DNA of 64,000 bases, taken from assembly GCA_001599715.1 (NCBI GenBank), contig BCHU01000003.1:1-64000 (forward strand). Direction: 5' to 3'. The notes below the pieces were generated by a model. That model saw nothing but the letters and a program-made list of their open reading frames with translations. It did no database searches and was not told the DNA's origin. Source of the DNA: Phaeotremella fagi (taxonomy: Eukaryota; Basidiomycota; Tremellomycetes; Tremellales; Phaeotremellaceae). A program made the position numbers and the translations under genes. Shown in pieces: positions 1 through 64,000 of the stretch; position 1 is the first letter of the stretch, and each line of letters starts with the position of its first letter.

Positions 1-61
1 CCCTAACCCCCTAACCCCCTAACCCTCTAACCCCCTAACCCACCCCTAACCCCCTAACCCC
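1..61. repeat. Telomere repeat, chromosome end
   Basis: The window opens with back-to-back CCCCTAA and CCCCCTAA units, with slight irregularities (CCCTCTAA, CCCACCCCTAA). Read on the other strand this is TTAGGGG(G), the telomere repeat reported for Cryptococcus-type basidiomycetes. The C-rich strand reads inward from base 1, as expected for a left chromosome end. The array is only about eight units, so it is probably truncated by the assembly. Confidence 0.95.
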
Positions 62-413
62 TGCCAGATTCTCAACAAACTCCTCACCACTGACGAAATT
101 CCCTGCAAACTCTTTCCTCTTACGAACTCATTCACAAACCTCTGAAATCAACATCTTCTTAAATCCCCATCGAAACGATCTCATTTACATAGTTTTGTAT
201 ATATCTGATATGATTTTCTCGTTCCGTTTACTTTGAAGCTTTCGTTGGAACAGGTGATGATGGGTGGGTTACAAATTAAAATGGTTGAATATTCATCGGG
301 TTTATTCAATCACGAGAGAATTTATCTCTTGTTGATCAGGCATTAGATTTATCAAATTTGGTTACTCACTGTTGGTGAATCTACCAAAGTAAATTTCTTT
401 TTGCTGGTATTGA
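62..413. other. Subtelomeric spacer, no gene seen
   Basis: AT-rich sequence between the telomere and the first weak coding trace. No open frame, RNA gene or repeat was recognised. Confidence 0.5.
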
Positions 414-1279
414 TCAGCTCTGTCTGTCTTTTGAACTTGCAAATACAAGATTATCCATTTGAGTCGTTGACCCGTTCATTTCATCTTGAAATTCCTGATT
501 AGGGGTGAACTCTGTTTCCTTCACCATTTCCGCCACCTGTTCTTCGTTGACAGACTGTAGAATGTTAGTGCTTTCACTGGTATCACTTGCCTTTCGATCG
601 TTCTCTTCAAGGTCTTTCATCTTCTCTTCATACTCTGTCCTTCCGACCTTCCCTCTACCTAAAAGGTCATCATCCGACCCTGAAGAGCAGTTGACAGATC
701 GTTCGGATCTCTCTCAACGTTAATGACCCTCTCCAACATCGCAGCTTTCTCATGCGTTGAGGTTGACTGCTTCTTGAGCTAGATTGTTAGCCGTGATCTC
801 CTGAATCAACTCACTTGTGCGTCAACCAAATCTCTGACCTTGAGCAACTCTCTCAAGGTGTTCAGGAAGAATTCCTAAATGTCAATGGGTTCATTTATCA
901 AACTCACGAGTGTGGTAGCCTTCAGTGACCCAAGCTCTTAGAATAGATCGTCATTATCATACCTCAGATTGTGAATCTAAAGGAATCAGTGTGCACGTTA
1001 CGAACACCTACCGCACCCTGGATGTTGTGCATTCGGGGCACGTAATCCCTAAATTCGATCTGAAACCGTTGAAGCTAGGGATCAGTGAAGATTCGAACTT
1101 TGAAAACCTACTCGTTGGTGTAGGTTCCATGTAAAAAGGTCTTCTGTAGTAAATTTGGCCTCTTGGTTAGCCATCCTAGCCTCTTGTTCTGACAGTCGTA
1201 GTACAAATTCTGTGATATCTTCGTTGTTTTCATCTTGACCGGATACATTTGATAAACTTGATACGGTTCTTGGAGTCAA
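414..1279 (-). pseudogene. Weak subtelomeric coding traces, possibly one multi-exon gene or relic
   Basis: Several minus-strand open stretches have protein-like composition. One, at about 1279-1082, contains the acidic, helix-prone stretch ENNEDITEFVLRLSEQEARM. Another, from about 700 down to the stop at 414-416, is highly charged and reads through GSDDDLLGRGK and EYEEKMKDLEEN before ending SSKDRQS. Between them, about 880-700, a frame containing LRELLKVRDLVDAQ is followed by a good GTGAGT donor. I could not join all pieces into one frame and recognise no domain. It could be a fast-evolving subtelomeric gene or a decayed one. Confidence 0.25.
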
Positions 1280-1733
1280 TTGACTATTTTGATCCTTGAT
1301 GATGGGGTTTCATGGGCGGCATAAGGCCCAAAGTCGATTCATGTGGGAGCTTTCATGGCTCTGATACGTTTGTTTTAGAAAGACCAGATGTTTTTGATCT
1401 TGCTCGAGAGGAGGTAACCTTTAAAGTGGTGAGGAAGTTTGATTCTTGACGTATTGTGTTTCGTTGACTGGTTAGAGTCTTCAAGTCGTGAATTTGAGTA
1501 TCATCTGGGTGAAGAAAAGAAAATATGAGTACATGGAATAAAGCTGACTCGACTGAAATGATTCGATGGTGACTAGACGCTTGTATTGGGGACAACTAAA
1601 TTTCGATCTGATCGTAATCAAGGTGAACTGGGAATTACTTTACCAACGTAATAGTCGTTCTTGTGACTAGCTATGATGTAGTCACCGAACGTTATTGAGC
1701 ATATATTGTGACGGATAATGAACCTAAGACCAG
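1280..1733. other. Spacer with one doubtful small frame
   Basis: Downstream of the GMC oxidase gene. A minus-strand 80-codon frame at 1353-1595 has no recognisable feature and is not supported as a gene. Confidence 0.4.
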
Positions 1734-4013
1734 CTAAACTCCCATCTCTCGTTCAACTATTTGTGCACATTTTTCTCCGATAATCAAAGCCACCGTGGTC
1801 GTGTTCGTTCCAAGGTTCTCAGGGCAGATCGACAGGTCTGGAGTCAGTGTTATCATCGCCCTGAACCCACCAGCAACCTTCAACCCAGTAACACCGTAGA
1901 CGTTTAGATTCGTATCAACTACACCGCCGTTTTTTCTTGGTTTCATCGAGCATGTTGACATTGAGTGGTAAGCGGTTCCAGCAGTTTGACGCACCCAAGC
2001 TTCAATCGCTTTGTCGTCTTCGATGGTATATTCGAGATCTCCATGAACAGCTTGTGGCGTGTTTAAGCGAACACACGCAGCTTTGGAACCAGCTGGGAAG
2101 GTTGGGTGGGATCCAATGTGTTCCCCTAAATAGAACGGAAGTCTTCGAGCCACTTCACGTTGCCTGAAATCAGCAAAGTTCAACACCTCACTTACATCTT
2201 GTAAGCCCAAACATGTACTGGGAGATCAGCTGGATGACTGAGGAGGCCTGAATTGAAGATGGGTGGGGTTGAGATGTCGGTTGATGTGATGTGAACGTTT
2301 CCACGAGAGGCGGGATCTAGTTTCAGATATATTCTACATCTACTTACAGTTTGAGAAGGCTCCAAAGGACACAAATTTACCGCTGTTGGGTCGAACGTGA
2401 GGACCCATAAAGTATGGAACGAGTGCTGAAATTAGCTTTGAATTGGGTCCACTTACGTCCAGAATACAATGGTTTATCGGGGTAATCAACACTGCGCCAA
2501 TGTTTCTCGAATCTGACGTCAGCCAAGTCGTCAAATGGACATACACTGGGCCCATGGACGCAATGTCCTTTTCTGTAGGTCGTATCTTGTATCCAACGTC
2601 TAGAGTCAGCTACGTTAGACTGTGACGCACCCATTCCGTTTGTTGCCGCAATACCACTCCCCGTTGATCTCCACAGTTCATCAGCTGGTTCTTTAACAGC
2701 ATGAACACCTCTTGGGTAGTCGTCTAGAGTCTCCGTTTCTTCTGTGACGTGGTAACTGCATATAGTGAGCTGTCGCAGTGTTGTGTCGTCAGTGTTGATC
2801 TCATCCACTCCCACCTCGTGATCTTGATAATTCTCCCCTACACCTGGGAGATCAACTCGAATAGGTATGTCCAACGGTTTGAGAACTTCTTTACCCCCAA
2901 TACCACTTCGTTCCAACAGCGCTGGTGTACCGAAAGCTCCAGCACATATCAATACAAGTTTATTGGCGAGAGCTCGTTCTGACGTTTCTTTGTTATACAG
3001 ATCAAGACCAATCGCACGGTCTCCATCGAATATCACAGTTGACGCCATTCTTCCAGTCAGAATCGTGATATTCGAATCTCCAAATCCGTGACCTCGGTCG
3101 TATAGATAACTTTGAGCGACGTTGGAGCGATATCCAGTGGATTTACAAATGAGTTTGGGCTGTGGTTAGTGGAGTTTGATGTGAACGTACAAAGTATCCA
3201 CCTGACGTTAGCTTGACCATCACCTCACTTACATCCATGAGCCGTGTGATAATCTGTCAAATCGTCTACCTTCAACAACCCATGGGCCTTTTGGAAAGCA
3301 TCAAAATATGACTGAGCATAAGGAACTTGATACCTGTCGTCAGCGCAATTCATCCATCAACATACCCTCCATTGGACACATGCATCACACCTTCACTTCC
3401 ATGATCTCGAGTTGGTACTGTGGGCATATCAAAGTGTTCGGTCTGGGTAAGCGTCGATCTAACATTGACCTACCTTTTGAATCAAAGGAAGAAGCTCTTC
3501 AAACGACCACCCAGGTTGTTTCCAGTCATCAAAATCCGAAGCAGCCGCGTTGTTATACATCTATCGTGAGTGATGGACAAAAGAGAACATACCATAAAGT
3601 TGATGGAGGAGCTCCCGCTAATGGTCAGATCTGATCAATCCCAAACCCACCCTAAGATCTTCCCTACAGGTACAATCGGTGCTCGACCATCGAGATGGGC
3701 ACTGGGTTGACTTTTGATGTAGTCGACTAAGGTCAGAAGCGTTTTACATCGACCCACTCTCTGAACTCTTCTCGTAGTACCTAAACATTCCATCGAGTGG
3801 ACCTAACATCAGTGATGATCACAGCCCCACCCACGTTTCGTCCTCTCGTCGTCTTGGATATCCACCCCATTCTCAGCGATCAAAATTGTCAACTCAGGAA
3901 AAGCCTCAGCTAAACGACATGCTGCGACGCAAGCGGTGGTTCCACCTGATGTCAGTGGGAACTGTGGTCGACTTACCTCCAGCGATAACTATGTCTGCGT
4001 TGTAGGTGGTCAT
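1734..4013 (-). CDS. GMC oxidoreductase, alcohol oxidase-like
   Basis: FAD-dependent enzyme of the glucose-methanol-choline family, which oxidises alcohols and usually makes H2O2. The start ATG at 4013 gives MTTYNADIVIAGGG, and splicing a 31 bp intron continues GTTACVAA, the Rossmann dinucleotide fold. Later exons carry ILGGSSSINFM (FAD contact), LICAGAFGTPALLERSGIGG (GMC signature) and LPGVGENYQDH. Near the C-terminus are GTAYHSMSTCSM, holding the catalytic His region, and GLKVADLSICPEN after removal of a 33 bp in-frame intron. This ending resembles the alcohol/methanol oxidase branch, but the last residues (REMGV) are not a clear peroxisomal signal. At least eight short introns; no disabling lesion seen. 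Substrate cannot be told from sequence. It ends about 530 bp from the nitrilase gene on the same strand. Confidence 0.85.
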
Positions 4014-4545
4014 TTTGACGTCCAAATAAGTTGTTGATGGTGAATCTTATACTTCTTCTCTCCGGTCAAGGTGCATCATTTAACCGTCGGTGATTGTCGG
4101 AAATGTTCTTCCTCCGGTCAGATGATAGCCCGCAAGTAGTTGATGATAACAATGTGGCAAATTCTGACCCCAGAGTCAAAGGTTCGTCAGATGGAACCTT
4201 TGTTCAGACTAAGGTGAATAAAAGTAGCATACTGAAACCAAATACCTCAATGATTTCTGTTCCATCGATGTTCTCCACTTCTTGCTCAACATTCAAAACT
4301 GCATCAATCACTGACTAGAACTACTTTCTCGATCAACTTGAAAATAAAACTTCAATCGAAATCCGCTACCGAGATAGTCTACTTGAAATGGATAGGCTGT
4401 AATCTCTCCCTGTTAACCTCCACTCTCCAGATGTCGTATCGGTTCTGCAAGTGAGTCAAAAACCCGTTTGGCTCACTCATGGAAACACTCACGTAGCCAC
4501 CAACAAAATCACTGTCTTGTCAGCTCGAGCTTTCATCTCTGGAAC
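4014..4545. other. Intergenic, GMC oxidase promoter side
   Basis: Lies between the start of the GMC oxidase gene and the end of the nitrilase gene, both on the minus strand. A plus-strand 74-codon frame at 4094-4318 has no recognisable motif and I do not call it a gene. Confidence 0.5.
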
Positions 4546-5578
4546 TCACTGCAACTGTTTTGGCTCGACACACTTTGTGAGATCCATGTCACAATAAGCA
4601 ATCCCTTCTTCGCCACAGAGCTCATCACCGATTAGCTTTCCCAGAGGATCAACGAATATACTGGCACTTTGTGACTTGTTGGCGAGCTGAGGAGCGGCAT
4701 CGGGGTCTCTAGCCACCAAGTAATCGATCTGAGCCTGGTCCATGTAGGCCGAACATGCAATTGTGAAGCATTTGCACTCGAATGAATGAGCCTTTGCACG
4801 GATCTTGACGGCTTCACGAAGGTTGAACTCGTCTGGATGGCCAGGTTTACGGAACTGAGAGGTGGCAGGGTACATCATAAAGTGCACCTGCTCGCCTACA
4901 GGGTCAGCTTTGAGGTGGAACACATGACGGTACCTTGTGCCATGAGCGTGAATCTTGCCAATGAATTCCCGTTCTCACCGCAGATCAAACCACCGACCTT
5001 GCCAATTCGAGTATCCACTACTTTCAATCCAGCACCATCCCCGTTTGACCAGATGAGTTTCTCGGTGAACGTCGGTGAGGTCTTGCGGTGATGGTTGAGG
5101 ATTTCCCCGTTGTCACCGATCAAAACGTAGGCGTTCCACAAACAACCCAAACTTGTTCGAGATCGCTCGTTGAAACCTAAAGCGACAAAGACTTTGTGTT
5201 GTGCCGCTGTAGCACATATTTCAGCAATCTCTGGACCGTCGACATAAAGAGATTGTTCAGCGTTCTTGACAAACATGTCGTGATTCTCAGTTGGAGAAGC
5301 GAGCCCTACCCAAACGGGGAAGGCTGAGAGTATGAGCTAGATCCTCTCCAATATTTACCTGCAATATATGTCTCTGGAAAGACGATAATATCCGCTCCAT
5401 TCCCAGCAGCTTCGCCGATCAATCGAATAACTTTCTTAACGGTAGCGGCAGCGTCGAGAAAGACAGGGGCAACGTTGCAGGCTAGGGTCAGTGGTTATCC
5501 CACGTAGATCTCACCTGCAGCTCGAAGTTTGGGCAAGTATGGTACGGAAGAAGCTTCTGATGGATAGTTGGCAGTCAT
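4546..5578 (-). CDS. Nitrilase (carbon-nitrogen hydrolase)
   Basis: Hydrolyses nitriles to acid plus ammonia, or a related C-N bond. The start at 5578 gives MTANYPSEASSVPYLPKLRAA; introns of about 33-37 bp then join to CNVAPVFLDAAATVKKVIRL, the usual nitrilase N-terminus. The catalytic triad is visible: Glu in FPETYIAAFPVW, Lys in HHRKTSPT and Cys in GGLICGENGNSLAR. In most nitrilases the last motif reads C-W-E-N, so the C-G-E-N here is a variant next to the nucleophile. The C-terminal part (QVHFMMYPATSQF, then SASIFVDPLGKLIGDEL) completes the alpha-beta-beta-alpha fold, giving about the expected 300 residues. It is divergent from the Zn2Cys6 regulator with only 180 bp between starts, suggesting shared control. 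Aryl versus aliphatic preference cannot be told. Confidence 0.9.
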
Positions 5579-5758
5579 GTCGGAGTGAAAGGTGGGTGAT
5601 ATTGGTTAGAAGTAGACAGTTTATATATAGTTGGGACGCGCTACATTGCCGCAGAGTAAGGCGGGCAAGAGCCGCCGCAGCCACTCAGGTTACTTTTGTA
5701 AATTCCCGGGCAATCCCCATTGTCTACGTCAACAACTCCCAACTCCCACTTATCTCTA
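5579..5758. promoter_or_regulatory. Bidirectional promoter, nitrilase / Zn2Cys6 regulator
   Basis: 180 bp separates the start codons of two divergent genes. It holds the heptamer TGCCGCA at 5647-5653, seen in inverse orientation (TGCGGCA) upstream of two nearby transporter genes, and a second GCCGCCG cluster just after it. A Zn2Cys6 protein normally contacts CGG/CCG triplets, so autoregulation is plausible but inferred. Confidence 0.4.
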
Positions 5759-7998
5759 ATGCTCTCGTTAGACCTCCCTCGACGGGTATCCAACTTTGCG
5801 TGCGAGTCATGCAAGTCCAGAAAGGTGGGTAGACAAGGCAGTAATTACTCACCAGTAGCGTAAATGTGATCGAAGCAAACCCAAGTGCAGCGTATGTCCG
5901 TCACCAATTGACCAACGATCGCTAATCCAAACCCCCAGCTCTGCATCAAACACCAAGTGGATTGTGTCTATAATGCGTAAGTTGAACTTTTGCGTACTCC
6001 ACTAATCTCAGGCCTCCATCTCTCAACTATGTCGAACAGCTCGAGCAGCAACTCAGGTCATATCAACAACTTATACAGTCCAACCCCGTCAACGTGTCAA
6101 TACCGGATCTACCCTTATCCTCACCTCGACGACGTGTTAGACCCACTCAAGTATCATCCAATGCACCCAGCTACCCACCAATCCCGTTCAAGTTAATCAT
6201 GTCGAATGATCAGCGGGTAAGTCGTGGTATCCCAATAGCCAATTTACCACCCAGGTTACCATCCACGGTCCCTCCTCCTTACTCTACCTCTCCGAAACTA
6301 ACATCAACCCACTCCCTGATATCGCCTCGGACCCTGAGTCTAGTCAGTCACTTGTCTGGCCTAGTCAAGACGACGACCAACAAGAGTTCAACGAGTTGCT
6401 GGGGTTGCTGTTGGTGTCAGCAGAGCTACCACAATTCCGGCCTGGCGTCTTGCAGAAGTTCATGAACCTTCACTGGACGTGGATTCAGCCGTTATTTGGA
6501 CCAGTGTTTAGGGCCAGCTTTTCGAGCAAGTGCTGAAAGTTGTTCCGAACTCACCAAACTCGCAGGGGACATGTGTTCTCCTGATCGACAGGGTTTACAC
6601 TTTTCCGTCTTCCTCCTCCATGCCATTTGTGCTCACGCTGGAAGACGTGGTCTTGGCGACTACCACGATATTGAGCTCATCCCTGTGCCAGGTATCGACG
6701 ATCCTTTCACCCACCATGCAAGGCTTTTGGTGTCTCCAGAGATTGAACGGGGTTCAAGCACGTCTACGATCCTGGGGCTCATGCTGCTAAGTGCCAAAGA
6801 GTGCTCTCTCGGAAGAATCACGCAGTCGTGGATGTATGCGTAAGTCGTGACTAAGTTGACCCAGCTAATTCCAGTGGTATGGCCATTCGAATGCTGCAGG
6901 ACATGGGAATTGATCGCGATGGGCACGTTTCTCACAGCACAACGTTCAGTGAGGAAGAGTTGGAGGTTAGGAGTAGGACGTTCTGGTCGACCTGTGAGTG
7001 TAAAGTGACTATCTTTACTCATCCAGCGCCCAGACGTGTTCGACAAGATGAACTGCTTGTATCTGGGCCGATGTCCAATGCTCCAGCTCCGATCTGATTC
7101 ACCCAGACGAGTGTTTGGTAGGTCTATTGAACCTCTCGTAGCTGATTGTCCAGTGGATCCCAGCGGCGATAAAGAGACATGGAGGCCGTATGGGACGCTG
7201 ATGGATCAACATTTCGGTGATGACACGCTTTGTCGACGTGTCAGCACTTTTGCTGCATGTGCAGGACTTTCAGAGATCGTCAACATGATCTTGCTGTACG
7301 AGTGGGGTTTGAATATTTGGATTGCACTGACTCGTAGTGCTGGCGAAACATCTGGTCTCGAACCTTTGCTTCGGATGGAAGCCAAGCTTGCAGCATGGGA
7401 CACTGCAACACCTGCATACCTTTTACTCGACGTTGACGCTCTGCCTGACCAACCTCGTCCAAGTCACATTATCAATCTCAAGTAAGGTGTAACGTAGGGT
7501 CGAAATTGATCCCCCAGCTGCCTTCGAAACATGATCTTGATCTTGATCAATCGCCGACGAGTCGCTCAAGACTCTAGCTACCAGTCTCAGTCTAACATCA
7601 ATTCCATCATGTCGGCTGCAAATTCCATCATCAAGCTTTCCAAGTTGTCTGAAACTTTGTATGGCCTTCGAGCGGCTGTTCTCTCCCATTGCTGTGAGTC
7701 GTATCTAGGTCTTGACTAATACGTAGACTGCCTGTACGTCGCTGGGATAGCCTCTTTGGAGTGCCTAAAGTCTCTTGATACGACCCGATGGCCCACGGCT
7801 GAGGAATACGAAGCTGCTCAGGGTGTTATATGGGCAGTGGACCGATTGCAAACAGTTGCAACAAGTGTTCCTTGTGAGTTTTCAACTCGGAGCGTGGCTG
7901 ACATTCCAGTCCTTAGACAACCAGTTGAGTTTGTTAGAGACTTTGTTCAACGTATGGAACTGCATCATCTACACCCTCTCCGACAGATGCTTCGATGA
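5759..7998 (+). CDS. Zn2Cys6 fungal-specific transcription factor
   Basis: DNA-binding regulator. From ATG 5759 the frame reads MLSLDLPRRVSNFACESCKSRK; two short introns are spliced out to give CDRSKPKCSLCIKHQVDC. All six cysteines of the binuclear cluster have standard spacing (C-x2-C-x6-C-x6-C-x2-C-x6-C). Next comes a linker with a short coiled coil (YVEQLEQQLRSYQQLIQ), then the fungal-specific regulatory domain, recognisable from HFSVFLLHAICAHAGR and GLMLLSAKECSLGR followed by GMAIRMLQDMGIDRDGH. The last exon ends with TGA at 7996-7998 after a 36 bp in-frame intron. Roughly ten introns; joints around 6180-6560 are uncertain. Its place in the middle of the nitrilase, permease and amidase genes makes it the likely local regulator (inference). 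Confidence 0.88.
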
Positions 7999-8040
7999 AA
8001 GGTCATGCATATTTATGATTCTGAACTATCGCCTTTACTT

Positions 8041-9946
8041 CTACACCTGCCTCTCCGCCCGTTGACGTCTCCATTTTGGGCCCTTGGCAATGATCAAAAA
8101 CGGTATCGGGATACAGCAAGCTGACAGCAGGGACAGAACAACAAACGCCCAACCTGCTCCAATCTGATTGACCATTATTTGACTACAGGATTAGTGTCTG
8201 GGTGACTTGGAACTCACATCACAGAAACACCTGCGGCTCCAAGTAAACACCTGACAATGTTGTACTGCTGTATCAGAACTCATTACACTCGACCCACTCA
8301 CCCCTGCAGTAACTGACCCCGCCTGTGTTGGGTAAAGATCGACTGCGAACAGCGAGCCTATCCGTCAGTAATTATATCAAACACACTTACAGCAATTCGA
8401 GTTGGACATTCCAGCGTAACCGATGAAGAACGATAGAATACATGGCACCGCAAGAGGCGCTCGATACTGTAAACTCCACCCTGTTCCGATACAAGCTGCG
8501 TGGAAAACACTAATGTCAGCTGTACTTCTCCCACGTTCCTCACATGAAATAGTAAGGCAAGAGCGTCATACGAGTCCTCTCCAAGGGAAAATCCAACCCG
8601 ACCGCCTTCGTGTCACCAGGGTCGATCCCTGCTTTCGCTCTGGCCTTTCTAAACACCTTGTCTTGCAGTCTCCCGTTGATGACTGTTGCCATCATGGTCC
8701 CAAGTCCGTTGGGTCTGGGTGTCAGAGTTGAGTGTTTAATTGATACTCACAGGTAAGTCAAACCTAATACAATACCATCGAGACCATAGTTGTCTTTGAC
8801 TAGAGTCGACCATACAGTGCTACACATCAGCCTTAGCCTCCGTCGCGACTTACAGATTGCAATACAGCTCGGTATAGATCAACGCTCCGTACAAAAAGAT
8901 CCCACCGACCATAGGATCAAGCAGCATTGTGATTGGTCGCCAGGGCCGGAACTGTGAGGGTTAGCAGACCTCCTCAGACACTCTGCTTACGGGCTTCTTT
9001 CTGGTACGAGTGGCCATAATCTCTGGAGATGCCTCCTCTGGTCTTCCCAGCATTCGTTTACGGATTTGCCACGGAGTACAGTTGAGCACAGGTGGAGGAA
9101 TGGAGCCATTACCCACGATAGATCTAAGAGTTTCAGGCAGAAATCTGAAAGTCAGATACAATCTTTTGTTACAGCTCACAGGATGATTGGGATCAGACAT
9201 GTCCCGCAAGCGATTGCCAAGAACCAAAAGATTCCACTGCTGGTCAAGCTCACTTCGCCACCTCGACTCACCGCCACCCAACAGTCGAAATGAATATCCC
9301 ACCGATCACAGGTCCAACTGGAATCAGCTTTCTTCAGCGGACAAACTCACTAGCTGGCCCCAACTGCGCGCCGCATTGGAAAATGCCCATAAACGTCCCT
9401 CTTTCGCTCTGACTTGCGATATCAGACATCCCCCCGGATCCGATAGAGATCACAGCGGAGCCACCGGTCGCCTGGAATCAGCGTTTCAAAACTACCCAAA
9501 CCCACCTGCACGCATCTCAAGAACATCAACAGTCCAAAGCTCGACGTTGGCACCAGTGCAAGACCGATACAAGACAGAAGAAACACCGTCAGAGTGATGA
9601 TATAAACTGGTCGACAACCTCTGGCATCTGCCAGTGCTCCCCAGAAAGACGGTGTGATCCCTTGAAAGATCAAGAATACAGTCACCGAAAGTGCCATTTT
9701 CTCTGGTGTCACATTGAAGTCTGAAGCCAATGTGGGAAGAGCAGGAACGTAGATGTTGGATGATATGGGACTGGGGTCAGGAGTAGGTGAAGCTGGTACT
9801 CACGAGAAAATCCCTGCGATCATGCTCAGTGCGACGACTAGCCATTTGGTGGTTTTCGAGAAGCTCGAATAGGGGATTACCGGATGAGACAGTTTCACGG
9901 TCGCTGGCTCGTTGTTGACGTCGGGTTCACCTTTTTCTGTGTCCAT
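8041..9946 (-). CDS. MFS transporter, DHA1 drug:H+ antiporter type
   Basis: Proton-coupled membrane exporter. The start at 9946 gives MDTEKGEPDVNNEPATVKL, a cytosolic tail, then a first membrane segment (KWLVVALSMIAGIFS) joined across an intron to ASDFNVTPEKMALSVTVFLI. GALADARGCRPVYI is the loop 2-3 MFS signature. RFLPETLRSIVGNGSIPPP in the central loop is typical of quinidine-resistance/DHA1 proteins. The protein ends LIIAKGPKWRRQRAERQV with TAG at 8041-8043. It is convergent with the Zn2Cys6 gene (42 bp between stops) and divergent from the next permease (about 290 bp between starts). Likely plasma membrane; substrate unknown. Confidence 0.88.
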
Positions 9947-10235
9947 TATGATTGCAGTAGTGTAAGAAACGAACTTTTCAAGTTTGTCTTTTCAGACTTT
10001 GTGACCACCACATGCGAACCCAGCGCTTATCCACCGCTGCGGCAAATGACCGCCTGGTTAGTACCCCTTACAATGGCACTCGTCCGCTTATGCCAAGAGA
10101 GACGTGGTCTTTTCTTGGTGGTCGATCAGTATCTTGCGCGTATTGCCCGTTTGTCTCTTTACTTTCAACATATAAATACGGCCCCATCGATGCGTCCTTC
10201 ACTTCATATTCCACACATTCCCTGACTGCCATTCA
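9947..10235. promoter_or_regulatory. Bidirectional promoter between two MFS genes
   Basis: Contains CCGCTGCGG at 10034-10042, an inverted CCG/CGG pair with three bases between, of the type bound by Zn2Cys6 dimers, overlapping the heptamer TGCGGCA at 10038-10044. A TATA-like ATATAAATA lies near 10170, close to the plus-strand gene. Binding is inferred only. Confidence 0.4.
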
Positions 10236-11997
10236 ATGGAGCACTCAATGGATATCAACTCCAAGGAAGAAGTAGTTAAAGCTGATGTCGTGCCCGCTTT
10301 GGACCATGAAGGATCAGCCTATGTCCCAAATACTGCGGCTGAGAAGCGATTAGTCAGAAAGCTCGACTTGAGAATTGTGCCTCCGATATTTTGTCTTTTC
10401 AGTAGGTCATCCTTCTTGGAACACTCTAACACCTTAGCACTCTCGTTGTAAGTATCTATTAACAGAATCCGATTAACCCTCAGTCTTGATCGAGCCAACA
10501 TTGGTAACGCAAAGACCGCTGGAATGCAGCAGGCATTCAACCTCACGTCTCAGCAGTACTCGGTTATCCTCTTGGTATTTTTTGTGAGTCACTTGCAACG
10601 AACCCCTGCTAAACTATCAAGATCTCCTACACCTTCTTTTCTGTTCCGTCTCAAATGATTCTCGTCCGTGTCAGACCATCACTTTAGTAAGTGAAAAAGC
10701 TTGGGCCGTGCTGATGGCAGTATCTCTGGTATATGTGTCGCCTGGGGTGTCGTCGCTGCACTCATGTCTTTGGCTCAGAACTGGTCTCAGATGGCCGCTT
10801 TGAGATTCTGCTTAGGTGTCATTGAAGCTGGATTTGCTCCGGCTGTAGGTAGGTGTATCCTTCATTTCATAGCTCATCTTAGCTTTCTTCATCAGTGCAT
10901 GGTACAAGCCTCACGAATACGCACGTAGACATACCGGTAAGTCCAACCTTCTTGATCTCTACTGACAACAGTCTACTTCCTTGCGATCCCCGCTTCCGGT
11001 GCGTTTGGTGGCCTCATTGCTGGACTTATTCAAGAGTATCTCGATGGTGCAAGGGGTATTGCAGCCTGGAGATGGTTGTTTATTATCGAAGGGGTAGGGA
11101 GCTGCTTTGTTGGATGCGTAAGTGAAGTTCTCATCGCGTACTCTGACCTATAGGTCACCTGGATGATCCTTCCCGATTGGCCGGCAACAACAAAATGGCT
11201 CAATCCTGCTGAAAAAGCTCTGGCTACTGCTCGACTTGTCGCCTCCTCCATGAGTGTTCCCGGGAGTCAAGGGAAAAAAGCGACCGCCTGGCAATCGTTC
11301 AAATCGTCCATCACCGATATCCGTGTTCTAGGCCTGTCGTTTATCTTTGTCAACTGGTCAGGAGCTATCACCATTCAGTACTTTATCCCCACTCTAGTCG
11401 AGAACCTCGGATACGCCGGTTTCAATGCTCAATACCACACCATCCCCATGTACGCCTCCGCTGCGTTCTTCATCGCTGGAAGCGGTTTCCTCTCCGATCA
11501 TTATAGAGAAAGGGCTAGGTTCGCTTCTGGGAACGCAGTCATTTGTGTGGTTGGTTACATAATCGTAGCCGTTGTTCAGAACTCGATCGTGCAATATGTG
11601 AGTCGATGCGTATTGTCTCCATAGCTGATTGTTCTCAGACCTTTCTCGTGATCGCCTTTGGTGCAAACTACGCCATCGCCCCGATGGTTCTGTCGTGGAC
11701 TGCAAACACGTTCAATACCTCAGCAGAGCATCGTGAGTGGGATAGCAATCGTTTTTGCTGACTTCTCCAGGTGCCATTTCACTCGCTATCGTCAACTCTG
11801 TAGGGAACGCTGCGTCCATCTACGGTGCTTTCTTGTGGCCAGCAACGGATTCTCCCAGATACGTCACAGGCTTTACCTGTTGCATTGTCTTTGTCTCTCT
11901 CTGTGTGGTTGGGTCCGAGTTCATGAGGTGGTATATCCCTCGATGTGTCGACAAGGCAATTCCAGATGAGATAGTGGATGTTGAGGAGAAGGAGTAA
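10236..11997 (+). CDS. MFS permease, allantoate/Dal5 (ACS) family
   Basis: Uptake transporter of the anion:cation symporter family (allantoate, nicotinate, other small organic anions). A hydrophilic N-tail (MEHSMDINSKEEVV) leads to AAEKRLVRKLDLRIVPPIFC, then, after removing two introns, LDRANIGNAKTAGMQ, the hallmark of this family. Later segments include LRFCLGVIEAGFAPAV and AWRWLFIIEGVGSCFVG, a long central loop (WMILPDWPATTKWLNPAEK), then the C-terminal six helices ending with a cytosolic tail EIVDVEEKE. About eight short introns; all helices can be read. Divergent from the DHA1 pump; next to the amidase. Substrate not predictable, but amides or carboxylates fit the neighbourhood. Confidence 0.9.
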
Positions 11998-12238
11998 GTG
12001 GGAAATGGAGGAAGCGGTTCAAAAGTTGGTTGAGGGTATGGAAGGTTTTAGCAGTTTTGTAGTTAATTAGATGATTCTTAAAATGAACTCTCGGTATACG
12101 TGCTTGACCACATGAGACATTGCCTTAAAGAAGATATTGCCAATTGCCCATAACGACCCATGTTCATATTCAGAATGAGACTGAGACACGGTGCATATCG
12201 ATACATCATCTCTCATATTTTTAGAAGTTTTATCATTA

Positions 12239-13867
12239 CTACATCTTTCTGGCCGCCTTGATCGCTTCATCAACCTTCCTAGCCACCCCCAAAAGTTCCT
12301 CCTCTTTCCACTTCCTGCCTACACACTGAATTCCAACGGGAGAGTCTTTGAGCGCTTCACTACCGTACCACTCTCGAGCAAGCTTTTCAAACTCGTTCAG
12401 AGGTTCCGATTCAATCGGTGCCGCTGTTGTCACCGATGTAACTGGGATCGCTACACTGGGAAGATCTAAAAAGTTTTGCACCTGAGTGTAGGCAATGTAG
12501 TTGTTGACCTCTGGTGGTGGCGCTGGCCACGGAGCGACTGGGATGATCAAACCGTCAATCGGTCGACCCGTCCCTGTAGAGTCTTTTGTCGCTAGCCATC
12601 GAGCTAAAAAGGCTTGACGCATGTTGTTACGTTCGTTGACCAACTGCCAATAGTCGTAAACCCTCAAGCCAGGATCTTCTCTGACTCGGATTCCAGGCAT
12701 TCGTGGCTCACCATCGAGAATCGTGTCGACATCGACAGCGCCGGAGGAGAAGAATGCGGCGGCTACATCAGCCATTTTCTGTTCATCCACAGGTTCCCAA
12801 GGGATAACGTTGTGGCCACATGATTTGAGAGCGTCTACAGTGTGAAGAATAGCGTCACGAACAGGAGGAAGTGGTTCCACAGCACCGTTACTGACGTAGA
12901 AGCCAAAACATAGTTTTTTACCGTTTTCCGGAAGGTGGTCCAGTCGATAACTCCCCTCGTCCCAGGGTAGTGGTACAGCTTGAGCGTCTAAATCGGCCGG
13001 GGAACCATCAGCGACAGCTCGCATAAAGACCGCCAAACCATCTACACTTCTGGCCAACGGTCCAATCGAACTTTCCACTCCTTCCATCCCGAGAAGGGTG
13101 TTGGCCGCTCCTCCATACGGCACCCTTCTAGCTGTGGTTTTCAGACCATATAACCCGTTGAAAGAAGCTGGGATACGAACTGAACCTCCAAGATCTGTTC
13201 CCACACCAAGAGGACTCCCCTTCATTGCTAGCAACGCGCCCTCACCCCCACTGGAACCACCGGGAGATATCTTGCGGTTCTTTGGATTGAGTGTTGTTCC
13301 ATAGACATGATTGTCAGACTCTGGTTTCATCAAGAATTGAGGTATGTTGGTACGAGTGTAGATGATAGCCCCGGCGGAAAGCAAAATCTTGACCAAAGCA
13401 GAGTCATCTTCCGACACCGGACCTATCCAGGCAGCTATCCCCATGTTGAGTTCCTTTCCCTTGACATGGAATTGATCTTTCAGAGAGATTGGTAGACCGT
13501 GAAGAGGACCCACTGGACCGGATTTATTAAACTCCTCATCCAACCACTTTGCTCTGGACATTGCGTCTTCTGGCCAAAATTCCGTCAGACAGTTGACCAG
13601 TTGTTGAGCAACAATGGCACGTTTCATGTACGCCGAGGTGACCTGGGTGGAGGTGAATGAACCTTTATGAATCTTTTCAAGTAACGTCGGTACATCGTCG
13701 ATGTTGGTGATTTCAATGTCGAGGGGAGAAAGAACACCGCAGGTCTGAGGAACCCCGGTGACATCTTGAAGGTGTGCGTATTTTTCGGAATCAATCTTCA
13801 TCGTTTCTGGAATCTGACATTTGGGTCGATTCGCACATAGCGCTTCCCAGGTGTTTGCTAGAGACAT
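12239..13867 (-). CDS. Amidase (amidase-signature family, acetamidase-like)
   Basis: Hydrolyses an amide to acid plus ammonia. 542 residues from MSLANTWEALCANRPKC in a single uninterrupted exon, unusual for this region. The Ser-cisSer-Lys catalytic triad is visible: Lys in PISLKDQFHVKG, the cis-Ser in PGGSSGGEGALLA, and the nucleophilic Ser in GTDLGGSVRIPASFNGLYG. The open frame continues upstream to 14032, but that extension has no family similarity and the Met at 13865-13867 fits the usual acetamidase N-terminus. The length is normal for fungal acetamidases. With the nitrilase it could release ammonia from nitrogen-containing organic compounds, and the adjacent Dal5-type permease could import them (inference). 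Confidence 0.93.
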   Translation of the reverse strand: MSLANTWEALCANRPKCQIPETMKIDSEKYAHLQDVTGVPQTCGVLSPLDIEITNIDDVPTLLEKIHKGSFTSTQVTSAYMKRAIVAQQLVNCLTEFWPEDAMSRAKWLDEEFNKSGPVGPLHGLPISLKDQFHVKGKELNMGIAAWIGPVSEDDSALVKILLSAGAIIYTRTNIPQFLMKPESDNHVYGTTLNPKNRKISPGGSSGGEGALLAMKGSPLGVGTDLGGSVRIPASFNGLYGLKTTARRVPYGGAANTLLGMEGVESSIGPLARSVDGLAVFMRAVADGSPADLDAQAVPLPWDEGSYRLDHLPENGKKLCFGFYVSNGAVEPLPPVRDAILHTVDALKSCGHNVIPWEPVDEQKMADVAAAFFSSGAVDVDTILDGEPRMPGIRVREDPGLRVYDYWQLVNERNNMRQAFLARWLATKDSTGTGRPIDGLIIPVAPWPAPPPEVNNYIAYTQVQNFLDLPSVAIPVTSVTTAAPIESEPLNEFEKLAREWYGSEALKDSPVGIQCVGRKWKEEELLGVARKVDEAIKAARKM

Positions 13868-14505
13868 GTTGGCGTTAGTGATGGTAAATTGGCACGATAC
13901 ATACAGTAGCCAATGGTGGATATCCTGATTACTCAACCGTAGCTCTTGCCAAAAGGCTGAGATTGGCTCGGCCGAGTGCAATCTAATCTTGTTATCTAGC
14001 TTTGCAGTTGTTAGGCATGCCACAAATGGCATTTTTGCAAATTAGGCATGCGATCATTCGCGCGCCTTCAACAAAAACCGCGTCATATCTTAACATCTAT
14101 AATTTAGTCCACTTCGCGTTCATGAATCATATTTATCTATGTATATAGCTTTATCTACACGATTTTGTTGACATCCCTCTGCTATCCTGAACATTAACAC
14201 ACTCGTCTCTCGAAGTCAGATTAGTAGCTCTGGAATATGATGCTTTCGCATGGTCGGATGGTGCAGGACATTCAACATGTCTACGCAAAGTGAAAGTGTA
14301 TTCGTTCAATCAATTACAAAGACGGCATCACCTCAACATCCCTTTCGTGAACAACTACATCTCCCTCGACCTCTACATCGACGGCCCGTACTGCGTCCAG
14401 AATGAAATCCCACTTTAGGAATTGTAAATTATAGTACACTCGGACCGCCGGGCCGTCACCAAAGTTATAATTAACTTTGGTTCAATCTTTACGATCCAAC
14501 ATACA
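13868..14505. promoter_or_regulatory. Divergent intergenic region, amidase / GH105
   Basis: About 640 bp between divergent starts. Near the GH105 side there is a GC-rich block with three CGG/CCG triplets (CGGACCGCCGGGCCG, about 14442-14456), followed at once by a perfect inverted repeat at 14458-14481. No further gene seen; the upstream extension of the amidase frame occupies 13868-14032. Confidence 0.45.
14458..14481. repeat. Perfect 10-bp inverted repeat before GH105 start
   Basis: ACCAAAGTTA, four bases, then TAACTTTGGT. It ends 24 bp before the ATG at 14506, so it lies in the promoter or 5' UTR. It could be an operator or an mRNA hairpin. Confidence 0.6.
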
Positions 14506-15881
14506 ATGAGCAAAATCACTTCTGAGCAAGCTGAAAGTTTGATCCGTCGACTGACTGATGGTCTGGTTTCGATAGAAACAGCCAAGGGAGAGCTGATGAC
14601 GAAGAGTGAGTACATGACACAACTTTGTACTGACTTTAGTCGCGAATGGTCCCGGGTTCATCGATCAAAAGGGTTGGAGAGCATGGGGTGGGTTGTGGTT
14701 TAAGCATTGCTAACGTGTAGAGTGGACTCAAGGTGTTGCGATCAGTTCGTTGTGGAGGGTGGGTCTATATTTGGACATCACTAACGGCAGCACTACGCCA
14801 GCAATCCCAATTCACCCGCGAACATCCATTCCCTCAAAGTCCTACTCGACTGGTTTCGGTACCAATACAAAGCTACTAACGGTCGTGGGACGTCGAAAAA
14901 TATCAACACAATGGCTCCTTTCTATGGTCTAGCATGTGCAGTAGAAGCTGGGGCTGTTCCACCGGAAGAAAGAGAGCAATGGATTGGATGGCTGGATGAA
15001 TGGGCAGAGTGGATTATGAACGATTTACCCCGAACAAGACAGGGAGGATTTCAGCATAGTGAGTCAGAATAAAACAACGCTTACCCCAGTTACATTCAAA
15101 AGTGATCACGTTCAAAATATCTGGGATGATACGTTGATGATGACAAGTAGGTTGGAGTTTGATCTCGCTGACGATAGTTATCCCCTTGATCAAAATCGGA
15201 ATGGTCTTGAATCGACCCCAATACATTGAAGAAGGTAGGTCTGGGCTGAAACATCACTGACAATAGCCAAATTCCAAGTCATGCTTCATATTCAATACCT
15301 CATGGAGCCAAAATCAGGACTCTGGTATCATGGTTGGGAATTCGACGAGCACAATCCTCTCATCGCCGGCCACAACTTTGTCAACGCTCTTTGGGCTCGT
15401 GGTAATGCATGGATTACCCTGGCGCTACCGTTATTTATTCAAATAACCAAACTACCACCGACAGATGCCTTCTATCGTACACTGGTTGGAGTTTTGGAGC
15501 GTCAGGTGGACGCCCTGGTAGCGACGCAGGATGATACAACTGGCCTCTGGCATACGTTGTTGGATGACCCTACGAGTTATGTCGAAACTAGTGCAAGTGC
15601 TGGTTTTGCAGCAGGTATACTGATAGGTATAAAAGAGGTAAGTGAGAGTATGATCACGCTTACACCAGGGACTTCTTTCAAAAAAATACCTCGTCACCGC
15701 TGAAAAGGCCATCCACGGTATCGTAGCTCAAATCCAACCCAATGGCGAAGTTGGAAACGTATCGTTTGGCACTGGAGCAGACTGTGACAGTTTGCAACAT
15801 TACAAGGATATACCTATAACTCCCATGCCGTATGGACAGGCGTTGGCGATGTGGGCGATTGTAGAGTCGCAGGGTGTATAG
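14506..15881 (+). CDS. Glycoside hydrolase GH105/GH88, unsaturated uronyl hydrolase
   Basis: Removes the unsaturated uronic acid left by pectin or rhamnogalacturonan lyases. The short first exon gives MSKITSEQAESLIRRLTDGL; splicing yields IANGPGFIDQKGWRAWEW, then TQGVAISSLWR, the start of the (alpha/alpha)6 barrel. Further exons carry HVQNIWDDTLMMTVIPLIKI (active-site Asp region) and LWYHGWEFDEHNPLIAGHNF, then WARGNAWITLALPLF, strongly conserved in the family. The gene ends with PYGQALAMWAIVESQGV and TAG at 15879-15881. About 370-380 residues, normal for GH105. No signal peptide is visible, so it likely works inside the cell on imported oligosaccharides, which makes the downstream permease a possible partner (inference). 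At least seven short introns. Confidence 0.88.
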
Positions 15882-16447
15882 TCATGCATGAACGCCATAA
15901 ACCTGTTATTAGAACTCTTCGTAACTCTGCCATCATGTGCGTGTGAAAGTTCAAACCGACATCGACCACATATCTTATATCTCTTGCATTTTTATCATTG
16001 AAAGTACTGGCTATATGACCCATCTCACCTTCTCTCAATCGTTTCTATCTCATCTTTTCTTAATCTACTGTCCGACCACCAGGAATGCAAGTCTTCAGTC
16101 TTCGGCCACGGCTTCAGGCGCCTTTGCCAACGGTAATGAACGGTAATCAAAACATTCACTCATTTGCGGCAGTGGCAAACATCTGCTCAACATGACGTCG
16201 TCTGAACCGAAGAATGCCGGTATAACCCAAGAAATACCGTTAATGAACGCCCCACCCTGAGCTATTTATGGCTATCCCTGATGAAACCGACTCTGCTCCA
16301 TCGTTAAACACAGGAAAAGGAGGAGACAGGGATTATCAACATGTTTGCGGTCCGATAGTCACCGGGGACTCGTGGAGTTCAAGTTGGAGGTTATAAAGTA
16401 TCTTGGGGCCTCTGTAAAACCTTTTCCCCCATCTTATCAACGCCACC
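15882..16447. promoter_or_regulatory. Intergenic, promoter of second Dal5-type permease
   Basis: 566 bp without a gene. TGCGGCA occurs at 16165-16171, the same heptamer as in two other promoters of the cluster. The gene downstream has a strong Kozak context (CGCCACCATGG). Confidence 0.4.
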
Positions 16448-18321
16448 ATGGAGAACGTAGAAATCAAAGTGAGCAAAAGAGTTGCACAGTGTTGACCTTA
16501 GAACCCCGCTTCACATACTGAAGATGTCGAAGCGAACCATTCTAAAGAGAAACAACATCTCGGTCGTCGACGAGATGCAGCTCAAGAGTTGCTTGGTGAT
16601 GAACGTGTAGAGATGACTGATGAGCAGGTGAGTGAGGTGGTTGATTTTGCTAACCTTTAGAGTCAAATCGTCTGTCGCAAAATCGATAAATACGTCATGC
16701 CCCCTTTGTGCTGGTGAGTTCGTGGTGAGATGGTTCTGACGTTAGGGTGTACTTTTTGCAGATTCTCGATAAATCATGTGTCGGGTATGGGGCATCTTTT
16801 GGACTTCAAACGGAAGCAGTGAGTAAAGCCAACGACTGAGCTGACATCAGCACCTTGTTGGAAATCAATACTCCCTCGTTAGTTCGTCTGGCTACTGGGC
16901 GCAATTGGCTTTCTGTTTTGGATTCACTGCTTGGTTGATTGTTCGTATCCCTACAAGGATATTAATGAGCACCTGTTTGTTGTGTAGGTTCAGGTGGATG
17001 ATTTAACTGACGTCAGGCTGGGGTGTTTCGATGATCGGTTTGGCGTTTAGCACCAGGTGAGTACTCCACTTGATCATTACTGACGGCAGCTTCGGCCCTC
17101 TTCTTGCGAATCGATTCCTCCTTGGCATGTTTGAAGCAGTCAACATCCCGCTCTTCACCATCATCTCCATGACCTGGTATCGTCGTCGTGAACAGCCTAT
17201 GAGAATTGCTCTCTGGTACGGAACCAACGGTATCGCCTCCATGCTGGGTTCACTCTTGGCTTGGGGATTGTCGTTCATCAACAGTTCGAAACTTTTCGTT
17301 TACCAAATCCTTTTCTTGACCGTTGGATTGGCAACCGTTCTTACCGCTCCGTTCATCTTCTTCTACCTCCAAGACAGTCCAGCAGTTGCTAGATTCTTAA
17401 CCCCACAAGAACGACAATGGGCAGTTGAGAGATTACGAAGTAACAACACTGGTATCGAGACGAAAGAGTTCAAATGGAAGCAAGTTCTTGAAACCTTCAC
17501 ATCCCCTACGATCCTTGGTTTCTTCTTGATCACCTTTTGTGTCAACACTGGTGCTGGTGTGACCAACACTTTTGGGCCCTTGATCATTCAAGGATTCGGA
17601 TTTGACGCCAGACAAACGGTGCTGCTCAATATTCCATTTGGGTTCGTTCAAACTTGTGTATGTTTGTTGGGATGTTGGTTATCAGTTCGATTTGGTTACA
17701 AGGGAATCACCTTGATGAGTTTCATGATCCCTTGTGTAGCTGGTGCTAGTTTGTTATATGGTAGGTTGTGATTTGGATCGTGCTGATGGTAGCTCTCGGC
17801 AGGGCTCGAAGTGACGAAGGTGGACTTTTGGCTGGTTACTATTTGATCGCCTTCCTTTTCGCTGGAAACCCGATCATCTTCTCATGGCTTGCGGCGAATA
17901 CAGCAGGTGGGTGGGAGTCTGGATATCGCTAACTTCAGGTCATACCAAAAAATCCCTCAGTATCTCCCTTTGTAACGCTGGAAGTGCACTAGGAAACATT
18001 GTCGCTCCACTCATGTTCAACTCGAAAGACGCTCCTTACTACCACAGCGGAGTTGGTGCTGTTCTAGGCCTTTTCGTCGCATGTTTCGCACTTTCAGGAG
18101 GTCTCACCGTTCTCTTGTTCATCATGAACAAGCACAAGGAGAAGGTCAGAGTCGCCAACGGTAAACCAGCGAAACTGGTTGATACCTCGAACGATAAGAA
18201 ATATTCTTCAGCTTTGGCATCTCAAACAGACGGTCAACAGTCGACTGGACCACGTTTGGGTGATCAGGCTTTCATGGATTTGACTGATAGACAGAATGAC
18301 GAGTTTGTTTATACGTATTAG
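16448..18321 (+). CDS. MFS permease, allantoate/nicotinate (ACS) family
   Basis: Second anion:cation symporter of the cluster. ATG 16448 gives MENVEIK, then, after introns, KNPASHTEDVEANHSKEK and a conserved SQIVCRKIDKYVMPPLCW. ILDKSCVGYGASFGLQTE is the family's first-helix signature. A 42 bp intron near 16980 joins RIPTRILMSTC to WGVSMIGLAFSTSFGPLLA. FLLGMFEAVNIPLFTIISMT and TWYRRREQPMRIALWYGTNG follow, then six C-terminal helices including SISLCNAGSALGNIVAPLMF. The cytosolic tail ends DRQNDEFVYTY. Length and topology look complete. It lies downstream of GH105 on the same strand, but its substrate is unknown. Confidence 0.9.
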
Positions 18322-18366
18322 TGATGCATGTAACGTCGTTATTTTATTCTGATTATTGTCGTTTCG

Positions 18367-19620
18367 TCAATATCGCCCAAACACCACCAACGGTCCTAGA
18401 CCCATTAAAAGTAGCACCCCCCATCCCTGCCCCAAGCCGTATTTTCGTTCACCACTGGATCCTGTCTGCAACGACCCACCTCCAGCAGTTCGTATCGCTG
18501 TTGCAGTCAAACCCCCGACCACAGTGAGTTGAACGTGGGTCGTGATGGTCTGTCGTTAGCATGGAAATGACAACTACTCACGGCTACCGCAAAAGTCGCA
18601 CCTCCTGTGGAATCTGTCGTTGGACTGCTTTGAGTTACAGTGACAACTACAACACCTCCGTCACTTCCTGTTGCGACGTTTGGGTTGGTGGCTGTGATAG
18701 TAACAACGACCACTGATGTTAGCTGGGTTGATCCGGACTCACCTCCAGGGGTGTTTACCGCAGTTGCTGTTGGTGTAGCCCCAGCTGTAACAACCACTAC
18801 CACAGTTCCCACTTCTTGACCTGTCGTGGGAGAACCTCCTGGTGCTGTGCCGGTGACAACGTTTGTGACCAGCTGCGTAACGGTTTGTACCACTAGAGGT
18901 GCTGGAGTGGATGTGGGTGTTGTAGAGGGGGTGAATTCCAAGATGGTAGAAGTGGGTGGTGAGGAGGTGGGTGAGCTGGAGGTTGTCGGTGAGCTGGAGG
19001 ATGTGGGTGAACTGGAGGTTGTGGGTGAACTGGAGGGTGATACTGCTGAAGAAGAGGATGACGAGGATGTCGTTGATAACACAGATGTAGAGCTCGATGG
19101 GGATGATGTGGTTGAACTGGGTACACTCGACAAGCTGGATATGATCGACCCTGATGAAGAGATAGATGAACTAGGTATTGAAGCTATCGGCGACACAGCT
19201 GACGTCACACTGGCAGCTGCACTAGAGACAACAGCGGAGACAGTAGCTGAGCTGAAGGTAGATAAAGAGGTGTCAGTGGATGACAAGATTGAAGATGCGA
19301 TAGCTGAAAGTGAGACAGCTGAAGAAAGAAACGTTCCAATCGAGGAAGGTAACGATAAATTTGAGATCGCTCTGATTGCTTGAGCTCTCGAAATCGAACG
19401 AACTCACGAGGATGGTGGAACCACGGACGACGTTACGTTTTGAGAAGAGGAGATGGGTGGGTCTGTGAATAAGCTCAGACTGTTATCACCATTACTCACC
19501 GGCAGCAGAAGCATTTTGTCTTTTTGAATAAAGAAGATCCTGTTTCGATAAAACTCTCCCATAAACTGGAAACGTCGAGAAAAAAGTCCACAGAAGGAGC
19601 AGAGGTAGATGAAATATCAT
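18367..19620 (-). CDS. GPI-anchored Ser/Thr-rich cell-surface mucin
   Basis: Unrecognised secreted protein assembled here from four exons. The start at 19620 gives MIFHLPLLLLWTFFSTFPVYG, a clear signal peptide. Introns of 37, 36 and 31 bp join in frame. The middle is almost only Ser, Thr, Pro, Ala and Val, with clustered SSPTTS repeats suited to dense O-glycosylation, then Thr/Val beta-rich stretches (VVVVTITATNP, VVVVTVTQ). The last exon ends in a hydrophobic tail (GWGVLLLMGLGPLVVFGRY) after SSGE, typical of GPI attachment. Convergent with the Dal5-type permease (45 bp between stops). The role is probably cell wall or adhesion. Confidence 0.7.
18967..19038. repeat. 18-bp tandem repeat, four units, inside the mucin gene
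   Basis: Four consecutive 18 bp units close to GTGGGTGAACTGGAGGTT on the plus strand; read on the minus strand they encode the Ser/Pro/Thr repeat. Likely to vary in copy number between strains. Confidence 0.8.
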
Positions 19621-19858
19621 GATATATCGTTAACAAGTCATTAGAATAAGTGTCATTAGATGTATTTAGATCATTGTTAGCATGAGAAGATTGCGGAATG
19701 GTGTGGTTTCCTGTAGGGAAGGAATGACGACGGTCAACCTCCACCTCTATCCTTTCTTTGTTTTACCATCTCATTTTACATCGATATTATCATGTAGCCT
19801 TCTTACATCACATAGCTATCGTAATACTCTATACAGCCGCAATTATTAGCTGTCCCCA

Positions 19859-21583
19859 ATGGGCTCGCTCGAGATCGAAGATGAATTCGATCTAGTGAAG
19901 CTAGGCTTCGCACCGTTCCAACCATCTCCTCCCGCAGATCGACCCCCTGCTCAAATCCCTACTCAACCCCCATATCCACACTCGTCTTCTCATGAACTGA
20001 ATCAAAACAATGGTCTTAAGCAGTATGCATCCGCAGACTGGTTACCGTACCTGTTCAATTCTCTCTCAGAGAATCCGTCTGGGTCACTGAACGTCACTGA
20101 TGACTGCGAAAAGACTTCAACTCACGGTCCCACTCCGCCGCCAAACGTCAAACCAGAACCATCCCAATCATCGTTTCACTTGGGATTCACCAAACTGAAA
20201 GGAAGGAGGAGATATCGACCAACTATCGCCAGAGTCAACAGGATAAAACATCAAACCCCCTCACCCACCCCTCCCCCTCTCATCTCCCGATCCCAATCCA
20301 GTCTCGTAGACACCTTCTCGTTCGATACACTCGCTCAAGTTATTTCTGCGATCAAAGCAGATCCATCTGGATCTAAACTCCCTCCAGCTTTACGAGAATT
20401 CATCGCCGTCACCTCCAACCCAAACTCAGCTGTGATAATAGCTAATACTCTTCGACAAACGCTGGGGCTGCCTCAGTTGTCTCTGGTTACGGACAAAATC
20501 GCTCTTCGACGAGCAATTGCACAGACAAGACAAAACCTTATGGTCGAAGTGGTATCAGCGTTGGTGTTGCCTACAGCACCCCCTCCGATTATCGAAACCG
20601 ACACCGAAGGCGAAAACGATAAACAACTTTCATTGACTCCCACAGGTCTTGCAAAAATGTCAACAACTTTAGGAAGAGCATTCCCCAAGGACAAGTCGAA
20701 TATTATCGCCTTTCTGGCATCCCCCGGTAAACCAGCTTACGGTGAAACCAAGGGGAAAGTAGTTTGGGAAGGTGGTGTAGGGAGAATGTCTCAGAAAGGA
20801 ACAGATGGGTACCGGGGGCAGTCGTCTAATGGAATGTGTCATGTTTTCGTGGATTAGTGAGTGGTGTTGAGACCCAACTGACAATAGTTCAAACATCCTC
20901 TACGGCCTCCTGTCCCACCTCTCCACTCTCACCCTGTCCAACCCTACACTATCCACCTCACTTCCCCCTCGACACCTACGTGTGCTTTCACTTCCATGTT
21001 TGTCCCTCCTCTTACGTCGTGGTAGACCAACACCCCCTGGTTCCCTTCACATGGTCGCGTCGTCTCCCCTCTCACAACCTTTGAACTCTCTCGTCCGACT
21101 TGGTTGGGAAGTTTCAGTTCTTAAACGTGTCGAAATGTATGAAAGGGAGGTTGTAGACTCCAACGCAACAAAGCTGGTCAACAAACCTCAAGAAATCACC
21201 CGACCATACGACCATTCAGATGGAACCAATCGGTACAAGGAACAAGGGGTGGACGAAATACTCCATCTCAAGATTCTCCAAACTCTCAACGCACTCAAGG
21301 GGAAAGGCAGAACCATGATACTAGCCACTGGTGACGCTCGTGGAGGTCAATTCAATCCAGATGGGTTTGTTGGTGCAGTTAGAGAAGCTTTGAAACGAGG
21401 ATGGACGGTGGAGCTATGGTCGTTCAAGTCGGGTAAGTCTGATGGTGTGCTTTCTGACATCTAGGTCTGTCTCGGAGTTGGTCTGAAGTTGCTCGAAAGG
21501 AAGGATGGTTTAAACAAGGGAGATTTAGCATATGGACCATGGACGACTGGGCAGAGGTTTTGGTAGAGGTGGGGGTGGAGTAG
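19859..21583 (+). CDS. NYN/PIN-like domain protein, putative RNase
   Basis: Three exons (19859-20856, 20888-21432, 21465-21583) give 553 residues. The N-terminal half is disordered and Pro/Ser-rich with a basic patch (KLKGRRRYRPTIARVNRIKH), perhaps for nucleic-acid binding. At the first splice site the frame reads CHVFVDYSNILYG, the first acidic strand of a NYN domain. MILATGDARGGQFNPDGF and VGAVREALKRGWTVELWSF follow, matching the second acidic strand and the helix-strand after it. EQGVDEILHLKILQTLNA fits the domain's K-x-VD element. NYN proteins cleave or bind RNA. Assignment is by motif only. No sign of linkage to the catabolic genes. Confidence 0.65.
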
Positions 21584-21606
21584 GGTATGATGTATGCTAT
21601 AACAAA

Positions 21607-21680
21607 CCCGCTTCGTGTTCCACTACCGTCACTTCAACCTAGCTATCCCAGCAATCCCGCTTCGTATTCCACTACCGTCA
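21607..21680. repeat. 25-bp direct repeat across a gene's 3' end
   Basis: CCCGCTTCGTGTTCCACTACCGTCA at 21607-21631 recurs at 21656-21680 with one difference. The first copy overlaps the stop codon of the SRPBCC gene. Confidence 0.75.
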
Positions 21681-22117
21681 GCTCGTTCCCAACCCCACTT
21701 ACATCTTGACTTGATCAACCCAATCTCCGTTGGCCAGACGTATTGCGTTCTACTCCAATGTTCATCACTCGTCGCGGGTGTTCTCCACACGGTCATTGCC
21801 AATAAACAACAACCCTCTCCCATTCCTTGAGTTTCACCAGGGATCACACGGGTGGATACAGCCCATCGTAGAGAGTTTGGATCGGCTCCAGTGTAATAGT
21901 CGACAAGGAGAAGGTCTGGATCACTTTTGATTCGAATGAATAGTTGTTTAAAAGTCCATCTTGAGGTTCCCTCGAATAGACCGTCGTCGACCAACTTTCG
22001 GTCCATGCTGCCCAAAGCCCAGTGAGTTTGCTTCATCCCATCAGCGACAAACTCGAAAGCGACCTTGGCGGGGACGTCGATCTTTGCACTTGCAGTTAGG
22101 ACCAGGGGGAGGGACAT
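21629..22117 (-). CDS. SRPBCC (START/Bet v1-like) small protein
   Basis: 162 residues in one exon. MSLPLVLTASAKIDVPAKVA, then FEFVADGMKQTHWALGSM, looks like the first strand and helix of a polyketide-cyclase/START-like hydrophobic-ligand fold. SRWTFKQLFIRIKSDPDLLL and LRWAVSTRVIPGETQGMG give the next strands, and CCLLAMTVWRTPATSDEHW the last. Such proteins bind lipophilic ligands; a specific role cannot be given. Its stop lies inside a 25 bp direct repeat, so the C-terminus (GIRSGIAGIARLK) was probably altered by a small duplication. Tail to tail with the NYN gene, with 45 bp between stops. Confidence 0.6.
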   Translation of the reverse strand: MSLPLVLTASAKIDVPAKVAFEFVADGMKQTHWALGSMDRKLVDDGLFEGTSRWTFKQLFIRIKSDPDLLLVDYYTGADPNSLRWAVSTRVIPGETQGMGEGCCLLAMTVWRTPATSDEHWSRTQYVWPTEIGLIKSRCKWGWERADGSGIRSGIAGIARLK

Positions 22118-22178
22118 TGTTTAGAGAAAGAGGAATAGTGCATAAGTATATAAATATACCCGCGGCCAGATCCGTCCG

Positions 22179-23335
22179 CTACAAACTCATGATAAGATCT
22201 TCAACCCGTTTACCTAATTTATCACACGTACCTCGCCCACCCATGTCAGGAGTCAATACATCATCACCACCTTGTTCCATGGCAACCTCGATAGCTCGCA
22301 TCATGGTGTCAGCCGCTTCTTTGTAGCCAAAATGTTCCAACATCATCTGTCCCGCCCAAATCATTCCAACAGGATTGGCAATGTTTTTACCAGCGATATC
22401 TGGTGCGCTACCGTGAACAGGTTCGAATAAACTAGGGAATTTGGCTTCAGGGTTGATGTTTGCTGAAGGTGCTACACCGATGGAGCCGGTGCAGGCTGGT
22501 CCAAGATCGGATAAAATGTCACCAAACAGGTTACTAAAGTTAGCGAGTTCACGTCAACGACCCACCTTCCCACCACGACGTCAAATATCTCTGGACGAAG
22601 GACGAACCACGCAGTGAGGATATCGATATGATACTTGTCTACACGGACGTCGGGGAAGTTTTTCTGCATTTCGACCACACGACTGTCCCAATAGGGCATG
22701 GTGATGCTGATCCCGTTACTTTTCGTCGCACTGGTGAGGTGCTTTTTGGGTCGCTTCTGCGCCAGGTCAAAGGCGTACTTGAGGATCCGATCAACCCCAA
22801 CACGACTCATTACTGTTTCTTGAATCACCACTTCACGATCCGTTCCTTCAAACATCTTTCCTCCGATCGACGAGTATTCACCTTCAGTGTTTTCACGAAC
22901 CACCCAAAAGTCGATATCTCCAACTTTCTTGTTAGCCAGTGGACATTTGATCCCAGGCATTAAACGACATGGGCGGAGATTGACGTATTGATCGAATTCA
23001 CGGCGAAATTGAATCAGTGAGCCCCAAAGTGAGATATGATCTGGGACGGTTGCTGGATCGCCAACAGCTCCAAAGTAGATAGCGTCGTAGGTTGAAAGCT
23101 TCTCCTTCCATCCCTCAGGCAACATTGAACCTTCACGGAGGTATCGAGTGCATGTTGCCCAGTCTTTAAACTGTTCGTCCAGCTCAAGATCGATGTTGAA
23201 CCTAAGGGTGAGGGGGAGCTGCAACGTGACTTACCTCTTTGCAGCTGCTTTCAAGCAAGCTATCCCCACAGGCATCACCTCCTGACCAATACCGTCTCCA
23301 GGGATCACAGCAACTCGTAGGGTTTTGGGAGGCAT
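22179..23335 (-). CDS. Isocitrate/isopropylmalate DH family, tartrate/D-malate dehydrogenase-like
   Basis: NAD-dependent decarboxylating dehydrogenase. The start at 23335 gives MPPKTLRVAVIPGDGIGQEV, the family N-terminus. WATCTRYLREGSMLPEGWKE and YDAIYFGAVGDPATVPDHIS, then FRREFDQYVNLRPCRLMPG, match tartrate dehydrogenase/decarboxylase (TtuC-like) more closely than LeuB. WVVRENTEGEYSSIGGKM and TKSNGISITMPYWD are the substrate loop and the catalytic Lys region. After an intron the protein continues NLFGDILSDLGPACTGSIGV, then FEPVHGSAPDIAGKNIANPV. Two introns; about 350 residues, complete. It would oxidise tartrate, D-malate or a related hydroxy-dicarboxylate, fitting the nutrient-scavenging character of the region. 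Confidence 0.88.
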
Positions 23336-23891
23336 AATGAATGCAGATGGTGAAAAGATGTTGCAAGTGGAAGTGGATACTGTATGGCTTCCGGTTATTC
23401 TGGTTTAGCCGCAGATTTGAAAATTGGACACAGTTTTGTTCCCTAAATTTGACACCTATCCACGCTCATTGTATGTCTCAATTCGCCCTCGGTGTTCAAG
23501 GTGATCAGCCAGGTTGGACCATGTTCGATGGATAAAATAATCGATGTTATTGACAATCAGAAAAAATGCAACCTCACTCCGTGGCTAGTGATCCTGAACA
23601 ACAATTTGAACAAGTTCACCATTTCCGCAGTGTTGTCACGAGAATATTGATGATGATGGAAGTGGAGAACGACGATGGTGTGAACTTCCAAGTGGTAGCT
23701 CTATTCTTTGATAGATCATATCTTCCAATGGTGTTCGTATCTGCTTTCAAACACATAGTCAGACTGTCGTATACTTGTACTCATCTGTGCACCGGATACC
23801 TGGTCATACATATACGATCTGTTGCTCGCACGCACTATGCAGCTTCAAATCATTGTTCATTCGTTTCACGTAATCATCTTTGTACCCAGAA
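23336..23891. other. Intergenic, nothing recognised
   Basis: About 550 bp upstream of the tartrate dehydrogenase-like gene. A plus-strand frame at 23566-23919 overlaps the end of the next gene antisense and has no supporting feature. Confidence 0.4.
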
Positions 23892-24674
23892 TCACTCTTC
23901 ATCCCCTCCTTCACCTTGAGGGTTGTAAGGGTATCCTCCCCACGAACCAGGACCCGCGGTAGCAGACAACTTGGTCTCACCCTCCCACCATTCATCCTGG
24001 TCATTGTGAGGGTATTCATCCCATCCAGGTCCGGCCGTAGCAGACAGTTGAGCCTTATCATCCAACTCTTCCCTTTCACGTCTGGCCAATTTATCCTCTT
24101 CCAACCAGTCTTCCCATTCTCCGCTGACTTCGCCCTCTCCCAAAGGAGCGTCCCTCATTTTACCTCTGGCCTTCTCTGACATTCCACCCCCGCCAGCTTT
24201 CTCCCACTTTTCAGGATCATACTCTTCGAAATCACCTTGAGACCCTTCACGGGAAGTAGCGTCTCCTGTTTTGGAACTAGGAAAGGCGAGGGTGGAGTTG
24301 GGAGGAGGCGGTATCCCAATCAACGACCAGTCGTCTGTACATTTACCTTGAGCTTTGATAGTCTCGTGAATCTCGGATTGAACCTTCTTATAATGTTTTT
24401 CGTAATCATTCGAGACTGTTTGATAACGAGCCCAATCGCCCGTTCTAACAAAATAATCGATTTCTTTTCCTACAATCTCCAACCTGTCGCGTAAACCTTT
24501 GAACTCCTCTCCAAATTCAAAGAGCCTAGAATGGTTGGGAAGGTTTTCATTCGTAACCCCTTCAATGTCGTTAATACGTATTCGTCTGATGTCGAGAAGA
24601 GAACGAAAAACACCAGCCATTTCTTGTGTCGTGTGCTGGGGTTTCATCTTGGGGCGCTTTGTATTGCCACTCAT
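23892..24674 (-). CDS. Hypothetical acidic protein with duplicated C-terminal motif
   Basis: 260 residues in a single exon. The first 120 residues look helical and folded (EMAGVFRSLLDIRRIRIND, RLFEFGEEFKGLRDRLEIVG, then DYFVRTGDWARYQTVSNDYE). The rest is disordered and acidic, with a motif present twice: LSATAGPGWDEYPHNDQDEW and LSATAGPGSWGGYPYNPQGE. The consistent frame and a Met just before a charged start support a real gene. Not recognised; probably tremellomycete-specific. Confidence 0.6.
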   Translation of the reverse strand: MSGNTKRPKMKPQHTTQEMAGVFRSLLDIRRIRINDIEGVTNENLPNHSRLFEFGEEFKGLRDRLEIVGKEIDYFVRTGDWARYQTVSNDYEKHYKKVQSEIHETIKAQGKCTDDWSLIGIPPPPNSTLAFPSSKTGDATSREGSQGDFEEYDPEKWEKAGGGGMSEKARGKMRDAPLGEGEVSGEWEDWLEEDKLARREREELDDKAQLSATAGPGWDEYPHNDQDEWWEGETKLSATAGPGSWGGYPYNPQGEGGDEE

Positions 24675-24922
24675 GTCGATTTGCTAAAGTGGAGTGATAG
24701 TGTGTGTAGTGAAGAATAGAAGTATCAAAGTGCTTGGGTCATGAAAGTCTGCAGAACAACGAAGGCCTGATGAGCATAAAGGAGTGTCATTGAGTGTCAT
24801 TTATGGGTGGATGATGACGAAGGACATCTTTACAAAGTGAAACAGTATCTCCGACGACATTCCAAAACCTAGCTCCACCACGTCTAACCACCATAACGTT
24901 GATATCACCGCGTACCCATCCT

Positions 24923-25309
24923 TCATTCAGACTGTCCCCAGGTTTCGTTCACCTCATCGACATCTGAAACGTTAAGCTCTGTTGAAGACCGATTATCACC
25001 AGCTTCCGATTGATCATGTTGGGTTGGAATGAGGATATCAAAAGTTTTGTTCGAGGAGTCGGAAGAGATCGATGGATCCTGGGAGGTAGACTTTTCAGGC
25101 TCATCCCAGGAAACCGTGGATGAATTCGAGATTACTTCTGTATCACAGTAATCGTTGGAAACGTTATCGAAAGCACCAATAGAAGAACCATACAGGTCGT
25201 TGGTAGTGGATGGATAACAACTCGAGTTGGTGTAATCTGATGATATGGTTTCGAGGTGTGGTGAAGAAAACAGGAACTCTGATTCACGAAGATGGTGGCG
25301 ATGAGTCAT
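24923..25309 (-). CDS. Hypothetical Ser/Asp/Asn-rich protein
   Basis: 128 codons without intron. Composition is strongly polar (Ser, Asp, Asn, Thr), for example NDLYGSSIGAFDNVSNDY, suggesting a disordered protein. No domain. Supported only by open-frame length and composition. Confidence 0.4.
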   Translation of the reverse strand: MTHRHHLRESEFLFSSPHLETISSDYTNSSCYPSTTNDLYGSSIGAFDNVSNDYCDTEVISNSSTVSWDEPEKSTSQDPSISSDSSNKTFDILIPTQHDQSEAGDNRSSTELNVSDVDEVNETWGQSE

Positions 25310-25626
25310 TGTTTCGAGATTTGACAGACGAGAGTTGAAGCGGATTCACAAATCATTTGTTGAGTCGATGGAACCACTTGAAACCTATGAGTACACAGAG
25401 CCATGTTTCAAGTCAACTCGGAAAGGAAGTCTTGAAAGGAAACCGAATGAATGGAAATACCCTTTGTACATTGTCGGTGATTGTGTCAATCAAGTCGTGA
25501 TTGGTTGTAGAGCCAACAAATACCCCGTAGCCAGATACACCACCGAAACCTGGAGTTCATAACGCAGAACAGATTGACGACATGCATATTCCAAAAAACG
25601 AAGATTTGTCGGAGACCACGTATACA
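25310..25626. other. Intergenic
   Basis: Short spacer between two hypothetical minus-strand frames. A plus-strand 75-codon frame (25335-25562) is not supported by any motif. Confidence 0.4.
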
Positions 25627-25992
25627 TCATTTCTGCTTTGATACCTCCTTCCAGTTCTTCTTCGAACACGCATCCTGAGTTGGTCGTGTACCATTAGATT
25701 GACCGACACTTTCATGTACTTTGAGCCAATCAACCACTTCTTGTCTTTGCGAGAGATAGGTTTCCTCATGAACGTTGAACTTGTTGAAATAAGTCTTGCT
25801 TACAGCTAAAGACATGGAATCACACCTTGTTCTCAGATCAGACATTTGAGATTCAATACCGGATTCGAGAAGACCGTTAGTCGACAGGACCTTGAGACGC
25901 TGATCGAAACTATCCACTTCTCTCCTGTACTTCCTGAGCGTTAGACTTGTGAGCATCGACGATACCGTAAGGATTGTTTCCATTGACACCAT
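25627..25992 (-). CDS. Hypothetical small helical protein
   Basis: 121 codons. Heptad-like patterns (LRKYRREVDSFDQRLKVL, IESQMSDLRTRCDSMSLAV) predict a short coiled coil, ending in a Lys-rich tail. The first 20 residues (MVSMETILTVSSMLTSLTL) are moderately hydrophobic and might anchor it. Not recognised. Confidence 0.45.
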   Translation of the reverse strand: MVSMETILTVSSMLTSLTLRKYRREVDSFDQRLKVLSTNGLLESGIESQMSDLRTRCDSMSLAVSKTYFNKFNVHEETYLSQRQEVVDWLKVHESVGQSNGTRPTQDACSKKNWKEVSKQK

Positions 25993-26240
25993 TGTGAGTC
26001 ATGTGAAGAAGAATGAAAAGTAGTTGATTCGGCAAAAGTTGTAGCCTATGCCTTCTAGCAATGTATTTCCATTAAATGACTCTTCATGCGAAAAGGAAGA
26101 TCTTTACCGGACTGATGAAGGCCCATAGAAATGACCACTGGTACGGTGATTTGTTGGCGGTCTTCCAGGGATTACCGATATTCGGTCAAACATGTTGAAA
26201 TATCCAAATCACACGAATCGAAGCTATTTCCATTCCACCA

Positions 26241-27158
26241 TTATCGATCTTTACTCCGAACATAACCCCGAAACCAACTCTCTCTTCTTCCCTCAGCACT
26301 ATCCCTGTACCCCCAAGCATAACCTCTAGCTTTACCTCCGACTTCAACACCTGGAGCCCAGAATCGTGGAGGAGGATGAGGGAGAGGTTGACGTCGTTTA
26401 CGTTTTTTTACTGTTTCCTTTTGTTCCCTCCGAACCAGAAGCGTATGGATAGTATCGTCTTGGGTCTTTGAACAATCCACGAGATCTGATGAGTTTTCAG
26501 TTGGTACCCCATTTTCAATCTCTAACTTCAGAACTGGATTGAACCCGACGGTGGTTGACACTGGATGAAGGATCTCTCTAACGGGTGTTGCGAAGGTTTG
26601 TGGTATGAAACCATCCGTAGCTGACTCTTGAGCGATTCTCCTGATCCTATCCTTCAGATCTGAAGATTGAGGTCGATGAAGTGGATTACTGATGTTCAGC
26701 GAAAGTCCACTGCTGGACTTACGATGGTAATGGGTATTCCTCTGATTCTGGTGCAAGATTGATAGGTATGGGTACAGAAGACAAAAAACGGAAGTCTATG
26801 CAAGTTAGAAACGTTTCGTGATAAAACGTTATGACCTACCGACGATATCAACTTTCAGACCAGGTTTGACATCCAAAGATTTACCTAGCTGTTGATCGAT
26901 TTGAAGTTTCAACAAACGCTCCCTCTCCTTTCTTCGTTTCTTCTTGGCGTTTTGCTTTTCAGCTTTCGTCAGTGGTTTATCGTCGAGTTCGTCCGCATCG
27001 TCATCCTCGTCGTGATCTGGAATGGGAGGTTGAAATGAGATCAAAGGCAGACGCGAGGCAACAAGTTTGTGAAAAACTTGGAGAGTTTCTGGTGATGGTG
27101 ACCTATAGATGGATTCTGAATCCTCAGTACTAGTCTCTGTGTCAGAGATATCACTCAT
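26241..27158 (-). CDS. Hypothetical nuclear-type protein, three exons
   Basis: Exon 1 (from 27158) encodes an acidic start (MSDISDTETSTEDSESIYRS) and a basic cluster (KAEKQNAKKKRRKERERLLK). Splicing two short introns joins VDIV to DFRFLSSVPIPINLAPESE and then to SNPLHRPQSSDLKDRIRRIA. The C-terminus is rich in Arg, Gly and aromatics: RFWAPGVEVGGKARGYAWGY followed by RDSAEGRRESWFRGYVRS, which looks conserved and folded or RNA-binding. The junctions restore one continuous frame, which supports the model. Lys/Arg tracts suggest nuclear location. Head to head with CWC21, about 140 bp apart. Confidence 0.65.
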
Positions 27159-27296
27159 ATCTGTAGATAACAGATGTTAAAAACATAAAACTGTGAATGT
27201 TAAGAACCTCCTCCACCTAAAATCGTAACGCCGCAATTCTCCGACTACCTTTTTAAACAACTGGCATCCATTTTAACTTTCTTCTTAACATCCATC

Positions 27297-28737
27297 ATGT
27301 CGTATAACGGTATCGGTCTAGCAACAGCTCGTGGAAGGTGAGCATGTCTATACATCTAGTGTATCACCTACTAACCATACCCAGTGGAACAAACGGTTAC
27401 GTCGTTCGCAACACCTCCCATCTAAAGATTCGTGATGGACCACCTGGATCATTCGGTGCCAACGCAGGAAGATACGACGATTTCAACACTACAGGACCAC
27501 CAGTTCATCGACAACCTGATGCTGGTATACTGGATCACGAGAGGAAGAGACGGATTGAAGTGAAATGTTTTGAATTGAGAGAGGAGATGGAGGAGAATGG
27601 GTAAGTTGTTTCCCTTACCTCTCTTTTCCCCACGCAACCCATATAGACAGTGCCCGAACTTTGATTCCTACTGAGTTCGAGGCGATCCGGTCATGCGAAT
27701 ATTAACTTAATAGAATGACCAATAGAACCGACCGCTCTAGATTGTGTGGAGTGGACGGGGGACGGTCATTCGACACTATTTAACACTGATAACAACCACT
27801 AACCCCATGTAGCGCCAACGAAGACGATATCGAAGATGCAGTCTCAGCCCTTCGAACCAAACTCACAGCTTCATCCGTCCCCCAGACCGCTGGTCGCGAT
27901 TCCCATTCCATGGCAGCAGCCAAACAAGCTGAAATGAGTCGAATCCAGCGTGCTTTCGGTGTCTCGGCTGATCATCAAGAAGGAAGAGCTTTCCAACGGG
28001 AGACCGAGGAGGAGAAGGCCAAGAGGTTCGCGGAGAGAGATGAGAGGGATAGACAGAGGGTCGAATTGGCTTTGAAGAAGGAGAAAGAGGAGGAGAAGAG
28101 AAAGAAGGAATGGGAGGAGAAGGAGAAGGTTCGACGTAGAGAGGCTTACAGACGGTCAGTTGCCTGCCTGGTATACCAACCGTAACTGACATCTCTTAGT
28201 GAACAAGAGTCCCTCAAGAAAGCTCGAGACCCAGCCCCACGTCAACGTGACGATTCCCCACCTCGTCGAAGACTACCTTCAGCCTCACCACCCCGTCGTG
28301 CAGTCTCACCATCTAGACCAGTTCAAAAGAGATACGATGATTCACCACCACGAGGTCGAGCACCATCTGATTCACCACCACGTCGTCAGTCCCCACCTGC
28401 CAGAGGACGACCAGTTTCCAGAAGTCCAACACCACCTCGTAGACGAGTACCATCCAACTCTGACGACTCGAGATCACCACCAAGACGAAGACGTCGTTCA
28501 GACTCTGAATCTCGATCCCCACCACGTCGTCGGTCAATCTCGTCCGATCGATCACCTAGAAGAGACTCCCGCTCCCCTTCACCAGTTAGACGTCGACGTT
28601 ATTCCTCAGACAGTAGATCAAGATCACCACCTCCAAAGAGGGCCAGGGCTGATTCAACCGGTAGTGAAAAGTCAAGAAGTGAGAGGAGCTTAACACCTGA
28701 GCCTACGAAGCAAAGGGTTCAGTTGACGAGGAAGTAG
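27297..28737 (+). CDS. CWC21: CWC21/SRRM2-type pre-mRNA splicing factor
   Basis: Spliceosome protein of the catalytic core. Four exons (27297-27337, 27385-27600, 27813-28154, 28200-28737) give 378 residues. [20 protein letters not shown], then VRNTSHL, is the near-invariant N-terminus of Cwc21 and human SRRM2. [18 protein letters not shown], then [17 protein letters not shown], is the cwf21 domain, which contacts Prp8/Snu114. A long charged helix follows ([20 protein letters not shown]). The C-terminus is an RS domain ([18 protein letters not shown]), much longer than in yeast CWC21 and closer to SRRM2 style. The second intron is 212 bp, several times longer than the others in the window. Confidence 0.93.
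27601..27812 (+). other. Unusually long intron in CWC21
   Basis: 212 bp from GTAAGT to TAG, against 30-60 bp for nearly all other introns here. It splits the cwf21 domain after ENG. Confidence 0.75.
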
Positions 28738-28832
28738 GGGTAAGATGTCAAATTGTTATATAGCTCAAGTTACATGTACACATATCCCAGGTCAAGCTAC
28801 AGAATTAATCTACAATGTCCAATATACAACGT

Positions 28833-29599
28833 TTACTTCCCAGCCCAATTCAAATACTCTTGATAAGTAGCCGAAGCTTTCTCACTAGAATAAATCTTTA
28901 CCTTCAAACTGTTCCATACTTCATCACCAACCACGACTTTGGCTCTATAGCCTGATTTCTGAATAGCGGAGAGGATAGTTTCCTCTTTTGACCAACCTTG
29001 ATCGGTCGCGATTTCAGGTAGATAAGTTGCTGAATGTGTTCGATTGGTGGATGGTGATTGGAAGGTGATGTGTATACCGTGAACACCTGGTATCCAATCT
29101 AACGGGTTTTGAACGGAGATAAAAGGGGTGAGGAGGGATACACTGAGATCAGTTTTGGCGTAAGTCAGACCTACCTGCATTCAAGTGATGGAAATTCGGA
29201 GGATTTGATGGGTGAGAACCTGTGATCTTCGAGAGCACTGTCGTCAGCCCCAGCTACGTCAAAACATACCTAACCAAAGCATACTCCTTTAAGCCCTTTG
29301 ACAGCGGCATAGGAGAGAAATTACCGATACACCCTCGAAGACTAGGTTTCTTGTTTGGACGGGAAGGAGAGATGGTGTTCCAAGTGACGAAGAGGGCACT
29401 GACGGTCAGCAAAGATGGCAGAGATTACTTACAAAGCTTCATCTGAATTGTGAAACGGTGGTGAGATGGGTTCCCTATTTTGAAAATGAGCTTGGAGAGC
29501 GTCAAAACAGTACAACGCGTGTAGGGAGGTACATATTGATTCGGCTGGGGTCGTTGGTTGAGTCGAGGAGTTGGTTGAAGAACCGTTAGAGAGAGACAT
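28833..29599 (-). CDS. AMMECR1 domain protein
   Basis: Conserved eukaryote/archaea family of unknown molecular function. The start at 29599 gives MSLSNGSSTNSSTQPTTPAE. Splicing three introns of about 32-37 bp yields ALFVTWNTISPSRPNKKPSL, then RGCIGNFSPMPLSKGLKEYA, which contains the LRGCIG signature. The protein continues with DHRFSPIKSSEFPSLECSVS, then GVHGIHITF and the ATYLPEIATDQGWSKEETIL segment. The C-terminus YSSEKASATYQEYLNWAGK matches the family end. All core elements are present, giving about 220 residues. Tail to tail with CWC21 (95 bp). Confidence 0.92.
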
Positions 29600-29890
29600 G
29601 TCGGTGGCGACTGCCGTGGGATTGGGTGTGGTAGAGAATTGGAGTGTTGTCGTTGGAGTAGTCTACTCTATCGATCTATGATCAACTCTGAAGTGCTGCT
29701 GGGACTGTTCTGATGTCTATAGTCTATAATCTAAGTAAGAATGGAGGAAGAGGAGGTTGAATCGAAGGTTAGTATCCATCAAGTGATGAGAATTGCCACG
29801 TGGCAATCATTCACCAGGTCAGACGCGTTCTTGATTTTCATCCTTGACTTCAACTTTTTGCATCAATAGAACTACTCAACACCCACTGCC

Positions 29891-30775
29891 ATGGACGACA
29901 ACAACAGATCCAAACGTCAACTAAGACCAACCACTTCTTTACCCACCACGGCCGAAATCCAAGCTGAAAGACATGGTTACACCGAAATCGCAAATGATCT
30001 CATCAATGTCGCACGTAAAGCAAGGATGAGTGAGTTAACCTCTGAACTACACTAACGACTAGATATCCAGCTTGGTCGACAACAGCATATCAACCCCCTC
30101 GGCCCCTCGCAATCGCTACCACTACCAATAAGCGACAACGGCTATGAAACGGTGTCCGATACCCTTTCAAAAGCCCAATCAATCATCAACAAAGAACTCT
30201 TGAAGTCGAAAGAGGTCCAACCGTTCGCCAACAACCATTCAGTAGATTTCCTATCTCTATCGCCGAGAGGAACAGCCCGATCGAAATCTAGAGAACGCAG
30301 ATTGATCTTCAAACAAGGTGGTGAATGGGGTACAGAGGCTAGTGAAGTTGATGAGATGGATTGGGAATCACCTTCAAAAGCCGCTGTTCGAGATAGCTCA
30401 AGACCTTTTGGGAAAGCCGAGAAAAGAGATAGAGTTCAAGAAGAGGGTTCCGACACTGAAGTTGAAGATGATGAAGAGGAGGTACCTCAATTAGTTCACG
30501 ACTCGAGATTACAATCAATCAACGATTTCCCCGCCGTCTTCAAAACACCTTCCCTCACACAACCAGAATTATATCAATCATCGTCACCATCATCTCAACC
30601 ACTTAATCCAGCCATCACGAGGGTGACCAAAAGTCTACCTGGAGCAAACAAACGTTCATTCGGTAAAACCATGTCGGTACCAGTGGGGGCTTTAGATTTT
30701 GGTAGAAAACTGGGTGGAGACGTGAACATGGGTGGATATGGTGTTGGCGATTGGGCATCAGCTGAGGATTTTTAG
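29891..30775 (+). CDS. Hypothetical protein, disordered, acidic middle
   Basis: A first short exon (MDDNNRSKRQLRPTTSLPTT, then AEIQAERHGYTEIANDLINV) is followed by an intron of about 34 bp and a long exon. The N-terminal 60 residues look helical; the rest is disordered with an acidic run (EEGSDTEVEDDEEEVPQLV) and a Gly-rich end (LGGDVNMGGYGVGDWASAED). No domain recognised. Head to head with the AMMECR1 gene (about 290 bp). Confidence 0.6.
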
Positions 30776-30981
30776 TGGAGAATTTTGGGATATAGTTTTT
30801 TGTTGCTTTTACCCTCTTTTGATAAGAGCTTTTCGTTGTACGGTCGTACGGTCGTTGTTGATGATATTCATTCAGGATTGAGATTAACTCTGTCCCATCG
30901 GAAACCACTGAGATACAGAATGCATAAACACAGTCTCAATATACATCATAATCGAACCGAAAGATATAAACACATAACGTC

Positions 30982-32095
30982 CTACCACCATTTATCAACA
31001 CCAAGGGAGACTTGGCCCAGAACCTCAGCACCGTCCACCCCTTGAACCAACTGAGCAGCGACGGTAGAAACACCACCAGTCTCGATGTACAGATCATCAT
31101 CGTCGTTACGAGTCAAAGAGTGGGTGTTATTGGTATATGGCCAGAACGTCGAAATCTCATCACTCAGAGAACCAGGGAAGAACAGTTGCGTCGTATGAGC
31201 GTGAGTTTCGTTCAAATTTCCTGATCGTTTAGCGGAGGCGAAAGAGGGTGGATGGATTTTTAAATGGATATGGATAGCTCTCCCTGGATACCAACCTGGA
31301 TAGATCTTTTATCAGTTGAGTATTGGGGAATGACTTACTGTGTCGAAAGTGACTTTTCCATTCGAGTCAGCTTGTTGGATCCCACGTAGGAATGTCGAGT
31401 TCTATACAGGATTAGCCTGGAGTTGGCAGTAGGACCTACGTTGACTGGTTCAGCGTGACCACCACCTCCTGATGGACGTTTATGATCACCATGTCCAGGA
31501 CCACCGGGTCCATGTGGACCACCTGGACCACCTGGGCTTCCTGGAGGAGGACCCATGGCCTCGCCATAACCAGAATAAACACCTTGAGAATCACAATTCC
31601 AGATATCTGCCCAGGCCCCTTCCAAAGGTATACAACTGGATTGGAGGTTAGACGAAAGTGATGAAGAGATTTCGTATAGTGTCAAAGTCAATTTCAATGG
31701 TATACCGACAGTATCTTCAGTAAGCTGTAAGGTCAATAAACGAACCTCCTTTTACCCACATTAAACCTTTGCAAATGTTTGTCAACATAGAAAGGACCTT
31801 CCATGACCTCCGGTGTCAAAACACAGACCCCACCACAACTGTCACTGTCATACTCTTGACCCCATCCCAAAGCCTGTTGACGATCAAACCACTCAGGATG
31901 AACTCCCTCGTCTTCACCAAACACAGCCTGACCGTTAGAACGCGTAGGATGAGCAGCGACAGGTGGTAGTAAAGTTTCGATGGGTAACAGATCGAACCAA
32001 TAGATAGTGATGAACGCTGCTAGGAGCAAGAAGGGGAGAGGTGTGAACATTTCGATCTTCTTCAATGAACGTCCGTATTCGAATATCGATATCAT
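30982..32095 (-). CDS. Membrane-anchored intradiol ring-cleavage dioxygenase
   Basis: Fe(III) enzyme that opens catechol-type rings between the hydroxyls. MISIFEYGRSLKKIEMFTPL leads to FLLLAAFITIYWFDLL, a signal anchor that places the enzyme in the secretory path or at the surface. CVLTPEVMEGPFYVDKHLQR is the conserved entry to the catalytic domain. LEGAWADIWNCDSQGVYSGY carries the first Tyr ligand region. After a Gly/Pro-rich loop (GGPGGPHGPGGPGHGDHK) and an intron, GKVTFDTVFPGWYPGRAIHI, then HLKIH, gives the second Tyr and the two His ligands. Extracellular intradiol dioxygenases are known from wood-decay fungi and act on lignin-derived phenols. Four iron ligands are present. The repeated ATCGCAGT boxes upstream may control it. 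Confidence 0.88.
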
Positions 32096-32855
32096 CGTGG
32101 TTAGTTGGTTATGAAGTTGAGATCACGGATCGCAGTATACCTGCGAGGTTGAGTTATGACTGCGTTGCAGATTTTCTTTCCCAGATTTGATGATCTGTCA
32201 ACTTTTCAGATTAGACTGATCTGCGATCCCCGCAGTATTGATTTCGATACTTCGATGATTGTTGAACTGCGATTCCTTGATCAACGTAGATCGCAGTTTG
32301 AGTTAAGTAAAGAAATAAATAACAATCAAAAGTATAGATCCATAGCTAATCGTATCACCACCATACTAGCATAGTTTCATGAGATCCTTTAAGAGTGTTT
32401 ATTGTTTATCCCTCCTGGCTTGAAACTGACTAAGCTAACCTCCACTGAGTAAATTCCAATCTTGGTTACGTTTATCATTTACGTAGATCATCCTAGTCTC
32501 CTGAATAATCCTACTCTCAGGCATGACGCTGAACTTTGAAGTTTGACGTTAAATGAGTGAGTGAATTTCACGGGAATGATTAGTAAAAATTCGCATCCCT
32601 AGCCGTCGGTGAATGTGAGCAATACTCTCATTTGATAGGTTGTTATTGGTGGCTCGACCCACGACCCATTATCCATTCACAGGCGGCCGATGATCTCCTC
32701 GGCCTTTATCATGAGATATTTAATTGCTTATTGTACGGTCGACGTAGTTGTATTCAAGGGATCCAGATCTTAAACGAATTTACGTTATAAATGGATCTAT
32801 GTCACCGAGGAACAACACGTGAACTGGCGATTAATGCATACAACAAATACAACTC
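32096..32855. promoter_or_regulatory. Promoter of intradiol dioxygenase with repeated ATCGCAGT boxes
   Basis: ATCGCAGT occurs exactly at 32129-32136 and 32290-32297 and in inverse orientation at 32266-32273. A seven-base match lies at 32221-32227 (CTGCGAT). The copies at 32266 and 32290 form an inverted pair with 16 bases between, centred on TTGATCAA. The rest of the 760 bp holds no gene that I can support. Confidence 0.5.
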
Positions 32856-34044
32856 CTACACCTTGATAGGTTTCGTGAACTGAGGAGGAGCCTGGCCTAA
32901 TTTATCATCAACATTAGGTTTAACAACGACACCGTTAGGACCATAAGCTTTATCGTAACCATTTCTCCTTTCATGTTCCTTGATAGCCTCTTCACCTTTG
33001 AGATAAATACTGTCAACGGACTCAGGTCCCAGACCTTGCCTCTTGGCGTCAGCTATCATCCTGTCTAATTCCTCTTGAACTCTTGCTCTTTTGAAGAACG
33101 CAGTTCGGGGATACATGGTGAGACGTTCTCTCGTTGGTTTGAATTCTGGTATTGAAGTTCGATCTAGAGCCCGGAGTATAACTTGTTCGCAGAGGGTCTA
33201 CTTTGTTAGTAGAAATAGATACAATCACTCACGTAATCTCCATCTTGACGATTGAAATTGTACGGCTCAATCATGTTCACATGGGGATTGCTGATTACTC
33301 TTGGATAATGGAGTTGGTTGGGTGCTACGCCGTGAGGTAACAAACCATGAGTTATGAAGACGTCACCGGCCTGTTGGTCAACAAAACTCATCTCTAGTCT
33401 CACCTTGGCAACGATGTTATCAAACTTGTTACAATCTTTGACATGATCGCAGAGATAGTTGAAAGGGGGATCGAGACCTTCAGGGTGGTCGTAGAGATAT
33501 TGACAAACACCTACAGTCAGACCAATTCATCATCACGCCCACCTTTAATTCCATCTTCACATAGATAAGTCCCACCACCCTTTTCGGGAACATCAGTGAA
33601 ACAATGAATAATGGTTAAAGCGTTACCGCTGGAATCCAGAAAGTGTCGATACCAATCATTATCTATATGAAACGTTTTGTTGTTTCTTGGATCGTCACCA
33701 AAAGAACTTTTGGTTTTGGCTTCAGTCCCGAAATTGAGAATGAATTGATCACCATAATATCTTTCACGTATCGGATCGATAACCTGTTCACCACCGACGA
33801 TCTCTACGATCTTGTTCCAAGCTTCCGGACAAAATTCATCGGTGGGGACTTCCCTGTGTCTGGGCATTTTTAAGTATTCCTCGGTCCAAGTTGATTTATC
33901 GTTTTCGTCCCATCCCAACCTGATCCAAATGTTTGCCATCCATTCGTCAATGTATTTCTGTTTGATCGCACCGGGAACACGCAACCAACCGTGTTCCACG
34001 AAATGATTTCTTTCTTCTTCAGTCAGGTATTTGTATTCGCGCAT
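32856..34044 (-). CDS. Phytanoyl-CoA dioxygenase (PhyH) family protein
   Basis: Fe(II)/2-oxoglutarate-dependent oxygenase. MREYKYLTEEERNHFVEHGW, then LRVPGAI, is the typical PhyH opening. The iron-binding H-x-D is in KTFHIDNDWYRHFLDSSGNA and the distal His in GDVFITHGLLPHGVAPNQL. GGGTYLCEDGIKG is followed by an intron. The C-terminal extension (RTAFFKRARVQEELDRMIAD, then KRQGLGPESVDSIYLKGEEA) is helical. About 360 residues from three or four exons. Substrate unknown; fungal relatives include secondary-metabolite and lipid hydroxylases. Confidence 0.85.
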
Positions 34045-34414
34045 GGTGGGTTGCTTTTGGAGAGTTCTTTAACTACAAGGTCTCATGCTTTTATATATCC
34101 CGTATCCATCGCATTGTTCCGAATTTGAAAACAAGCTAACTACAAATTTGAATGATTATCATGAGGTTAACGGCGGTGCTGGGTATAGGGATGTACCGAC
34201 TTTCCGTACATCCGTATATCGATTTTGCAGTCATTTCGGAAATACAACTGTCAAGTCGTTCTTGCATCCAAAGTGAGTTATATGATTTAAATTCATTAAC
34301 AACAAAGTCACGAGAATACGAAAGGATAGACGTAGATACCAGATCGCGTACTCAACTAGTTGCACCAACAAGGTAACTTTCTACTGCACACACATGACAT
34401 CACGACTAAGCAAA
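34045..34414. other. Intergenic, nothing recognised
   Basis: Spacer between the PhyH gene start and the end of the seven-helix membrane protein gene. Two short plus-strand frames are not supported. Confidence 0.4.
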
Positions 34415-36064
34415 TCATTGAACCGGTTCAACGACCAAAAGAAGGAGTTGCTCTGTTATTTGAATCGTAATAATCCAAAGCGTGAACCTGTGGTGAAAGC
34501 TGCTCTTCATCTTTAAAGATTGGTTTAGCACGAGCAACTGGTGGATATTGATGATCGATTGGGTGCGACTAAATTCAGTACGCTTCAATCCTGCCACTCA
34601 CCTCGATATAAGTTTCAGTGTGGACGTTGATGGTATGAAGATTCGTTCTGTTTCGTGATTTAAGAGCGAACGTTTGAACCTGCATTTGACTTCAGCTTGG
34701 TCTTCCTAGGTATTTGAATTCACCTTCGCACGATCACCACCGTCCAATACTCTGTGCAACTTTTGACGAGAAAGTAAACAACCTAATAAAGCGAGCACGT
34801 ATACTTTGGTTCCACAGCTTTGGTCGAAATTAGTATGAATCAAAACGAAAACAAAGCCCATCGACTGATGACGCACACAAAGAATGCTTGGATTGTTGCG
34901 TTGCCAGTGGTGGAAGTAGCTAAAACAGCCAAGAAGATTGAAGCACTATTTGAATGATTTAGTCAGAGACAAAAAGATTCGGTGAATCTTGACGTACGAG
35001 ATTGTAGGCGGTAATTGAGTTTCCACAACCAATCTAAAACGATTTAACACGCTGATGCCATGAAACATTGATCACTGACCGTATAAGCTTATTAATCAAA
35101 GTGTTCGTACCCTCCCAACCAGTTCTTGATCTCGTCAAACAATAGATAATACAACCAGTGACGACGACATCACCTGCTACTTCCCCTCCTAGCCAGAGGT
35201 ATAAGCAGACGGTTTGTGCCTACAAAAATGCTGTATCAGACGGTTCCCATGAGGAAATGAGCGCTATTCACCGTGGGAGTTGACAAAATGCTTTTAGATA
35301 AAATCTTTGCTCCTACTGCGCCACCATAAGCAGTAGTGCTAACGTTTGGTTAATAGATGGTTCGTTATTTGATAATTTGTTCAAATACTCACAGAATTAG
35401 AGCGATAATTGCTATGAGAATTTTGTTGTTATTCATCATTCGAACTGCTCTTTCCGCGAAGAAAACCTAAAAGTCGACGCGCAGTTAGTAGATTCAAAGC
35501 TTGTAGACGTTGAATCATTCGCTCACCATCACAGGTGTACGAGTGACTGCGTCGAGGATGTAGAACCATGATGACCCTTGAGTTGTTATGTAGATTAGCT
35601 TTGAACTCAATCCAGACTCTACGACAGCTTACAATTTGAGTCGACGATTGGGTAGAATGTACTGAAATTGTATGCGAAGACGTTCATTGTATAGGCGACG
35701 ATACTTGAATTGAACGGTCAGTTATCTTGTACAGATTCAGGATCAAGATACAAACTAGCCGGTAACAACAGTGCTCATGATCATTGAGTAATACTGCGAC
35801 GTAAGCAAGACGACCCTCTTCCGACTGGACTCACCACAAGAAGACAAGTAAATCTACTATCGTGTTCCTCCCATAGTTGAACCAACTAAAGAATAAATGA
35901 ACACTGATACCGAACATGAGAGCATCTGCGAAGAACCTGCAGTGGTTGTAACTCAATTACCAGTCAATTTCTTACCCCAACAATAACGGTCCATAACTTA
36001 TGCCTAAATTTGGCGACAGGAGCGCAAAAGCAACTTCCTCGAGAACGGTTTGATTAACTGACAT
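34415..36064 (-). CDS. Seven-helix membrane protein, DUF6534-like, about ten exons
   Basis: No long open frame exists here, but minus-strand splicing gives a continuous membrane protein. The start at 36064 reads MSVNQTVLEEVAFALLSPNL, then GPLLLGFFADALMFGISVHL and FFSWFNYGRNTIVDLLVFLW. Next come YYSMIMSTVVT, YTMNVFAYNFSTFYPIVDSN, WFYILDAVTRTPVMVFFAER, ILIAIIALILTTAYGGAVGA, AQTVCLYLWLGGEVAGDVVV and RSRTGWEGTNTLINKLIR. The order of helices and the SRTG...TNTLINKLI motif match the basidiomycete DUF6534 family. The last part (ASIFLAVLATSTTGNATIQA, then RNRTNLHTINVHTETYIE) is also family-like. The 3' end is unsure: a strong GTGAGT donor leads to the stop at 34415, while a weaker donor gives ARAKPIFKDEEQLSPQVHAL with a stop at 34428. 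Function unknown. Confidence 0.7.
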
Positions 36065-36866
36065 GGTCTTGAAGAGAGTAAATTGATGTACACTGATTAA
36101 TCAGTGTGTGGGTGAAGATTGATGGGGAGAAATTAGTATCTCACTTCTCACTTCTTGCTTAATAATAGGGGTACCCAATGGCCAGTATAGCAAAAACCCT
36201 AGTTGACAAGGTGACACTAACCCTAGTTCACTAGCTCAGATCTTGTAAATGTAAGTACCAGGTTTGGACAACGTAATTGATTTGACTGACCTTTGCTCTC
36301 TCCTCCGATGCTAGACAAACAATTATGGCTTACGTTTACCACATTTGATCCTCCTGAGTTGACGAGTTTCATCTTGGTCTGTGATGGTAGTCTAGATCAG
36401 TGAATTGCGTACAAGTAGCTGATTTTTTTGTTATCTTTCTTGAATGTTTTCTCACTCTCTTCCCTCCTGCGATCACTAGATAGCAACACCCGTACACTTG
36501 AGTAAAAGTTGGACTGCCCAAAGCTAACAACGCAATCTTGATAGAAATGATCAGTGGCGATTTTTAACATCAAACGCCACGATCATGAAACTCACTACTG
36601 CAAGTTACCATCATTCGATACGGCAGTCTAGAACGTTCTTTCAACTTAAGCTTCGCATGAAACATGTATAAGTTACATCGCAGAATGACAATAAGCAGAA
36701 AGTAAAGCGTCACCCCCGAGGCCAAAATGCAGATACTGAAAGTGGGAGGAAATTCATACACGTTCCTCTAAAAATATGTAAAACAGCACTTGACAACCAT
36801 CAACAACATCTCCTAGAACCCTTATATTAATTTAAACTGAGCCCACGTACAGTCACCTATAGCGAA
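36065..36866. other. Intergenic, 18-bp palindrome and weak small frame
   Basis: Holds a perfect palindrome at 36090-36107 in the promoter of the membrane-protein gene. A minus-strand frame at 36570-36761 encodes one hydrophobic segment (FSICILASGVTLYFLLIVIL) and could be a stray exon of a further membrane protein, but I could not extend it. Otherwise nothing seen. Confidence 0.4.
36090..36107. repeat. Perfect 18-bp palindrome
   Basis: ACACTGATTAATCAGTGT, no spacer, 26 bp before the start codon of the DUF6534-like gene. Confidence 0.7.
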
Positions 36867-37421
36867 CTACACTACCCGTCTCACCTTCCCCGATTCAACC
36901 TCGTAAATCCAACCACTGACCCTCTCCTCCTCACCACCTTTAACCAACTGACTCCCCTTCAAAAACTCCACATCACTCTTAACAGCCGATTCAAGATCTG
37001 CAAACGGTTGAAAATCAAATCCGTCTTTCTCCAATTGACTCCCTGCTTCATCCCCAAGTCCCTTCTTAACCACGTCGTAAGCATCAGCATTCTTAAAGGT
37101 CAACATCCCACATCCTGTATGTTTGATAACGAGGATATGTTCTGTTGCCAATAGTTGTTGACTGATGATGATCGATCGAAGGGAGTCTTTGGCGTTACCA
37201 CCTGCGTTACGGATTACGTGAGCTGCTCCGAGTGGAATACCGAATGCTGAAGTTGGATCTATACGGGCGTCCATGCAGGTTACTGGGGGATTAGAGGTTA
37301 CTCATATTGGTGCCTTACCAACTAGATATTTTTTAGAGGGTGGTAATGCCAAATCACCGTCTTTGAACGTTGATGCGTACTTTTCGTTACCACTGATGAG
37401 ATCTTGGATAGTGTTTGACAT
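36867..37421 (-). CDS. Beta-carbonic anhydrase, short form
   Basis: Interconverts CO2 and bicarbonate. Exons 37421-37319 and 37282-36867 give 172 residues: MSNTIQDLISGNEKYASTFK, then YLVVTCMDARIDPTSAFGIP. Zinc ligands are the Cys of CMDAR and the His and Cys of HTGCGM, with the Asp-Arg dyad in MDAR. AHVIRNAGGNAKDSLRSIII is the conserved second strand-helix. It resembles the small single-domain beta-CA-like class rather than the longer CO2-sensing Can enzymes. The C-terminus SGWIYEVESGKVRRVV is normal for the family. Complete. Confidence 0.92.
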
Positions 37422-37620
37422 TGTGGTACGGTGGATGAATGAAGATGGGAAGAGAATAACTTAGTTATATCCATGTTATCTTACAACAAATCACGCCATT
37501 CGTCGTACGTCGTACTTAGCACATGACAACGTCTCAATTGTATGTAATCATACATATCATCTACAATACCTTCCATATTCTACAAAGACATCAATTCTAC
37601 ATACAACCAAAGTCCATAAC

Positions 37621-39395
37621 TCAACCCCACAAACCTCTACCCTGTTCTCTAGCTTCATGACCATTCCCAGCCATAGGCAAAGGATCCAACCCGAACCCCT
37701 GTGCATCCAACAACTCATGTTCATCAGTCGGTAACGGGGCGTGACCATCACCTCTAGCACCCAAAGGTCGACCTCTCATACCAAAGAAACCATGTTGTAG
37801 CTCCCTAGCACCCGCGATAACACCCGTGAAAGCTGATGTATAGTAGTTTAAATTCAATGGACCACTGCTGGAACGGTTGTGTAAAGTGTTTGAAGCTGTT
37901 GTTGCGAGATTATGTGGATCCGTAGGTTCGCCATCGGTGTCGATTTCAGCGTTTTCAGTTTCGCCGTTATCGACACTGGCTAAAGCAGCAGCTCTCGCAG
38001 CTTCAGATTCTCTTTGAGCCCGCCTGAGACCTCTTTCAAATCTTTTCACTCTCCACCACCCGCCAACACTTGTTAGCACCAAAAACCATCCAATCGACAT
38101 GAGCATGAAGCTGAACCATTCGTTGGCTCTACCGATCTCAGCGGCAGATGGGTATCCAAGCATCTCAGTGAGAGTGGTGTTATGAGCCATGGCATAAAGT
38201 TCAGCCTCGTGAGCGTTGTGTAACGTAACAGGGGGTGAGCCTGCTGGTTGAAGTGGATCGTTGATCGTCGCTGGCCAAGGTGAACCACCTGGTCCCCATA
38301 GAGCTGCGATAGCATTTTCGGCTTGAAGTTCGTCTTGATTAGCACCAGGTGAGGGAGCTGGATCAGATGGATCAGTGGGGTATTGACCACTGTCGATGAG
38401 ATCCACTGCACGAGATCGAATGTTGAGACCGAATTGAATGAGGGTAAGACCGAGACCGACACGGGAGCCGTATTTAGCTGCGTGCGTCGTGTGTAAAACG
38501 TAGGTGAGGAGGAAACCAACAAATTGGAACGAGACGGATACAACCACTGGATGTCAGTTGAATAGGGTTTGTGACTTACAATTCCAGAAGAAACTGAACA
38601 AATTGCCAGTGGCCATGCCGTCAATCAAGATATCATCACCATTGATTGAACTTGACAAAGGACCAAACGGTGAAGACGACGATGGCAGTACCACAGTAGT
38701 GTCCCAATAAGGAGGAACGGCGTCACGTAAAGCAGCAGCGTAAGACTACCGTTAGCCTTGTTTACATTTACTACTCACTGGAGGACCATCTTTTTGTTCA
38801 TCTTCTGGTACGTATTCAGGATTGTCAGGTCGGACGACCGTCGTCCCATCAGGTCTAGCAGCTAGATTACTGAATACACCACTCACACCACCACCTGCAC
38901 CAGCGACTCGGGTAAATGTACCTGGAGCCTGAGTCGCTCTAGGTAAAATCGACGAAGGTAAAATACCACCCAAGAAATGTCTGTTAGGATTGGGTCTGGC
39001 GATGTTGCCAGTTGGTAATTCTCCGTTTGTATTTCCAGGCGCTGGATTTTGGGATGAATAAGGTTGGAAAGGAGGGGGAGAGGATGAAGGCGGGGGGAGG
39101 AACTGGGTGTGAGCAATGTTCGTTTAGGGTGACTTACATAATTCCTGTCAAAATCGTAATCACCAGGAACCCTCTGATTCCCGTCACTTCTACCTAATAG
39201 ACCATCATTCTCGTCCTCTTCAGGACCATCAAAGGACGCATCCATCTCATCAGGATCTGGTAGACTCTGTTGACGATTGTGGGAGCCTAAACGGAAAGAT
39301 GACATAGAAGGTCGACGAAGCGAGTGAAGTGATCTCCGGGGAGTGACCGAGATAGGGGGGGAGGGCGGGTTGGAGACAGGAGTATAACGGGACAT
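37621..39395 (-). CDS. BSD2: BSD2/Ndfip-like ubiquitin-ligase adaptor
   Basis: Endosomal/Golgi membrane adaptor that brings transporters to Rsp5/NEDD4 ligases. The N-terminal exon is disordered (MSRYTPVSNPPSPPISVTPR). The central part contains GVFSNLAARPDGT and PEYVPEDEQKDGPPSYAAAL, then RDAVPPYWDTTVVLPSSSSP; PPSY is a PY motif for Rsp5 WW domains. IDGMATGNLFSFFWN is the first membrane segment. After an intron, VVSVSFQFVGFLLTYVLHTT, then HAAKYGSRVGLGLTLIQFGL, is the Ndfip signature. A third helix lies at WFSFMLMSIGWFLVLTSVGG. The long C-tail is charged. About five introns. Complete. Confidence 0.9.
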
Positions 39396-40001
39396 GGTGC
39401 TAGATTACGTCAATGATATCCTTCCAATACTTGAATAAAACGAGAGAGATAGAAGACAGCGCATCAGAGGGTGGTGCATGAAGTCAATTGCACACGTTAA
39501 ATTCTCGCCGCTTAAAAAACCTTGATCCCCTTTCTCACCAAGCGGGCTTTTTATCGCCATGCTATGGAGGTGATAGAGAGGAGGTTTGATGAGGGTTTGA
39601 ACAGTCGCGACTTCTGATTCTAATCATATGCGGGAGGGTCGGAGAGGGGAGGGGGGAGGTGTTGGAAAGAAAAGACTTACTTTGTTTGGGTGGGTTGAGT
39701 TGACTACGGTACAAAGTTGTTTCCAGGTGTTATTTACTACAACAGATACAAGGATGGATTATGATACAATGTGCTGTACTTCCCCCTCATGCTATGGTCA
39801 TAACTGTATACTCTTTATAGATGACAAAAAGAGATATTGAGAGATAGAAAATAGATAGAAAATAGATAGAAGATGGGAGAATGTCTCTTTGTAACCAACC
39901 CCATTTGCTGCGTAAGTGTTTTGGTGCGAGGATGCCAAGTCATATTAATAACACGTCATTATTTCATATCACTCGTTTATTGGTGGCACTTTCAACTAGA
40001 C
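39396..40001. other. Intergenic with an 11-bp microsatellite
   Basis: About 600 bp upstream of the BSD2-like gene. G-rich near 39620-39660, and a short tandem repeat at 39842-39872. No gene supported. Confidence 0.5.
39842..39872. repeat. Tandem repeat, unit AGATAGAAAAT
   Basis: Almost three copies of an 11 bp unit in the spacer before the cysteine-family array. Confidence 0.8.
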
Positions 40002-40589
40002 CTACTCAAAGTCAGAACGAAGCCCCAGGGGCTCACAACCACCCAACAAAACATCCTTAGTACAACAAGCACAAGCTTCCCAATTCTTCTCCTTTGAATC
40101 CCAACACCCAGCAAAATGTGTCTCATACTTAACCTCATGTTTTGGTGTCTTGGTGGTACCAGGGCAAAACGTGTTGAAATTTGAATCACGGCGTATCGAT
40201 ATCTCCCCACGTTCTTGTAATTCACCAACGAGGAGGTGTTGACACCAACTTAGATTACTTGTAAGTACACGATCCAGTTTGAATGTGTAGGACTCTTCAT
40301 TTATAGCCTGCATCTGATAGAAACATAATCTTAAACTCAACGACTGTCTATAGCAAACGAGTTGTGTTGTTACCCCATTGTCGTAAGCGGTGGCACCGGT
40401 GTAGGGGATAAAATTAGATTGAAAAACTGGATCGTAGATACAAGAATCATGATGTGGTTTTCGCTTTAGAGTTGTACAGGTTCTGAGAAGTGGCTTCCAA
40501 GTGATTCTATCTCCCTTGTAAGAGTATTCACTTCTCTCACCGTTGATGTTTGAGAGTGAGATTGTAGAATGTTCAGTTGATGTGGACAT
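40002..40589 (-). CDS. Cysteine-containing family protein, copy 1 of array
   Basis: 195 residues, single exon, function unknown. Compared with copies 2 and 3 it shares, in order: an S-x-x-N-G/C start (SLSNINGERS), ITWKPLLRTC (W-K/R-x-I/L-L-x-x-C), HHDSCIYDPVFQSNFIP (SCIYD...IP), a mid-protein Cys (LVCYRQSLSL), FCPGTTKTPKHE (CPGT), and a C-terminal block ETHFAGCWDSKEKNWEACAC, then C (ETHF-x-G with CxCC). Conserved Cys in fixed places, without a signal peptide, suggest a small metal-binding or disulfide-free intracellular domain. No known family recognised. Confidence 0.7.
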   Translation of the reverse strand: MSTSTEHSTISLSNINGERSEYSYKGDRITWKPLLRTCTTLKRKPHHDSCIYDPVFQSNFIPYTGATAYDNGVTTQLVCYRQSLSLRLCFYQMQAINEESYTFKLDRVLTSNLSWCQHLLVGELQERGEISIRRDSNFNTFCPGTTKTPKHEVKYETHFAGCWDSKEKNWEACACCTKDVLLGGCEPLGLRSDFE

Positions 40590-40876
40590 GACGAGCGAAG
40601 TTCTTTTCGATGAGGGATGTTTGAAGTTGTAAGCTGTTTAGAAAGTGGGTGAGAAGGTAAAGCAATGAAATGCACACACCATGTTGACGGCATTCCAAAT
40701 AAATACACATGTAACAAAGGTGTAGAACCCCTTCAAGAAAGGATGACGGTACTACTGTAAATGAGACGTTGTGAATAGAAGAGTCCATAGCAGTAGTAAA
40801 AATACAGCACATAATCTAAGTTACGAGGTAGCATATAATCAATTCAAAACATCCTTACTGAAGATCCGTAGCAATC

Positions 40877-41464
40877 TTAAAAATCAACCTTTCGCGGTTC
40901 AGCACGACCAGCAAATACCTCACCCGCACAAACAGCACAAGCGAACCACCTGATATCCTTCGGAACGTCATCATCGAAAACCCCACAGAAATGAGTTTCT
41001 CGAGTATCAACAGAGTGACATGAAGCTTCACTAGTTCCCGGACATTTTTCGTAAACACTAGTACCCAATTTGTAAGAACAAAACTCCATTGACTCCATAT
41101 GATCAAGTACAGCATTTTGTCTCTCAGTCTCGTCATCAGGTAAATCGAACCCCGCTTTTTCATAATCTTTGACATAGAATTTAGATAATTTCGTTTGCTT
41201 CTTGATAGATAATTTAAAGCAATCAAGATTAGTTCGTTTGTGTTTATGTTTCAGGTTGACCATTTTGTTCGTGGTTGGGATGAAACTTTTGTTGGTTATT
41301 GGATCAAAAAGACATGTCTCGTTGTGTTCACCTGGTGGGAATGGACATTCGACGAGAATCTCTTTCCAGGTGGTTTGGAAACCTTTATAAGACCTGGTCG
41401 GTCTTGTACAGTTAATGTGAGATATCGAGGTTACCTGGGGTGTAGAAATAGCTGTAGATTGCAT
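40877..41464 (-). CDS. Cysteine-containing family protein, copy 2 of array
   Basis: 195 residues, single exon, same length as copy 1. Shared landmarks: SHINCTRPTRSYKGF, TTWKEILVECPFPP, HNETCLFDPITNKSFIPTT, LDCFKLSIKKQTKL, EKCPGTSEASCHSVDTRETH, then FCGVFDDD and WFACAVCAGEVFAGRAEPR. Its C-terminal CAVC pairs with CACC in copy 1 and CSKC in copy 3. Identity is low outside these blocks, so the array is old or diverging fast. Function unknown. Confidence 0.7.
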   Translation of the reverse strand: MQSTAISTPQVTSISHINCTRPTRSYKGFQTTWKEILVECPFPPGEHNETCLFDPITNKSFIPTTNKMVNLKHKHKRTNLDCFKLSIKKQTKLSKFYVKDYEKAGFDLPDDETERQNAVLDHMESMEFCSYKLGTSVYEKCPGTSEASCHSVDTRETHFCGVFDDDVPKDIRWFACAVCAGEVFAGRAEPRKVDF

Positions 41465-41822
41465 GCTCTGTCGTCACTGTCTTCAATCTGATTGTTGATT
41501 GCTAGAGTGAACCTTTCAGGAAGGTGACGATGATTGGTCTTGGGTGACTTCTTCTACGGCTTCTGGAAGTTTTCTGTAGGTCTTCGAGCATGGCAGACTA
41601 TGTATGATTGCGGAAGGTGTTTGGAGAAGTTGTTGCTAACAGATACTGTACGAAGACATCGATAACCAAGAGTCTGACGCATTTGTTTTCCAAATTGGCA
41701 TGCTTCGGGATCATTACCAATTGCATTACTTCCAAATAAAACTACGAACAAACTACTGAAATCAAATACAAATCACCTTTATCCCCTCCACACCCTGAAC
41801 TTGTTACCCACTTTCTCCATTA
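41465..41822. other. Intergenic within the array
   Basis: Holds a 65-codon minus-strand frame (41554-41751) with several Cys but none of the array's landmarks. It might be a remnant; not supported as a gene. Confidence 0.35.
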
Positions 41823-42425
41823 TCATTTAAAAGCTTTAGCAAGATTTGTCTCTAAACATTTTGAGCAATATTGGAACATTTTCTTTCGAGTTGTCCCAGG
41901 AACGGAGAACAACATATGAGTGTGATTGCCTTCAACACAATGACCGGGACCTATCTCGTTGGTACCATAACAAACGTCGACATTTGATCTTGTATAGCTC
42001 TGCTTACGGTACTGATCGAAAGTTTTATAGCGATAATGGTCTAAACGATTGTTATCGAAACTGTGGTAACCGTCTGAATAACCATCAACATGTGGAATTT
42101 CCATAAAACTTTCTATCTCTGGTATGGTGATTGATTTACTTTTACATTCGAAATTGAACTCTATGATTGAATCGTCTTGTTGAGTCTCGGTATAGATTAT
42201 TGTCTTTGGAGGGATGTAGTATTTATTACTGAGTTCATCGTAGATACATGATTTATGGTGTGCAGTTGCGTGACAAACACCAAGGATTGGTCTCCATTCT
42301 GTTTCGATTGAATTGATAGTAGGAGTTTCTCGTTTACCATTGACGTGAGAGAGGGATTCGGCTTGTTTAGTAGGAGTTGACATTTCATCAGAATCAGAGC
42401 ATGACATTTCATCAGAGGATGACAT
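41823..42425 (-). CDS. Cysteine-containing family protein, copy 3 of array
   Basis: 200 residues, single exon. A Ser/Asp-rich lead (MSSSDEMSCSDSDEMSTPTK) precedes the shared blocks SLSHVNGKRETPTI, TEWRPILGVCHATAH, HHKSCIYDELSNKYYIPP and FECKSKSITIPEI, then the Cys-rich end GPGHCVEGNHTHMLFSVPGT and FQYCSKCLETNLAKAFK. CPGT is replaced by V-P-G-T and the order of the end blocks differs slightly from copies 1-2. The SCIYD and SHVNG motifs make kinship clear. Function unknown. Confidence 0.65.
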   Translation of the reverse strand: MSSSDEMSCSDSDEMSTPTKQAESLSHVNGKRETPTINSIETEWRPILGVCHATAHHKSCIYDELSNKYYIPPKTIIYTETQQDDSIIEFNFECKSKSITIPEIESFMEIPHVDGYSDGYHSFDNNRLDHYRYKTFDQYRKQSYTRSNVDVCYGTNEIGPGHCVEGNHTHMLFSVPGTTRKKMFQYCSKCLETNLAKAFK

Positions 42426-42821
42426 TATGTTTATGACAGTGGACCGAAGATTGATTGAAATTCGACTGAGCTGTCCTTGTTGTGGGTAGCGAGAAAAGAA
42501 GGAAAAGAAAGAGGAGACAATGTGAAGTCAACTCCCCTTTTCATGCCAAAAATAATCTCAAGAAGGCGTTGGGGCTGTTCGTATAAGATCCTTTGATGTT
42601 TGCAAGAGAAATGATATCATTGTAAGAGTGCTTTTGTCAAAGGTTTGACGAAGTTGATCAAAAGAGGGACTTGTTACGAAGAGCGCCAATGAAGGGGGGT
42701 CTGAAAATGCGTTCTCACTGCACTGCATGTATGGTGGACCAGAAGAAGATCGTCCTACACTGTCTGTCCCTCAATGTAAGCGTTATTCATATCAAATCTA
42801 ATTCTACAGAAAATGAAGATC
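42426..42821. other. Intergenic within the array
   Basis: Promoter region of copy 3; no further gene or repeat recognised. Confidence 0.4.
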
Positions 42822-43187
42822 TCAGACGGACTCCTTTAAATCATCGTTAACAACTATACCGCTTTCCGAACCAGATTTCCCAGCGACAAACGTGATCTGA
42901 TTATCCCAGCTCATCAACTTATCTTTGACTTTCATTGTTTCTAGTTCGAACCGAATTCTCTCCCAATGAGGGACACCACTATTCTCATAAGAGGTATAAT
43001 CTTTAAAATAACTTTTCAAGTAACATTTGAAATTCATACAACTTTTATCTGGGAGTTGGAGATGATCGGAAGTTTCGGGGATAGTGTTTTCGTTGTCTAT
43101 GCATGATTGAGTGTGGGGTTTGGCTGTGCATATCTTGTTGGATTGGGTGTCGGATTGAGTGGGTAGTGATGTTTGGACTTGTGACAT
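42822..43187 (-). CDS. Short, divergent fourth member of the cysteine-containing array
   Basis: 121 residues from MSQVQTSLPTQSDTQSNK (an upstream in-frame Met at 43211 is possible). KPHTQSCIDNENTIPETSD aligns with the HHKSCIYD...IP block of its neighbours, and CMNFKCYLKSYFKDYTSYEN with the mid-Cys region of copy 2 (LDCFKLS...SKFYVKDYEKAG). The W-K-x-L-L block before it and the C-terminal ETHF/CxxC block are missing. It may be a truncated copy, a relic, or a shorter functional variant. Confidence 0.5.
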   Translation of the reverse strand: MSQVQTSLPTQSDTQSNKICTAKPHTQSCIDNENTIPETSDHLQLPDKSCMNFKCYLKSYFKDYTSYENSGVPHWERIRFELETMKVKDKLMSWDNQITFVAGKSGSESGIVVNDDLKESV

Positions 43188-43660
43188 TATTACTGGCAGG
43201 TTGGAGTACAAGATTGAACGGGCAGTAGAAGTTGATGGAAGACCAATGACAATTATTCGAGATTCAGACTACATATTGAAAACCAGTACAAATCCCGACA
43301 GTGGCCTTCTGAGTGGATGCTCGGAGCACGTATCAATACCTGTACATTCCTTTGAAACTGATATCCTTTCCCCAAGCACGTATATGACATGCCGATATCG
43401 ATGGATGAAACCACTCAAGGAATAGTACTAAACAGCATCGTTCGATTCACCAATCAGACTCGTACGATACCTGTAACCCTAAAACGCCACAGGCCAATGA
43501 TGTGCCACTAAAAAGTCAAAGCGCGATAGATAGTAAGATCCCCAAAATTAGAGAGAGAGCAGCAACAACATCAAGCATTTTACTATATCTCATCTTCCAT
43601 TCATATCCACATCTACATCTACACTCTCTTTATATCACACTCACTCACAACAACATCACA
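43188..43660. promoter_or_regulatory. Intergenic, HMG-CoA synthase promoter
   Basis: About 470 bp upstream of HMG-CoA synthase. A CCAAT box lies near 43493 (GGCCAATGATG) and a CT/CA-rich leader of about 100 bp precedes the ATG. No sterol element recognised with confidence. A plus-strand 88-codon frame at 43159-43425 is not supported. Confidence 0.4.
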
Positions 43661-45461
43661 ATGTCTACCTCTATCTCTTCCGAATTCGATATCCCTGCTA
43701 GACCAAGTAACGTCGGTATTCTTGGTTTAGAGATGTATTTCCCCAAGAGGGTAGGTGGTCCTTTTGTGTCTTCCATCGCATCTCTATCGTGCACTAACAC
43801 ACCCAGTGTATCTCTGAAGACGCCCTTGAAGACTTTGACGGTGTCGCCAAGGGAAAATACACCATTGGTTTAGGTCAAAAATTCATGGCTTTCACCGATG
43901 ACAAGTGAGTAGTTCGTTTTGATTTCAACTGACACAACCTAGGGAGGACATCAACTCCGTAGCTCTCACCACAGTCTCCTCCCTCCTCTCGAAATACAAC
44001 ATCGACCCTAAATCAATTGGTCGTCTCGACGTCGGAACCGAAACCCTTATCGATAAATCCAAAGCAACCAAAACCCTGCTCATGAACCTCTTCGCTGAAT
44101 CAGGTAACCACGATATCGAGGGTATCGACAACAAGAACGCCTGTTACGGTTCCACAGCAGCTCTGTTCAATTGTGTCAACTGGATCCAATCTGAATCTTG
44201 GGATGGTAGAAACGCTATTGTTTTCTGTGGTGATATCGCTATTTACAAGGAGGGAAGTGCCAGACCTGTCGGTGGGATGGGTGCTTGTGCCATGTTGATT
44301 GGTCCAGATGCTCCTTTGGTCATCGAACGTGAGTTGGGATATGTTTCTCGGGCTGATACGTAGCCGTTCACGGTACATACATTGCCAACACTTGGGATTT
44401 CTATAAACCAGATCTTTCAGCTGAATACGTGAGTGAATGATTGATCTACGAACTGACGTCGTAGCCAACCGTCGACGGTCCATGGACAATCGTAGCTTAC
44501 CTCGGAGCTTTGGACGCAGCATACACCTCTTACGTTGAAAAATCAGCTAAATCAAAAGCCAGAGCTGCCAAAAAACTCTCCCTCGCCAATGTATCAGCCG
44601 CAGTCTCAGAAGTCGCTTCATCAGTCGTTGGTGAAGTCACCAAATTGGTCAATGGAAATGGTACCAACGGACACGCCGAGGTTCAACCTGAATCTGGTAT
44701 CGCTGAATTCGACTATGTCTGTCTCCACAGTCCATACGGTAAATTGGTTCAAAAAGGTCACGCAAGAATGTTCTACAACGTGAGTAGCGACTTTTATTCA
44801 TGAATCAATCTAACAATTCAAAAATAGGACTACATCCGTAACCCATCTCATCCATCTTTCGCCAACGTTCCATCAACCATCAACACCGATAAAACTAAAA
44901 CCTACACTGATAAAGTTGTTGAGAAGACTTTCTTGGGTGTTGCAGCTGCTCATTATGATTCTGCCATCGTTCCAGGAACAGATTGTGTCAAGAGATGCGG
45001 TAACATGTACACTGCTAGTTTGTACGGTGCTCTAGCCAGTGTTTTGGCTAGTGCCCCAGAGGGTCTTCAGGTAAGTCATGGATGTTTTGGGATGCCTTCT
45101 GATCCCACATAGACCGGTAAACGAATCGGAATGTACGCTTTCGGGTCTGGATGTGCTGCTTCATTCTACGCTTTGAGAGTCAACGGATCAACTAAAGATA
45201 TCGCTACCAAACTTCAACTTAAAGAGAGATTAGCTTCAATGGACGTCGTCCCATGTGAAGACTATGTTACAGCTCTCAAGGTGGGTCACACCCGGTATCA
45301 ATTACATTCGTTGACTGACCCAAACTACCTAGCTTCGTGAGGATAACCATAACGCTGTTAAATACAGTCCACAAGGATCATTAGACAACATCTGGCCCGG
45401 AAGTTACTACCTCGAAGGAGTTGATGAACTCTACAGAAGAACTTATTTGACCAAGGCGTAA
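43661..45461 (+). CDS. ERG13: HMG-CoA synthase
   Basis: Condenses acetyl-CoA and acetoacetyl-CoA to HMG-CoA, the second step of the mevalonate/ergosterol pathway. [20 protein letters not shown], then [20 protein letters not shown], starts the protein. [20 protein letters not shown] contains the catalytic Cys, and [20 protein letters not shown] the active-site His region. [20 protein letters not shown] and [19 protein letters not shown] are conserved C-terminal motifs. Between [20 protein letters not shown] and FDYVCLHSP there is an Ala/Ser/Gly-rich stretch of roughly 50 residues ([34 protein letters not shown]) longer than in the yeast enzyme. Six or seven introns; complete. Confidence 0.96.
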
Positions 45462-46295
45462 GATGTTGGTTTGTTTAGATTCCTTTCGTTTCTTTTCTTA
45501 TCCCTTTATCGTTCGGTTTTGACTGTCTAATTTCAATTTAATATCATTAGTTGATTGCATGATTGCATTGCATAGTCGTATATACCCTTTATACTAAACT
45601 ATAAAATTATATGTTATATGCATACAAATTGATTTTGTTCTATTACTGTATTTGATGTTGCCACTGCGAGGTTGAATGACGATCACAACAATGTACATAC
45701 AGTGAGAGTAGATAGATCTCTTTCTTACTCTTATCATTGTTCATATATATCTTATAACACTCCCTCTCCTTATCATCTTCATCTGTCCAACACTCTCCCA
45801 CATAGACAGATACAATATCGAACGTGTCATACAAAAACTACGTAGATAAATCCTTTGTAAACTAAATTCAAACTAGTAACAAACCACACGTTCGTCAAAA
45901 CACTCTCCGCCCATCAGTAAAATTTGAATTCAGTCTCAGCATCAACACAACACAACGTAACACAAAAGTTTTAATCATCACTTGTTTGATTCCCAATCCA
46001 ACTTCCTGGTGTATACTGTTTGTCATTTCCACGAATCCATACCTGTCAACAATTCAAACGATCCACTTGGTACAACTTATCACGTTCAATCTTTCATTCT
46101 CAAATTTATATGTTGATTACCTTCTGGTATTGATTGACGTTATGACGCTTGTTAAAGTGACTTTATTAGGGGTGAGTACGGGCTATGAATTCAATACTGA
46201 CAAAACGCAGATTGATCATTTACAACATTAGAACTAATCGTACGTCCAGATCCATCTTTCCTTTCAAACCAGATCTCTAATACCAAAGTTAGTCA
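45462..46295. promoter_or_regulatory. Intergenic and KCS1 leader
   Basis: AT-rich terminator region of HMG-CoA synthase, then the KCS1 promoter and 5' UTR. A leader intron (46172-46210) and an upstream small frame are described separately. No other gene supported. Confidence 0.45.
46142..46231 (+). promoter_or_regulatory. Putative upstream ORF with a leader intron, before KCS1
   Basis: ATG at 46142 opens a short frame ending TAG at 46231, 64 bp before the KCS1 start. It contains a canonical 39 bp intron (GTGAGT at 46172, CAG ending at 46210). Because 39 is divisible by three, both spliced (MTLVKVTLLGIDHLQH) and unspliced messages keep the frame and the same stop. It could dampen KCS1 translation. 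Speculative. Confidence 0.35.
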
Positions 46296-49200
46296 ATGCC
46301 GAGTCCTTCACCCACACCTTTCCCCAGAAATGATTCTTCAAGTTCAGCTCCACTCACGACCAATCCAATTTCCATCCCCTCGAACCGATCCTCTTCACCT
46401 AGATTACCACGAGCCAAAGCAAAAGGTAAGGAGAAAGAACGAGATCGACCAAGTTTCGTTAGAGAGGTTGGAAGTGCGACTATATCTTTGAGACAGAGTG
46501 CTGTGGAACAGTTGGTCAGTGAAGATGAAGATTCTATGGATTTACCTAGGGCTGGTTCAGGATCTGGATCAGTTTCTAGATCGAGATCCTCAAGAATCCA
46601 ACAAATAGATACAAACCCTAATCCTGGGTCCTCCAACCCAGCTAAAACCGGTTTACTACCTTCACCGTTTTCAAGAGTTTCATCCAATGCACCAGATCCA
46701 ATCGATGAGAACGAAACGACTTCTCCTACGACCATACTCCAACCCCGACCTAAACCCTATCATTCCAAACGAATCAGAAGTAATTCAATGCTACTCCCCC
46801 AACACCCCCTCAATCAAAATGAAAGATCCTTCTTCCTCCCCCATTACTCTCTGGATCAAAAATTCTCTAAAGGCGGTAAAAGTCCAGGTGAATCACCCAA
46901 CGGCTCAGGGATAACCCGATTAGATCTAGAATTGGGATTAGGCAATTCGTTCGATCTATCATTTGGCGAAGCGATGAGAACCGGTCAAGTGTCCCGAGAG
47001 ATTTCGTTGCCCAGAGAAGCTTTACGGGCTTTGAACGAAGTCAAGGAGAACTCGGATTTACGGGGTAGTGGGAATAAAAATGGTAGGAAGGGGAGTATGG
47101 GGATGGGTTTGTTTCGTGAATCAAGAAAAGTTTCGACTACCGGTGGAAAATCTGATCGAAACGATACTATAGACGAAGAGATTATTTCTTCACCTGCACG
47201 ACGTAAGTCAGGTGGTAAATCTAATTTGGAAGGGGATATCGTTTCTAGTCCTCTCCGTCGGTCGACGATTAAAGGTGATTCACCGTCACCTACCAAATCA
47301 CGCCGATCTTCGCATCCTATCTTATCACTCGATACGTTTGGTACCAGCACGAGCACAGATTGGAGTTCAGAATCCGAGTCTGAATCTGAATCTGAGTCTG
47401 GATCTGACTTATCAGACGGATCCATAAAATCAACCGCATCAACTTCGTCAGCTGAATCTGAACGTCTACGAGTTCCACTTGAAAGATTTAACCATGCTGT
47501 CGGAGGTCATTCGAGTATTTACAAATTCACCCATCGAATCCTGTGTAAACCATTGGTTAGCCATGAGAATCTGTTCTACGAGGAGGTCGAGAAACTCGCT
47601 CCTGCTTTGTTATCGTTTATCCCGAAATATCTCGGTGTCATGTTGGTCAACTATCGTAAACAGCAACAACAATCTTTTGGGAGTGGATTCATCGAAGGTG
47701 AAGGTGAAACTGTTGGTGAAGATTCGGTTGAAATGAGTCCTGGATCTTCGCATCCTACTACACCATCTGTTCGACCTGGATTACATAAATCCGCAACGAG
47801 TTATACGAGTCAACAAGAGATTCCAGAGGTTGCTTTGGATTTCAATCGACATGTAGTTCCAGATTGGTTATTCAGAGATCGAGAAGAGAGGGGTAGAAGT
47901 AGCGAAGATAGAAATACTCATCGGACACTTCGACCTTCGTCCGCTAGATCACAAGAGTTTCATGGGATCCATCAAAAGGACAGAGATCCATCACCTGGAT
48001 CGTCGTACGGTCGATCAAGTTATTTGTCCAGTTCCCCTGGGTTCAGGATGGGTAATTCCTCACCTGCAGTTGATGTACCAGCTTCAATAAGAGAACATGA
48101 ACATGAAGAACCATCAACCCCCGCGCCTTCCCCTTCACCAAGACAAATTGGACTTCATCACACGATCTCATCGCCTTCTTTCCCACATAGGAAATTGGAT
48201 GGGACTTGGTCAGAAACGAAAAGTGGTTATTCGACTCCACAATTTGGTGGGACGGGTTCGACGACTGTAAATACTAAACTTAAGGATCACGTTTTTAACA
48301 CTATCTTGAAGAGGTTGAAGAAACGGGGTCTACATCCTCATAGACATGACGAGGATGCTGACGATGAAACTGAAGTTGACAACGACGTTGACGAGGATAA
48401 TCATCGATTCGAAAACGGTACATCCGAGGGACATGGTCGGACAAACAGTGGTGAAAGGAAAGATAGATGTGGACATAAGAAACGTGAATCAAAGAACAAG
48501 GATGTACGAAGGACGCAAAGTGATGTCCATCTTGATGAGAAACGGGAGAGCAGACGTCAAAGTCGAAACTCGTTAACAAGGGAACGCGAGGAATCACCCG
48601 AACCTGGAGTTTTCTCTTTTGAAGATGACGAGAGTGGATTGACTATGAGGAGTAGAAACAAGTTGGGTGGGATTCAACCTTTATCGAAAGTCGAATCTCC
48701 GACTCCTACACCTTCCGTGTATGATACCAAAGAATTGAAGAGTACTCTTCCGGAAACGGAGGCAACTCTGGAGGAACCACTGACATTGGTACCTACCGCC
48801 CCGTCAACACCTAATCCAATCAACGGGAATGACACTAGATCGGAATTGTTCATTTTTATGGAAGACCTAACTGGTAGACTTAAACATCCTTGTGTACTTG
48901 ATTTGAAAATGGGGACGAGACAATATGGTTATGACGCTACTCCACTCAAGAAACGTAGTCAAAGGAAGAAATGTGATGCGACTACGAGTAGGACTTTGGG
49001 TGTTCGGATGTGTGGAATGCAGGTAGGTCGTGGGGTTTAATGAGTTGCTGATAATTAGGTATACAACACTGTTCAAGGGACTTTTGACTCGATCAACAAA
49101 TATCGTGGACGTGAAGTCAAGACTGAAGAGTTTTCGGATATTCTTCAGAAATTCCTTGATTCAGGTGAACATCTCTTGATTCAACATATCCCGATGATCA

Positions 49201-49850
49201 TTCAGAAATTGCATAATCTTGCTGGTATCATCTACGGATTGAAGGGGTTCAGGTTCTACGGATGTAGTTTGTTGTTGATTTATGATGGTGACAAAGAAGT
49301 TCAAGATAGTTTCTTGGAAGCGATCAAGAATCCATCTGGTGACGGTGGTCACCTTGAAGAGATTCAGGAAGAAACATCATCTGGTCGCAGATCATCTACT
49401 GGCGGTAGTGGTGGTCGACGAAGTCGAAGTGCCGACGTTCAACGTCCCCACCAACCAACCCAAAACCAAACCCAAAAAACGAGACATCAACAACATCTCC
49501 ATCGACTCGCCACAGCCAAAAAACGTGGTGAGATCAATCTCAAAATAGTAGATTTCGCGCATACAACCACCGGATCAGATTTCATCCTTCCTCCACCGAC
49601 CTACAAAGATCCAGAAGATCTAGGTAAAGCTTATCACTCCCTCATCGACCCGGAAACTTCAAAACCTATAGCCAGATATCCACCGAAACACGGTAGTTCA
49701 CCTGATATGGGGTTTATTTATGGGATCAAGAGTGTTAGTCGGACTTTACGGGGGATTTATGAAGCTCAGGGGGGTGAGGAGGAGTTGGTGGGTGATGAGG
49801 TTTTTGAAAGGATTTTTGAAGGGTTTGAATTGGGTGAGCTGTCTACGTAG
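46296..49850 (+). CDS. KCS1: Inositol hexakisphosphate kinase KCS1
   Basis: Makes inositol pyrophosphates (IP7) that signal phosphate and metabolic state. Two exons (46296-49022, 49059-49850) with a 36 bp intron give 1172 residues. The first 400 are disordered and Ser-rich with an SESESESES run. LERFNHAVGGHSSIYKFTHR begins the kinase domain. A long insert of about 330 residues separates it from FIFMEDLTGRLKHPCVLDLK, then MGTRQYG, the P-x-x-x-D-x-K-M-G substrate motif. FRFYGCSLLLIYDGDKEVQD and INLKIVDFAHTT are the later catalytic motifs. DMGFIYGIKSVSRTLRGIYE ends the domain. Complete. Confidence 0.95.
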
Positions 49851-50145
49851 GAGTGATGCATTGCATTTATAGTGTCTCTGTGGTACACCACCACACCACC
49901 CCCACCCACGGTCATACCCGATCGGTCGACGGAGCAAATCAAACAGCACACGTCTAATGTTGAATAAGCAGATGGTTGACTTTTACATCTAAAGATTTGT
50001 TACAATTTGTACTCAGAAACGTCTATCAACGACATTGTATATAGCTTCAAGGGAGCAAACAGAAACATAGACAACGAGTCAGAACACAAAACCTCCACTT
50101 AAACGCACACCAAGCTCCAAATCAGATTGATAGCAACCCAACACA
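49851..50145. other. Intergenic
   Basis: Terminator of KCS1 and promoter of the next MFS gene; nothing recognised. Confidence 0.4.
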
Positions 50146-52520
50146 ATGTCAGCAATCGTCATCTCCCACGCTCTCCCCTCAGAACGCGAGAGACTCCTCC
50201 GTGGAGGGGAAGACGAAGAGATCTCATCTGACGAAGTAGAAGGGAGAAATTACGGATCGACAATAACCATCAACACTTCTCCGCCTGTTCCCAATCGACC
50301 GGATGCTGAGGAGAGGATAGTGGAACCGCTGAAATACAGTATTTCGAAATTACGGTTCATCATCGTTCTGTACGTCTACTCTTTCTCTTGGCGTTGGTCT
50401 GCGTATTGATAGAACACGTAGAGCTGGGATTTGGTCTAGTAATTTCGTTTTCGCTTTTCAGAGTACGGCAATACCGACTCTTGCACCTTCGATATCGTCT
50501 TCGTATGTCCAAGTCCGTTCCTCGTGTTTTGAGCAAGAGAGCTAATATAGCCAGGTTTAATCATGCTGAACTAGCTGCGTTCTTGGGCTCAATCTTTACA
50601 TTAGCTAATACGGCTGGTAAGACTTTCCAAAGTGATCTGGCAAAATCGTTGCTGAATAAACTCTAGGTATCCCAGTTTACGGAGTGTTTATGGATATATT
50701 AGGACGGAAATTTGCCATGGTGACTGCATGTACTTTCTTCGGTATGTTTCAAGTCCACATCATTGGCGAAATGTTAATAGAGTTTAGGGGTTGGGACTGT
50801 TTTCTGTGCAATCTCGAAATCAATGTATTGGTTAATAGCCTCGAGAGCTTTTGCAGGTGTAAGTGAAGCGTTTTCAACGGTCAACTGAACCCCTTAGCTC
50901 GGTGGTGGTGGATTGTTAACGGTTTCCGCTGTGATATGTACTGATCTAGTACCTATGCGAGATAGAGGTCATTATCAGGGTATGTCTTCTCGACCAAGAT
51001 CAGGTCTTAGCTTATACATCCTCAGGTATTATGATGACGATCTTCGGTGCTGGGGTAATGCTAGGTGGACCATTATCAGGATGGTTAGCCGATCATCACG
51101 GTTGGCCATGGGCTTTCTGGGTTCAAGTGAGCCCGAATCCTATAACCCGCCTCTATCAACTAACAAACCCAGATCCCAATAATAATAATCTGTATAATCG
51201 TGGTAACCCTCTTCCTACCCGAACCATCAATCCCACCGACCCATCGAACCCTGCTCTCCGGTCTAGCATCGTTAGATTGGGCGGGTACCCTCCTCCTCCT
51301 CTCCTCAGTCTCAACCCTAATAATGGGTTTAAGTTTTCATACCTCTTACCTCAGACCTTGGTCTGATCCTTTAGTCTATGGGCTATTGATAGCGGCGTTA
51401 ATCGGGAGTATGGTGTTTATATTCGTTGAAGGGAGGGTTGAACGACCTTTGATCCCACTCAGTCTGTTTAGGGATAGACAACTGGTTGCTATTTATTCAA
51501 CTAATTTCTTTTTGGCGGTGGTATCGTCAGCTTTCGTAAGTGGCTCTCTTGTTTTTGTACTGTAACTGACTCCCAATTAAATAGGGTTTCCAAATGTAAA
51601 TCAACTCATTTCTGTCAATTGGCCTATGATCATAGTACTAACCACCCCAGCCCGTTCTATTTCGCAGTTGTCCTAAACGCATCCACAGCAGTTGGGGGAG
51701 CCATAATCTCTCTCTCAGGTGGATTAGGTAATTCTATAGGCTCAGTCTTAGCCGGGTAGTGAGTACCCTCTCACCTATCACCAGCAACAGGAATTTCTTC
51801 TGATAGAATATATAGTCACATCCGTCATGGTGGATCATACAAGATCCTAGGAGTTCTCGCTTTAATACCAGCCTCAGCAGGATCCATCGCTGCGTCGTTC
51901 TGGACTCCGTCATGGCCTTGGTGGAGTTATTACGCTACTTGTTTCCCACCTGTTTTGGGGTATTCGATCTTCCTCTGTGTGGGGTTGAGTGAGTTGAGAC
52001 TATAGACTTATGACTGATATGATAGTTGCTCTGATCTCATCGGTCGACAGTAAAACTATGGTAAGTAATCCAATTAGGTCCAACTAACCTACGTCAGCCA
52101 AAAGCAACAGCCTTACTCTACACTACAAGATCCCTAGGTGGAACACTGGGAGTGTCAATCGGCGCCTCAGTCCAAATAGGATCCCTAGCCACCAACCTCC
52201 GAAAAGCCCTAACAGCCCTAGGAGAACCAGAAGAGATAGACGAAGTCGTAACCGCCATCCTGCATTCTAAAGCTGCCATCCATCTCCTACCCAAAGAACT
52301 TGAGACGGTAGCCATCAAAGCTTACGCCCAGAGTCTATCGACCGTTTGGTGGTATTTGGGTTTCGTGGCTTTGGTGACTATCTTTTGTGGGATGGGGATA
52401 CGGGAGAACGTTTTACCGGAGAAGAAGAAGATTAAGAGGAGGGTTAAGGGGGCTAGAGGGAGGGCTGTGGGGGAGAGTGAGGGTTTGGTGGATAATGTTA
52501 TTGGGGAGGGGTCTGGGTAA
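50146..52520 (+). CDS. MFS transporter, DHA2 type (vacuolar/multidrug)
   Basis: Fourteen-helix type proton antiporter. The N-tail MSAIVISHALPSERERLLRG holds dileucine-like signals seen in vacuolar transporters. After several introns: STAIPTLAPSISSS, FNHAELAAFLGSIFTLANTA, IPVYGVFMDILGRKFAMVTA (loop signature), GGGGLLTVSAVICTDLVPMR, then DRGHYQG, the motif C region MMTIFGAGVMLGGPLSGWLA, and DHHGWPWAFWVQIPIIIICI. The C-terminal half includes YKILGVLALIPASAGSIAAS, then ATALLYTTRSLGGTLGVSIG. Resembles the Vba-like basic amino acid/drug group, substrate uncertain. About nine introns; complete, ending VDNVIGEGSG. Confidence 0.88.
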
Positions 52521-52692
52521 GGGGAGAGTGATGGAAAAGCACAGATGATACTTGATGCTATATTTCATAGACCACTTCAATTCATTGATTCATTCTTTCA
52601 TTTGAGTTTACTTGATTTAATGCTAACTATGATTTGACGTCTGTCTTCAAAACTCCATCATCAAAGGGATGAGAATAAGTCCCCAACCGGAC

Positions 52693-53330
52693 CTATCGGT
52701 GTGCACCACCACTAGGACCTGAACCGTGGACATCACCACCACCTCTACTGAAGTTCTTGTTCATTTTATCGTGGGCGATACCGTCAGTGTGTCTGAGAGT
52801 ACCGTTCTCGAGGATGATTTTCATAGCGGCCCTAGAAAGTCGAGTGTAACGTTAATGTCTGACCTAGAGAGACAAAGGAAGGAAGGAGTTAACACCACTC
52901 ACTCGACAGATTTATCTTTGATAGCCTTATCATCACCGAAGAAAACGTTCTCGATCTCTTGTTTGGAGATTTCACCTAATTGACCGGTGTGGCCTGTTCC
53001 TGATTTGTACTAGTGGGAGTCAGTACTCAGTTCTCGCTCAATAGCAAAGAGGGGGGTCACACGACAAAGGAGTTTTAGGGTTGAGTGATGGTGACGAAAG
53101 AGACATCTACGTACGATAGCAAAAGTCCCGACGAATCTAGCCATGGCAATTGATTTATCCTCTTTCCATTGGTTGTACTGTGATCGTATGTCAATATGAA
53201 AGATCAAGTAAGATGTCATGGTTAGATCACTCACCTCATTGACATCCTCTACGAAAACGATGTATTCGTCTGCATGCTCGTTTGGTCTGTAGATGATAGT
53301 GTTTGTCTTGTCGTTTGCTACTTGGACCAT
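52693..53330 (-). CDS. SBDS N-terminal domain protein, RTC3-like
   Basis: Small protein with the fold of the N-terminal domain of the ribosome-maturation factor SBDS/Sdo1. MVQVANDKTNTIIYRPNEHA, then DEYIVFVEDVNE, leads across an intron to QYNQWKEDKSIAMARFVGTF, and then YKSGTGHTGQLGEISKQEIE and NVFFGDDKAIKDKSVEVA. These match the YIVF/W-K/GxxG pattern of yeast RTC3 and SBDS. The tail is Gly-rich (FSRGGGDVHGSGPSGGAHR). No SBDS C-terminal domains, so it is the RTC3 type, linked to RNA metabolism and stress. Three or four introns. Confidence 0.85.
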
Positions 53331-53368
53331 TGTGGGGTGGTGTTCTAGTTCTTGGGGGTGGTGTTGTA

Positions 53369-53383
53369 GTTGTTGTTGTTGTT
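53369..53383. repeat. (GTT)5 microsatellite
   Basis: Five GTT units in the promoter of the RTC3-like gene. Confidence 0.8.
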
Positions 53384-53605
53384 AAATGTAGTGTAGTGCT
53401 GATGGTTGTTGGTTGAATTGAATAGCACCTACAACACGTTACCGGTTAGTGTCGCTTTATACAGTAAGCGTGGCGATGACGTATGGGTGCGAGGGGGAAT
53501 GGATTAAGTACACGTAATAAATGTGTGGCGGGCAGTAACAGTATCAGCAGTGAGAATACCATCCCAGTCATAGATGTACAAACATAACAACTCCCCAGTA
53601 CACCC

Positions 53606-54817
53606 CTACCAAGGCAACTCCAACGGTCCCTTCTTATCCAATACCTCCTTCCCCAAAACCTCCTCAGCGTTGCCGATCCCGCTAAACAATGTCAGAGAAA
53701 GCAATCCACATCCGAATACCACAGCACTAACCTAGCTCCCACTATATAGCATATTAGCACTAAGATCAAGACAAGAATAGGCCTAATGGGACATGACTCA
53801 CACGGCGCCCAGAATTTCCCACTCATCTCCATGGTGACTGAATCGTAAAACTCAGCGAGGGGTTTAGCAGCTTCGTCAGGAGTGATAGCTGGTCGTCTAC
53901 GTCAGCTCATACTCATACACAAAAGGAAGGCAATGACCCACCNCCCCCGCCTGCGTAGAACTCCTCGAATCCAGCGTTTTTTGTCATTTCTACCATGTCA
54001 GTTGGTCCTTTCACTCCACTAACCTGTTTTAAGGAATCCAGGCTATCTCATGTCAGTACAGATTGACACAGAGTGAAGGAGGGACCCACATGAATCATCA
54101 CCATCGGTACGCCTCTTTCTTTTAGATCTAATGCCAGAAGTCGTCCAATCATGTTAGCAGCGGCTTTTGATCCATGATGACCGAACTGGGGATGTTTAGT
54201 CTTCAGTGCATCGTGTGATCAGTGAGAGGTGACTTACCATCCCTCCACCTTCTGTCTCTGTGCGCAAGGAGATGGAACCACCTTCAGAAGTTAGGAAGAC
54301 TATCTTGGCATATGGAGAAAGAGCTGAGGAGAAGATGCTAGAGGTCAGTGAAGTTCAGGGGTGGACATACAGATTCTCCACGATGAACACCTGTGTTTGC
54401 TTTAATACATTATATCATCATTTCAATAAAAGCTTCACTTACAGGAGCGATCGAACAGATGGTATACATCTTGATTTGATCATCCCAAGAACTTTCACCG
54501 AATTTCTGAATCCACCCAACGTCAAAAACAGAATTTTCAAATCCCATTCAACCACCTACCTCAGGTTTAAGTAACCCAGCAACGATGAAAACACCACCAA
54601 CACTCCGACCTTTCAACCCATCAACAATCTTCTTCCCAACATCTCTATCCAATAAATCGATTCCCTGAATAACGTTGACACCAGTAGGAAGACCTTCGGG
54701 GGATGATCTAACTGTCGCGAAGACGTTTTCTGGACCTATTTTCTGGGCGTAATGGGTGACTAGGGATTGGCCTAGACCTCGGGAGGCTCCTATTATCAGT
54801 ATTGAGGGGGGTGACAT
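53606..54817 (-). CDS. Atypical short-chain dehydrogenase/reductase
   Basis: Rossmann-fold protein. MSPPSILIIGASRGLGQSLV has the G-x3-G-x-G cofactor motif. GKKIVDGLKGRSVGGVFIVA follows, and across four short introns, IFSSALSPYAKIVFLTSEGG and FGHHGSKAAANMIGRLLALD, then LKERGVPMVMIH. The catalytic Lys is present, but the residue four before it, normally Tyr, is His (F-G-H-H-G-S-K), so activity may be lost or altered. The C-terminus reads RPAITPDEAAKPLAEFYDSV and ends EVLDKKGPLELPW. Base 53943 is N in a C-run near an exon edge (after FEEFYAGG), so that junction is uncertain. Divergent from catalase. Confidence 0.75.
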
Positions 54818-55264
54818 TTGGTTGCTACGAGTTGGTGTTGAGTGAGTGGTTCTGTGTGATGAGCGGAAACGATTGGATCTTGGATCTTGGGGCCCCGGGG
54901 AAACGTCACCAATGGTTCTTGATGTTGGGCTTGCATGGTGGTTTATTCACTTGTCTCTGAATCGTGGCCCAGGCTACTTGTCATTACATGCCTCAGTACT
55001 CTATCATCTTCTACAGGACTATGTTATACTCATGCATCCCATCCCACATTACCGTTCACTGTGACTAAATCTATCTGATCGGATGAATAATGAGGGCGCA
55101 CTGAAGTGGAGGGCGCTGGAAGTCACCTTGACCTTGACGTCATACGTCAAAAAGGAAGGAATGGATTGGCTGCGATGGTCAGGAGGTCAAGTTAAGGAGG
55201 TTAAATCGGATCCATCTGTACTACACTTTTACATCCATTCATCGTTTATACACTACAAGTAAAC
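54818..55264. promoter_or_regulatory. Bidirectional promoter, dehydrogenase / catalase
   Basis: About 450 bp between divergent starts. Contains the CRE palindrome described separately. No gene supported. Confidence 0.5.
55135..55149. promoter_or_regulatory. CRE site plus half-site before catalase
   Basis: TGACGTCA, the perfect bZIP (ATF/CREB, fungal Atf1) palindrome, followed directly by TACGTCA, a half-site. It lies 123 bp before the catalase ATG. Atf1-type control of catalase by oxidative stress is known in other fungi; here it is inferred from the motif. Confidence 0.55.
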
Positions 55265-57388
55265 ATGTCTTCAAACACTACAGCAACACCAACAATGAGA
55301 AATTACGATCAAGATCGTGAATCCAAATCTCAAGAGACGTAAGTTGATTTCTCATCGTCAGATTCTCATAAACCTCGATTTACTCACCAAATCACTTTCA
55401 CAGAGTCTACACCACTTCCAACGGTGTCCCCGTCGCTCATCCCTACGAATCCCAAAGGGCAGGATTAGACGGACCCCTCCTCCTTCAAGATTTCCATTTG
55501 ATAGATTTACTCTCACATTTCGATCGGGAGAGGTAAGTATTTCCCGCCTTCCATCTACTTCCAATCCTGATGTAGAAACCAGAATTCCCGAGAGAGTAGT
55601 TCATGCAAAAGGATCTGGTGCTCATGGGATCTTCGAATGTACTGATGGTCTAGAGGATCTTTGTCTAGCGGATATGTTCAAGAAAGGAACTAAATGTCCG
55701 CTTACTATTCGATTCTCTACTGTTGGTGGGGAAAGTGGATCGGCTGATACTGCCAGGTAGGTACTTGTTTTTATAGATACATGTACATATTACTGATTAT
55801 CCCATAGGGATCCCCGTGGATTCGCCATCAAATTCAAAACATCAGAAGGAAATTGGGATTTCGTGTACGTCCATTTTACCAAATAATCATGAGAACTAAC
55901 AACCATCTGCAGCGCAAACAACACCCCCGTCTTCTTCCTTCGTGATCCAGCCAAATTCCCACATTTCATCCATACCCAGAAACGTGATCCCCAAACCCAT
56001 CTAGCCGGTGGCGACGATTCAACAATGTTCTGGGATTATCTCAGTCAAAACCCTGAATCCGTTCATCAGGTTATGATCCTCATGGGTGATCGAGGGATCC
56101 CAGATGGGTTCAGACATATGCATGGGTATTATGGTCATACATTGAAGATCGTTAATAAGGCGGGTTTCGGTTTGGTTCTTCTGAATTCGATTAATTTACT
56201 TATGGTTTTGTAGGATGGCTCTTGGGTTTATGCTCAGTTCCATGTTATTTCTGATCAGGGTACTAAGAATTTGACAGCTGATGAGGCTGCTAAATTGTGA
56301 GTCTATCCCACGTAACAAAACTGATACGTTTAGATCACCAGATTATGGTCAAAAAGATCTCTTCTTCTCGATCGACAAGGGAGAGTAAGTTGGTCTCTTC
56401 TTCACCGTAACCAAATCTGATTTAAACTCCAGCTTCCCATCTTGGACACTTCAAGTCCAAACCATGACTCAAAAGCAAGCTGAGGACGCATGGGCCCAAA
56501 AGAAAATCAACGTCTTTGATTTAACTCATATCTGGCCACATGGCGATTATCCTCTCAGAACAATCGGGAAGATCACTTTGAATGAGAATGCCAAGAACTA
56601 TTTCGCTGAGATTGAGCAGGTCGCTTTCAGTAAGTCATCTTGGCTAAAGCATCCTCTCCAACACCAACCCGTAACTAACACCACCAGACCCCGCACACAT
56701 GATTCCAGGAGTCGAACCCTCCGCCGATCCAGTTCTCCAATCACGTCTCTTCTCATACCCCGATGCCCATCGTCACAGAATCGGAGCCAATTACCAACAA
56801 CTACCAGTCAACGCACCAGTCTGTCCATACAGCATGGCCAACTTCCAAAGAGACGGTCCAATGGCGTTCTTCAATCAAGGTTCAAGACCTAATTACCTGT
56901 CTTCAATCGAACCTATTCAATTCAAGAAACGGGCCGTTGATTTGAACAAGGTTCATGGAAAGTTTATCGGTGAGGCTGTTAGTTTCTTGAGTGAAATTCG
57001 TCCAGAGGATTTCAACGCTCCACGTAAGTCAATCCATGATTCACAATCCCCGCATCAATGCTAAAGGACTCTAGGCAATCTATGGGAAAAAGTCTTCTCA
57101 TCAGAATCAAAAGATAGATTCGTAGAAACCGTTTCAGGTCACATGTCAACAGTCAGAGATAAAGAGATCATCAAGAGACAAATAACGATTTTCAGACAAG
57201 TCTCTGGTGATCTTGGTGACAGGCTTGAAAAAGCTACAGGAGTCAAATCGTACCCTTCAATCGTTGGTATGAAATTTAACGGTAGTCATAACGGCATGGA
57301 GGATCAGAAGATCGCCGCTAACGGTATGGATATCAATGGTCAGGTTAGTTTCGATAATGGTGCTCCTAGATGTCCTGCGGGGTTCTAG
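55265..57388 (+). CDS. Catalase
   Basis: Heme enzyme that destroys H2O2. [20 protein letters not shown], then [20 protein letters not shown], and [12 protein letters not shown]. The distal His is in [20 protein letters not shown], the Asn motif in [20 protein letters not shown], and the heme-ligand Tyr in [40 protein letters not shown] joins to [20 protein letters not shown] across a probable GC-AG intron. The helical end ([20 protein letters not shown]) makes it a small-subunit catalase of about 530-550 residues. The C-terminus (PRCPAGF) is not a standard peroxisomal signal. About nine introns; complete. Confidence 0.95.
56160..56213 (+). other. Probable GC-AG intron in catalase
   Basis: The conserved reading LKIVNK|DGSWVY requires removal of 54 bp starting GCGGGT and ending TTGTAG. 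No GT donor keeps the frame, and the unspliced frame hits the TAG at its end. Confidence 0.7.
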
Positions 57389-57817
57389 GGTGTTGATATA
57401 CATGAGTAGGAGGGTGGACGTGAAGTCTTGATGGGTGAATTATGTGAAATTGTACGATAGGCAGAGGTATATAAGTTTATTTAACTTTTTCGATGAATGC
57501 GTGGTTCAAATACTATATCGTTGAACCTAAACAAAGAATGTTTCGGCAAAAGAACTAAGATTTTGCTATAAGCTACGTGTGAATGATCTTGTCTTTAACT
57601 GAGATGCCACCTGAAACAAAGTTTGTACCCGCCACAGTGTGAGTGGGTGACAACGCGTTTCATAAAGAGCTGTGCTAGGATCATAAAGAGTTTTGACAAT
57701 CCTCAATTTTCACCTTCATTCACAAATAATAGGTTATCTTACATATAATGTCAAGGATAGCTCAAGCATAGCGTCTATCTCAAGGCCAGAACATCTCCTA
57801 CAGAAAACTCATACACC
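57389..57817. other. Intergenic, nothing recognised
   Basis: Catalase terminator and promoter of the next gene; AT-rich, no gene. Confidence 0.4.
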
Positions 57818-60616
57818 ATGTCAATCTCCAGAATCCAACTAGCAGCGGCATTACGCGGTAAGTCATGAACTCTCTCAATTGACTGTAGCACCCAACTGAA
57901 AGGGTATAGAATACGATAACGACCCAGATGATCTGTCAAAACCACAGATCTCTCATCGAGATTCAGCTATCTTCCTCCCCTTCCAAAATAAATCTAGGTT
58001 GACCGAGTCCGTGTCATTCCCCAACCACCCTCGCAAATCAGCATCCAGGGAGATAGAGGATTCGTATCAAAATGATATTGTGGATGAAGATCATATGGAA
58101 GAAGTCGATTTATCGCGTTGGGATCTACCTTCACATCTAGTTTCTCATGACGGATCAGTATCGGTACCACCTGCCGCACCCCAAAGACATTCGACGACTT
58201 TACATCAGCTACTTGGTCAATTTTCATCCCAGTTTCCAAATCGTGAACACCATCGACGACCACCTTTGGACACGGTTCGGACTGTCTCGGTACCCACGTC
58301 CCTTGCTTCACCTCAGCGAATTGATCAGAGGGCTCAATCGATTCATTTGGATTATGAAGACGATGGATTTCAACGATTGAAATCTGAAGATAGTGGTTCT
58401 CAACATGAACTTCAGTCTTCTGTAGCAGAACCTAGGACTCGAAGGGTATCTTTTGATCAATATGCTTCGTCTAGTGTTCAACACGATCGACCACATACGG
58501 TACTAGGAATGAACGATATTTTCCCGGAACGACGACGTAAATTATCGAATCCAATTATGATACCTTTACCTACATCACCTGAGACCCGTTCGCACTCCGT
58601 TCTCAGTCATCAAAGGTCGTTATCTGGGATCAGGCTGAATACCGATTTCGAAAACTTGGATGAAGAGATTGAACCCAACCCATTCGCTTTACCTCCCCCA
58701 GCGCCAGGTCAGAGTTCGCGCTTTGATCCTAAACATGAAGATAATCGACTATCAATGGTTTCAGACAGAAGGATGTCAGTGATAACAGGATACAATCAAT
58801 TCAGTCCATCAGAATCCCAATTCGACTATAACGCTACATCCCCACTGGAAGCTTTAGCCACCTCACCACATTTAACCTCATCTTTCGATCACCCCCAAAA
58901 ACCTATCAAGGTATACGACGAAATCCCCACTCCGGAAGAATACAATCGACCCCTCATGCCCAACCGCTATTCCGCTAAACTCTATCCACGGGAAAAACTC
59001 CTTCGTCCAAAAACCTTGATAATGCCTGCACCACTCTACGGATCCGGCGTCTCAGTCCCAGAAAAAATCAGGGATGGATTCACGATAGGTGAGAAACCTT
59101 TACCTAGGGATGCTAGGAGTTCTATTTTGTCCACCGGGACTGGGGGTGGTGGGGGTTTACCGATGAGTCTGAGTATGAACACTTTTAGGAGTAGTTTGGT
59201 TGTTGATGGGAGATTTGGGGAGGGGTATGTTGGTGGGACGGATGTTGAGGGGGAATTTGGGTTTGAGGAGGAGTTTGTGGTTGATAGACGACCTGGGAAG
59301 TTGTTTGTAAGTCTTTTCGTATGTCATTTCGGCAAAGTTGACAGTTCCTTAGGGGACGAGTTTGATCGATCAGTTGGAAGCTAGGAAACAGGTTATCAAA
59401 GGGAAACAAAGGTGAATATTTGCTATGCTCTGGATACTGATGGAGTAGAGTTTTCACTGGCGATTCAAGACCTGCAATGATGGCTCGAAATTCCATGCAT
59501 AGCACTTTAATCGACCACACAACGTTAAATTCTCCACCTCAAGCTGACAATCTATCCCCATCCAAGAGTATAGGTTCGTTGTCAGTTTCAGAAGACGTCA
59601 ACGCCAATCCAGACAGGTTGACCAAATCGCGTTCGGTATTTGGTGTAGATCAAATCTGGGAGAAGGAGATGAAGAAACTTGAAGAGATGAAAGAAAGAGA
59701 AAGGGAACGGGAACAACAAGTCGCCTTAGAATCAACTAAAAAGGATAAAGGAAAAGGGAAATCCAAATCCAAATCCAAATCCCAGGACGAGATCATCTAT
59801 AAAAGTACCATACCAGTCTCACCCCCTACAATCAAGATCTCACCTACCAACCAGATATCAGTTCTACCGCCCGTCCTTCAATTTTCACCTGAGAAGAAGT
59901 CTTCTATCGTGGCTTTTTCGATTTCACCGTCTAAGATTCCACGAAGAGGTGAAAACGCTGGAACGAGTGATTGGGATAGTGATTCGGAAGATGATGTTCC
60001 GTTATCTAGACGTCCTGGGTCTAGGATCGTTTCGGAACCTCTGAAGACGGTTGGTAAGGCGATCTCTCGAGAGGTGGATAGTGATTCCGATGACGAGGTT
60101 CCATTATCGAGGATAGTGAAACCGAGAGCTGTTTCCGTTCCAGCTCCGCCACCTCAGGAGATGGGATTTGAACAATCGGATTCAGACGAGGATATACCTT
60201 TATCGAAGTTACGGAATCCGAATCTAATCCCTCCAATATCGATCACTGACGAAGCTGGATCATTGGGAATACATCTACCTCGGGAGAATGTTAAAGAAGA
60301 GAACGAAGATGATATCCCACTTTTACTAAAGATCAGACAAACTCCAAAACCACAACCCGGCGAAGACGACGACGATATACCACTAGGTTTACGAACTCAA
60401 ACCAATCAGTTTCAATCACAGTTCTTCCCTCCGTTTCCTTATTCGATGTCCATGCCTGGGCAGATTGGTATGCAGTTCCCTATGGGAATGGGGATGGGGA
60501 TGGGGATGGGGATGCCTATGGGGTTCCCGGTACAGGGTAACGAGATTAATATTGATAGTTGGAGGAAGGAGGTTGGTGGGGATGGTGAAGTTGGTTCTGT
60601 TCGGAGTGGGGTTTGA
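57818..60616 (+). CDS. Large disordered protein with DD-[IV]-PL acidic repeats
   Basis: Four exons. The start ATG 57818 gives MSISRIQLAAALREYDNDPD after the first intron. The protein is mostly disordered and Ser/Pro-rich, with possibly folded islands PIKVYDEIPTPEEYNRPLMP, then NRYSAKLYPREKLLRPKTLI. A short exon near 59360 reads GTSLIDQLEARKQVIKGKQR and the next part has a charged coiled coil (WEKEMKKLEEMKERERERE). The last third carries five spaced acidic repeats: SDSEDDVPLSR, SDSDDEVPLSR, SDSDEDIPLSK, EENEDDIPLLL and EDDDDIPLGL. Near the end is a Met/Gly run from a GGGGAT repeat. Not a known family by name; seems basidiomycete-specific. Possibly a scaffold or signalling protein. Confidence 0.7.
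60490..60513. repeat. (GGGGAT)4 in coding sequence
   Basis: Four GGGGAT units plus flanking G-runs encode a Met-Gly run. The plus strand has enough G4 tracts to form a quadruplex. Confidence 0.8.
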
Positions 60617-60874
60617 TGTTTGATAGCTTGTATCATTATAATGAGTATCAGGATTTAATTTGCATATATCAAATCGTCAAAGTAGGGGCTCAAATACCCT
60701 GTCAATGTTCGAGAAAATATTTACCTGTGCTCTAGAAGTGTGGGAAAATTTGACCAGTAAATTCGAGGTACCATGTCTGATAAAATGCCCATGCTCAGTT
60801 GCAGACGTCGATGCGCTTTCATCTTTCATCTTCATTGTTCTACAACATCCTCCATCTCTATCTCTTTACACAAC

Positions 60875-61760
60875 ATGTTTGACGAAGGCCATTCATCTAA
60901 AAGAAAAAGAATCTCATCTACAGACCCTGCGCCATGTTCAACTGCTGAGACAGACCTCAAGTTTCATTCTCAGTACAATACTGGTGGTGATTTCATTCTA
61001 GTGTCCAGTGATGGAGTCGGTTTCAAGGTTGATAGCTATCACTTGAAATCTACTAGGTAAGTTAGGCTGCAAATTATGTCTCCAGCTCCATTTTAAGATG
61101 ACTGATACCGTGTCACAAGTCAAGTCTTTAGACAGATGATGGAAGACACATCCCCAGATGCCAAGCTCGAGTTAACCGATACGACTCTGGAAACCTCTGA
61201 AATAATCGTCTATTTCCTCAACATGATCAAAGGTGAAGTTCATGAGACTCGAGCTAGCCCTGAAGGTTTACGACTTCTTAAAGTTGTTCTGGATTTCTGT
61301 CAGAAATACGATTGTATAGGTATCTCGAGATCTCTTCTGAATCGCTTAACTTGGTACACCAGTCTACCTCCAAAACACATGTCAGATGTATTCCTCTTGG
61401 CCGCTGAGTATAATCAAATTTACACTGGTTATCTGGCTATGTGTAAAAGCGAACCAAGACTCCAACCGACCAGTCTTTGGATGTACTCTATGGAATCATG
61501 GGAGAATTCCCCTTTGGCGGACCGACCTATGTCTATCAATCACTTCAAGAAAATTCCTGCTGAATGGCACGTTCCGCTTTCTTTGGCCAAAACGATAACT
61601 GGTCTTCAGCTGTTTGAAAGGGGCGAGAAGAGACAAGAACTTGCAGATACGTTCTTAGGTATTCTTCAAACGTATGAGGGTGAGCTTGACATTCTGATAC
61701 TCAAAGTAACTGGCTAACATACACAAAATAGACGATTTGGTACGGTTCAGCCAGCTTTAA
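60875..61760 (+). CDS. BTB/POZ-like protein, copy 1 of array
   Basis: Three exons (60875-61056, 61132-61679, 61732-61760) give 252 residues. A Lys/Arg-rich start (MFDEGHSSKRKRISSTDP) is followed by GGDFILVSSDGVGFKVDSYH, then LKSTRQMMEDTSPDAKLELT, the strand-helix pattern of a BTB fold (D-x-x-L-x-S-x-D-x-x-x-F-x-x-H). DFCQKYDCIGISRSLLNRLT and SDVFLLAAEYNQIYTGYLAM are the helices after it. IPAEWHVPLSLAKTITGLQL is shared with copy 2. BTB proteins are adaptors, for instance for Cullin-3; the partner is unknown. An earlier in-frame Met at 60773 exists but has no counterpart in the other copies. Confidence 0.75.
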
Positions 61761-62253
61761 GTATCAGGAGTTGGTGGCGTCGGTGGCGTTTAGAAGACTT
61801 GTTTTAAAATTGTTCTCAATTGTATTATTCTTCGTACAGTTATCTCATGTCAATCAAGCAGTAGCAAGTCAAAGATCAATCTTATTCCTGGCATCAAATG
61901 TGACAATCCCACAAGACACGGGCATATTTTGCCTTGAGTGGTAGCTGTTCGAAATGTTGCCAATGTTTATCAAAGTAAGATCTCGAGGTTCTGGAAACGT
62001 TTCTGTACACTCTACTTGGTTTTCGTCGCGATGTCAATTTGGAATAGACAGGAAGGTTTGAGAGTGAGTCCAACAGAAACTAAATAATGCGTATTCCTAA
62101 CCACATAGTACTTGTACAGTACGTTAATGATACAATCAAAAACCGCCACACCACTTACTCTACAGTATGAAACATGTTACGATGATTGATCTATTCAATG
62201 TTTTAACATCCATCAAATACAAATCCTTCTCTATTTCTCAGTTACAATTGAGA
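61761..62253. other. Intergenic in BTB array
   Basis: Nothing beyond terminator and promoter sequence recognised. Confidence 0.4.
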
Positions 62254-63205
62254 ATGTCCGACTCTCCAGACAACGGAAAGAGACGAAAAGTCGTTCCCAC
62301 TTCTACATCACCAACCACAAACACGGAAGAAGAGCTGATATTTGATGAAGATTATAAACGGGATGGTGACGTCGTTTTGGTTTCCAGTGATGGTATTGCT
62401 TTAAGGTTCATGGTTATCATTTGAAGTCAGCAAGGTAAGAGTCAGTTGACATTAGATAGAACTGTTCGAATATGATTTGCTGAGACTTAACATTTGTCTT
62501 TAGTGAAGTGTTCAGAGGAATGCTTGAAGGTGAATGAATCTATTCATGGTCATATTCAACTCGTTGACTCCGAAATGGAGCGCGGATTTGTGGTTAAAAT
62601 CTTTCTCAACGCAATAACTGGAGTACGCGAAGAAGTTTTCCCAACCATTCCAGGTTTCAAACGCCTACGACTAGCTGTTTCATTCTCAAACAAGTACGAG
62701 TCTCCTGGTGTAAAAGAGACCCTCCTTGGGCGGTTACCGTGGTATATTGGCATGAAACCGGACTATATTGCGGACGTCTTCGTACTAGCTGCTGAGAATA
62801 ATCAGATCTACACAGGGTATCTAGCACTCTGCGAAATTTCAAACTGTGGATTTACAGGTGCAGGAAATTAACTGGAGGACCACACGGAGATCGAAGTCGG
62901 TGAACAGCCTCGCTTCTTGGACCTCCAACATATGAATTTATGTGATTACCGTCGTATCCCTGCTGAATGGCACGTTGCTTTTGCAATTGCAAAGCGTAAC
63001 ACCGGATGTCAGATGGACGAGGGAGAAGATGAAAGGAAGAAGATCGCGGCTGAATTCCTCCGTCTTTTGGGTGATCACGAAGCTGGTACGTATTGTTATT
63101 CTTTTCGTTGGTTAAATGTGGAAGCCGATACGACATGAACAGGTTTACGAAGACGAAGCAAGAAGTAACTCTAGTGATTTATGGGTCAACGATGGCGATG
63201 GTTAG
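62254..63205 (+). pseudogene. BTB/POZ-like copy 2, broken by two frameshifts and a stop
   Basis: MSDSPDNGKRRKVVPTS and GDVVLVSSDG start in one frame. At about 62397-62402 a base is missing, and the family motif VHGYHLKSA continues only in another frame. After the intron, SEVFRGMLEG is followed by a second frame change near 62530 into ESIHGHIQLVDSEMERGFVV. YIADVFVLAAENNQIYTGYL is intact. Then TAA at about 62869-62871 interrupts the frame before LDLQHMNLCDYRRIPAEWHV. The last exon ends NSSDLWVNDGDG, TAG at 63203-63205. Remaining similarity to copy 1 is good, so inactivation looks fairly recent. No repaired reading is given here; sequencing error is possible but needs three events. Confidence 0.7.
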
Positions 63206-63663
63206 AGTTGGTTATAACGAGTATTGGTGATTATTGGTATGCAAAAATTCGAGGTGGAAGTACGCCCAGCTACCCAGAACTTTGCACATTTCCAGATGAA
63301 GCGTTTGGGCAGCAAGTTGGACTTCTCTTTGGGAGAGCTTGTACCTACTGTTCGGGTAATCAAATACATTCTTACGGGAAAACAATTCTCATACGTTATT
63401 TCAATTATTCTAAAGTTGTGGAAAGCTTCTCTTCATATCACTCTCCCTTACACTTTCGTTAATTTACCCTCTTTCTACTTACCGTCGGTCCACCTTGTTC
63501 TAAAAAGGACAATCTGAGTCACTGCATTACGCTTTGATGGTTGGGTGACTAAGCAACGGGGCACACCCCCCACACAACCTCATCAAAAACGGATTTCATA
63601 TCATTTTAATCTTCTTCTTCTTTCTCATCTTCTTCACCTCATTAAATACAACCATCTTTGAAT
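63206..63663. other. Intergenic in BTB array
   Basis: Includes a pyrimidine-rich stretch before the third BTB gene (CTTCTTCTTC, about 63610-63640), a likely promoter/leader. No gene. Confidence 0.45.
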
Positions 63664-64000
63664 ATGTCTCAATCCGGTGAAGCAATGAACTTTTCAGAAG
63701 ACATTCAGAATACATTCACAACAAACACCGTTCCAGAGGATAAGAAAATCGTTTACGACACTATTTACGATTCAGGTGATGTCACTATTGTCTCGAGTGA
63801 TGACGTTAGTTTTAGAACTCAACGTTATCATTTACAATCAGCCAGGTGAGTATTCTCTTTACGATACGTTTTTTGTTCCTTTTACTCATTTCTTTTCGGA
63901 GTGTGGTTTTAAGAGACATGATGGAGACATGTACAGATGAAACGATAATAGAACTATCAGACAAGGAAACCGAAAACGCCGGAGCTATACGTTATGTTTT
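63664..64000 (+). CDS. BTB/POZ-like copy 3, truncated by window end
   Basis: The start at 63664 gives MSQSGEAMNFSEDIQNTFTT. SGDVTIVSSDDVSFRTQRYH, then LQSAR, matches the BTB motif of copies 1 and 2. After an intron of about 69 bp the frame resumes RDMMETCTDETIIELSDKET, parallel to RQMMEDTSPDAKLELTDTTL in copy 1. Intact as far as visible; the rest lies beyond base 64000. Confidence 0.75.

What the first reader, a model, noticed from the sequence alone, without database searches (positions are those of the whole stretch)
40002..43187. Tandem array of an unrecognised cysteine-containing protein family
Four minus-strand genes, three of nearly equal length (195, 195, 200 residues), share spaced blocks: S-x-x-N-G/C, W-K/R-x-I/L-L-x-x-C, S/T-C-I/L-x-D...IP, P-G-T, and a C-terminal C-x-x-C-like motif. 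They match no family I know and lack signal peptides. The fourth lacks both end blocks. Fast-diverging tandem copies with fixed Cys suggest a new intracellular, perhaps metal-binding, family.
Basis: partly seen in the sequence, partly recalled or inferred. Interest (0 to 1): 0.75.

Follow-up and report, generated by a model that had tools for sequence, protein, structure and literature searches.

The report
Small orphan fungal Cys/His protein family
Near one chromosome end of a basidiomycete yeast lie three intact and one shortened copy of a small protein with a regularly kept set of cysteines and histidines, with a fourth intact copy farther along; nothing like it turned up in the databases searched, and it may well hold zinc, but what it does is unknown.

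Summary
A (195 aa), B (195) and C (200) are uninterrupted ORFs at the stated places and true homologues (A-B E 1e-17; left-out profile scores 59-80 bits against at most 12.5 in shuffles; E included). D (121 aa) is a weak, shortened relative (18 bits; 0 of 5000 shuffles reach it). A fourth intact copy, E (201 aa), lies on the same chromosome about 255 kb away, so the family is not purely tandem; C and E are sisters. Six own-genome searches showed no other convincing copy. Nineteen columns are invariant in A, B, C, E, among them six Cys and three His. No Pfam or NCBIfam model reaches its cut-off, the best PDB-sequence match has E 0.12, and no relative was found in 5.8 billion proteins; but a control listed no named Tremellomycete and not the window's own amidase, so relatives may simply not be held. 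Best reading: a real, perhaps Kwoniella-restricted, intracellular family whose conserved ends bind structural zinc around a variable middle. Family: near certain. Zinc: about even odds. Function: unknown. A modest find.

The parts
40002..40589 (-). copy A, 195 aa, single ORF
   Evidence: leave-out profile 59.4 bits vs max 9.5 in 1000 shuffles
40877..41464 (-). copy B, 195 aa, single ORF; closest to A (30% id, E 1e-17)
   Evidence: 79.6 bits vs max 9.6
41823..42425 (-). copy C, 200 aa, single ORF; its third in-frame ATG at 42383 lines up with the starts of A and E; closest to the dispersed copy E
   Evidence: 78.5 bits vs max 10.6
42822..43187 (-). copy D, 121 aa, shortened: keeps C..H-x3-C-I..IP..C, lacks the W block and the whole C-terminal C..H..TH..C-x2-C block
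40440..40454 (-). copy A, H46-x3-C50 block (the stretch around it is 22 of 26 bases alike with that of C)
   Evidence: positions; DNA repeat D1
40062..40073 (-). copy A, C173-x2-C176
41312..41326 (-). copy B, H47-x3-C51
40928..40939 (-). copy B, C176-x2-C179
42246..42260 (-). copy C, H56-x3-C60
41856..41867 (-). copy C, C187-x2-C190

Best explanation
A real protein family of about 22-23 kDa, restricted (as far as could be seen) to this fungus or its near kin, with four intact genes (A, B, C in the array, E about 255 kb away) and one shortened copy (D). Shown: common ancestry, single uninterrupted ORFs, nine Cys/His among 19 invariant positions, variable middle, no hydrophobic signal or membrane stretch. 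Inferred: the proteins stay in the cytosol or nucleus; the conserved N-terminal block (C40, H47, C51, C82 in B) and C-terminal block (C141, H150, H158, C176, C179) give two zinc half-sites or sites that fold the two ends into one small domain, with the C-x2-C at the start of the last helix; the variable middle (about residues 64-140) or the domain surface gives each copy its own partner. On this reading the protein is a zinc-stabilised binding module, not an enzyme.
For: Homology and chance controls. Invariant set and Cys/His enrichment (9 of 19 invariant columns against 16-17 Cys/His of 168 ungapped columns, hypergeometric P 3e-6 to 6e-6). Three invariant His beside the Cys fit metal ligands better than disulfides. 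Better-predicted ends of the B model (10-residue blocks 21-40 and 161-190 at mean pLDDT 64-72) place two strands and then a helix that begins at C176-x2-C179; the C model, though poor, gives the same order at its end. No signal or membrane stretch by hydropathy. Two deep lineages, (A,B) and (C,E), support 99.1/100.
Against: No metal data. Cys, Trp and His are generally slow to change, so enrichment among invariant columns does not by itself show zinc. Nine ligands do not divide evenly into two tetrahedral sites; one (C82 or one of the His) would be idle. Both models are poor overall (mean pLDDT 47.4 and 35.5), so the strand-strand-helix end is weak. No expression evidence. Restriction to near kin is untested, since the control listed no named Tremellomycete.
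Confidence: 0.5

Rival explanations
1. The family is a far-diverged branch of a known zinc fold or metal nuclease (treble clef, RING-like or beta-beta-alpha metal finger), perhaps once carried by a mobile element, no longer recognisable by sequence.
For: Strand-strand-helix with C-x2-C at the helix start in the better end of the B model; invariant T-H at the start of the first of these strands; copies are single ORFs.
Against: No Pfam or NCBIfam model at its cut-off and no PDB sequence match better than E 0.12. No CPxCG knuckle shared by the copies. No long repeats or alike flanks found in the array or between it and the E locus; no search made specially for transposons.
Confidence: 0.2
2. Secreted or otherwise oxidised protein whose fixed Cys form disulfides; the export signal is missed because of a wrong start or an unseen first exon.
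For: Even number (six) of invariant Cys.
Against: No hydrophobic N-terminus in A, B, C, E; A and E start at the same aligned Met, which is C's third in-frame Met; three invariant His are not explained.
Confidence: 0.13
3. Old duplicates under weak constraint that are being lost one by one; no present function worth naming.
For: D is shortened; only four intact copies were found; the copies have lower GC than the window (0.378-0.422 against 0.452) and than eight other ORFs compared (0.43-0.499).
Against: Four frames of 195-201 codons open, 19 invariant positions kept, second codon positions more alike than third in all six pairs, although synonymous sites are saturated or nearly so.
Confidence: 0.12
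4. Chance ORFs with look-alike blocks.
For: None found for A, B, C, E; D alone is not found by a single-sequence search.
Confidence: 0.01

Closest known systems
Treble-clef zinc fingers (definition as in PMC4999995, passages seen)
   Same: Predicted end of B: beta-hairpin then helix with C-x2-C at its start; Cys/His upstream that could complete a site.
   Different: No CPxCG knuckle; upstream ligands are C-x8/9-H-x6/7-H; no profile match; zinc not shown; model of low confidence.
Lineage-restricted (orphan) paralogous gene families of fungi (general knowledge; paper search listings gave no description of this one)
   Same: Few copies, short single-ORF genes, deep divergence, no recognisable domain, one array near a chromosome end.
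   Different: Carries a regular invariant Cys/His set; one copy lies well inside the chromosome.
MINA-1 (6fbl), best PDB sequence match of the family profile
   Same: A 74-position stretch with H..C and IP in register.
   Different: E 0.12, chance level; no reason to take it as kin.

Membership tests
one paralogous family A, B, C, E | significant mutual similarity beyond shuffled sequences | tested here: met
one paralogous family A, B, C, E | shared invariant Cys/His framework | tested here: met
   C, H, C, C, C, H, H, C, C in all four
copy D as member | profile score above shuffles and above the other window ORFs apart from A, B, C | tested here: met
   E 2e-4 (next 0.71); 0 of 5000 shuffles
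copy D as member | complete Cys/His framework | tested here: not met
   C-terminal block and W block missing; single-sequence search finds none of the other copies
treble-clef zinc finger | zinc knuckle (CPxCG type) giving two ligands | tested here: not met
   no C-x2-C besides the C-terminal one is shared by the four copies; a permuted or variant knuckle is not excluded
treble-clef zinc finger | beta-hairpin and helix whose start gives two ligands | tested here: inconclusive
   order seen in both models, confidence low
treble-clef zinc finger | bound zinc | not testable with these tools
   needs purified protein
any Pfam or NCBIfam family | score above the curated cut-off | tested here: not met
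   Pfam; NCBIfam (a library for bacteria and archaea); best Pfam row DUF6760 on D, E 0.002, 18.6 bits against cut-off 27
secreted Cys-rich protein | N-terminal signal peptide | tested here: not met
   hydropathy only; no trained predictor available

The most novel reading that the evidence does not exclude
A protein fold found only in one yeast lineage, in which the two ends of the chain close on shared zinc sites around a freely varying middle, used as an interchangeable recognition module, for example in conflict within the genome or between mating strains, which would explain deep divergence with fixed ligands.
Probability: 0.08. Interest if true: 0.6.

Novelty: new member of a known kind. 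Interest (0 to 1): 0.3.

Why it matters
If the family is truly limited to one genus it is a small, clean case for asking where new zinc-binding proteins come from and what lineage-restricted genes do: four intact copies, an invariant ligand set, and an array bounded by recognisable genes (a NEDD4/Bsd2-family gene and HMG-CoA synthase), so the origin can be read from synteny in related species. As it stands it is one more lineage-restricted family.

Tried and rejected
Homologue searches: B alone against the protein database, 30 candidates, none at E<=10; alignment A2 of A, B, C, E, 702 candidates, none; A2 against genome contigs, a prokaryote collection (22 pattern stretches, none a relative) and viral contigs (47 stretches, none). 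Control with the window's amidase: 3111 proteins at E<=1e-30 among the 7999 candidates scored, best 120 listed; the named rows are other fungi (by my knowledge of the names Agaricomycotina, Pucciniomycotina and one ascomycete), 11 of the 120 rows have no name, no Cryptococcus, Kwoniella or Tremella is among the names, and the window's own protein is not listed. So the empty results say little about Tremellomycetes.

Weak matches looked at and dropped: D against C13:660305 (E 0.023), a frame of 677 codons where the family profile finds nothing better than E 2.1 in the 9 kb around; C against C1:216117 (E 0.29, three stops inside) where the profile gives at best E 0.36. Pfam Microtub_bd on A (E 0.029), DUF6760 on D (E 0.002) and TFA2_Winged_2 on E (E 0.2) are below their cut-offs. 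PHROGs rows (E 0.06-0.3) are of unknown function and near chance level; PADLOC gave none.

An internal repeat (N-half like C-half) was tested and rejected: 123 of 200 column shuffles score as high. Kinship to the second orphan family beside E was tested and not found (hhalign probability 0.1%). Shared promoter or flank DNA between copies: nothing beyond an 11-base match. dN/dS between copies: not informative (one pair has pS above 0.75, the other five have dS 1.3-5.2). RNA families and tRNAs in the window: none. Fold search was not accepted, so no fold comparison was made.

Full report
What is there. The minus strand of 40002-43187 carries three ORFs of 195, 195 and 200 codons (A, B, C) and one of 121 codons (D), all in one direction. 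They are single frames without interruption, with spacers of 287, 358 and 396 bases. A, B and C are homologues beyond doubt: A-B 30% identity over about 180 residues, E 1e-17; B-C E 3e-7. Searching the own genome (22.6 Mb, 24 contigs) with A, B, C, D, with the newly found E and with the family consensus gives one more intact copy, E, 201 aa, at C3:298615-299220 on the plus strand, and no other convincing one. These searches are by single sequences in six frames, so copies split by introns or far diverged could be missed.

Strength of the family. With each copy scored by a profile of the other three, A, B, C and E get 59.4, 79.6, 78.5 and 66.6 bits; the best of 1000 shuffles of each gets 9.5, 9.6, 10.6 and 12.5. 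D gets 18.1 bits with a four-copy profile; none of 5000 shuffles reaches this (best 12.6), and it ranks first among the window's other frames (E 2e-4; next 0.71). D as a query finds none of the others. It keeps C..H-x3-C-I..IP..C and lacks the W block and the whole C-terminal block.

Conserved framework. Nineteen columns are the same in A, B, C and E, in B numbering T8 S13 S15 N18 R21 W33 C40 H47 C51 D54 I62 P63 C82 C141 H150 T157 H158 C176 C179. Nine of the 19 are Cys or His, against 16-17 Cys/His among the 168 ungapped columns of each copy (hypergeometric P 3e-6 to 6e-6). The other Cys (five of eleven in A, four of ten in B, two of eight in C, two of eight in E) are not invariant. The middle, about residues 64-140 of B, has no invariant position but C82. 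P-G-T after the fixed Cys belongs to A and B only (C has Y-G-T, E has M-R-S).

History. The four copies form two pairs, (A,B) and (C,E), with support 99.1 (SH-aLRT) and 100 (ultrafast bootstrap); D cannot be placed (21.3/48). The copy in the chromosome interior is therefore sister to C, and the split between the pairs is older than the C-E split. Nei-Gojobori pN is 0.49-0.57 and pS 0.62-0.76, so synonymous change is saturated or nearly so and no honest dN/dS can be given; second positions are more alike than third in all six pairs, which fits constraint on the protein. There is almost no DNA-level likeness: the longest repeat reported in the array is 22 of 26 bases at the H-x-x-S-C-I-Y-D block of A and C, and the upstream flanks are unlike.

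Setting. The window begins with CCCTAACCCCC-type telomere repeats and the far end of the same contig ends with GGTTAGGGGG repeats, so C3 (1.97 Mb) runs from telomere to telomere, though it holds at least one run of N (L024), and the array lies 40 kb from its left end. It sits between a NEDD4/Bsd2-family gene (37621-38547, minus) and HMG-CoA synthase on the plus strand (Pfam matches at 44082-44363 and 44510-44803; the start near 43.65 kb is my reading of the sequence, and that first piece gave no Pfam match). [quoted passage not shown] I infer a Kwoniella-like tremellalean yeast; the species was not tested.

Is it known? No Pfam or NCBIfam model reaches its cut-off for any copy, no PHROGs or PADLOC model is convincing (D was not scanned there), the family profile has no PDB sequence match better than E 0.12, and neither B alone nor the alignment has a match at E<=10 in 5.8 billion proteins. 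A control with the window's amidase shows that many fungi are in that database, but none of the named rows of the 120 listed is a Tremellomycete by my knowledge of the names, 11 rows are unnamed, and the window's own protein is not listed. So the family is unknown to the libraries searched; whether close relatives have it could not be seen. Paper searches (listings only, apart from passages of PMC11185503, of PMC8022950 and of PMC4999995) showed no description of such a family; they were keyword searches and cannot rule one out.

Structure. AlphaFold2 on B with A and C gave mean pLDDT 47.4, pTM 0.39; blocks 21-40 and 161-190 average 64-72, and there the order is strand 158-162, strand 173-176, helix 177-184, with C176 and C179 at the helix start. 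With C as the first sequence the model is worse (35.5, pTM 0.20) but ends in the same order. A hairpin followed by a helix that starts with two ligands is one half of a treble clef as defined in PMC4999995; the other half, a CPxCG knuckle, is missing. This is a hint, not a result.

How it most likely works. Six fixed Cys together with three fixed His in a protein without signal or membrane stretch point to structural zinc rather than disulfides. The simplest picture is that the conserved N- and C-terminal blocks fold together around one or two zinc ions and that the variable middle, or the surface of that domain, gives each copy its own partner. Only the sequence facts are shown; location, metal and partners are inferred. 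I put about even odds on the zinc reading. The rivals are a far-diverged known zinc fold or metal nuclease, a secreted disulfide protein, and decaying duplicates.

Judgement. What it adds up to is one more lineage-restricted paralogous family, with a regular Cys/His framework. That is of modest interest until orthologues or a structure are at hand.

Noticed in passing
L024 (C3:293001-303000), 6573-7343 and 8077-8913, minus: Right beside copy E lies a second small tandem pair of single-ORF genes (256 and 278 aa, 23% identity over 277 aligned columns, E 4e-9) with no Pfam match above cut-off; a search with the 256-aa protein finds only its partner in the genome; no kinship to the Cys/His family seen.
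   Followed up: partly
window 1-60 and right end of C3 (L025): Telomere repeats at both ends: C3 (1,969,235 bases) runs from telomere to telomere, and the window is its left end; a run of N lies in C3 near L024:680-880.
   Followed up: yes
window 42383-42425: The start of copy C holds short repeated units, each beginning ATGTCA, giving 14 extra N-terminal residues; the third ATG lines up with the starts of A and E.
   Followed up: no
window 46296-49040, plus: Start of an inositol polyphosphate kinase gene (Pfam IPK at residues 852-910) with a long region before it that looks low in complexity.
   Followed up: no
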